A stretch of 33,322 nucleotides of DNA, taken from assembly GCF_013362045.1 (NCBI RefSeq), contig NZ_JABFWW010000234.1, forward strand, positions 1-33,322. The letters run 5' to 3'. The DNA is from Frateuria sp. (lineage in GTDB: Bacteria > Pseudomonadota > Gammaproteobacteria > Xanthomonadales > Rhodanobacteraceae). A program made the position numbers and the translations under genes. Below, one piece after another: positions 1 to 33,322 of this stretch. Position 1 is the stretch's first letter; each line of letters opens with the position of its first letter. The notes under the pieces were generated by a model that did no database searches, was not told the DNA's origin, and saw only the letters and a list, made by a program, of their open reading frames with translations.

Positions 1-2125
1 ACTGGCGGCGGTGCGCGTGGTAGAGCTCGCGTTGTGCGTCGTCGCGGGCGCGCTCGGCCTCGAATTTGGCGGTGCGCAGTTCGTCCAGGCGGGCCGCCGA
101 TTCCTCAAGCTGGGCTTCCAGCGTTTCGATCTGTTCGGTCAGCAGGCGGATGTCGCGCTCGCGCGCCAGCACGCCGACCTGGTTGCCCTGGGCGCGGCGG
201 ATGCGCGCCCACTGCGGGGCCAGCCATTCGCCGCCGCGGGTGATGATGGACTGGCCTTCGGCGAGCGCGCCGACGCGGTTGCGTGCCTCGTCCAGCGTCT
301 CGGCGGTGCGGACGTGCGCAAGCAGCTGCAGGGCCGCGGCGGGCCCGCGCACCTTGGCGGCGAGGGTGCCCTCGGCCCCCTGCCCGCCTTCGGACGCGGC
401 CAGCAGCGCGAGGTCGGCTTCGCCCAGCGTGCCGAAGTCGCCGGCAAGGCCCAGCGGGTTGTCGACCAGCACGCCATCGAGCAGGCCGGCCAGCACGGTT
501 TCCACGGCCGATTCCCAACCGGCGTCGACCTGCAGCGATTCGCCCAGGCGGCGGGCCTTGTCCAGGCCCAGGCTGGCCAGCCAGCCGCTGGCGGCGCTTT
601 CCTCCTGGCCCAGCGCGGCGTGCTGCAGGGCTTCGAGCGAGGACAGCCGGCCACGCGCGCTCTGCAACTGCTGGCGTGCTTCGTTGAGCGAGGACTGCAC
701 CTGGCGCTCCTCGTCGAGCACCTTCTCGTGGGCGAGCTTGTGCTGATCCAGCAGGCCGCCGAGCGACTCGACCCGTTCGCGCTGGGTGTCGTGCTCGACG
801 TGCAGTTGCTCGGCCGCGGCGTCCAGCGCAGCGACGTCGGTGGCCTTTTGCTCGGTCTCCAGCGCTTCGCGGCGCTTGGACAGGTCGATCGCCTGGCGGT
901 CGAGGTAGTTGAGCTTGGTGCGCTCCACTTCCGCGGCGCGGCTGGATTCGCCGGCGGTGCGGGTATGGACGTCCCAGCGCTGCTGCCAGTCGGCCAGCCT
1001 GGATTCGGTGCTGCGCGCGGCCTCGGCGGTGTCGTCCTGCATCTGCTGCAGGGCTTCGAGCCTGGGTTCGCCCTCGGCCAGCGCCATGCGTAATGTGTCG
1101 ATCTGCTCGCGATCGTTGCCGATGTGCGCGGACAGCTCGCCGTGCTCGCGCTCGGCGTCGGCCTGGGCGCGCTGCAGGCGGTCGGCCGTCTCGCGGTTGA
1201 AGCGCACCTGCTGCTCGACGCGGGCGATCTCGGCGCCGACCTTGTAGACCTCGGCCTGCACCTCGTTGAGGTGCTCGGTGGCGCCGGTGTGGCGCTCGCG
1301 CACGGACTCGAGCTGCGCCTCGATCTGGCGCTGGCCGGCCAGTTGCTTCTCGATCTCGATCTCGGCGGCGGACAGGCCCTGGCCCTCGCCTTCGTGCTGG
1401 CCCTTGAGCGCGCGGTATTCCAGTGCGCGCAGCTCGGCTTCCTTGCGGGTCTGCTCTTCCTTGAGCGCCTTCCAGCGCTCGGCGGCGCGGGCCTGGCGGT
1501 TGAGGTGCTCGAGCTGCTTGTCGACCTCGTCGCGCACGTCCTTGACGCGGTCGAGGTTCTCGCGGGTGGCCTTGATGCGGCTCTCGGTTTCCTTGCGGCG
1601 CTCCTTGTACTTGGAGATGCCGGCGGCCTCCTCCAGGTGCGTGCGCAGTTCTTCCGGGTGCGCCTCGATGATCTGGCTGATCATGCCCTGCTCGATGATC
1701 GAGTAGCTGCGCGGCCCCAGGCCGGTGCCTAGAAACAGGTCAGTGATGTCGCGCCGGCGGCAGCGCGCGCCGTTGAGGAAATAGGACGACTGCCCGTCGC
1801 GGGTGACCTGGCGCTTGACCGAGATCTCCGCGTACTGCGCATACTCGCCCTGGATGGTGCCGTCGGCATTGTCGAAGATCAGTTCGACGGTGGCCTGCCC
1901 CACCGGCTTGCGCGCATTGGAGCCGGAGAAGATCACGTCGGTCAGCGAGTCGCCGCGCAGGCGGCTGGCCGCACTCTCGCCCATCACCCAGCGGATGGCG
2001 TCGATGATGTTGGACTTGCCGCAGCCGTTGGGGCCGACCACGCCGGTCATGTTGGTCGGCAGGTGCAGCGTGGTCGGGTCGACGAAGGACTTGAATCCGG
2101 CGAGTTTGATCGTGGTCAGGCGCAT
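1..2125 (-). CDS. smc: Chromosome segregation ATPase SMC, N-terminal ~708 residues (3' end beyond window)
   Basis: The frame is open from ATG at 2125 down to the left edge. The start (MRLTTIKLAGFKSFVD) is the canonical SMC N-terminus, followed by a Walker A motif GPNGCGKSN at about residues 31-39, then a long charged coiled coil (about 165-500) and the globular hinge (about 510-635, plus-strand positions roughly 220-600). The distal coiled-coil arm has just begun when the window ends, and the C-terminal head with the ABC signature and Walker B is missing. SMC dimers, with ScpA/ScpB, tether and organise replicated chromosome arms in the cytoplasm. SMC proteins are about 1,170 residues, so roughly 60% is present. 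A long antisense open frame across this gene is a codon-bias shadow. An AT-rich promoter-like stretch lies upstream. Confidence 0.96.
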   Translation of the reverse strand, partial: MRLTTIKLAGFKSFVDPTTLHLPTNMTGVVGPNGCGKSNIIDAIRWVMGESAASRLRGDSLTDVIFSGSNARKPVGQATVELIFDNADGTIQGEYAQYAEISVKRQVTRDGQSSYFLNGARCRRRDITDLFLGTGLGPRSYSIIEQGMISQIIEAHPEELRTHLEEAAGISKYKERRKETESRIKATRENLDRVKDVRDEVDKQLEHLNRQARAAERWKALKEEQTRKEAELRALEYRALKGQHEGEGQGLSAAEIEIEKQLAGQRQIEAQLESVRERHTGATEHLNEVQAEVYKVGAEIARVEQQVRFNRETADRLQRAQADAEREHGELSAHIGNDREQIDTLRMALAEGEPRLEALQQMQDDTAEAARSTESRLADWQQRWDVHTRTAGESSRAAEVERTKLNYLDRQAIDLSKRREALETEQKATDVAALDAAAEQLHVEHDTQRERVESLGGLLDQHKLAHEKVLDEERQVQSSLNEARQQLQSARGRLSSLEALQHAALGQEESAASGWLASLGLDKARRLGESLQVDAGWESAVETVLAGLLDGVLVDNPLGLAGDFGTLGEADLALLAASEGGQGAEGTLAAKVRGPAAALQLLAHVRTAETLDEARNRVGALAEGQSIITRGGEWLAPQWARIRRAQGNQVGVLARERDIRLLTEQIETLEAQLEESAARLDELRTAKFEAERARDDAQRELYHAHRRQ

Positions 2126-2235
2126 GCAGGCTCAACAGAATCGGCGGGCCCGCAGTGGATCGGGCGATTAGTCACTGTGCCAAACGCCGGGCGTGGTCGC
2201 AATGCGAATGGAGCGTGACAAGAAGCTTGAGAAAA

Positions 2236-2265
2236 ATTACGCAAACTATTGTAAATAAAAGTCAA
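2236..2265 (-). promoter_or_regulatory. Candidate promoter for smc
   Basis: The 136-bp gap between bolA and smc contains a strikingly AT-rich patch (2230-2262) in otherwise GC-rich sequence. On the minus strand TTGACT (2265-2260) is followed after 18 bases by CGTAAT (2241-2236), a fair sigma-70 match whose -35 overlaps the bolA stop codon. A start here would give smc a leader of about 100 bases. This is pattern matching only. Confidence 0.4.
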
Positions 2266-2507
2266 GAAGCCTTGGCATCGATCGAAAGCGCGTGGATGCC
2301 ATGGTCCATCAACCCCTCCAGCGCCGCGTACACCATGCGATGCCGCCTGATCGGCAGCACCCCGGCGAAAGCCGGGCTGACGATGCGCACGTGGAAGTGG
2401 CCCTTGCCTTCATTCGCATGGCCGGCATGCTTGTGGCCCTCGTCGAGCACATCCAGCTCGACCGGCGCCAGCGCGTCGGTCAGGCGCCGGCGGATCTGCT
2501 CGACCAT
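2262..2507 (-). CDS. bolA: BolA family protein
   Basis: An 81-residue protein with the BolA/IbaG fold signature: an N-terminal helix (VEQIRRRLTDALAP), the motif HKHAGH at about 26-31, a GHFHVRIVS strand, and RHRMVYAALEGLM followed by HALSI near the C-terminus. BolA proteins bind monothiol glutaredoxins through a [2Fe-2S] cluster and act in iron-sulfur trafficking and stress morphology. The ATG at 2507 is chosen because it begins directly at helix 1. An in-frame GTG at 2519 would overlap the yciI stop as GTGA and add four residues, suggesting translational coupling. It lies immediately downstream of the YciI-like gene, so the two are probably one transcript. Confidence 0.9.
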   Translation of the reverse strand: MVEQIRRRLTDALAPVELDVLDEGHKHAGHANEGKGHFHVRIVSPAFAGVLPIRRHRMVYAALEGLMDHGIHALSIDAKAS

Positions 2508-2515
2508 CGCCTCGC

Positions 2516-2815
2516 TCACGGCAAGGTCTTGCGGAACGGCTTGATACTGACGTCCGCATAGACGCCGGCCGCCACGTAGGGGTCGGCGTCCGCCCAGCGC
2601 TGCGCGTCGGCCTGCGAGGGGAACTCGGCGACGATCAGGCTGCCGGTGAAGCCCGCCGGGCCCGGGTTTTCCGATTCGATCGCCGGGAACGGGCCGGCCA
2701 GCAACAGACGACCGGCGTCCTGCAAGGCGTTCAGTCGATCCAGATGCGCGCCGCGCGCAGCCAGGCGCTGCTCCAGCGAGTCGGGACGATCCTGGGCGGT
2801 AATGCAGAACCACAT
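2516..2815 (-). CDS. YciI family protein
   Basis: 99 residues, matching the YciI-like family (a dimeric alpha/beta ferredoxin-like fold). It begins [17 protein letters not shown], has an LLLAGPFP segment around residues 37-44, a [20 protein letters not shown] stretch (about 55-74), and ends with [17 protein letters not shown], the classical family C-terminus. No in-vivo role is established for most members. The ATG at 2815 is preceded by GAGGG about ten bases upstream. Its TGA overlaps a possible GTG start of bolA, so the pair forms a small operon. Some relatives are annotated as dehydratases or as contaminants of chlorophenol pathways, and nothing here supports such a specific activity. Confidence 0.87.
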
Positions 2816-2940
2816 GGCGTGAAAACCCTCGACGGAAAACCGCCATGGTAACGGACAGGCAGGTGCCTTGCGGGCTTGCGTGTCATCCGGATGGCCATCG
2901 GCTGCGTTAATCCGGGCCAGTCCGCCTTCGAGATCCAGCC

Positions 2941-4452
2941 ATGCGCCTGATCGCCCGTCGTGGTCGCCCCCGTCGCAGCATCGTGTGGCTCGCCGCCGCA
3001 ATGGCTCTGGCTATCCCGCCGCTGCGGGCCGCGGATGCGCCGCTGCCGACCGACGCCATCGCCTGGCTGCAGCGCGACGGCTTCGGCGTGGACAGCGCCG
3101 CACTGGCCCAGTACCGGCGCCTGGGCCGCGAGGGCCTGCTCGACGCCCAACTCGACGACCGCCTAGGCGACACCCTGCCCCCGCAGGTGCAAGGTCAGAT
3201 CGACGGCATGGACATCAGCCGCCTCACTCCCGACAAGCTGGCTGCCACACTGGGCGATGCGCGCCTCCGGCTGCGCACGCTGCCGGAGGCGGACAAGCGA
3301 GAGGCCCGCAAGGCCATGCGCCAGCAGGGCAACGCACTGGCCGAACAGGCGCGCGAGGAGGTGCTGCTGCGCGCCGTGTACGGCCCCAACCAGCTCAAGG
3401 AGCAGATGGTCTGGTTCTGGCTCAACCATTTCAGCGTGTTTGCCCGCAAGGGCGAGGTGAACTGGCTGGTAGCCGACTATGCCGAGCGCAGCATCCGCCC
3501 GCATGCCCTGGGCAAGTTCCGCGACCTGGTGATGGCCACGCTGGAAAGCCCGGCCATGCTCGTGTTCCTGGACAACGCCCAGAACGCCAGCGACAAGCTC
3601 AACGAGAACTACGCGCGCGAGCTGATGGAGCTGCACACGCTGGGCGTGGATGCCGGCTATACCCAGCAGGACGTGCAGCAACTGGCGCGCATCCTCACCG
3701 GCGTCGGCCTGGCGCCGATGCAGGACGGCCCGCGCGCACACCGGCGCCGCGGGCCCCTGCCGCTCGGCGACGGGCTGGCAGCCTTCATCCCGCGCCGGCA
3801 CGACGACAGCGACAAGCAACTGCTCGGCCAGCGCATCCGCGGCGGCGGTTTCGACGAGGTGCGCCAGGCGGTCGATCTGATCGTGCGGCAGCCGGCCTGC
3901 GCGCGGTTCGTCTCGCGCCAGCTTGCCGAATACTTCGTGTCCGATACGCCGCCGCCGGCGCTCATCGAGCGCATGGCGCAAACCTTCGAGAGCAGCGACG
4001 GTGACATTGCTCGGGTGCTGCGCACGATGTTCACCTCGCCGGAGCTTCTCGACAGCCGTGGCGGCAAGTTCAAGGATCCGACGCAGTTCGTCGTGTCCGC
4101 GGTGCGCTTCGTGGCCGACGGCCGCCCCGTGGACGATGCCAGGCCCATCGCCCGCTGGCTTGACCAACTGGGCGAACCGCTGTTCGGGCGACCCACACCC
4201 GACGGCTGGCCGCTCGACGGCGCCGGCTGGTCCAGCGCCGGCCAGATGACCGAACGCTTCGCCGTCGCGCGCGCCATCGGCAGCGGCCGGGGACTGTGGG
4301 CGGACGGCGCGCCCGCACTCGACGGTCCGCTCTACCAGGCGGTGCTGGCGCCGCGCTTGTCCGCGCGCACGCGTGCGGCGCTTGCCCAGGCCGGTTCGCG
4401 GCAGGAGTGGAACGCCTTCCTGCTCGCCTCTCCCGAATTCAATTACCGCTGA
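2941..4452 (+). CDS. DUF1800 domain-containing exported protein
   Basis: 503 residues with a basic N-terminus and hydrophobic stretch ending in an Ala-rich region (about 12-31) typical of a signal peptide. The body fits DUF1800: a helical N-terminal part, the motif [13 protein letters not shown] (about 154-166), and the family hallmark [17 protein letters not shown] (about 221-237) followed by an ARILTG element. Function is unknown. DUF1800 genes are very often found next to DUF1501 genes, as here, where the partner starts 14 bases downstream. The two are presumed to work together on an exported or surface substrate. ATG 2941 gives a full signal peptide; ATG 3001 is a less likely alternative that would lose most of it. 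Confidence 0.9.
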
Positions 4453-4466
4453 TGCGAGGACATCCC

Positions 4467-5663
4467 ATGGACCGCCGCCAGTTCCTGCGCGTAAGCGCCG
4501 CCGCCCTCGCTGCACCCGCGCTCGGCTTTTCCGGGCGCCTGTTCGCCGCGCCGCCGGACACGCCACGCTTCCTGCTGGTGTTCCTGCGCGGCGGCTACGA
4601 CTGCAACCACCTGCAGGTGCCCTATGCCAGCGAGTTCTAAGACGAGTCGCTCCCCAACCTGGCGATCGCGCGGCCCGACGGCTCGCGCCAGGATGCGTCC
4701 GTCGCCCTGGATGCCGGCTGGGCGCTCGGACCCGCAGTACGCGATGCGCTGCTTCCCTACTGGCAGAAGAAGCAGCTGGCTTTCGTCCCCTTCGCAGGCA
4801 CCGCCGACCTCTCGCGCAGCCATTTCGAGACCCAGGACGACATCGAATCGGGCCAGGCGGGCGGCATGCACGGGCACGACCGTTCCGGCTTCCTCGCGCG
4901 GCTGTCCGGCCTGCTCACCCAGGCCCCTGCGATTGCATTCACCCGCGGGTTGCCTTTGAGTTTCCAGGGTGGCGGCCCGGTTCCGAACATCGTGCTGGGC
5001 GGCTCCGGACGGGCGCGCTTCGACGCACGCCAGGGAGCCATCTTCGCCGGCATGTACGACGATACCGCCCTCGCGCCCGCTGCCCACGAGGGCGTGACGC
5101 TGCAGCAGGAGGTCGCGCAGGACCGGCAGCAGGAGATGGCGGCCGCCAGCCGCGGCGCGCCGGGCGCCGGCAGCTTCGTGGCGCAAAGCCGGCGCATGGC
5201 CACGCTGATGCTCGACCGCTACCGGATCGGCTTCGTCGACGTCGGCGGCTGGGACACCCACGTCAACCAGGGCGCCGCCGAAGGCCGGCTGGCGACCAAC
5301 CTCAAGAACCTGTCCGCCGGGCTGGCCGCCTTCGCCGATGCGCTGGGGCCGGAATGGAACAACACCCTGGTGGCGGTCGTTTCCGAATTCGGCCGCACCT
5401 TCCGCGAGAACGGCGACAAGGGCACCGACCACGGCCACGGCACGGTCTACTGGCTGATGGGTGGCCGCGTCGCGGGCGGCCGCATTGCCGGCGAGCAGGT
5501 TGCAGTGACCGCTGCGAACCTGCTGCAGAACCGCGACTACCCCGTGCTCAACAACTACCGCGACCTGCTCGGCGGCGTGTTCGGCCGCCTCTGGGGGCTG
5601 TCCGACGGGCAGGTGCAGCGCGTGTTTCCCGGTGCGCACCTCAATGACTTCGGCCTGGTGTGA
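4467..5663 (+). pseudogene. DUF1501 domain-containing Tat-exported protein, interrupted by in-frame TAA at codon 58
   Basis: From ATG 4467 the frame encodes a twin-arginine-like signal (DRRQFLRVSAAALAAPALG) and the start of a DUF1501 protein, then meets TAA at 4638-4640. The same frame continues without another stop to TGA 5661-5663. It reads ESLPNLAIARPDGS just after the stop, FVDVGGWDTHVNQG around codon 255 and VSEFGRTF about 40 residues later, then GTDHGHGT, which are the conserved metal-site-like motifs of DUF1501 (alkaline phosphatase/sulfatase superfamily). Without the stop the product would be about 398 residues. The stop context SEF-stop-DES suggests a Tyr codon TAC changed to TAA. 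Codon use downstream has not decayed, so the lesion is recent or is a base-call error. Reinitiation at ATG 4866 would lack the signal peptide. Partner of the upstream DUF1800 gene. Confidence 0.88.
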
Positions 5664-5775
5664 CCTTGCGCCGCATCGCCCTGAAGCCCTGGCGTCGCGG
5701 TTGTCGAACCGGGGCTGACCGTAGGGTGGGTGCTTCGCACGGGCCGCTTCGATCCGCCGGACGAGACGGAAAGCC

Positions 5776-7296
<1,521 letters not shown>

Positions 7297-7374
7297 GGAG
7301 GGTTCCGTGGCCGCCGGCGCGGCCGGTCGGTGAATGTCTCGTGGTGTCTTGTTGGATATGAGGGCAGGACGCGC

Positions 7375-7704
7375 TCAGTCGTCCTTGCCGAACACGTGCT
7401 TGACCGCGTGCTTGGTGGCGTCCCAGCCCTCGCGGGCGCCGTGGCCGACGGCAATGCCGGCCTTCTTCGCGCCGTGGCCGATGCCGGTGCCCGCTTCCTT
7501 CGCGCCGTGGCCGATCTTCTTGGCCACGTGCTTGGTCGCATGGCCGACGTCGCGGGCGCCATTGGCCACGCCATGGCCGACGGCCTTGGCGTCCTGCTTG
7601 ATGGATTGGCCCGCGCTGCTGCCCTGCTGCGGCTGCGCGGCCGCACCGAAGGCGACCAGCGCGCCGCAGGCAAACAGGAAGGTAGCGATCTTCTTGCCGT
7701 TCAT
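7375..7704 (-). CDS. Small exported protein made of tandem 11-residue Gly-His-Lys repeats
   Basis: 109 residues starting MNGKKIATFLFACGALVAFGAAAQ, a clear signal peptide with cleavage expected near residue 23-24. The mature part contains five exact-length 11-residue repeats (residues 42-96): VGHGVANGARD, VGHATKHVAKK, IGHGAKEAGTG, IGHGAKKAGIA, VGHGAREGWDA. A degenerate sixth unit (TKHAVKHVFGK) and DD end the protein. Each full unit opens with Val/Ile-Gly-His. An 11-residue period is typical of amphipathic helices that lie on membranes or of LEA-type desiccation proteins, and the regular histidines could bind metal. I do not recognise a named family. ATG 7704 is preferred over GTG 7713 because GAGGTGG lies just upstream. 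It sits between prfB and lysS on the same strand. Confidence 0.75.
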   Translation of the reverse strand: MNGKKIATFLFACGALVAFGAAAQPQQGSSAGQSIKQDAKAVGHGVANGARDVGHATKHVAKKIGHGAKEAGTGIGHGAKKAGIAVGHGAREGWDATKHAVKHVFGKDD

Positions 7705-7730
7705 GCGTACCACCTCGTCAGTGATTGGAA

Positions 7731-8856
7731 TCAGGCATCGATGCGCTTGGCGCCGGCATCCAGTCCGGATTTGAGGCTCGCCTCGATGAACTCGTCCAGG
7801 TCGCCGTCCAGCACCTTCTGCGTGTCGCTGCGTTCGACACCCGTGCGCAGGTCCTTGATGCGGCTCTGGTCGAGCACGTAGTTGCGGATCTGGCTGCCCC
7901 AGCCGATGTCGGACTTGGTCGCCTCCAGCGCGTCCTTCTCGGCGTTGCGCTTCTGCAGCTCCAGCTCGTACAGCTTGGCGGCCAGCATCTTCATGGCGCG
8001 ATCGCGGTTGGCGTGCTGGCTGCGCTCGGTCTGGCAGGCCACCACCACGCCGCTGGGCACGTGCGTGATGCGCACGGCCGATTCGGTCTTGTTGACGTGC
8101 TGGCCGCCGGCGCCGGAGGAGCGGTAGACGTCGGTCTTGAGGTCCGCCGGGTTGATCTCGATGTCGATGTCGTCATCGACCTCGGGCGAGACGAACACCG
8201 AGGTGAAACTGGTGTGGCGGCGGTTGTCCGAATCGAACGGACTCTTGCGCACCAGGCGGTGTACGCCAATCTCGGTCTTCAGCCAGCCGTAGGCGTAGTC
8301 GCCCTCGACGCGGAAGGTGGCCGACTTGATGCCCGCCACTTCGCCGCCGGAGACTTCCATCAACTCGACCTTCCAGTCGCGCGATTCGGCCCAGCGCAGG
8401 TACATGCGCAGCAGCATCTCGGCCCAGTCCTGCGCCTCGGTGCCGCCGGCGCCGGCCTGGATGTCGACGAAGGCGTTGGCCGAGTCCATCTTGCCGGAGA
8501 ACATGCGCTGGAACTCGAGCTTGGCCACGCGCGCTTCGAGCTTGGCCAGGTCATCGACAACTGCGCCGGCGGTGTCCTCGTCGCCATCGGCGATGGCCAT
8601 GTCCAGCAGCTCACGCGCGTCGACAAGCCCGGCGGTGAGCTGGTCGATGCCGCTGACGATGGTGTCCAGGCGGGCGCGTTCGCGGCCCAGTTCCTGCGCG
8701 CGCGGCGGGTCGTCCCAGACGTTGGGGCTTTCCAGCTCGCGGCTTACTTCCTCCAGGCGCTCGCGCTTGGTGGCGTAGTCAAAGATACCCCCTAAGCGAC
8801 TCGACGCGGTCCGTGAGGTCCGCGATCTGCGCAAGGATCGGATTGGTCTCGATCAT
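7731..8856 (-). CDS. prfB: Peptide chain release factor RF2, expressed by programmed +1 frameshift
   Basis: Translation starts at ATG 8856 ([14 protein letters not shown]), runs 25 codons and meets TGA at 8781-8779. A +1 shift there continues as [16 protein letters not shown] through to the stop at 7731, giving about 374 residues. RF2 landmarks are the SPF tripeptide that reads UGA/UAA stops (in [15 protein letters not shown]) and the peptidyl-transferase motif GGQ (in [14 protein letters not shown]). RF2 ends translation at UGA and UAA in the cytoplasm. The frameshift is the known autoregulation: low RF2 lets ribosomes pause at UGA and shift. Annotating only the longer downstream frame from a position near 8834 would give a wrong N-terminus. 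No strong ribosome binding site is seen upstream of ATG 8856. Confidence 0.97.
8778..8793 (-). promoter_or_regulatory. prfB programmed +1 frameshift signal
   Basis: Reading the minus strand, AGGGGGTATCTTTGAC combines an internal Shine-Dalgarno-like AGGGGG (8793-8788), a TAT spacer codon, the slippery CTT (8784-8782), the UGA stop (8781-8779) and a following C, the weakest context for termination. This is the same arrangement and, as I recall it, the same 16 bases as in E. coli prfB, with the stop also at codon 26. Confidence 0.96.
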
Positions 8857-8976
8857 GGAACGTATGGCCGTGGTGGTGGCGCCCGGGCGGGCGCTGGCGA
8901 TGAACAGCGAAGGATAGCAAAGCGCCGCCGCGGCCGGATACGTGGATGGCGCTTGGGAATGCGGCAGTACCCGCCG

Positions 8977-10212
8977 TCAGTAGAACACCCGGGCGCTCAA
9001 CTGCACCTGGGTGGTACGGCTGCGGGGCGACAGTCCGTAGTCGGCACGGACGGCGCGGATGCTGTCGATGCGCAGGGCCTCGAGGGTGAGCCGCAGCCAT
9101 TCGCGCGGGCGCCAGTTGAGGGCAGCGGTGACCGCGTTGCCGTGTTCGCCCGCATACACGCCGGGTACCTCGGATGAATCGCGTGTGCTGAAGTGGTCCA
9201 GGCGAAGTGCCGGGCGCCAGGCGCCGCGGTTCCATCCGGCCAGCACGAAGGCCGCGCGGTAGCGGGTAGTGAACGCCAGGGCCGGGGCCGGCTCGACGAC
9301 GGTGTGGCCATCCATCATCTGCACGATCCAGCCGATCGGGCCGGTATCGGCGCTGGCGCCCAGGCTCCAGAAGCGCGTGTGCCATGCATACAGGCGATCG
9401 CCGCCGGCATGGGGCACCCATGCGGCGGGATCGGCGTGGTTGTCGTAGTGCATCAGGCTCACCCGCCCCCAGCCGCGCGCGCGCCAGGCGAGCTGGACAT
9501 AGTTGCCCCAGTGCCGGCCGATGCGGCGGAACGGGTCATAGAGCTGCGGCGGCTCCCCGCCCTCGTCGCGCACGTAGGCGTCGGGCTCGCGCAGGCGGCT
9601 GCCCAGGCCAAAGGTGCGGTCGCTGAGCGACCAGCCGCGGACCGCCAGCAGGTTGCCTGCCGGATCGTTGCGCTGGAACAGCGCGCCGCGCAGTTCCCAG
9701 GTGGCCGTTTCGCCACGTCGTTCGATGCGTGCCTCGGCACCCACGGCGCGCAGCTCCTCGCCGATCCAGCTGTTGATCGCCGAGGGCGTGAGCGTCCACG
9801 GACTGGTCCAGCCAATGGCGTCGTTCTCCAGCGAGACCGGCGGAAAGAACGCGCCCGCCTGCACCGATCCGCGCCAGCGTGTGGTCGACACCGGGCGCCA
9901 GCGCAGCCAGGCTTCCAGCACATCGATGCCTGCACGGTGGCCGCCCTGCAATTGCACACCCGCGAATGCGAGCACCGACGGCGTCAGCTGCGCGGTACCC
10001 ACCAGGGCGGCGCCGCCAAAACGCAGGCTGGCACCTGTATCGCCGTAGCGGCTCTTGCCGAGGCCGCCGTCGATCCAGCTTCGTTCGTTCGGCGCCGTCA
10101 CCAGCCGGGCGTCGAGGTAGCCGTGCAGGCTGGCATCCTGCGCCCGGCCCGACAGCGGCAGCGCCACCATGCAGGCCAGTACCAGGCGGCACAGGCGCAT
10201 GCGGTGGTTCAT
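8977..10212 (-). CDS. Outer-membrane beta-barrel (porin-like) protein
   Basis: 411 residues with a signal peptide (MNHRMRLCRLVLACMVALPLSGRAQ), alternating hydrophobic/aromatic strands through the body (for example WELRGALFQR, YVQLAWRARGWGRVSLMHY, FWSLGASADTG, AAFVLAGWNRGAWRPALRLDHF) and a C-terminal strand ending VQLSARVFY. The terminal aromatic residue is the usual BAM recognition signal. This predicts an outer-membrane barrel of roughly 16 strands. I do not recognise a named porin family and no substrate can be assigned. The ATG at 10212 overlaps the stop of the upstream EAL gene as ATGA, so it is probably translationally coupled as the last gene of the cupredoxin/EAL/barrel operon. A much longer open frame continuing upstream in this register is only antisense/out-of-frame sequence of the EAL gene. 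Confidence 0.8.
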   Translation of the reverse strand: MNHRMRLCRLVLACMVALPLSGRAQDASLHGYLDARLVTAPNERSWIDGGLGKSRYGDTGASLRFGGAALVGTAQLTPSVLAFAGVQLQGGHRAGIDVLEAWLRWRPVSTTRWRGSVQAGAFFPPVSLENDAIGWTSPWTLTPSAINSWIGEELRAVGAEARIERRGETATWELRGALFQRNDPAGNLLAVRGWSLSDRTFGLGSRLREPDAYVRDEGGEPPQLYDPFRRIGRHWGNYVQLAWRARGWGRVSLMHYDNHADPAAWVPHAGGDRLYAWHTRFWSLGASADTGPIGWIVQMMDGHTVVEPAPALAFTTRYRAAFVLAGWNRGAWRPALRLDHFSTRDSSEVPGVYAGEHGNAVTAALNWRPREWLRLTLEALRIDSIRAVRADYGLSPRSRTTQVQLSARVFY

Positions 10213-12530
10213 GCGACACCGGCCCATGCAAACCCGGCCAGTTCCGTGGCCGGCAGCGGGCGGGCGATGAAGAAGCCCTGGGCATGGTCGCAGCCGATCG
10301 CGGCCAGTTGCTCCAGCGCACCGGCATCCTCCACGCCCTCGGCCGTGACCTGGTAGCCCAGCCGGTGGCCCAGCTCGACGATGGAGCGCACGATGGTCTG
10401 ATCGCTGGTGTCGCGTGCCAGGTACCTGACGAAGGTCTGGTCGATCTTCAGCTCGCTCACCGGCAGATGACGCAGATAGGCGAATGCCGACTGACCGACG
10501 CCGAAGTCGTCCACGGCGATGCCTACGCCGAGGTCGGCCAGCCCCTTGAGCACGCGCAGGGCCTTCTCCGGCTCGCCGATCACGGCGCGCTCGGTGATTT
10601 CCACCGTGAGCTGCCCGGGCGGCAGGCCGTGGATCGCAAGCAGGCGCCCGATGCGCAGCGGCAACTCCACCTCCCCAAGGTCCCGGGCCGACAGGTTGAC
10701 CGCCACTTTCAACGCCTGCCCGCTCGCGTGCCAACGGCTCGCCTGCGAGATGCCCGCTGCGAGCGCCCAGCGTGTGAGCCGCTGGATGTTGCCGGTGTCC
10801 TCGGCCATGCCGATGAAGTCCTGCGGAGGCACCGAGCCGCGGCGCGGATGGTGCCAGCGCACCAGCGCCTCGACGCCGTCCACGCGTCCGGTGGCGAGCG
10901 CCAGCTTGGGCTGGTAGTGCAGCACCAGCTGGTCGTGGTCGAGCGCCTCGCGCAGCTCGCCCATCAGCGACAGGCGTTCGGCGCGGTGCGGATCGGTCGC
11001 TACCTCGTAGAAGGCCAGCGGCCGGCTGGCGCCGCTGGCCGTAAACTGGGCCACCTCGGCATGCCGCAACAGCACTGAGGCCAGCGCGCCGTCCTCCGGA
11101 TACATGGCGATGCCGATCGCGGGCAGGGTATCGATGCTGACGTCCGCCTCGACGTAGGGCGCGCCCAGCGCGTCGAGGATGCGCAGCGCCGACGCCATCG
11201 CCTCGGCGCGGTCGGCGCCGGCCAGCCAGGCGACGAACTGCGTATCGGTGGCGCGCGCCAGGCAGGCCCGTGCGGCGACCCGGCCCAGCCGCGCGCCGAC
11301 TTCGCGCATCAGCCGGTCGTACAGCCCGTGTCCCATCGTCTTGATGATGTCGGGCACTCGCGTGAGGCCGACCATCAACAGGGCCCCATGCGCGGCGCCG
11401 GCCTCGCGGGCGCGGTCGATCGTGGTTTCGATGGCTACGCGGTTGGGCAGCCCGGTAACGTGATCGTGCAGTGCCTGCTGGCGGATGCGTTCCTCGCGCT
11501 GGCGCACCGCTTCGGCCATGGTGCCGAAGGCGGCCGCGAGCTGGCCGAGCTCGTCGCGCCGGTCCAGGCTGGGCGGCGTGTGGTAGTCGCCCGCCTCGAT
11601 GCGCCGCGCCGCGCCAGCGAGCGATTCGACCGGGCGCGACACGCTGCGCGCGGCCAGCCACGCGCCGATCAGGCCCACGACGAGGCCCAGCGCGAGCAGC
11701 AGGCCCCAGGCGATCGCCACCGACCGGAACGGCCGCAGCGCGTCTTCCAGCGAATAGCCGAGCACGGCCACGACGGGCGCCGCACTGTGCGGCTGGCTCA
11801 GCGGCTGCGCAAGCACCAGATATTCGTGTCCGCGGATCATGCGCACGGCCGGCCTGGCCGGCAGGCCCTGCCCGGCCAGGCTGGCGACCAGCCCCGCATG
11901 CGTGGAGCTCTGGGCGACCGTGCGCCATGGCGAACCGGCCGGCCGTACTGCCAGTTCGATGTCGCCCGGCAACGCGGAAAGCTTGCCCAGATGGTCGAGC
12001 AGCGCATCGTCCAGCGGCACGTAGACCACCACCAGGCCGACCGGCTGCGGTGCGTAGATCGGCACGACCACTACCCAGTATGCCCTCGCCTGCAGCGTCA
12101 CCACCGCCGCGGTGCGCCGATCGAACGCATGCCCGGCCAGGTCGGGGAAGGCGAAGCGTTGGCCGCTGGCGCGGACGTCCGCGGTGTCCACCTCCACCAC
12201 GCCGTCGAGGCCGACCAGTTGCATGCGCGAAGCGCCCACCCGTCGCCCGTGGTTGCGCAGCACGGATAACACCGTGCCATGGTCGCGTTCGGCGATCGCC
12301 GAACGCAGTGCATAGTCGAGCGACAGCACCTCGACGTTGCCGGCCACGCGCGATGAAAGGTCGTCCATCTGCGCCACGAAGGCCTGCGCGTTGGTCGCCA
12401 ACCGGCGCTCGCCCTCGCTGACCAGCGCGCGGCGCGTCACCCCGTAGACCAGCGCGGCGGTGAGCAGCTGCACCGCCACGAGCGTCGCGACGAAGAACAG
12501 CGCAAGGCGGAGGCGGAAGCCGACGCGCAT
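10209..12530 (-). CDS. Membrane sensor with degenerate GGDEF and active-type EAL domain (c-di-GMP phosphodiesterase)
   Basis: 773 residues. TM helix 1 (about 9-31), a ~240-residue periplasmic sensor resembling a double-Cache/CHASE region, TM helix 2 (about 272-294), HAMP (about 295-348), a GGDEF-like domain (about 350-515) and EAL (about 520-765). The GGDEF signature is replaced by ATDTQ (427-431), so cyclase activity is not expected. The EAL domain keeps E554 (EAL), N612, E644, the DD pair in DDFG (674-675), K695, E731 and Q751, the metal- and substrate-binding set needed to hydrolyse cyclic-di-GMP to pGpG. The protein should sense a periplasmic signal and lower c-di-GMP. It starts 4 bases after the cupredoxin gene and overlaps the barrel gene, so the three form one operon. 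Confidence 0.92.
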   Translation of the reverse strand: MRVGFRLRLALFFVATLVAVQLLTAALVYGVTRRALVSEGERRLATNAQAFVAQMDDLSSRVAGNVEVLSLDYALRSAIAERDHGTVLSVLRNHGRRVGASRMQLVGLDGVVEVDTADVRASGQRFAFPDLAGHAFDRRTAAVVTLQARAYWVVVVPIYAPQPVGLVVVYVPLDDALLDHLGKLSALPGDIELAVRPAGSPWRTVAQSSTHAGLVASLAGQGLPARPAVRMIRGHEYLVLAQPLSQPHSAAPVVAVLGYSLEDALRPFRSVAIAWGLLLALGLVVGLIGAWLAARSVSRPVESLAGAARRIEAGDYHTPPSLDRRDELGQLAAAFGTMAEAVRQREERIRQQALHDHVTGLPNRVAIETTIDRAREAGAAHGALLMVGLTRVPDIIKTMGHGLYDRLMREVGARLGRVAARACLARATDTQFVAWLAGADRAEAMASALRILDALGAPYVEADVSIDTLPAIGIAMYPEDGALASVLLRHAEVAQFTASGASRPLAFYEVATDPHRAERLSLMGELREALDHDQLVLHYQPKLALATGRVDGVEALVRWHHPRRGSVPPQDFIGMAEDTGNIQRLTRWALAAGISQASRWHASGQALKVAVNLSARDLGEVELPLRIGRLLAIHGLPPGQLTVEITERAVIGEPEKALRVLKGLADLGVGIAVDDFGVGQSAFAYLRHLPVSELKIDQTFVRYLARDTSDQTIVRSIVELGHRLGYQVTAEGVEDAGALEQLAAIGCDHAQGFFIARPLPATELAGFAWAGVA

Positions 12531-12534
12531 GGAT

Positions 12535-13176
12535 CTAGTAGTCCAGGTGTTCGCGATCGGCCAACTTGCGCGGATCGGGAATCAGCGACAGGGTGAAGTC
12601 CACGTGCGCGTCCATGCCCTCCGCCAGCGTTGCCACTTCATGGGGCTGCGCCTGGCCCGGCCGCAGCTGCGGATGCCACACCTGCACCGTGTAGCGTCCG
12701 GGCGGCAGGTGCTCGAACACCACCTGTCCCTGCGAAGGCGTCACCAGCGCCTGCCCGGAGGTGATCACCAGGTAGGCGATCATGTGGTCGTGGATGTTGC
12801 AGCCCAGCGCGACCAGGCCGGTCTTGTCCAGGGTCAACGGCGGCGAGCTCTCGCCCGGCCGCAGCAGGAACTCGAACGCCTTGGCTGCGGAGAACGAATA
12901 GACATGGTGGCGGGTGCCGTCGCTGTTGCGAAACACCACTCGGTCGCCCGGGTGGACGACCTGCACGTAGGGAATGAACGTCTCGTCGCGCTGGTCGACG
13001 TAGCGCGTCGCAGGCCGGGACGACGGCCCGGCCTGCGGCATCGCAGGCGTCAGGCTCACCACCGCGTCACCCACCGCATGCCCGCCCGAATCGTTGACCC
13101 GCACCACCAGTTGGCCCGCCCATAGCGGGCCCGTGCTGCCGGCCAGCAGCCATGCCATGACGAATCGCCAGCGCAT
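12535..13176 (-). CDS. Exported cupredoxin-fold protein (methylamine-utilization/plastocyanin-like)
   Basis: 213 residues from ATG 13176, with a signal peptide ending near WAG (about residue 20). The sequence RNSDGTRHHVYSF (about 83-95) and GCNIHDHM (about 125-132) together supply the His, Cys, His and Met ligands of a type-1 copper centre (roughly H91, C126, H129, M132). The C-terminal half is a beta-sandwich extension (PPGRYTVQVWHPQ). Proteins of this type are often named methylamine utilization protein, but no methylamine dehydrogenase genes are nearby. A periplasmic electron carrier or copper/redox sensor is the sensible reading. A GTG at 13185 is possible, but GGGGAG is better spaced for ATG 13176. 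First gene of the trio with the EAL sensor and the barrel protein. Confidence 0.85.
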   Translation of the reverse strand: MRWRFVMAWLLAGSTGPLWAGQLVVRVNDSGGHAVGDAVVSLTPAMPQAGPSSRPATRYVDQRDETFIPYVQVVHPGDRVVFRNSDGTRHHVYSFSAAKAFEFLLRPGESSPPLTLDKTGLVALGCNIHDHMIAYLVITSGQALVTPSQGQVVFEHLPPGRYTVQVWHPQLRPGQAQPHEVATLAEGMDAHVDFTLSLIPDPRKLADREHLDY

Positions 13177-13449
13177 GACGCGCACTCCCCTGGATTCCCC
13201 TGCGCTAGCCTAACCCAGGCATCCGCGCAGCGGTCAATTCACCATGACATGCCGCAGCCCGTGCGATACATCCCAACCCTTGGGCAGGTACGGCCCAGGC
13301 GCAACCCTGCCCTTGCCGTACGCGCATCCGGTGGTGCCTGCCGATCCGCATGAACGCCGATGGCGGCATGGGTCGACGCGGCTTTCCGAAGACTACGCCG
13401 CAATTACGCGGCGCCGCTTAGCGTGCCGGATCCGCATCGAGAAGCACGA

Positions 13450-14325
13450 ATGCACGAGGACCGAGACGACGACACTGGGCCCAGCGCCGCCGATGGCGCG
13501 CGCGGAGGCTTTTCGCTTTCGCGCAAGGAGCGCGGCGAGGTCGAGCAGAAGCGCCCGCCACGGGTGGCCGTGCTGCACGAAACCATTCGTCTGGAAGGCG
13601 AAGCGGAACTGGGCCGCAGCATTCCCGCGCTCGGCTGGTCGGCGCTGGCGGCCGGGCTGTCGATGGGGTTTTCGATGCTCGCGCGCGGCCTGCTGCATCG
13701 CTACCTCGATGGCGCACCCGCGGGCTTCCTGGTCGAAAGCCTGGGCTACCCGTTCGGGTTCCTGGTGGTGATCCTCGCCCGCCAGCAGTTGTTCACCGAG
13801 AACACCATGACCGCGGTGTTGCCGCTGATGACCCAGCCGAGCCTGCGCAAGCTCGGCGCGCTGTTGCGGCTGTGGTCGGTGGTGTTCGCGGGCAACCTGG
13901 TCGGCACCGGCCTGTTCGCCTACGGCATCCTGCACATGCAGCTGTTCGACCAGGCCACCCAGGCCGCATTGCTGGACATCGGCAACCAGGTCATGGGCAA
14001 TTCCCCGCTGCAGATGTTCACCAAGGGCATCGTCGCCGGCTGGCTGATCGCCACCATGGTGTGGCTGGTGCCGGCGGCGGAAGCTTCGAAGATCACTGTG
14101 ATCGTGCTGACCACCTACCTGATCGCGCTGGGCGGCTTCACGCACATCATCGTCGGCTCGGTGGAGACGCTCTACCTGGTGTTCGCGCATGCGCTTCCCT
14201 TCGCGGCCTTCGTCGCGCATTTCGCGCTGCCGACGCTGGCCGGCAACATCGTCGGCGGAAGCTGCATCTTTGCGCTGATCAGCCATGCCCAGGTCCGCAG
14301 CGACGAAGCCGAAGGGAGAGGCTGA
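13450..14325 (+). CDS. Formate/nitrite transporter (FNT) family protein
   Basis: 291 residues. A polar N-terminal tail (about 1-45, with FSLSRKERGEVEQKRPPR) precedes about six TM helices starting near IPALGWSALAAGLSMGFSML. FNT-like features include the repeated small-residue helices, YPFGFLVVILARQQLFTENT, the SVVFAGNLVGTGLFAYGI segment, and the C-terminal GGFTHIIVGSVETLYL and LPTLAGNIVGGSCIFALISHAQV. FNT channels are pentameric inner-membrane anion channels for formate, nitrite or hydrosulfide; this long-tailed, YfdC-like branch has no firm substrate. ATG 13450 is supported by GAGAAG upstream; ATG 13360 would add 30 residues. It is divergent from the cupredoxin operon across 273 bp in which I see no clear promoter or FNR-type site. 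Confidence 0.88.
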   Translation: MHEDRDDDTGPSAADGARGGFSLSRKERGEVEQKRPPRVAVLHETIRLEGEAELGRSIPALGWSALAAGLSMGFSMLARGLLHRYLDGAPAGFLVESLGYPFGFLVVILARQQLFTENTMTAVLPLMTQPSLRKLGALLRLWSVVFAGNLVGTGLFAYGILHMQLFDQATQAALLDIGNQVMGNSPLQMFTKGIVAGWLIATMVWLVPAAEASKITVIVLTTYLIALGGFTHIIVGSVETLYLVFAHALPFAAFVAHFALPTLAGNIVGGSCIFALISHAQVRSDEAEGRG

Positions 14326-14386
14326 GGCGCAGCGGCAGCGCAAGAACCGGAGAGCGCGCGTCCCCGCAACGGCGCATCCTGCAACC

Positions 14387-15127
14387 ATGCCTACGCTCAT
14401 AGATGACGCCTCGGCCGGCACACCGCTCGCGGCACTGCAAGCCGTGGACTGGAACTCCGCGCATGCTGCGCTGGATGCGTCCGGCTACGCCCTGCTGCCC
14501 GCGCTGCTGAGCGCCGAGGCCTGCCGCGCGGTGGCCGCGTTCTATCTTCATCCGGAGCACTTCCGCAGCCGGGTGGTGATGGCCCGCCACGGGTTCGGAC
14601 GCGGCGAGTACCAATACTTCGGCTATCCGTTGCCGCCTCTGGTGGATGCGCTGCGCACGGCCGCATATGCCCGATTGGCGCCGCTGGCCAATTGCTGGAA
14701 CGAGGCCATGGGTATCGACGTGCGCTATCCGCCGACGCACGCCGATTTCCTCGCGCGTTGCCACGCCGCAGGCCAGGTCCGCCCCACGCCGTTGCTGTTG
14801 CGCTACCAGGCCGGCGACTACAACTGCCTGCACCAGGATCTCTACGGCGAGCATGTGTTCCCGCTGCAGTTGGCGGTGCTGTTGTCGTCGCCCGGCATCG
14901 ACTTCACGGGAGGCGAGTTCGTGTTGACCGAACAGCGCCCGCGCCTGCAATCGCGCGCCGAGGTCGTGCCACTGGGTCAGGGTGATGCCGTGGTGTTCGC
15001 CGTGCGCCAGCGACCCGTGCGCGGCGTGCGCGGCTACTTCCGCGCAAATCTGCGCCATGGCGTGAGCCGGCTGCACAGCGGCTGCCGGCATACTTTGGGA
15101 ATCATCTTTCATGACGCGGCTCCATAA
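14387..15127 (+). CDS. 2-oxoglutarate/Fe(II)-dependent oxygenase family protein
   Basis: 246 residues. The HxD iron-ligand motif is at H149-Q-D151 within NCLHQDLYGEHVFPLQ, followed by TGGEFVLTEQRPR, QGDAVVF, and the distal region RANLRHGVSRLHSGCRHTLGIIFHDA that supplies the third ligand (H224 or H235) and a 2OG-binding Arg. This matches the small prolyl-4-hydroxylase-like cytoplasmic family that bacterial annotation lists as 2OG-Fe(II) oxygenase (COG3826-like). Substrate unknown; members have been linked to protein or nucleic-acid hydroxylation and repair, which the sequence cannot settle. ATG 14387 is chosen because homologous sequence begins soon after it; the same frame is open upstream to 14285, overlapping the transporter. 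It probably shares the transporter's transcript. Confidence 0.85.
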   Translation: MPTLIDDASAGTPLAALQAVDWNSAHAALDASGYALLPALLSAEACRAVAAFYLHPEHFRSRVVMARHGFGRGEYQYFGYPLPPLVDALRTAAYARLAPLANCWNEAMGIDVRYPPTHADFLARCHAAGQVRPTPLLLRYQAGDYNCLHQDLYGEHVFPLQLAVLLSSPGIDFTGGEFVLTEQRPRLQSRAEVVPLGQGDAVVFAVRQRPVRGVRGYFRANLRHGVSRLHSGCRHTLGIIFHDAAP

Positions 15128-15749
15128 ATGAAAAGCCAACGCATAGCGGCGATCTGCAGCTCGCAATTGACGGCAGCGCATCGCTCCCTCGACGTCGCTC
15201 TCGCATGTCGTCAGGCTCGCGCCTTCACGAAGACGATGCGCCGCAAACGGCCGCAGATTCGCGCCGGCGAAACGACGGCGCGGCGTAACCACACCATGAC
15301 GTTCACCTGTCCGCGATGCGAAATGGATGAACGTGAGTCGAACATGAATCGACCGGTGCCGGCACTTGCCAGAGGCGATGGTCGCCACTACGCTCCCGCC
15401 CACTTTCGATGATGCCCACCAGCTTCGGGCATCTGCACGCGACGAACCGGAGGGGTCCGGATCGGCGCGACCCGGCAGAACACCGCCGGATGGAATGACC
15501 GCTCCCCGCGGAACAATCAAAGCAGCAGCCGCCTTCGAGCAGACCGCACGCGGTCGCGAGTGGCAGTGCGCGCAATGACTACGCCGGTTTCGTACCGCCG
15601 GTCGAACGCCACAATCCCGTGGCAAAGCGTCGCGACTTGGTTTCGGCCGCGACGATTCATCCAGGTGGAAAACGGCCTGCCCGCCCGTCCACCGCAACGG
15701 CGTACGAGATGGAACTTTTGTCTCGTACGTACAGCACGCTGGAGGCAGA
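15128..15749. other. Intergenic region of ~620 bp without a supportable gene
   Basis: Short frames exist on both strands (up to about 94 codons from 15128, and 70 and 90 codons around 15300-15580). None has a recognisable domain, a good ribosome binding site or the strong third-position GC bias of the neighbours. The base composition is visibly less GC-rich than in flanking genes. The only clear structure is the inverted repeat at 15701-15729. It may hold the promoter of the hydrolase gene, a small RNA, or the remains of a lost gene. Confidence 0.6.
15701..15729 (+). repeat. Perfect 9-bp inverted repeat upstream of the cell-wall hydrolase gene
   Basis: CGTACGAGA (15701-15709) and TCTCGTACG (15721-15729) are perfect inverted copies separated by 11 bases. 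The repeat ends 20 bases before the ATG at 15750 and just upstream of a GGAGG ribosome binding site (about 15740). It could be a repressor operator or, as RNA, a 5'-leader hairpin next to the ribosome binding site. Confidence 0.7.
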
Positions 15750-16184
15750 ATGAAACTTTCCATGCTGTTGTGGCTGACGTCCGTTCTGCCCCAGCCGATC
15801 GCCGATCAGGCCTGCCTGGCGACGACCGTGTACCTGGAGGCACGCAGCGAGACCACCATCGGCCAGCTCGCCGTGGCGGAAGTCGCGCTGCGACGCCGCG
15901 AACGCGGCCGCTGGGGCGATACGGTCTGCAAGGTGGTCGCCGCACCACACCAGTTCGCCATCACCGCCACACCTGGTTCCTACGACATCACCAACTTCGC
16001 CGCTTTCGCGAAGGCATGGAAAGTCGCCGGCACCTCGATGGAGAACTGGGCGCTTCCGCTCGCGCAGCGCCAGTTGCTGGTGCCGCATGCGGACCATTTC
16101 GCCACCGTGGCCATCGCGCCGGACTGGTCGCTGAACCACACCAGCACCACCATCGGCGAACACCGCTTCTACGCGGTCAACTGA
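15750..16184 (+). CDS. Cell-wall hydrolase, SleB-type (Hydrolase_2) domain
   Basis: 144 residues. After a short hydrophobic N-terminus (about 1-17) comes the SleB/CwlJ-like lytic domain: ACLATTVYLEARSE with the expected catalytic Glu, GQLAVAEVALRRRERGRWGDTVCKVV, then the HQFA element and a C-terminal HADHFATVAI...HRFYAVN. Such domains cleave peptidoglycan glycan strands as lytic transglycosylases, and in Gram-negatives they act in the periplasm. No LysM or SPOR targeting domain is present, and the N-terminus is short for a signal peptide, so export is likely but not certain. It stands alone, followed by a strong terminator, and is preceded by a 9-bp inverted repeat that may regulate it. Confidence 0.85.
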   Translation: MKLSMLLWLTSVLPQPIADQACLATTVYLEARSETTIGQLAVAEVALRRRERGRWGDTVCKVVAAPHQFAITATPGSYDITNFAAFAKAWKVAGTSMENWALPLAQRQLLVPHADHFATVAIAPDWSLNHTSTTIGEHRFYAVN

Positions 16185-16211
16185 CGCACGGCTTAGAATC
16201 GGACCCACAAA

Positions 16212-16235
16212 AAAGGCCCTCGCAAGAGGGCCTTT
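16212..16235. terminator. Bidirectional Rho-independent terminator
   Basis: AAAGGCCCTC (16212-16221), loop GCAA, and GAGGGCCTTT (16226-16235) form a perfect 10-bp stem with a stable tetraloop. A-rich sequence to the left and T-rich sequence to the right make it work in both directions, ending the hydrolase transcript (plus) and the glycine-zipper lipoprotein transcript (minus). Confidence 0.93.
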
Positions 16236-16259
16236 CGTTTGGACGTATGGATGTCCAAA

Positions 16260-16745
16260 TCACATGGCATAGACGTGATCGCCGCGGACCTGGACGTAAT
16301 CACCCACCCGCAGGCCAGGATCCTCGCTCTGGGTCACCGTGGCGTACTGGCCATTGTCCAGGCGAACCGTGATCCGCCAGGCCGGTACGTCGCCATTGCC
16401 GGTGCGCTTCCCGACCTGGTTGCCGACCACGCCGCCCGCCACCGCGCCGGCAACCGTCGCCGCCTTGCGGCCGTTGCCCTTGCCGATCTGGTTGCCCAAC
16501 ACGCCGCCCGCCACTGCGCCGATCACCGCGCCGAGCGTACCGTGCCCTCCGTTCTGCACGTAAACCTGCTGGACGTCCTGTACCACGCCGCAATTGGGGC
16601 AACGCGTGGTCCCGTAGCCGGAACTCTGGTAGCCATCATGGCTCCGATAGCCACCATCGCCATAAGGCCCCGTGGCGCAGCCGCCCAGCACGAGGCTGCT
16701 GCCCAGCACGGCAGCCAGCACGAGATTGCGGGATTGAACGGTCAT
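16260..16745 (-). CDS. Glycine-zipper 2TM lipoprotein with a CPNCG motif
   Basis: 161 residues. A lipoprotein signal ends LVLGGC with the lipidated Cys at residue 23. A Tyr/Gly-rich stretch (24-46) leads to CPNCG (about 49-53), a possible disulfide or metal site. Next comes a glycine-zipper hairpin (about 70-113: GAVIGAVAGGVLGNQIG ... GAVAGGVVGNQVG) as in the 17-kDa surface antigen/SlyB family, and a C-terminal beta domain (WRITVRLDNGQYATVTQSEDPGLRVGDYVQV). Likely an outer-membrane lipoprotein with envelope-stabilising function. GAGGAG lies upstream of ATG 16745. The next gene on the same strand encodes a paralogue. Confidence 0.87.
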   Translation of the reverse strand: MTVQSRNLVLAAVLGSSLVLGGCATGPYGDGGYRSHDGYQSSGYGTTRCPNCGVVQDVQQVYVQNGGHGTLGAVIGAVAGGVLGNQIGKGNGRKAATVAGAVAGGVVGNQVGKRTGNGDVPAWRITVRLDNGQYATVTQSEDPGLRVGDYVQVRGDHVYAM

Positions 16746-16819
16746 GGCACGACTCCTCTGGTGGGTTCGCCGATGATCGCGCGCGGTCCGTCCATGGACC
16801 GCATGGGTGGCGTCTGTCT

Positions 16820-17404
16820 TCAGTGCGCGTCGGAAACGGCGACCACGCCCTCCTGCACCTGGACCCGGTCACCCGGATCATGATCCATCCGCACGGTGCG
16901 GGTGACGCCGTTGTATTCGTAGCGCACGTCGTAGCCCACCACCTTGCTGCCGCTGTCGTTGACCGACTCGCACTTGCGTTCGGTCGACGTGGTGACGTTG
17001 GCGTGCTGGCGGTTCTCCTGGATCTTCTTGCCGGCATAGCCGCCGGCCACGGCACCTGCCACCGTGGCCAGGGTCCTGCCCTTGCCGCCGCCCACCTGGT
17101 TGCCCAGCAGGCCGCCGGCGATCGCACCGATTGCCGTGCCGGCGATCTGGTGCTGGTCCTTGGGCGGCTCGCTGTTGGTGACTACTTCGTCGTGGCACGT
17201 CTGGCGAGGATTGTTCACCGTCTTGCGCACCGGGTCGACGCTCACCACACGTGCATACTTGGCGCCGGGCGCGCCAGCCTCGGCACTGGACGCCCCATTG
17301 GCCAGGCCGGCGTCGGCGCTGGCGTCGCGGTTGCAAGCCGAAATGCCCATCGCGAGTGCAGCCGCGATCCCCACGTGAAGCGCACTGACCATCAACCTGC
17401 TCAT
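16820..17404 (-). CDS. Glycine-zipper 2TM lipoprotein (paralogue of the neighbouring one)
   Basis: 194 residues. Lipobox GISAC with Cys at residue 24, then a low-complexity linker, a region with one Cys (RQTCHDEVV), the glycine zipper (about 90-130: GTAIGAIAGGLLGNQVG ... GAVAGGYAGKKI) and a C-terminal beta domain (VVGYDVRYEYNGVTRTVRMDHDPGDRVQV). The architecture matches the neighbouring lipoprotein but without CPNCG. Predicted outer-membrane or periplasm-facing lipoprotein of the SlyB/17-kDa antigen type; function in envelope integrity is inferred from the family. ATG 17404 has a clear AAGGAGA eight to ten bases upstream; the same frame is open farther upstream but without a signal peptide. 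Confidence 0.87.
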   Translation of the reverse strand: MSRLMVSALHVGIAAALAMGISACNRDASADAGLANGASSAEAGAPGAKYARVVSVDPVRKTVNNPRQTCHDEVVTNSEPPKDQHQIAGTAIGAIAGGLLGNQVGGGKGRTLATVAGAVAGGYAGKKIQENRQHANVTTSTERKCESVNDSGSKVVGYDVRYEYNGVTRTVRMDHDPGDRVQVQEGVVAVSDAH

Positions 17405-17430
17405 GACTTCGATCTCCTTCGTTCTATCGC

Positions 17431-17447
17431 GGCGCGCGGAGCGCGCC
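17431..17447 (-). repeat. 7-bp inverted repeat in the leader of the glycine-zipper gene
   Basis: GGCGCGC-GGA-GCGCGCC is a perfect 7-bp stem with a 3-base loop, located about 27 bases upstream of ATG 17404 and just before its ribosome binding site, in the 115-bp gap to the divergent tatD gene. It may be an operator or a leader hairpin. Confidence 0.4.
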
Positions 17448-17519
17448 ATGCGCCCGCCACTCACCTGCGAAACCATTGAACCTTCGCCATACTGAATCCG
17501 ACCTAGACATTCCTTGCCT

Positions 17520-18341
17520 ATGCGCAATCCAGGTGACGAACGCGTGACGGACCCCGCATATCCGGCACCCGTGCTGATCGACAGCCACGTCCATATCGAC
17601 GATGCGAGCTTCGACGACGACCGCGCGCAGGTGCTGGCGCGCGCCGCCGAGGCCGGCGTGCGCCGCATGGTAGTTCCCGGCATCGACGCAGAGTCCTGGC
17701 CGCGCATCGCAATGCTGTGCGCACGGCACCCGGGACTCTTTCCCGCCTACGGTTTGCATCCGTTGTTCCTCGGGCGGCACCAGCCCGCGCACCTGGACGT
17801 CCTGCGCGGACGCCTGCTCGACGGAGGCGCGGTCGCGCTGGGCGAAATCGGCCTGGACTTCTACGTGGAGGAACTCGACCGCGGCCTGCAGCAGCATTAT
17901 TTCGAATTGCAACTGGCCATCGCGTGCGAGCTCGATCTTCCGGTCATCGTCCACGCGCGCCGCGCAGTGGAAGAGGTGGTGCTCGCCCTGCGTCGCTTTC
18001 CCGGCCTTCGCGGGGTGGTCCACAGCTTCGCAGGCAGTCCAGAGCAGGCCGAACGGCTCTTCGGGATGGGGTTCCACCTGGGCATCGGTGGCCCGGTGAC
18101 CTACCCGCGGGCGAGGCGGCTGCGCGAACTGGTATCGGCCATGCCGATCGAGCACCTGCTGCTGGAAACCGATGCCCCCGATCAGCCCAACGCGGGTCAC
18201 CAGGGCGCACGCAACGAGCCGGCACGGATGCTGGAGACGCTGCAGGTGGTCGCCGGCCTGCGCGGCGAGCGGCCGGAAGCGGTCGCAGCCGCCACCACGG
18301 CGAACGCCTGCCGCCTGTTCCGCCTGCCGACGTCACGCTGA
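17520..18341 (+). CDS. TatD family metal-dependent hydrolase (DNase)
   Basis: 273 residues, a TIM-barrel of the TatD/YcfH/YjjV family. Metal ligands visible: the HxH in LIDSHVHID (H23, H25), Glu in VALGEIGLDFY, His in PVIVHARRA, His in GVVHSFAGSPEQA, and Asp in LLLETDAPD. TatD enzymes are cytoplasmic 3'-5' exonucleases acting on DNA or RNA. The pattern GYGLHP and the RRAVEEVVLALR helix resemble the YjjV branch more than TatD itself. ATG 17520 is used; a TTG two codons upstream and a GTG at about 17544 are alternatives. It is divergent from the glycine-zipper gene and followed by the regulatory region of emrR. Confidence 0.92.
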   Translation: MRNPGDERVTDPAYPAPVLIDSHVHIDDASFDDDRAQVLARAAEAGVRRMVVPGIDAESWPRIAMLCARHPGLFPAYGLHPLFLGRHQPAHLDVLRGRLLDGGAVALGEIGLDFYVEELDRGLQQHYFELQLAIACELDLPVIVHARRAVEEVVLALRRFPGLRGVVHSFAGSPEQAERLFGMGFHLGIGGPVTYPRARRLRELVSAMPIEHLLLETDAPDQPNAGHQGARNEPARMLETLQVVAGLRGERPEAVAAATTANACRLFRLPTSR

Positions 18342-18439
18342 GGCAGCCTGCAGCGTCCTTGCCCGGACGCCACGCTGCGCCCCACCGAGCTCGACCGGTC
18401 CGCGTCGTGGCGAACCCGTGGCCCGGCGCTCAAAAGCAC

Positions 18440-18485
18440 TTGCCTGCGGCGCCGGATCCCGCTAATTTAATTCACTGGTGAAATA
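18440..18485 (+). promoter_or_regulatory. Candidate emrR promoter with overlapping MarR-type operator
   Basis: TTGCCT (18440-18445), 17 bases, then TAATTT (18463-18468) is a plausible promoter. The palindrome TTCAC-TG-GTGAA (18471-18482) lies where transcription would start and extends imperfectly to 18468-18485 (7 of 8 arm pairs). A palindrome of this size over the start site of a marR-type gene fits autorepression. The area is clearly more AT-rich than its surroundings. Confidence 0.6.
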
Positions 18486-18497
18486 TGAGTTGATGAA

Positions 18498-19037
18498 ATG
18501 GCACGCCTGGGCGACTGCATCGCGATGATGGACGAGGGCATCGGCCGGGTCAGCCAGGTCATCCCCGACATGCCCGCGGCCGAGGCGCGCCTGACCCGCC
18601 TGCTGCTGATGGTCGGCCACACCTTCGACGAGGCGGTGGAGCAGGCGCTCAGGCCCAACAAGATCAACCACAGCGATTTCCTCACGCTGATGATCCTGTA
18701 CAGCCGCCCGGACGGCAGTTCCACCCCGGGCGAGCTGTGCGAATACACCTCGCAGGGCGCCACCAACATGACGCGGATCGCCAACGCGCTGGTCAAGCGC
18801 GGGCTGATCACCCGCGGTGCCAGCGAGGAGGACCGCCGCCGCGTGGTCATCCGCATCACCCCGTCCGGGCGCCGCTTCGTGCAGAAGCTGCTGCCGCCGT
18901 TGTTTCCCCGCGTGAGCGCGGCGTTCGCCGGGTTCAGCGATGCCGACAAGCGCCATTTCAGCCGACTGCTGCGCAAGCTCGCCGACAACCTCGACCACCT
19001 GGACGAGTCCCCCTCCCCCGTGAAGAAGCAGCCGTAA
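18498..19037 (+). CDS. emrR: MarR family transcriptional regulator (EmrR-like)
   Basis: 179 residues with the MarR winged-helix core: HSDFLTLMILYSRPDGSSTPGELCEYTSQGATNMTRIANALVKRGLITR (about 56-105, recognition helix in the ATNMTRIANALVKRG part), the wing EEDRRRVVIRITPSGRRF (about 110-128), and N- and C-terminal dimerisation helices. MarR/EmrR proteins repress efflux operons and release DNA when they bind small phenolic or uncoupler-type ligands. It is the first gene of an operon with an outer-membrane factor, an EmrA adaptor and an EmrB pump, the layout described as emrRCAB in Stenotrophomonas. The operator-like palindrome just upstream supports autoregulation. The ribosome binding site is weak. 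Confidence 0.92.
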   Translation: MARLGDCIAMMDEGIGRVSQVIPDMPAAEARLTRLLLMVGHTFDEAVEQALRPNKINHSDFLTLMILYSRPDGSSTPGELCEYTSQGATNMTRIANALVKRGLITRGASEEDRRRVVIRITPSGRRFVQKLLPPLFPRVSAAFAGFSDADKRHFSRLLRKLADNLDHLDESPSPVKKQP

Positions 19038-19048
19038 AGGATGCCCCC

Positions 19049-20524
19049 ATGAAGCCTGCCCCGCTCCGCCTTCGCACCGCGCTGGCTGCGGCGATCGCGC
19101 TGACGCTGGCCGCCTGCGCCACGCCACCGGCGAAGCTCTCGCCACCGCAACTGCGCGACGACGTGCCGCTCGCCGGCATCGAGACCACCACCCGCGCCGG
19201 CTGGCCCGAGGCGCAGTGGTGGCGCAGCTACGACGACCCGCAGCTCGATGAGCTGATGGATCGCGCACTGCGCCAGGCGCCCGACCTGGCGCTCGCGCAG
19301 AGCCGTGTGCAGGGCGCCGAGCAATCCGCGCGCCTGGCCGCTGCCCAGATGGGGCTGTCGATCAACGGCAACGCGCAGTTCTCGCGCCAGCGGATGAGCG
19401 AGCACGGCCTGATCCCGAGCAAGTTCCTCGGCTTCACCTGGTACAGCCAGGCGGACCTGGGCGTGCAGCTGAAGTACGACTTCGACTGGTGGGGCAAGAA
19501 GCGCGCATCCGTGGAAGCGGCGCTGGACCAGGCGCATGCCGCGCAGGCGCAGCGCAGCGCGGCCGCGCTGGCGCTGCAATACGCGGTTGCCAGCACCTAT
19601 TTCGGCTGGCAGGCCGACCAGGCGCGCCTTGCGCTGGCCGACCAGGCGCTGGCCGCGCAGCAACAGCTGCTGGACATCGCGCAGTTGCGCGTGCGCCAGG
19701 GCGTGGACCTGGCCGATACCGTCGAGCAGGCGCAGGCGCAGCGCGCGTCGATCAGGCAGATGCGTGCAGCGGTCGAGGGCTCGGCCAAGGTTCGCCAGGC
19801 CGTGCTCGCCTCGCTGCTGGGCGTGGCGCCGGCCGACCTTCCGCCGCTTCAGGCGCGCTCCCTGCCGGACGTGGCACCGGGCTTGCCCGCCGATGCGGGC
19901 CTGGACCTGATCGCACGCCGCCCGGACATCGCGGCGAGCCGCTGGCAGGTCGAGGCAGCGCTGAAGCAGACCGACGCGGCGCGCGCGCAGTTCTTCCCGG
20001 ACCTCAGCCTGACCGCGCTGGCCGGCCTTTCCAGCATCGACATGGGCAAGCTGTTCACCGCCGGCAGCCGCACCTTTGCGGTGACGCCGGCGCTGCATCT
20101 GCCGATCTTCGAAGGCGGCGCACTGGAGGCCAACTACGGCCTCAGCCGGGCGCAGCTCGATGGCGCGATAGCGCAATACCGCAGCACGGTGCTGGAGGCG
20201 GCGCGCGACGTGGCCACCCAGGCGCTGGGCGCCGAGCAGCTCGCCGCGCAGCGCCAGGAACAGCAAGCCCAGCTGGATGCGGACGAGCGCCTGCTCGCCC
20301 ATGCCCAGGCGCGCCTGCACCAGGGCGTGCGCGACGCCCGCGAGAGCCTGGCCGCCAGGCTCGCCCTGCTGCAGCAGCGTGACGCCGCCGTACAACTGCA
20401 CGCGCAGGCGCTGGCCACCGACCTGGCGCTGGTCAAGGCGCTCGGCGGCGGCTATCGCAGCGAGCCCCATCCCGACACCGCTTCCACCTCCCCTTCCCCC
20501 GGAGCCGACCATGAGCGCCACTGA
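19049..20524 (+). CDS. emrC: NodT-family outer-membrane efflux lipoprotein (EmrC-like)
   Basis: 491 residues. Lipobox LAAC with Cys 23, then the RND/MFS outer-membrane factor pattern with two repeats: WWRSYDDPQLDELMDRALRQAPDLALAQSRV (about 52-83) and its counterpart DLIARRPDIAASRWQVEAALKQTDAARAQFFPDLSL (about 287-322), plus LPIFEGGALEANYGLSRAQLD. These trimeric TolC-like channels carry drugs from the periplasm across the outer membrane. An AAAGGA ribosome binding site ends 8 bases before the ATG; the gene starts 11 bases after emrR and its 3' end overlaps the emrA start by 14 bases. A C-terminal Pro/Ser/Thr-rich tail is not conserved in the family. Confidence 0.93.
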   Translation: MKPAPLRLRTALAAAIALTLAACATPPAKLSPPQLRDDVPLAGIETTTRAGWPEAQWWRSYDDPQLDELMDRALRQAPDLALAQSRVQGAEQSARLAAAQMGLSINGNAQFSRQRMSEHGLIPSKFLGFTWYSQADLGVQLKYDFDWWGKKRASVEAALDQAHAAQAQRSAAALALQYAVASTYFGWQADQARLALADQALAAQQQLLDIAQLRVRQGVDLADTVEQAQAQRASIRQMRAAVEGSAKVRQAVLASLLGVAPADLPPLQARSLPDVAPGLPADAGLDLIARRPDIAASRWQVEAALKQTDAARAQFFPDLSLTALAGLSSIDMGKLFTAGSRTFAVTPALHLPIFEGGALEANYGLSRAQLDGAIAQYRSTVLEAARDVATQALGAEQLAAQRQEQQAQLDADERLLAHAQARLHQGVRDARESLAARLALLQQRDAAVQLHAQALATDLALVKALGGGYRSEPHPDTASTSPSPGADHERH

Positions 20525-21707
20525 AGCCGACAAGCCCGCCGACAACGACAGCGGCCTGGCCGCGAAAAACCCGGCCAAGCGCCGCCGCGCGCTGCTGATC
20601 GTGGCAGCGGTGTTCATCCTGGCCGCGCTGGTCTGGATCCTGCTGTGGATGTTCGTCTTCTCGCGCCGCGAAAAGACCGACAACGCCTACGTCGGCGGCA
20701 ACCAGGTGACGATCTCCGCGCAGGTGCCCGGCACCGTGGTGGCGATCATGGCCGACGACACCCAGCGCGTGGACGCCGGCCAGGTGCTGGTCAAGCTCGA
20801 TCCCACCGACGCGCAGGTACGCCTGGCGCAGGCGCGCAGCGCGCTGGCGCAGGCGGTGCGCGGCGTACGCCAGCAGACCAGCTCGGCCAGCGGCGCCGAC
20901 GCGCAGCTTGCCTCCAGCCGCCTGGAACTGGCCAAGCTGGAAGCGGATTTGAAGCGCCACCTGCCGCTGCTGGCCGCGCATGCCGAATCGCCGGAGATCG
21001 TGCAGCATCTGCGTGACGGGGTGGCGCAGGCGCGCGCCGCGGTGAATGCGGCCGAGGCGCAGGCCGCCGCCGCACATGCGGCGATCGAAGGCACCGATGT
21101 CGCCGAGAATCCGGCCGTGCTGCAGGCGCGCGCGAACTTCCGCGCCGCGTGGATCGCCGCGCAGCGCAACGCGATCCTGGCGCCGGTGTCGGGCTATGTC
21201 GCGCAGCGCAGCGTGCAGCTGGGCAACAGCGTGCAGCCGGGCCAGCAGTTGATGACCGTGGTGCCGCTGCACGACCTGTGGATCGACGCCAACTTCAAGG
21301 AAGGCCAGCTGCAGCACATCCGCATCGGCCAGCCGGCCACGGTCAAGGCCGACATCTATGGCGGCGACGTCGAGTATCGCGGCAAGGTCGTGGGTCTGGG
21401 CGCCGGCACCGGCAGCACCTTCTCGCTGCTGCCCGCGCAGAACGCCACCGGCAACTGGATCAAGGTGGTGCAGCGCGTGCCGGTGCGCATCGCGCTGGAC
21501 GACCGGGAGCTGGAGAAACATCCGCTGCGCGTGGGCCTGTCCACCGAGGTCACGGTCGACATCACCGACGACCGCGGGCCTGTGCTGGCCCAGGCACCGG
21601 CGCAGCAACCGGTCGCCGAGACCACCGTGTACGACCGCCTGATGGGCAAGGCCGACGACGAGGCCCAGCGCATCATCCGGGCCAACCTGCCCCGCGCCGC
21701 CAAATAA
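20511..21707 (+). CDS. emrA: EmrA/HlyD-family efflux periplasmic adaptor
   Basis: 398 residues. Short cytoplasmic N-terminus, one TM helix (about 26-48), then the membrane-fusion protein pattern: KTDNAYVGGNQVTISAQVPGTVV (first half of the lipoyl domain), DAGQVLVKLDPTDAQVRLAQA, a coiled-coil hairpin (about 110-215), ILAPVSGYVAQRSVQLGNSVQPGQ (second half), then a beta-barrel domain containing DLWIDANFKEGQL. EmrA links the inner-membrane pump EmrB to the outer-membrane channel. The ATG lies inside the 3' end of emrC (14-base overlap), suggesting coupled translation; a longer upstream extension of the frame lacks homology. Confidence 0.95.
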   Translation: MSATEADKPADNDSGLAAKNPAKRRRALLIVAAVFILAALVWILLWMFVFSRREKTDNAYVGGNQVTISAQVPGTVVAIMADDTQRVDAGQVLVKLDPTDAQVRLAQARSALAQAVRGVRQQTSSASGADAQLASSRLELAKLEADLKRHLPLLAAHAESPEIVQHLRDGVAQARAAVNAAEAQAAAAHAAIEGTDVAENPAVLQARANFRAAWIAAQRNAILAPVSGYVAQRSVQLGNSVQPGQQLMTVVPLHDLWIDANFKEGQLQHIRIGQPATVKADIYGGDVEYRGKVVGLGAGTGSTFSLLPAQNATGNWIKVVQRVPVRIALDDRELEKHPLRVGLSTEVTVDITDDRGPVLAQAPAQQPVAETTVYDRLMGKADDEAQRIIRANLPRAAK

Positions 21708-21724
21708 CCTGAAGGCCCTTCCCC

Positions 21725-23278
21725 ATGGCCGCCACACCCAACGACACCAAGCCGCTGCCGCCCCTGCACGGCACGGCGCTGGTGCTGCTCACCATCGCCG
21801 TCGCGTTCAGCACCTTCATGGAGGTGCTGGACATGACCATCGTCAACGTGGCCGTGCCGCACATCGCCGGCAGCCTGGGCGTGAGCCCGAGCGAGGGCAC
21901 CTGGACGATCAGCTCCTACGCGCTGGCCAGCGCGATCATGCAGCCGCTCACCGGCTGGATCGCGCGGCGCTTCGGCGAGGTGCGCAGCTTCGTCGTCTCC
22001 GTGCTGCTGTTCGTCACCTTCTCGATGGTGTGCGGCCTGGCCACCTCGATGCCGCTGCTGGTGATCGGGCGCCTGCTGCAGGGCGCCGGCTCCGGCCCGA
22101 TGGTGGCGCTGTCGCTGACCCTGCTGCTGTCGAGCTACCCGAAGGCCAAGCAAGGCATCGCGCTGGCGCTGTGGGCGATGACCGTGGTGGTGGCGCCGAT
22201 CTTCGGCCCGATCCTCGGCGGCTGGCTGACCGACAACTTTTCCTGGCCCTGGATCTTCTACATCAACCTGCCGGTCGGCCTGGCCGCCGCGGTGATCACC
22301 TGGGGCCTGCTGCACAAGCGCGAGACGAAGACCGCCAAGACGCCGATCGACTCGGTCGGCCTCGTCCTGCTGGTGGTCGGCGTCGGCGCGTTGCAATTCA
22401 TGCTCGACAACGGCAACGACCACGACTGGTTCGCCTCGCCGATGATCGCCACGCTGGGCATCGTCTCGCTGGTCTGCCTGACGTTCCTGGTCGTGTGGGA
22501 ACTGCATGCCAAGCATCCGGTGGTCGAGCTGTCGCTGTTCAAGGAACGCAACTTCACGGTCGGAGTGGTCGCGCTTTCGCTGGGCATGTTCGCGTTCTTC
22601 GGCATCAACGTGGTGTTCCCGCTGTGGCTGCAGGTGACGCTCAACTACACCGCCACCTGGGCCGGCCTGGCCACGGCGCCGGTCGGCATCCTCGCCTTCC
22701 TGATGGCGCCGATCCTGGGACGCAACCTGCATCGGCTGGAGCTGCGCGCGGTGGTGACGTTCTCGTTCGTCGTGTTCGCGATCACCTCCTACTGGTTCTC
22801 CAACTTCAACAGCCTGGCGTCGTTTTCCTCGCTGGTGGTGCCGCGGTTCGTAATGGGCATCGCCATCCCCTGCTTTTTCATCCCGCTCAACCAGATCTAC
22901 CTGTCCGGCCTGCCGGCCGAGCAGATCGCGAGCGCGAGCGGCCTGGCCAATTTCTGCCGCACGATGGGTTCGAGCATGTCCACCGCCATCACGGTGACCT
23001 TGTGGCAGCACCGCGGCGAGACCCACCACGCGACGCTGACCGAGAACATCGATGCGACCCATCCGGCGATCGGCGGTTTCCTGCAGCAGGCCCCGCACAT
23101 GGGCCTGTCCCATACCCAGGGCCTGGGACTGCTCAACCAGCTGGTCACGCGCGAATCGCTGACCCTGGCCGTGAACGACGTGTTTCTCGGCTGCGCGGTG
23201 CTGTTCGTGCTGCTGATCCCGATCCTGTGGTTCGCCCGGCCGCCGTTCGGCAGCGCGGGCGGCGCGGCAGGGCATTGA
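21725..23278 (+). CDS. emrB: EmrB/QacA-family (DHA2) multidrug MFS transporter
   Basis: 517 residues, predicted 14 TM helices. DHA2 marks: FSTFMEVLDMTIVNVAVPHIAGSLG in TM1 (with the family D-x-T motif), TWTISSYALASAIMQPLTGWIARRFGEVR (motif A region), LLQGAGSGPMVALSLTLLL, and the TM5 antiporter motif region PIFGPILGGWLTDNFSWPWIFYINLPVG. EmrB pumps export hydrophobic drugs and uncouplers using the proton gradient, with EmrA and the outer-membrane factor encoded upstream. It starts 17 bases after emrA and ends the operon. A long open frame on the opposite strand is a codon-bias shadow. Confidence 0.96.
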   Translation: MAATPNDTKPLPPLHGTALVLLTIAVAFSTFMEVLDMTIVNVAVPHIAGSLGVSPSEGTWTISSYALASAIMQPLTGWIARRFGEVRSFVVSVLLFVTFSMVCGLATSMPLLVIGRLLQGAGSGPMVALSLTLLLSSYPKAKQGIALALWAMTVVVAPIFGPILGGWLTDNFSWPWIFYINLPVGLAAAVITWGLLHKRETKTAKTPIDSVGLVLLVVGVGALQFMLDNGNDHDWFASPMIATLGIVSLVCLTFLVVWELHAKHPVVELSLFKERNFTVGVVALSLGMFAFFGINVVFPLWLQVTLNYTATWAGLATAPVGILAFLMAPILGRNLHRLELRAVVTFSFVVFAITSYWFSNFNSLASFSSLVVPRFVMGIAIPCFFIPLNQIYLSGLPAEQIASASGLANFCRTMGSSMSTAITVTLWQHRGETHHATLTENIDATHPAIGGFLQQAPHMGLSHTQGLGLLNQLVTRESLTLAVNDVFLGCAVLFVLLIPILWFARPPFGSAGGAAGH

Positions 23279-23300
23279 CGCGCAGCCGCATGGGCTACTT

Positions 23301-23322
23301 TGCTGCACCGACGGGTGCAGCA
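23301..23322 (+). repeat. Perfect 9-bp inverted repeat upstream of phaR
   Basis: TGCTGCACC (23301-23309), GACG, GGTGCAGCA (23314-23322). No T-run follows, so it is not a standard terminator for emrB. Its position 43 bases before phaR and the CTGC/GCAG core make an autoregulatory PhaR operator possible; weak terminator or operator are both open. Confidence 0.55.
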
Positions 23323-23365
23323 TGCCCAACTGGTGCGGCGCAATATGTTCTGCTAGCGTGTCCGC

Positions 23366-23842
23366 ATGGCACAAAAACTGCGCATCATCAAGAAGTACCC
23401 GAACCGTCGGCTCTACGACACGGAGATCTCCAGCTACATCACGCTGGAAGAGGTCCGTCAGCTGGTGCTGGACGGCGAAACCTTCGAGGTCCGCGATGCC
23501 AAGAGCGGCGAGGACCTGACCCGCTCGGTGCTGCTGCAGATCATCTCCGAGCATGAGGAAAAGGGCCAGCCGATGCTGTCGCCCCAGCTGCTCAGCCAGA
23601 TCATCCGCTTCTACGGCGATTCGCTGCAGGGCTTCATGGGGCCATACCTCGAGCGCAGCCTGCAGGTATTCCTGGACCAGCAGCAGCAGTTCCGCACCCA
23701 GCTCAACAGCCTGATGGGGCAGACGCCCTGGTCGATGCTCAACGAGCTGACCGAGCGCAACCTGGACGCATGGAAGACCATGCAGCGCGGCTTCCTCGAC
23801 GCCGCCGCCCAGACGCCGCCGAACAAGACCCGCAAGGGTTAG
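23366..23842 (+). CDS. phaR: Polyhydroxyalkanoate synthesis repressor PhaR
   Basis: 158 residues. The N-terminal PHA-accumulation DNA-binding domain is unmistakable: KLRIIKKYPNRRLYDTEISSYITLEEVRQLVLDG, ending RSVLLQIISEHE (about 4-65). Then follows the PHB_acc region (about 70-110: LSPQLLSQIIRFYGDSLQGFMGPYLERSL) and a helical C-terminus. PhaR binds DNA and PHA granules, repressing phasin genes until polymer appears. No PHA synthase or phasin gene is in the window, so its targets lie elsewhere or it regulates carbon storage more broadly. The inverted repeat at 23301-23322 is a candidate operator. An inverted pair of REP-like hairpins follows the gene. Confidence 0.95.
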   Translation: MAQKLRIIKKYPNRRLYDTEISSYITLEEVRQLVLDGETFEVRDAKSGEDLTRSVLLQIISEHEEKGQPMLSPQLLSQIIRFYGDSLQGFMGPYLERSLQVFLDQQQQFRTQLNSLMGQTPWSMLNELTERNLDAWKTMQRGFLDAAAQTPPNKTRKG

Positions 23843-23866
23843 CCAGCTCTTAAATAGCGTCTTCCT

Positions 23867-23901
23867 CCTTCCCCCTCCGGGGGGAAGGTCGGGGTAAGGG
23901 G
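23867..23901 (-). repeat. REP-like hairpin element, minus orientation
   Basis: CCTTCCCCC (23867-23875) and GGGGGAAGG (23880-23888) form a 9-bp stem, followed to 23901 by TCGGGGTAAGGGG. Read on the minus strand it has the layout of the element at 26617: CCCCTnnCCCCGACC, then a C-rich/G-rich hairpin. It lies just after phaR and could also slow transcription from it. Confidence 0.65.
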
Positions 23902-23972
23902 CCAAGGCTTGCGGGCAACTGCCTTATGCCCGTGCTGAATAGCCCTGCTCCGCCCCCTTCCCCCACGAATGT

Positions 23973-24006
23973 CCCGGCACCCCAACCTCTCTCGCAGGGA
24001 AGAGGG
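23973..24006 (+). repeat. REP-like hairpin element, degenerate, plus orientation
   Basis: A head containing CACCCCAACC is followed by an imperfect hairpin CCTCT...AGAGG (about 23986-24005). It resembles the other two elements, and its head faces that of the element at 23867-23901, so the two form an inverted pair. Confidence 0.45.
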
Positions 24007-24070
24007 CGCGAGACGTTGCAGTCCCGCCCCGCTTGCGGAACAGTTCGGCGATGCCCGGAACGGATCGCCC

Positions 24071-25471
24071 ATGAGCAGCAGACCCTCCCTTACCCTGATC
24101 GGCGGCGGCCTGGTCGGCGCCCTGCTGGCGCAGCAACTGGCACGGCGCGGGTTCACCGTCGACGTGTTCGAGAAGCGCCCCGACCCGCGCGTCGCCGGCT
24201 TCGCCGGCGGGCGCTCGATCAACCTGGCGCTGGCCGAGCGCGGCCTGCAGGCCTTGCGCAGCGCCGGATTGGCCGAAGACGTGCTGCGCCACGCGGTGAT
24301 GATGCGCGGACGCATGGTGCATACGGTCGATGGCCGCAGCGGCCTGCAGCGCTACGGCGTGGACGACAGCGAGGTGATCTGGTCGGTGTCGCGCGGCGGG
24401 CTGAACATGCTGCTGCTCGATGCGGCCGAACGGGCTGGCGTGCGCTTCCATTTCGGCCAGGGACTGGTCGGGACCGACTTCGACGCGAGGCGCATGCGCG
24501 TTGCCGACGCGTCCGGCACGGAGCGCGAAGTGGATGCCCCCGTGCTGATCGGCGCCGACGGCGCGGGCTCGGCGCTGCGCGCAACAATGAACGCCTACCG
24601 CCCTCTCGGCGAGCGCACCGAGTGGCTGGGGCACGGCTACAAGGAGTTGGAGATACCGCCGGCCTCGCAGCTGGACGCCGCGCTGCTGCGCGACAGCGGC
24701 GGGCACGACCAGTTCGCGATCGAGCCCCATGCGCTGCACATCTGGCCGCGCGGCGGCTACATGTGCATCGCGCTGCCCAACACCGAGGGCAGCTTCACGG
24801 TGACGCTGTTCCTGCCCGCGCAGGGGCCGCACCCGAGCTTCGCCACCCTGCCGGACGCCCGTGCCGCCGAGGCCTTCTTCCGCGAGGACTTCGCCGACCT
24901 GCTGCCGTTGCTGCCGCGCTTTGCGGAAGACTACGAAGCCCACCCGGTCGGCACCCTTGCCACCTTGTACCTGGAGCGCTGGCACCTGGACGGCCGCGCG
25001 TTGCTGGTGGGCGACGCGGCGCACGCCATCGTCCCCTTCCACGGCCAGGGCATGAACTGAGGCTTCGAGGACACGGTGGCCCTGGCCGGCCTGCTGGAAG
25101 GCAACGACCCGGCCGAGGCCTTCGCCCAATTCCAGCGCATTCGCCAACCCAACGCCCATGCCATCGCCGCCATGGCGCTGGAAAACTACGTGGAAATGCG
25201 CGATTCGGTGGCCGATCCGCGCTACCTGGCCAAGCGAGAGCTGGGCGCGCGCCTGGCTGCACGGGCGCCTGGGCACTTCATGGCGCGCTACCGCATGGTC
25301 ACCTTCACCGACCTGCCTTACGCCTATGCCCTGGAACGCGGGCGGACGCAGGACGTACTGCTGGAACAATTGCTGCGGGACTCGAACGATCCGGCATCGG
25401 TCGATCTGGACGCGGCGGTCGCCACGCTCGAAGCCACGCTGCCACCACTGCCGCCGCTGCGCCATGGATGA
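24071..25471 (+). pseudogene. kmo: Kynurenine 3-monooxygenase, interrupted by in-frame TGA at codon 330
   Basis: A FAD-dependent aromatic hydroxylase starting MSSRPSLTLIGGGLVGALLAQQLARRG with the GxGxxG-type dinucleotide fold. It continues with GGRSINLALAERGLQAL, the GADGAGSALR motif (about 161-170), and GDAAHAIVPFHGQGMN. There a TGA (25058-25060) interrupts the frame, which resumes as GFEDTVALAGLL and continues with MALENYVEMRDSVADPRYL and RYRMVTFTDLPYAYALERG to TGA 25469-25471. These are typical KMO sequences; the full length would be 466 residues, close to bacterial KMO (about 460). In known bacterial KMOs the position after GMN is commonly Cys, so TGC to TGA is the simplest lesion. KMO makes 3-hydroxykynurenine in the tryptophan-to-quinolinate/NAD route. 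Codon use is intact on both sides. Confidence 0.9.
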
Positions 25472-25868
25472 GGAGCTCCGGCAGAGCTACCTCCACGCCA
25501 CCTACCGTGTGCGCGTGTGCCGTCGCGGAGCCGCCATCCTTCGCATCGGCGAGCCCCTGCCACGGGTGCTGCAGCCGCTTGCCGGCGACCGCAGCTGGGG
25601 TTTCCTCACCGCGTGGAATCCGCGCTCCCAGCGGCAACAGCCGCAGGTCAACCGAGCGGCACAGTTGCGCCTGGTGGCCGAGCTGCGATCCGACCCCGCG
25701 CTGGACATCCATCCAGCCCTGGGCAGCGGGAGCGGCGGCTGGCGCGAACCGAGCCTGTGGATCGTCGGCATCGCAGCGCAGGCACTGGCGCAACTGGGGG
25801 ACCGATACGGGCAGAACGCCTGGCTGTCCGGACATGGCGCCGGGGTCGTGGAACTGCGCCTGCGCTGA
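25464..25868 (+). CDS. DUF3293 domain-containing protein
   Basis: 134 residues matching the small DUF3293 family: [10 protein letters not shown] at the N-terminus, [28 protein letters not shown] (about 46-59, the most typical segment), and a C-terminal [39 protein letters not shown]. The family has no known function; it is cytoplasmic by sequence. The start codon lies 8 bases inside the 3' end of kmo, so it is probably translated from the same message and could be affected by polarity from the kmo stop. ccmA follows 71 bases later. Confidence 0.82.
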
Positions 25869-25939
25869 GACCCCTTCCATCCGGGTGCGCCGCCACACCG
25901 CATGGACAAGCCGCGCGCGCATTGCGGACAATCTCCCGG

Positions 25940-26572
25940 ATGACTTCCGCCCACCCCATCCCGCTGCTGCAGGCGCACGGCCTGTCCTTCCTGCGCGCGG
26001 ACGAGCCCGTGTTCGGGCCGCTCGATTTCGTCCTGCACACGGGGGAGATCGCTCTGGTGGAAGGCGACAACGGCAGCGGCAAAACCACCCTGCTGCGGTT
26101 GCTCGCCGGGCTGCTGCACGTCGGTGAAGGTGAGCTGCGCTGGCGCGGCAAGGGCTGGAACCGCGACGAGCGCGCGGGCGAGGTGCTGTTCCTCGGTCAC
26201 CAGCTCGGCCTGAAGATGGACATGAGCCCGCGCGAGAACCTGCGCGTCGCCGCGGGGCTGCATGGCCAGCGCGAAGGCTGCGGCACGTCGTCGGTACTGG
26301 TGGACGTGGGTCTGGCCGGCTACGAGGACGAACCCGTGCGCCGGCTTTCCGCCGGCCAGAAGAAGCGCGCCGCACTGGCTCGCCTGCTGTTGCTCCCCGC
26401 CGTGCTGTGGCTGCTGGACGAGCCTTACGCGAACCTGGACCGCGCCGGCATCGCGCTGGTCAACCGGCTGCTGGAGGCGCACGTGGCCGAGGGCGGTGCG
26501 GCGCTGGTGACCACCCATGGCGCGGTGAGCTTCCATGGCGGCGAGCCGAAGCGGATCCGCATGCATGGTTGA
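25940..26572 (+). CDS. ccmA: Heme exporter ATP-binding protein CcmA
   Basis: 210 residues, the usual CcmA length. Walker [10 protein letters not shown] (about 42-50), ABC signature [11 protein letters not shown] (about 136-146), Walker [13 protein letters not shown] (about 156-167) and a switch His in VTTHG. CcmA pairs with CcmB, and with CcmC/CcmD releases holo-CcmE during cytochrome c maturation on the inner side of the cytoplasmic membrane. ATG 25940 is chosen as the start of homology; its ribosome binding site is weak. Unlike later junctions in this operon it is separated from ccmB by 108 bp carrying a REP-like hairpin. Confidence 0.94.
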
Positions 26573-26616
26573 GCTTGTCCACCCGCTTTCTGCCCGGGAG
26601 ATTGAGAGCGAAGGCC

Positions 26617-26664
26617 TCCCCCTCTCCCCGACCCTCTCCCCCGGCTGTGCCGGGGGAGAGGGGG
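26617..26664 (+). repeat. REP-like hairpin element between ccmA and ccmB
   Basis: CCCCTCTCCCCGACC head followed by a stem of about 14 bp (CCCTCTCCCCC-GGC ... GCC-GGGGGAGAGGG, one bulged C, loop TGT). No T-run follows, and the ccm genes clearly continue, so this is a palindromic repeat rather than an operon end. The head matches the reverse complement of the element at 23867-23901. Confidence 0.8.
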
Positions 26665-26680
26665 TTTGGAGGGCTGCGGC

Positions 26681-27367
26681 ATGAATCAGGCGTCCGTTTC
26701 CCACGCCTGCGCCGCAGTGCTGCGGCGCGACCTCACGCTCGCCTGGCGCCGCCGGGGCGACATCGCCATGCCAGTGCTTTATGCCCTGATCGTGGCGACG
26801 CTGTTCCCCTTCGCGCTCGGACCGGAAGACGCGCTGCTGCAGCGCATTGCCGGCGGCGTAGTGCTGGTCACCGTGCTGCTGGCGATGCTGCTGGCGCTCG
26901 ATGCCATGTTTCGCAGCGACATCGAGGATGGTTCGCTGGAGCAGCTGGTGCTTGCGCCGCAGCCGCTGGCGCTGATGCTGGGCATGAAGATCCTGGCGCA
27001 CTGGCTGACCACCGCGCTGCCGCTGATCGTGATCGCGCCGCTGCTGGCCGGCATGCTGCACCTGCCGATGGCGGTGATGGGCGTGCTGCTGCTGGCGCTG
27101 CTGCTCGCCACGCCAATGCTGAGCCTGCTGGGCGCAATGCTGGTGGCGCTGACGGCCGGCACGCGGCGCTCTGGTATGCTGCTCGCCTTGATGCTGCTGC
27201 CGCTGTGCGTGCCGGTGGTCATCTTTGCCGCAGGTGCGGTCGCGGCCGCCCAGCAGGGGTTACCGTGGATCGCCCCGATCGCCTGGCTCGGCGCGGCGCT
27301 CGCCCTGGCCCTGGTGCTGGCGCCGCTGGCCTGCGCGACTGCCCTTCGCATTGCTTTGGACGCATAA
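26681..27367 (+). CDS. ccmB: Heme exporter membrane protein CcmB
   Basis: 228 residues with about six TM helices. Typical CcmB sequence: AVLRRDLTLAWRRRGDIAMPVLYALIVATLFPFALGP, DAMFRSDIEDGSLEQLVLAP (the conserved cytoplasmic loop that contacts CcmA), and KILAHWLTTALPLIVIAPLLAGM. It forms the CcmA2B2 part of the ABC-like complex. ATG 26681 has GGAGGG seven bases upstream. The start follows the REP-like hairpin by 16 bases. ccmC begins four bases after its stop. Confidence 0.94.
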   Translation: MNQASVSHACAAVLRRDLTLAWRRRGDIAMPVLYALIVATLFPFALGPEDALLQRIAGGVVLVTVLLAMLLALDAMFRSDIEDGSLEQLVLAPQPLALMLGMKILAHWLTTALPLIVIAPLLAGMLHLPMAVMGVLLLALLLATPMLSLLGAMLVALTAGTRRSGMLLALMLLPLCVPVVIFAAGAVAAAQQGLPWIAPIAWLGAALALALVLAPLACATALRIALDA

Positions 27368-27371
27368 GACC

Positions 27372-28142
27372 ATGTCCAGGTGGATTCCCCTCTGGCTGCA
27401 CAAGCTCGGCTCGCCGCCGATCTTCTACCGCTTCGCCGGCGCCTTGCGCCCCTGGTTCCTGGGGCTGGCGCTGATCGCCGGTGCGGTCGCGCTGTACGGT
27501 GGCCTGGTGCTGGCGCCGGCCGACTACCAGCAGGGCGACGCCTACCGGATCATCTTCATCCACGTACCCAGTGCCTGGATGGGGCTGTTCGTCTATGGCG
27601 TGATGGCGGTGGCCTCGTTCATTGCGCTGGTGTGGCGGATCAAGCTGGCCGAGGCAGTGGCGATGGAGTCGGCGCCGATCGGCGCTGCGTTCACCTTCAT
27701 CACGCTGGTCACCGGCTCGCTGTGGGGCAAGCCGATGTGGGGCACCTGGTGGACTTGGGACGCGCGGCTGACCTCCGAGCTGGTGCTGCTGTTCCTGTAC
27801 CTGGGCGTGATCGGGCTCTACCACGCCTTCGAGGATCGCCGCCAAGGGGCGCGCGCGGCGGCCTTCCTCGCCATCGTCGGCATCATCAACGTACCGATCG
27901 TGCATTTCTCGGTGAACTGGTGGAATACGCTGCACCAGGGCTCGACCGTGCGCATCCTGGGGCCGTCCAAGATCAGCGGCGACATGCTGTGGCCGCTGCT
28001 GACCATGATGGTGGCGACCAAGCTCTACTACGTCGCCAGCCTGTTCGGCCGCGTGCGCGCCGACCTGCTGGAACTGGAGGGCGGCAAGGACTGGGTGCGG
28101 CGTATCGCCACCGGGGAAGTTGTCCCAGGGGAGCAGGCATGA
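27372..28142 (+). CDS. ccmC: Heme-handling protein CcmC
   Basis: 256 residues, about six TM helices. The WWD heme-handling motif is WGTWWTWDARLTSELVLLFLY (about 124-144). Conserved periplasmic His residues are expected in IIFIHVPSAWM (about 60-70) and VNWWNTLHQGSTV (about 183-195). CcmC loads heme onto apo-CcmE. The GTG/ATG-rich extension upstream overlaps ccmB and lacks homology, so ATG 27372 is used. Its stop overlaps the ccmD start (ATGA at 28139-28142). Confidence 0.96.
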   Translation: MSRWIPLWLHKLGSPPIFYRFAGALRPWFLGLALIAGAVALYGGLVLAPADYQQGDAYRIIFIHVPSAWMGLFVYGVMAVASFIALVWRIKLAEAVAMESAPIGAAFTFITLVTGSLWGKPMWGTWWTWDARLTSELVLLFLYLGVIGLYHAFEDRRQGARAAAFLAIVGIINVPIVHFSVNWWNTLHQGSTVRILGPSKISGDMLWPLLTMMVATKLYYVASLFGRVRADLLELEGGKDWVRRIATGEVVPGEQA

Positions 28143-28333
28143 GCCAGTTCCTCGCCATGGGCGGCTATGCCGCGTACGTATGGCCGGCTTATGCGGTGTT
28201 CTTCGTCGTGCTGTTCGCCGATTTCATTGCCCCGCTGCTGCGCCGCCGCCGCAACCTGCGTGAACTTCGCGCCCGACTGGCGCGTCAAAGCGCGCGCCAG
28301 CAACGCACCGCCGCACCACCCGTGACCCCATGA
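28139..28333 (+). CDS. ccmD: Heme exporter protein CcmD
   Basis: 64 residues: one TM helix (about 10-33, [23 protein letters not shown]) followed by a basic cytoplasmic tail with [16 protein letters not shown]. This is the standard CcmD plan. CcmD helps release holo-CcmE from the CcmABC complex. Start and stop overlap ccmC and ccmE by four bases each. Confidence 0.92.
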
Positions 28334-28791
28334 ATCCGACCCGCAAACGCCGCCTGATCATCGTTCTGCTCGTGCTCGCCGCCGCGGCCGTGGCCGTCGG
28401 GCTGACCGTGTTCGCCCTGCAGCAGAACATGAACTACCTGTTCACCCCGAGCCAGGTGCGTGCCGGCCAGGCCGGTGCCTACGGCACCTTCCGCCTGGGC
28501 GGCATGGTCAAGGCCGGTTCGATCGAGCGCTCGAAGGATTCGCTCAAGGTCGGCTTCACCGTGGTCGACGCCGACGGCGCGATGCCGGTCGAGTACACCG
28601 GGATCCTCCCCGACCTGTTCCGCGACAACCAGTCGGTGATCGCCACGGGGCACATGGCCGACGGCCATTTCGTGGCCACCGAGGTGCTGGCCAAGCACGA
28701 TGAAACCTACATGCCGAAGGAACTGAAGGACGCCATGGAGAAGGCGCACCATGGCGGCAAGGCCGTGGCCGCCAGCGAGGAGGCGCGATGA
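28330..28791 (+). CDS. ccmE: Heme chaperone CcmE
   Basis: 153 residues. N-terminal TM anchor (about 8-30), an OB-fold periplasmic domain beginning FTPSQV and containing [14 protein letters not shown], and the heme-binding HxxxY motif at H123-D-E-T-Y127 (in [11 protein letters not shown]), whose His binds heme covalently. CcmE carries heme from CcmC to the CcmF/H ligation complex. The Gram-negative His variant, not the Cys variant, is present. Four-base overlaps with ccmD and ccmF. Confidence 0.97.
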
Positions 28792-30767
28792 CCCCCGAAC
28801 TGGGCCAGTTCGCCCTGATCCTCGCCATGCTGCTCGCCCTGGCGCAGGGCGTGCTGCCGCTGGTCGGCGCCTGGCGCGGCAACCGCGCGCTGATGGCGAC
28901 CGCTCGCCCCGCCGCGGCCGGCCAGGCGGTGTTCGTGGCCATCGCGTTCGGACTGCTGGTGTGGGCGTTCCTGCGTTTCGACTTCTCGGTGCAGTACGTC
29001 GCCGACAACTCCAACCTCGCCCTGCCCTGGTACTACCGCATCGCGGCGGTGTGGGGCGCGCACGAGGGTTCGATGCTGCTGTGGGTGCTGATCCTCAACG
29101 TGTGGACGGTGGCGCTGGCCGGGTTCAGCCGCCGGCTGCCGGAGGAGTTCCTGGCCCGCGTGCTCGGCGTGCTGGGCATCGTGGCGGTCGGCTTCCTCGC
29201 CTTCATCGTGTTCACCTCCAACCCGTTCGCGCGACTGCTGCCGATGCCGCCGGACGGCGGCGACCTCAACCCGGTGCTGCAGGACCCGGGCATGACCTTC
29301 CACCCGCCCGTGCTCTACATGGGCTACGTGGGCTTCTCGGTGGCCTTCGCCTTCTCCATCGCCGCGCTGCTGGGCGGCGCGCTCGAGCAGGGCTGGGTGC
29401 GCTGGGCGCGGCCCTGGACCAACGCGGCCTGGGCCTTCCTCACCTGCGGCATCGTCGCCGGCAGCTGGTGGGCCTACGCGGAGCTCGGCTGGGGCGGCTG
29501 GTGGTTCTGGGATCCGGTGGAGAACGCCAGCTTCATGCCCTGGCTGGTCGGCGTGGCGCTGATCCACGCCCAGGCGGTGACGGAGAAGCGCGGCAGCCTG
29601 CGCGCCTGGACCATCCTGCTGTCGATCTTCGCCTTCTCGCTGTCGCTGCTCGGTACCTTCCTGGTGCGTTCGGGCGTGCTCACTTCGGTGCATGCATTCG
29701 CCTCCGACCCACGCCGCGGCCTCTACATCCTCGCCTTCCTGGCCATCGTCATCGGCGGCTCGCTGCTGCTGTACGCATTGCGCGCGCCCAAGGTCGCCGG
29801 CGGCAAGGCCTTCGGACTGCTCTCGCGCGAGACGGTGATCCTGATCGCCAACCTGATGTTCACCGTGGCCGCGGCGATGGTGCTGCTGGGCACGCTGTTC
29901 CCGCTGATCGGCGACGCGCTGCACCTGGGCAAGATCTCGGTCGGCCCGCCCTACTTCGGTTTCCTGTTCCCGCTGCTGATGCTGCCGGTGGTGCTGCTGC
30001 TGCCGTTCGGACCCTTCCTGCGCTGGGGCAAGAGCGAGCCGGCGCCGCTGAAGAGCGTCCTGCTGCGGGTCGTCATCGCCGCGGTGGCGTGCGCGATCGT
30101 GGCGGCGTTCTTCGTCGCGGGCCAGGCCAGGGCGATCGCCGGGGTGGCCGCCGCCGTGTGGTGCGCCGTGGGCACGCTGCTCTACGTCTACAAGCGCTGG
30201 CGCGAGATGCCGCGCGGGCGGCGCTACCCCGCCGAGATGGCCGGCATGCTGCTGGCGCATTTCGGCGTGGGCGTGTTCCTGGTCGGCGTGCTGCTGTCCG
30301 AGTCGCTGAGCGTCACCCGCGACGTGCGCATGGCACCGGGCGATACGCAGCCGGTGGGCGCCTACACCTTCCGCTTCGACGGCGTGCACGCTACGCGCGG
30401 CCCCAACTGGCACGCCGAGCAGGGCACGGTCACCGTGCTGCGCGACGGCCGCCAGCTCGGCGTGATGCACCCGCAGAAGCGCACCTATCCGCGTGGCCAG
30501 GTGCAGACCGAATCGGCGATCGACCCCGGCGTGACGCGCGACCTGTACGTTGCGCTGGGCGAGCCGATGGATCCGAACAACCTGGAAGGCGCCTGGGCAC
30601 TGCGCCTCTACGCCAAGCCGTTCGTGCGGTGGATCTGGGCCGGCGGCCTGTTCATGATGCTGGGCGGCTTCGTCGCCGGCGCCGACAAGCGCTTCCGCGC
30701 CAAGCGCGCCGCTGTGGCTGCGGCTGCCGTCGAGCCCGCGCTGCCCGCCGCGGAGCCCCGCGCATGA
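28788..30767 (+). CDS. ccmF: Cytochrome c heme lyase subunit CcmF
   Basis: 659 residues with many TM helices. The WWD motif is [19 protein letters not shown] (about 235-253). Other typical CcmF segments are [18 protein letters not shown] (about 83-100), [24 protein letters not shown] (about 165-188) and [21 protein letters not shown] (about 287-307), which contain conserved heme-b/His ligands. The C-terminal periplasmic region (about 500-620) precedes a last TM helix and an Ala-rich tail. CcmF with CcmH/I attaches heme to apocytochrome c. Four-base overlaps with both neighbours. Confidence 0.97.
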
Positions 30768-31306
30768 CCCGCTCGCTGCCGCTGGTCGGCTTCCTGCTGC
30801 TGGTCGCGCTGTTCGGCTTCGGCATCTGGTGGAATTCCCGGCACGACCCGCGCGAAGTCCCTTCGCCGCTGATCGGCAAGGCCGCGCCGGCCTTCGTGCT
30901 GCCGCACCTGGAAGATGCCGGCCAGACCCTCAGCAAGACCTCGATGCTGGGCAAGCCCTATCTGGTCAACGTGTTCGCCAGCTGGTGCATCGCCTGCGGC
31001 GACGAACACCCGGTATTGATGGCCTACGCCCACAAGCTGGGCGTGCCGCTGATCGGCTACGACTACAAGGACGAACCGGCCGACGCCAAGGCGTGGCTGG
31101 CGCAGCACGGCAATCCCTACGACCTCGTGATCGCCGACCGCGAGGGCCGCACGGCGATCGACTTCGGCGTGTACGGCGCGCCGGAGAGCTTCCTGATCGA
31201 TGCGAAGGGCGTGATCCGCTACAAGCACATCGGCCCGTTCACGCCCGATGTCATCGAGCGCGAGCTGAGGCCGTTGATCGCCCGGCTCAAGCAGGAAGCG
31301 CCATGA
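30764..31306 (+). CDS. ccmG: Thiol:disulfide oxidoreductase CcmG/DsbE
   Basis: 180 residues. One N-terminal TM anchor (about 5-23) and a thioredoxin fold with the active site W-C75-I-A-C78 in NVFASWCIACGDEH, and the GAPESFLID cis-Pro loop near residue 140. CcmG is a membrane-anchored periplasmic reductant that keeps apocytochrome CXXCH cysteines reduced for heme attachment. The WCIAC sequence differs slightly from the common WCxPC form but retains both cysteines. ATGA overlaps on both sides. Confidence 0.95.
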   Translation: MTRSLPLVGFLLLVALFGFGIWWNSRHDPREVPSPLIGKAAPAFVLPHLEDAGQTLSKTSMLGKPYLVNVFASWCIACGDEHPVLMAYAHKLGVPLIGYDYKDEPADAKAWLAQHGNPYDLVIADREGRTAIDFGVYGAPESFLIDAKGVIRYKHIGPFTPDVIERELRPLIARLKQEAP

Positions 31307-31764
31307 AGCGCGCGATCCTGCGGATGGTGTTGGGTTTCCTGCTGGCGTTCGCCGGCCTCGCCGCGGCGCAGGCGATCGACCCGCTGCCGTTCAAGGACCA
31401 CGCGCAGGAAGTGCGTTTCCAGAACCTGACCCGCCAGTTGCGCTGCCTGGTCTGCCAGAACGAGAACCTCGCCGACTCCAACGCCGACCTGGCCCGCGAC
31501 CTGCGCCACGAAGTATTCGGGCTGATGCAGCAGGGCAGGAGCGACGACCAGATCAAGCAGTACCTGGTCGACCGCTATTCGGACTTCGTGCTGTACGACC
31601 CGCCGGTCAAGCCGTCGACCTGGCTGCTGTGGTTCGGGCCGGGCCTGTTCCTGCTGCTGGGCGCCGCGGTGGTGCTGGTGACCATCCGCAAGCGCGGCCG
31701 TGCCACGCGCATCGACAGCCGGCTGGTCGACAACGCCACGATCGAACAAGGGGACGACTGGTGA
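31303..31764 (+). CDS. ccmH: Cytochrome c maturation protein CcmH (short, CycL-type)
   Basis: 153 residues. Signal peptide (about 1-23), the redox motif LRC48LVC51QNENLADSNADLA, a helical domain with the RDLRHEVF and LVDRYSDFVLYDPP segments, and a C-terminal TM helix (about 106-126). It reduces apocytochrome with CcmG and binds CcmF. This is the short form; the TPR half, fused in E. coli CcmH, is encoded by the next gene. GTGA overlap with ccmI. Confidence 0.95.
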   Translation: MKRAILRMVLGFLLAFAGLAAAQAIDPLPFKDHAQEVRFQNLTRQLRCLVCQNENLADSNADLARDLRHEVFGLMQQGRSDDQIKQYLVDRYSDFVLYDPPVKPSTWLLWFGPGLFLLLGAAVVLVTIRKRGRATRIDSRLVDNATIEQGDDW

Positions 31765-32801
31765 AGCTCGCGTTCTACCTGATCGCCGCCGTGATGATCG
31801 CGGCGGCGCTCGCCCTGCTGCTCTGGCCGCTGGTCCGGCATGGCCGGCGCCAGGGCCGTTCGGCTGGCATCTTCGCATTGGCGCTCGTCGTGGCCTTCGC
31901 GCTGCCGCTGGCCGCGGGCGGGTTGTACCTGCTGGTCGGCACGCCGGTGGCCCTCGATGGGGTGCCTGCCGCACAGCCCGCGATGGACATCGACCAGGCC
32001 GTGGCCGAGCTGCGCGGCCACCTCAAGCAGCAGCCGGGCGACCTGCAGGGCTGGATGCTGCTGGCGCAGACCGAAGCGGCGATGCACCGGAATGCGCAGG
32101 CGCGCGATGCCTACGAACAGGCGCTGCGCATCGACCCGCACAACGGCAGCGCCATGGTCGGCTGGGCCGAAGCCGATTCGATGGCGCGCGCCGACCACCG
32201 CATCGAAGGCAAGGCGCTCGAACTACTGCAGCAGGCCGTGCAGGCCGATCCGGCCAGCCAGCGCGGCCTGTGGCTGCTCGGCATCAGCCAGTTCCAGCAC
32301 GACGACTACGCCACCGCGGCGGCCACCTGGCATCGCCTGCTGCCGCTGCTGGACCCCGGCTCGACCGTCGCCAATGCGGTAACCGAACAGATCGCGGTGG
32401 CCGAGGCGCGCGCGGGCGGCAAGCCGGCGCCGGATGCCAAGGCCAGTTCCGCCGGCCCGAAGCTGGCCGTGCAGGTCGAGCTTGCGCCCACCTTGCGCGA
32501 CAAGCTCAAGCCGGGCGCCGCGTTGTTCGTCTATGCGCGCGCCGAGTCCGGCCCGCCGATGCCGCTCGCGGTCGCCCGGCTGGATGCGGCCAAGCTGCCC
32601 GCCCGCGTGACCCTCACCGACGCCATGGCGATGGCTCCGCAGCTGAAGCTTTCCTCCACCGACAAGGTCTTCGTGGGCGCGCGCGTCAGCGCCAGCGGCC
32701 AGGCCATCGCCCAACCGGGCGACCTGGAAGGTGATGCAGGCGTGGTGTCGGTGGACCGCACCGACCCGATACGCATCGTCATCGACAAGGTCCACCCATG
32801 A
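31761..32801 (+). CDS. ccmI: Cytochrome c maturation protein CcmI (TPR apocytochrome chaperone)
   Basis: 346 residues, GTG start at 31761 overlapping the ccmH stop. Two N-terminal TM helices (about 3-23 and 37-60), a TPR domain (about 70-205: DIDQAVAELRGHLKQQPGDLQGWMLLAQTEAAMHRNAQARDAYEQALRIDP, then a second and third repeat), and a C-terminal beta domain (about 235-346) ending DRTDPIRIVIDKV. The TPR domain holds apocytochrome c C-terminal helices for CcmF/H. Its stop overlaps the next gene (ATGA at 32798-32801). Confidence 0.93.
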   Translation: MKLAFYLIAAVMIAAALALLLWPLVRHGRRQGRSAGIFALALVVAFALPLAAGGLYLLVGTPVALDGVPAAQPAMDIDQAVAELRGHLKQQPGDLQGWMLLAQTEAAMHRNAQARDAYEQALRIDPHNGSAMVGWAEADSMARADHRIEGKALELLQQAVQADPASQRGLWLLGISQFQHDDYATAAATWHRLLPLLDPGSTVANAVTEQIAVAEARAGGKPAPDAKASSAGPKLAVQVELAPTLRDKLKPGAALFVYARAESGPPMPLAVARLDAAKLPARVTLTDAMAMAPQLKLSSTDKVFVGARVSASGQAIAQPGDLEGDAGVVSVDRTDPIRIVIDKVHP

Positions 32802-33322
32802 TCACGGAGGCCCCCGACGCCCGCCGCTACCACGCCCTGCCCTCGCCGTTCGCGATGAAGCGCGGCGGCGAACTGCACGGGGCGCAGGTGGCCTACGAGA
32901 CCTGGGGCCGGCTGAGCGCGGCGCGCGACAACGCGCTGCTGATCCTTACCGGCCTTTCGCCCAGCGCGCATGCGGCCTCCTGCGCCGAGGATCCCAGGCC
33001 CGGCTGGTGGGAAGAAATGATCGGCCCCGGCAAGGCGATCGACACCGACCGCTGGTTCGTGATCTGCGTGAACTCGCTGGGCAGCGACAAGGGCTCGACC
33101 TGCCCCGCCTCGATCGACCCGGCCACCGGCCGGCCCTACCGCCTCGGCTTCCCGGAGCTTTCGCTGGAGGACGTCGCCAACGCCGCGTTCGAGGTGGTGC
33201 ACAACGGCCTGTCCATCGAGCGCCTGGCCTGCCTGATCGGCTGCTCCATGGGCGGCATGGGCGCGCTGGCCTACATGCTGCTGCACCCGGGCAGCGTGCG
33301 CGCGCACATCAGCGTGGACACC
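32798..33322 (+). CDS. MetX-family acyltransferase (homoserine O-acetyltransferase / serine O-succinyltransferase), 3' end beyond window
   Basis: The first 175 residues of an alpha/beta-hydrolase of the MetX family: FAMKRGGELHGAQVAYETWGRL, LTGLSPSAHA (oxyanion-loop region), WFVICVNSLGSDKGSTCPASIDPATGRPYRLGFPELSLEDVANAAFEV, and the nucleophile elbow GCS150MGGMGAL. The family acylates homoserine for methionine synthesis, but Xanthomonadales members of this sequence type have been shown in some cases to be serine O-succinyltransferases feeding cysteine synthesis. The deciding residues may lie past the window edge, so no symbol is given. The start overlaps the ccmI stop, so translation is probably coupled to the cytochrome c maturation operon. 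Confidence 0.9.
   Translation, partial: MITEAPDARRYHALPSPFAMKRGGELHGAQVAYETWGRLSAARDNALLILTGLSPSAHAASCAEDPRPGWWEEMIGPGKAIDTDRWFVICVNSLGSDKGSTCPASIDPATGRPYRLGFPELSLEDVANAAFEVVHNGLSIERLACLIGCSMGGMGALAYMLLHPGSVRAHISVDT

Follow-up and report, generated by a model that had tools for sequence, protein, structure and literature searches.

A cupredoxin gene conserved beside a cache-HAMP-GGDEF-EAL receptor and an outer-membrane barrel: a possible periplasmic input for c-di-GMP signalling

Introduction

Many c-di-GMP enzymes carry periplasmic sensor domains whose input is unknown. The locus described here raises this question in a specific form: what does a membrane c-di-GMP receptor read when its gene is placed between one for an exported copper-type protein and one for an outer-membrane barrel? 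On the minus strand of the window, as we call the whole stretch of 33,322 nucleotides of Frateuria sp. DNA that was analysed, the three genes follow one another head to tail (Table 1). The copper-type protein, here called CUP, turns out to be a conserved genomic partner of one receptor family in many Pseudomonadota and in some other phyla, and because the partner is conserved, the input of the receptor becomes a concrete, testable protein.

We propose, with confidence that is about evenly balanced, that the three genes form a single signalling module, in which CUP acts in the periplasm as the input partner of the receptor for copper or redox state and the barrel is the supply route. If this proposal is true, the state of copper or redox outside the inner membrane would be passed into signalling by c-di-GMP, by cyclic nucleotides or by phosphorylation, and a function would follow for the relatives of CUP that bear the name 'methylamine utilization protein' and for the uncharacterised DUF3034 proteins. 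Four other readings of the locus are weighed below, each with the evidence that bears on it.

Organization of the locus

The TAG stop codon of CUP ends at 12535 and the ATG of the receptor is at 12530, with 4 bases in between, whereas at the next junction the genes overlap, the receptor stop TGA and the barrel ATG sharing the ATGA at 10209-10212. The gene order, strand and spacing given in the initial annotation of this DNA agree with these stop and start positions. Two starts can be considered for CUP, GTG 13185 and ATG 13176. The GTG is possible and overlaps the likely ribosome-binding site; the ATG was kept because it is better placed behind AGGGGAG. Farther upstream there is a promoter-like block that is kept in five genomes of the same genus (six upstream regions were aligned) and that may function as the promoter of the module. 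A sigma-70 scan found no site, and the promoter/terminator scan gave nothing. The gene divergent from CUP encodes a formate/nitrite transporter (Form_Nir_trans in Pfam), and downstream of the module is prfB, which carries its own frameshift site.

Table 1. Features of the module in the window, with the evidence for each
Feature	Position	Strand	Evidence
CUP	12535..13176	-	sequence, weak CarboxypepD_reg, AlphaFold2 model, structure matches, names of relatives
CUP ligand codon H90	12907-12909	-	
CUP ligand codon C126	12799-12801	-	
CUP ligand codon H129	12790-12792	-	
CUP ligand codon M132	12781-12783	-	
Membrane receptor (dCache_3-HAMP-GGDEF-EAL)	10209..12530	-	sequence, Pfam, residue alignment
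Outer-membrane barrel	8977..10212	-	sequence, weak Pfam, AlphaFold2 model, structure matches
Conserved upstream block TTGACC...TAGGCTAGCG, promoter-like	13203..13237	-	alignment of six upstream regions

The cupredoxin

A complete His-Cys-His-Met copper site had been claimed for CUP, and all four residues are present in the window protein, namely H90, C126, H129 and M132 (numbering from ATG 13176). They are invariant in 56 aligned sequences, the window included, the others being drawn from a set selected by pattern. In 44 aligned rows from loci that were pulled without use of the motif, the first His and the Cys are each found in 44/44, the second His in 43/44 (with one gap), and the Met in 40/44 (three Ser and one Asn). 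The ligand loop is C-x2-H-x2-M, which we take to be the short amicyanin type.

The Pfam scan of CUP found no match to a cupredoxin family; it gave a CarboxypepD_reg stretch with an E value of 2e-6, below the family cut-off. The fold comes from the AlphaFold2 model, made from the alignment of 56 sequences and having a mean pLDDT of 94.0. In structure comparisons, residues of about 53-140 match cupredoxins with Z of about 11-13: a nitrite reductase domain (Z 13.0), Cupredoxin_1 (12.8), plastocyanin (12.2 or less) and amicyanin (about 11-12). The parts flanking these residues match CnaB or carboxypeptidase-regulatory folds. CUP models as an amicyanin-like cupredoxin inserted into a second small domain of the CarboxypepD_reg/CnaB type, and is apparently exported, judging by eye from its signal-like N-terminus. 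CUP is thus like the amicyanin/plastocyanin-type cupredoxins in fold (Z about 11-12) and in the amicyanin-like loop, but unlike them it has the second domain and adjoins signalling genes. Several relatives are called 'methylamine utilization protein' by NCBI. A role as the amicyanin of methylamine metabolism was considered and rejected, as no mau genes are annotated beside CUP in seven annotated relatives; a Pfam scan of 13 ORFs of the window likewise shows no methylamine dehydrogenase gene.

The membrane receptor

Four domains of the receptor score above the Pfam cut-offs: dCache_3 (residues 41-245), around which two apparent membrane spans can be seen by eye, HAMP (293-344), GGDEF (353-494) and EAL (525-758). 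Beyond these the Pfam scan of the receptor gave a weak CHASE4 match, and MHYT was not found. The protein had been described as a membrane-spanning periplasmic sensor with an intact EAL domain, a description that stands, since the catalytic residues are all present: alignment with two Pseudomonas-type GGDEF-EAL structures identified E554, N612, E644, D674, D675, K695, E731 and Q751, which we presume to make up the EAL catalytic set. The same residues are kept in 67/67 aligned EAL-type sensors, the window included. The GGDEF site is degenerate (ATDTQF at 427-432), a feature that the initial annotation did not mention. The GGDEF/GGEEF motif of diguanylate cyclases is absent from the window receptor, and a canonical site is found in just 21 of the 67 aligned EAL-type sensors. 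Since the EAL residues are kept and the GGDEF site is degenerate, the output expected of the receptor is cleavage of c-di-GMP, without diguanylate cyclase activity.

The periplasmic part of the window receptor has zero Cys, and in an alignment of 92 sensors no column of the periplasmic domain is C, H or M in 85% or more, the best being H94 (in 61) and M103 (in 45). With neither Cys nor a conserved C, H or M column, the sensor is unlikely to have a conserved metal site within its own periplasmic domain, and a partner is the likelier source of any metal signal. Periplasmic residues that are conserved among the 92 sensors include L44, D72, T86, S89, N93, R97 and P161. The sensor profile gave no match when searched against PDB sequences.

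The lack of conserved metal ligands bears on a reading that starts from the presence of a barrel and a complete copper-ligand set in one operon. The barrel could import copper and CUP store it and hand it to periplasmic enzymes, with the receptor sensing copper by another route and adjusting lifestyle to the copper supply. Apart from the sensor being without conserved metal ligands, the loop of CUP, which we take to be of the electron-transfer type, and its fold do not suit a supplier of copper, and the annotation of seven loci shows neither a copper exporter or chaperone nor a copper oxidase next to CUP. We regard such a supply function as quite improbable.

Conservation of the gene group

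The linkage of the genes was surveyed in a class sample of 276 genomes. Matches were called strong above 100 bits for the sensor and above 150 bits for CUP, the own genome being excluded from the strong-match counts; neighbours were counted within 4 kb, and the first-pass search took, per genome, up to 11 candidates for CUP, 8 for the sensor and 6 for the barrel. CUP is found beside 15/17 strong sensors. As far as CUP is concerned, this is the opposite of a sensor occurring mostly without the other genes, the case that the initial annotation had named as refuting its proposal. Weaker sensors have CUP in 7/10 cases at 50-100 bits and in 3/4 at 30-50 bits. Below 30 bits the count is 1/13, and that one match is a further fragment of a sensor included in the counts above. 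As the linkage falls off below 30 bits, it belongs to the clade of the window sensor; the sensor profile (A2), having been derived from the sensors found at CUP loci, is itself tuned to this CUP-linked clade. Starting from CUP, all 15 strong matches have a sensor, as do 4/7 at 100-150 bits, 5/42 at 50-100 bits and 1/18 below 50 bits. The two strong sensors that lack CUP in the 11 kb examined (G139:C35 and G191:C19, loci L138 and L145) are of the EAL type. CUP is also missing beside the weaker sensors of L155 and L167, G308 is a further miss, and in G169 the sensor and CUP are at the ends of two different contigs.

A second set consists of 80 named CUP loci chosen by the CUP motif pattern; they are the 80 best-scoring among 593 confirmed relatives, and all counts over 80 below refer to this choice. 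Partners were called by our own ORF picking and home-made profiles, so that missed partners and leftover shadow ORFs are possible, and neighbours in the GTDB loci were scored with ten profiles. Some loci are cut off by a contig edge, which in L049, L053 and L116 comes right behind CUP. A sensor lies within 4.5 kb in 71/80 loci. Conservation of the trio, which the initial annotation proposed to survey, is accordingly found for CUP and the sensor (15/17 strong sensors; 71/80 loci), and is less strict for the barrel: a barrel or presumed barrel of any family is found in 63/80 loci and one of the window's own family in just 26/80. Environmental relatives that have all three genes include Luteibacter yeojuensis (L042) and Rhodanobacter spathiphylli (L040). 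In the 9/80 loci without a detected sensor, eight still have a barrel or presumed barrel, from which it follows that CUP also occurs independently of the sensor. Both proteins have full-length matches in 66 of the named loci. In 58 of these CUP precedes the sensor and shares its strand, with the two ORFs no more than 60 nt apart in 47 of the 58; the sensor comes first in six and the genes diverge in two. By NCBI ranks, 71 of the best 80 loci are from Pseudomonadota, eight from other phyla, and one is unassigned. A natural fusion of CUP and sensor was sought among the ORFs of the fetched loci and none was found. Several Pseudomonas modules adjoin a large divergent gene, which was left outside the module and which, from the starts of three sequences, is presumably like the N-terminus of a Lon-type protease.

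Relatives of CUP are also present in 14 plasmid records. In seven that were read, an EAL receptor follows CUP in five; one of the remaining two has a cut-short cache gene, and the other encodes a distant homologue of CUP without a sensor, located between two c-type cytochrome genes.

The grouping of the genes is far beyond chance. That they are ordinary neighbours with no functional link would have to be reconciled with the sensor being kept in 71/80 loci (best 80 of 593) amid changing outputs and barrels, and with a spread over Pseudomonadota (71/80) and other phyla (8/80). Nothing was found in favour of such a coincidence; the survey rules it out, short of an artefact, and we give it hardly any weight.

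The barrel and its alternatives

An outer-membrane barrel had been claimed as the third gene product, and modelling supports the claim. The AlphaFold2 model has a mean pLDDT of 92.2, its best structure matches are OprP, OprO, DcaP, OmpT and OmpF (Z about 24-25), and Foldseek also places it with porins. The protein models as a porin-like outer-membrane barrel; it begins with a signal-like N-terminus, as seen by eye, and ends in a C-terminal Tyr. It resembles the OprP/OprO porins in barrel fold (Z about 25), with a Porin_O_P (PF07396) score of 19.2 bits against a cut-off of 20.9, but carries conserved motifs of its own.

The barrel varies among relatives. In the best 80 of 593, the window family is present in 26 loci, DUF3034 together with a truncated haemoglobin in 20, and UP300, a third, presumed barrel family whose proteins are some 300 residues long, in 17; in 17/80 no barrel was detected. 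In the class sample, the own genome excluded, the window family has four strong and three weak matches, with 3/4 of the strong ones within 4 kb of CUP, and DUF3034 has 15 matches, one of them partial, of which nine are within 4 kb of CUP. DUF3034 is presumed to be a barrel from the C-terminal F/Y in 34/40 ORFs. UP300, for which nine scanned members gave no Pfam match over the cut-off, is presumed to be one from weak OMP_b-brl matches and the C-terminal F/Y in 16/20. The interchange of barrel families, like that of outputs described below, and the version with an exported-type truncated haemoglobin go beyond the initial annotation.

The DUF3034-haemoglobin version keeps open what we regard as the main rival to copper/redox input through CUP, namely that the module responds to a diatomic gas or to nitrosative/oxidative chemistry (O2, NO, nitrite). 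Such a signal would react with the copper centre and, in other lineages, with the truncated haemoglobin as well, a protein that is apparently exported. The receptor would then read the reacted cupredoxin, copper being no more than a cofactor. In the 20/80 loci (best 80 of 593) that have the pair, DUF3034 and a group 1 truncated haemoglobin are within 4.5 kb, and six truncated haemoglobins that were examined all start with a signal or lipoprotein-like sequence. The formate/nitrite transporter gene divergent from CUP in the window also suits a nitrosative signal, as does the top structural match of CUP, the cupredoxin domain of copper nitrite reductase, a match that reflects the fold only. However, a truncated haemoglobin is missing from the 4.5 kb around CUP in 60/80 loci, although one of the 60 (L085) has the DUF3034-haemoglobin pair farther off, and the window operon has none, the pair being present elsewhere in the source genome. 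We consider a gas or nitrosative signal unlikely.

Output swapping and co-variation of CUP with the sensor

The output of the receptor is not constant. In the 71 CUP-linked sensor loci (of the best 80 of 593) it is EAL in 54, a cyclase in ten and a histidine kinase in four, and is uncalled in three. Pfam identified the swapped outputs as Guanylate_cyc (L133) and HisKA/HATPase (L143). Pkinase was found behind cache-HAMP or HAMP inputs in L130, L131, L150, L152 and L154, where the adjoining cupredoxins are more distant and have a Y-C-N-V/I-H motif. In a sensor-domain tree of 91 rows, of which few branches are firmly supported, there are at least six output changes without the two uncalled rows and eight if these are counted as a state; well-supported branches alone force fewer (three for EAL, two for histidine kinase, and one each for cyclase and Ser/Thr kinase). 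The histidine-kinase clade of L052, L058, L074 and L092 (SH-aLRT 99) is nested within the window-type EAL clade, and all four loci have the barrel type of the window. That the input, CUP and cache, is kept while the output is replaced is as expected of a functional unit made up of CUP and the cache domain. The initial interpretation, which is partly supported, was that the cupredoxin, or else the cargo of the barrel, is the signal read by the periplasmic domain, with biofilm or motility control as the putative outcome. Its linkage of CUP to the sensor holds, and a constant periplasmic half with a changing output fits CUP as the input of the sensor, which it probably is.

Sequence distances point the same way. 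Across 66 EAL-type loci the correlation is 0.70 between CUP and sensor, 0.69 between the sensor and its own EAL, and 0.625 between CUP and EAL. The partial correlation of CUP and sensor given EAL is 0.48, and that of CUP and EAL given sensor is 0.28; 0/1000 permutations reached the CUP-sensor correlation. As this correlation still contains shared ancestry, and as the bootstrap interval of the difference between the CUP-sensor and CUP-EAL correlations (-0.007 to 0.170) includes zero, the distances are supportive only. The 66 to 91 pairs of CUP and sensor are too few for direct-coupling analysis.

The tracking of the sensor domain by CUP, and the variety of barrels, bear on a further reading, in which the ligand of the cache domain is a small molecule coming in through the barrel, and CUP carries electrons in the metabolism of that molecule without contacting the receptor. 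The genes would then be linked through serving one pathway. dCache domains usually bind small ligands, and the barrel has a porin-type fold; CUP together with a barrel or presumed barrel but without a detected sensor, as in 8/80 loci (best 80 of 593), and the distant homologue flanked by two c-type cytochrome genes are what such a pathway would lead one to find. However, barrels or presumed barrels of three families accompany the same CUP-sensor pair, which speaks against a single fixed cargo. In the remaining six annotated plasmid loci, the truncated haemoglobin is the sole oxidoreductase that recurs next to the pair, and CUP tracking the sensor in sequence distance is likewise not what an electron carrier without receptor contact would suggest. 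Reception of a small molecule, with CUP in metabolism, is therefore doubtful in our opinion.

A possible mechanism

Under the proposal that CUP is the input partner, the exported protein, in one metal or redox state, would dock onto the cache domain of the receptor, probably at the conserved face around D72, T86, S89, N93 and R97, a face defined from sequence. Docking would alter the packing of HAMP and thereby switch the EAL phosphodiesterase, and c-di-GMP would fall or rise. The barrel may admit whatever loads the copper centre or reacts with it. Counting against CUP as the input are the loci without a detected barrel (17/80) or sensor (9/80; best 80 of 593), the sensors with no CUP nearby, two strong ones among them, and the cytochrome-flanked distant homologue of CUP; and the cache domain could itself bind a small molecule.

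Relation to known systems

The closest analogy to the CUP-receptor pair is NspS-MbaA, the polyamine sensing system of Vibrio cholerae, in which a periplasmic partner sets the c-di-GMP turnover of a membrane GGDEF-EAL receptor (PMC8967002). The two are alike in having a periplasmic partner and a membrane GGDEF-EAL receptor, but the partner in V. cholerae is a periplasmic binding protein, and here it is a cupredoxin. The present module differs also in having a barrel in the operon, a degenerate GGDEF site, and outputs that are interchangeable among relatives. Because the fold of the partner differs, we do not consider the module a member of the NspS-MbaA type.

LapD has the same layout of membrane, HAMP and GGDEF-EAL with a periplasmic domain, but its EAL domain is a non-catalytic binder, unlike the window receptor, which keeps all EAL catalytic residues. 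An inactive receptor of the LapD kind was rejected, the match to NCBIfam NF045673 being 124.4 bits against a cut-off of 1020 and the catalytic residues being intact. In MHYT proteins, copper has been proposed to take part in the sensing step, the MHYT domain being embedded in the membrane and part of the enzyme's own chain. The likeness to MHYT c-di-GMP enzymes is the proposed copper in the sensing step; the difference is that copper would here sit in a separate soluble protein, the receptor being without an MHYT match.

None of the titles and abstract openings listed from the open-access literature describes the module, and it is likely to be a new form of periplasmic-partner signalling. More tentatively, and with somewhat less than even confidence, it may belong to an unnamed but widespread class of envelope signalling, in which a blue-copper-type protein is the detachable redox or metal subunit of cache-HAMP receptors, with a dedicated barrel and at least four kinds of output. 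The four kinds seen in this putative class are c-di-GMP phosphodiesterase, class III nucleotide cyclase, histidine kinase and Ser/Thr kinase.

Variant layouts of the module

The arrangement of the cupredoxin (CUP) and its neighbors varies among loci. In three Rheinheimera loci (L080, L094 and L095), a barrel of the window's family is divergent from CUP, a 165-residue ORF lies downstream, and no sensor was found. At L161-L166, CUP is followed by a cache-EAL protein that is longer (about 900 residues) and scores weakly against the sensor profile; L161, L162, L163, L165 and L166 also have an upstream ORF, divergent and about 950-980 residues long. A different output domain is seen beside more distant cupredoxins, which carry a Y-C-N-V/I-H motif: at L130, L131, L150, L152 and L154 they adjoin HAMP receptors with a C-terminal Ser/Thr protein kinase.

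In Caballeronia, Comamonas and Novosphingobium, large plasmids carry the module or parts of it (L032-L036, L038), the sensor gene being truncated in pSBC1_4 (L036). The locus on a Rhodobacteraceae plasmid (L037) has a distant CUP homologue and no sensor.

In other lineages, a pair of DUF3034 and truncated-haemoglobin genes belongs to the CUP-EAL module. The window's own genome also has such a pair (L126), with no CUP match within the 12 kb examined.

Features in the window and at two further loci
Feature	Location	Remarks
DUF1800 gene adjoining DUF1501 gene	window 2941-5663	
Start region of prfB (release factor 2)	window 8740-8856	start ATG 8856; contains AGGGGGTATCTTTGAC
Tandem HlyD-family and MFS genes	window 20277-23278	
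Distant CUP homologue	L037 5018-7970	Rhodobacteraceae plasmid; flanked by two c-type cytochrome genes
DUF3034 with overlapping or adjacent truncated-haemoglobin match	G000:C261:1066-1830 (L126)	same genome as window, away from window operon

Other genes in the window

Among the other genes, the AGGGGGTATCTTTGAC in prfB is the programmed frameshift site, and the tandem HlyD-family and MFS genes encode an EmrAB-like efflux pair.
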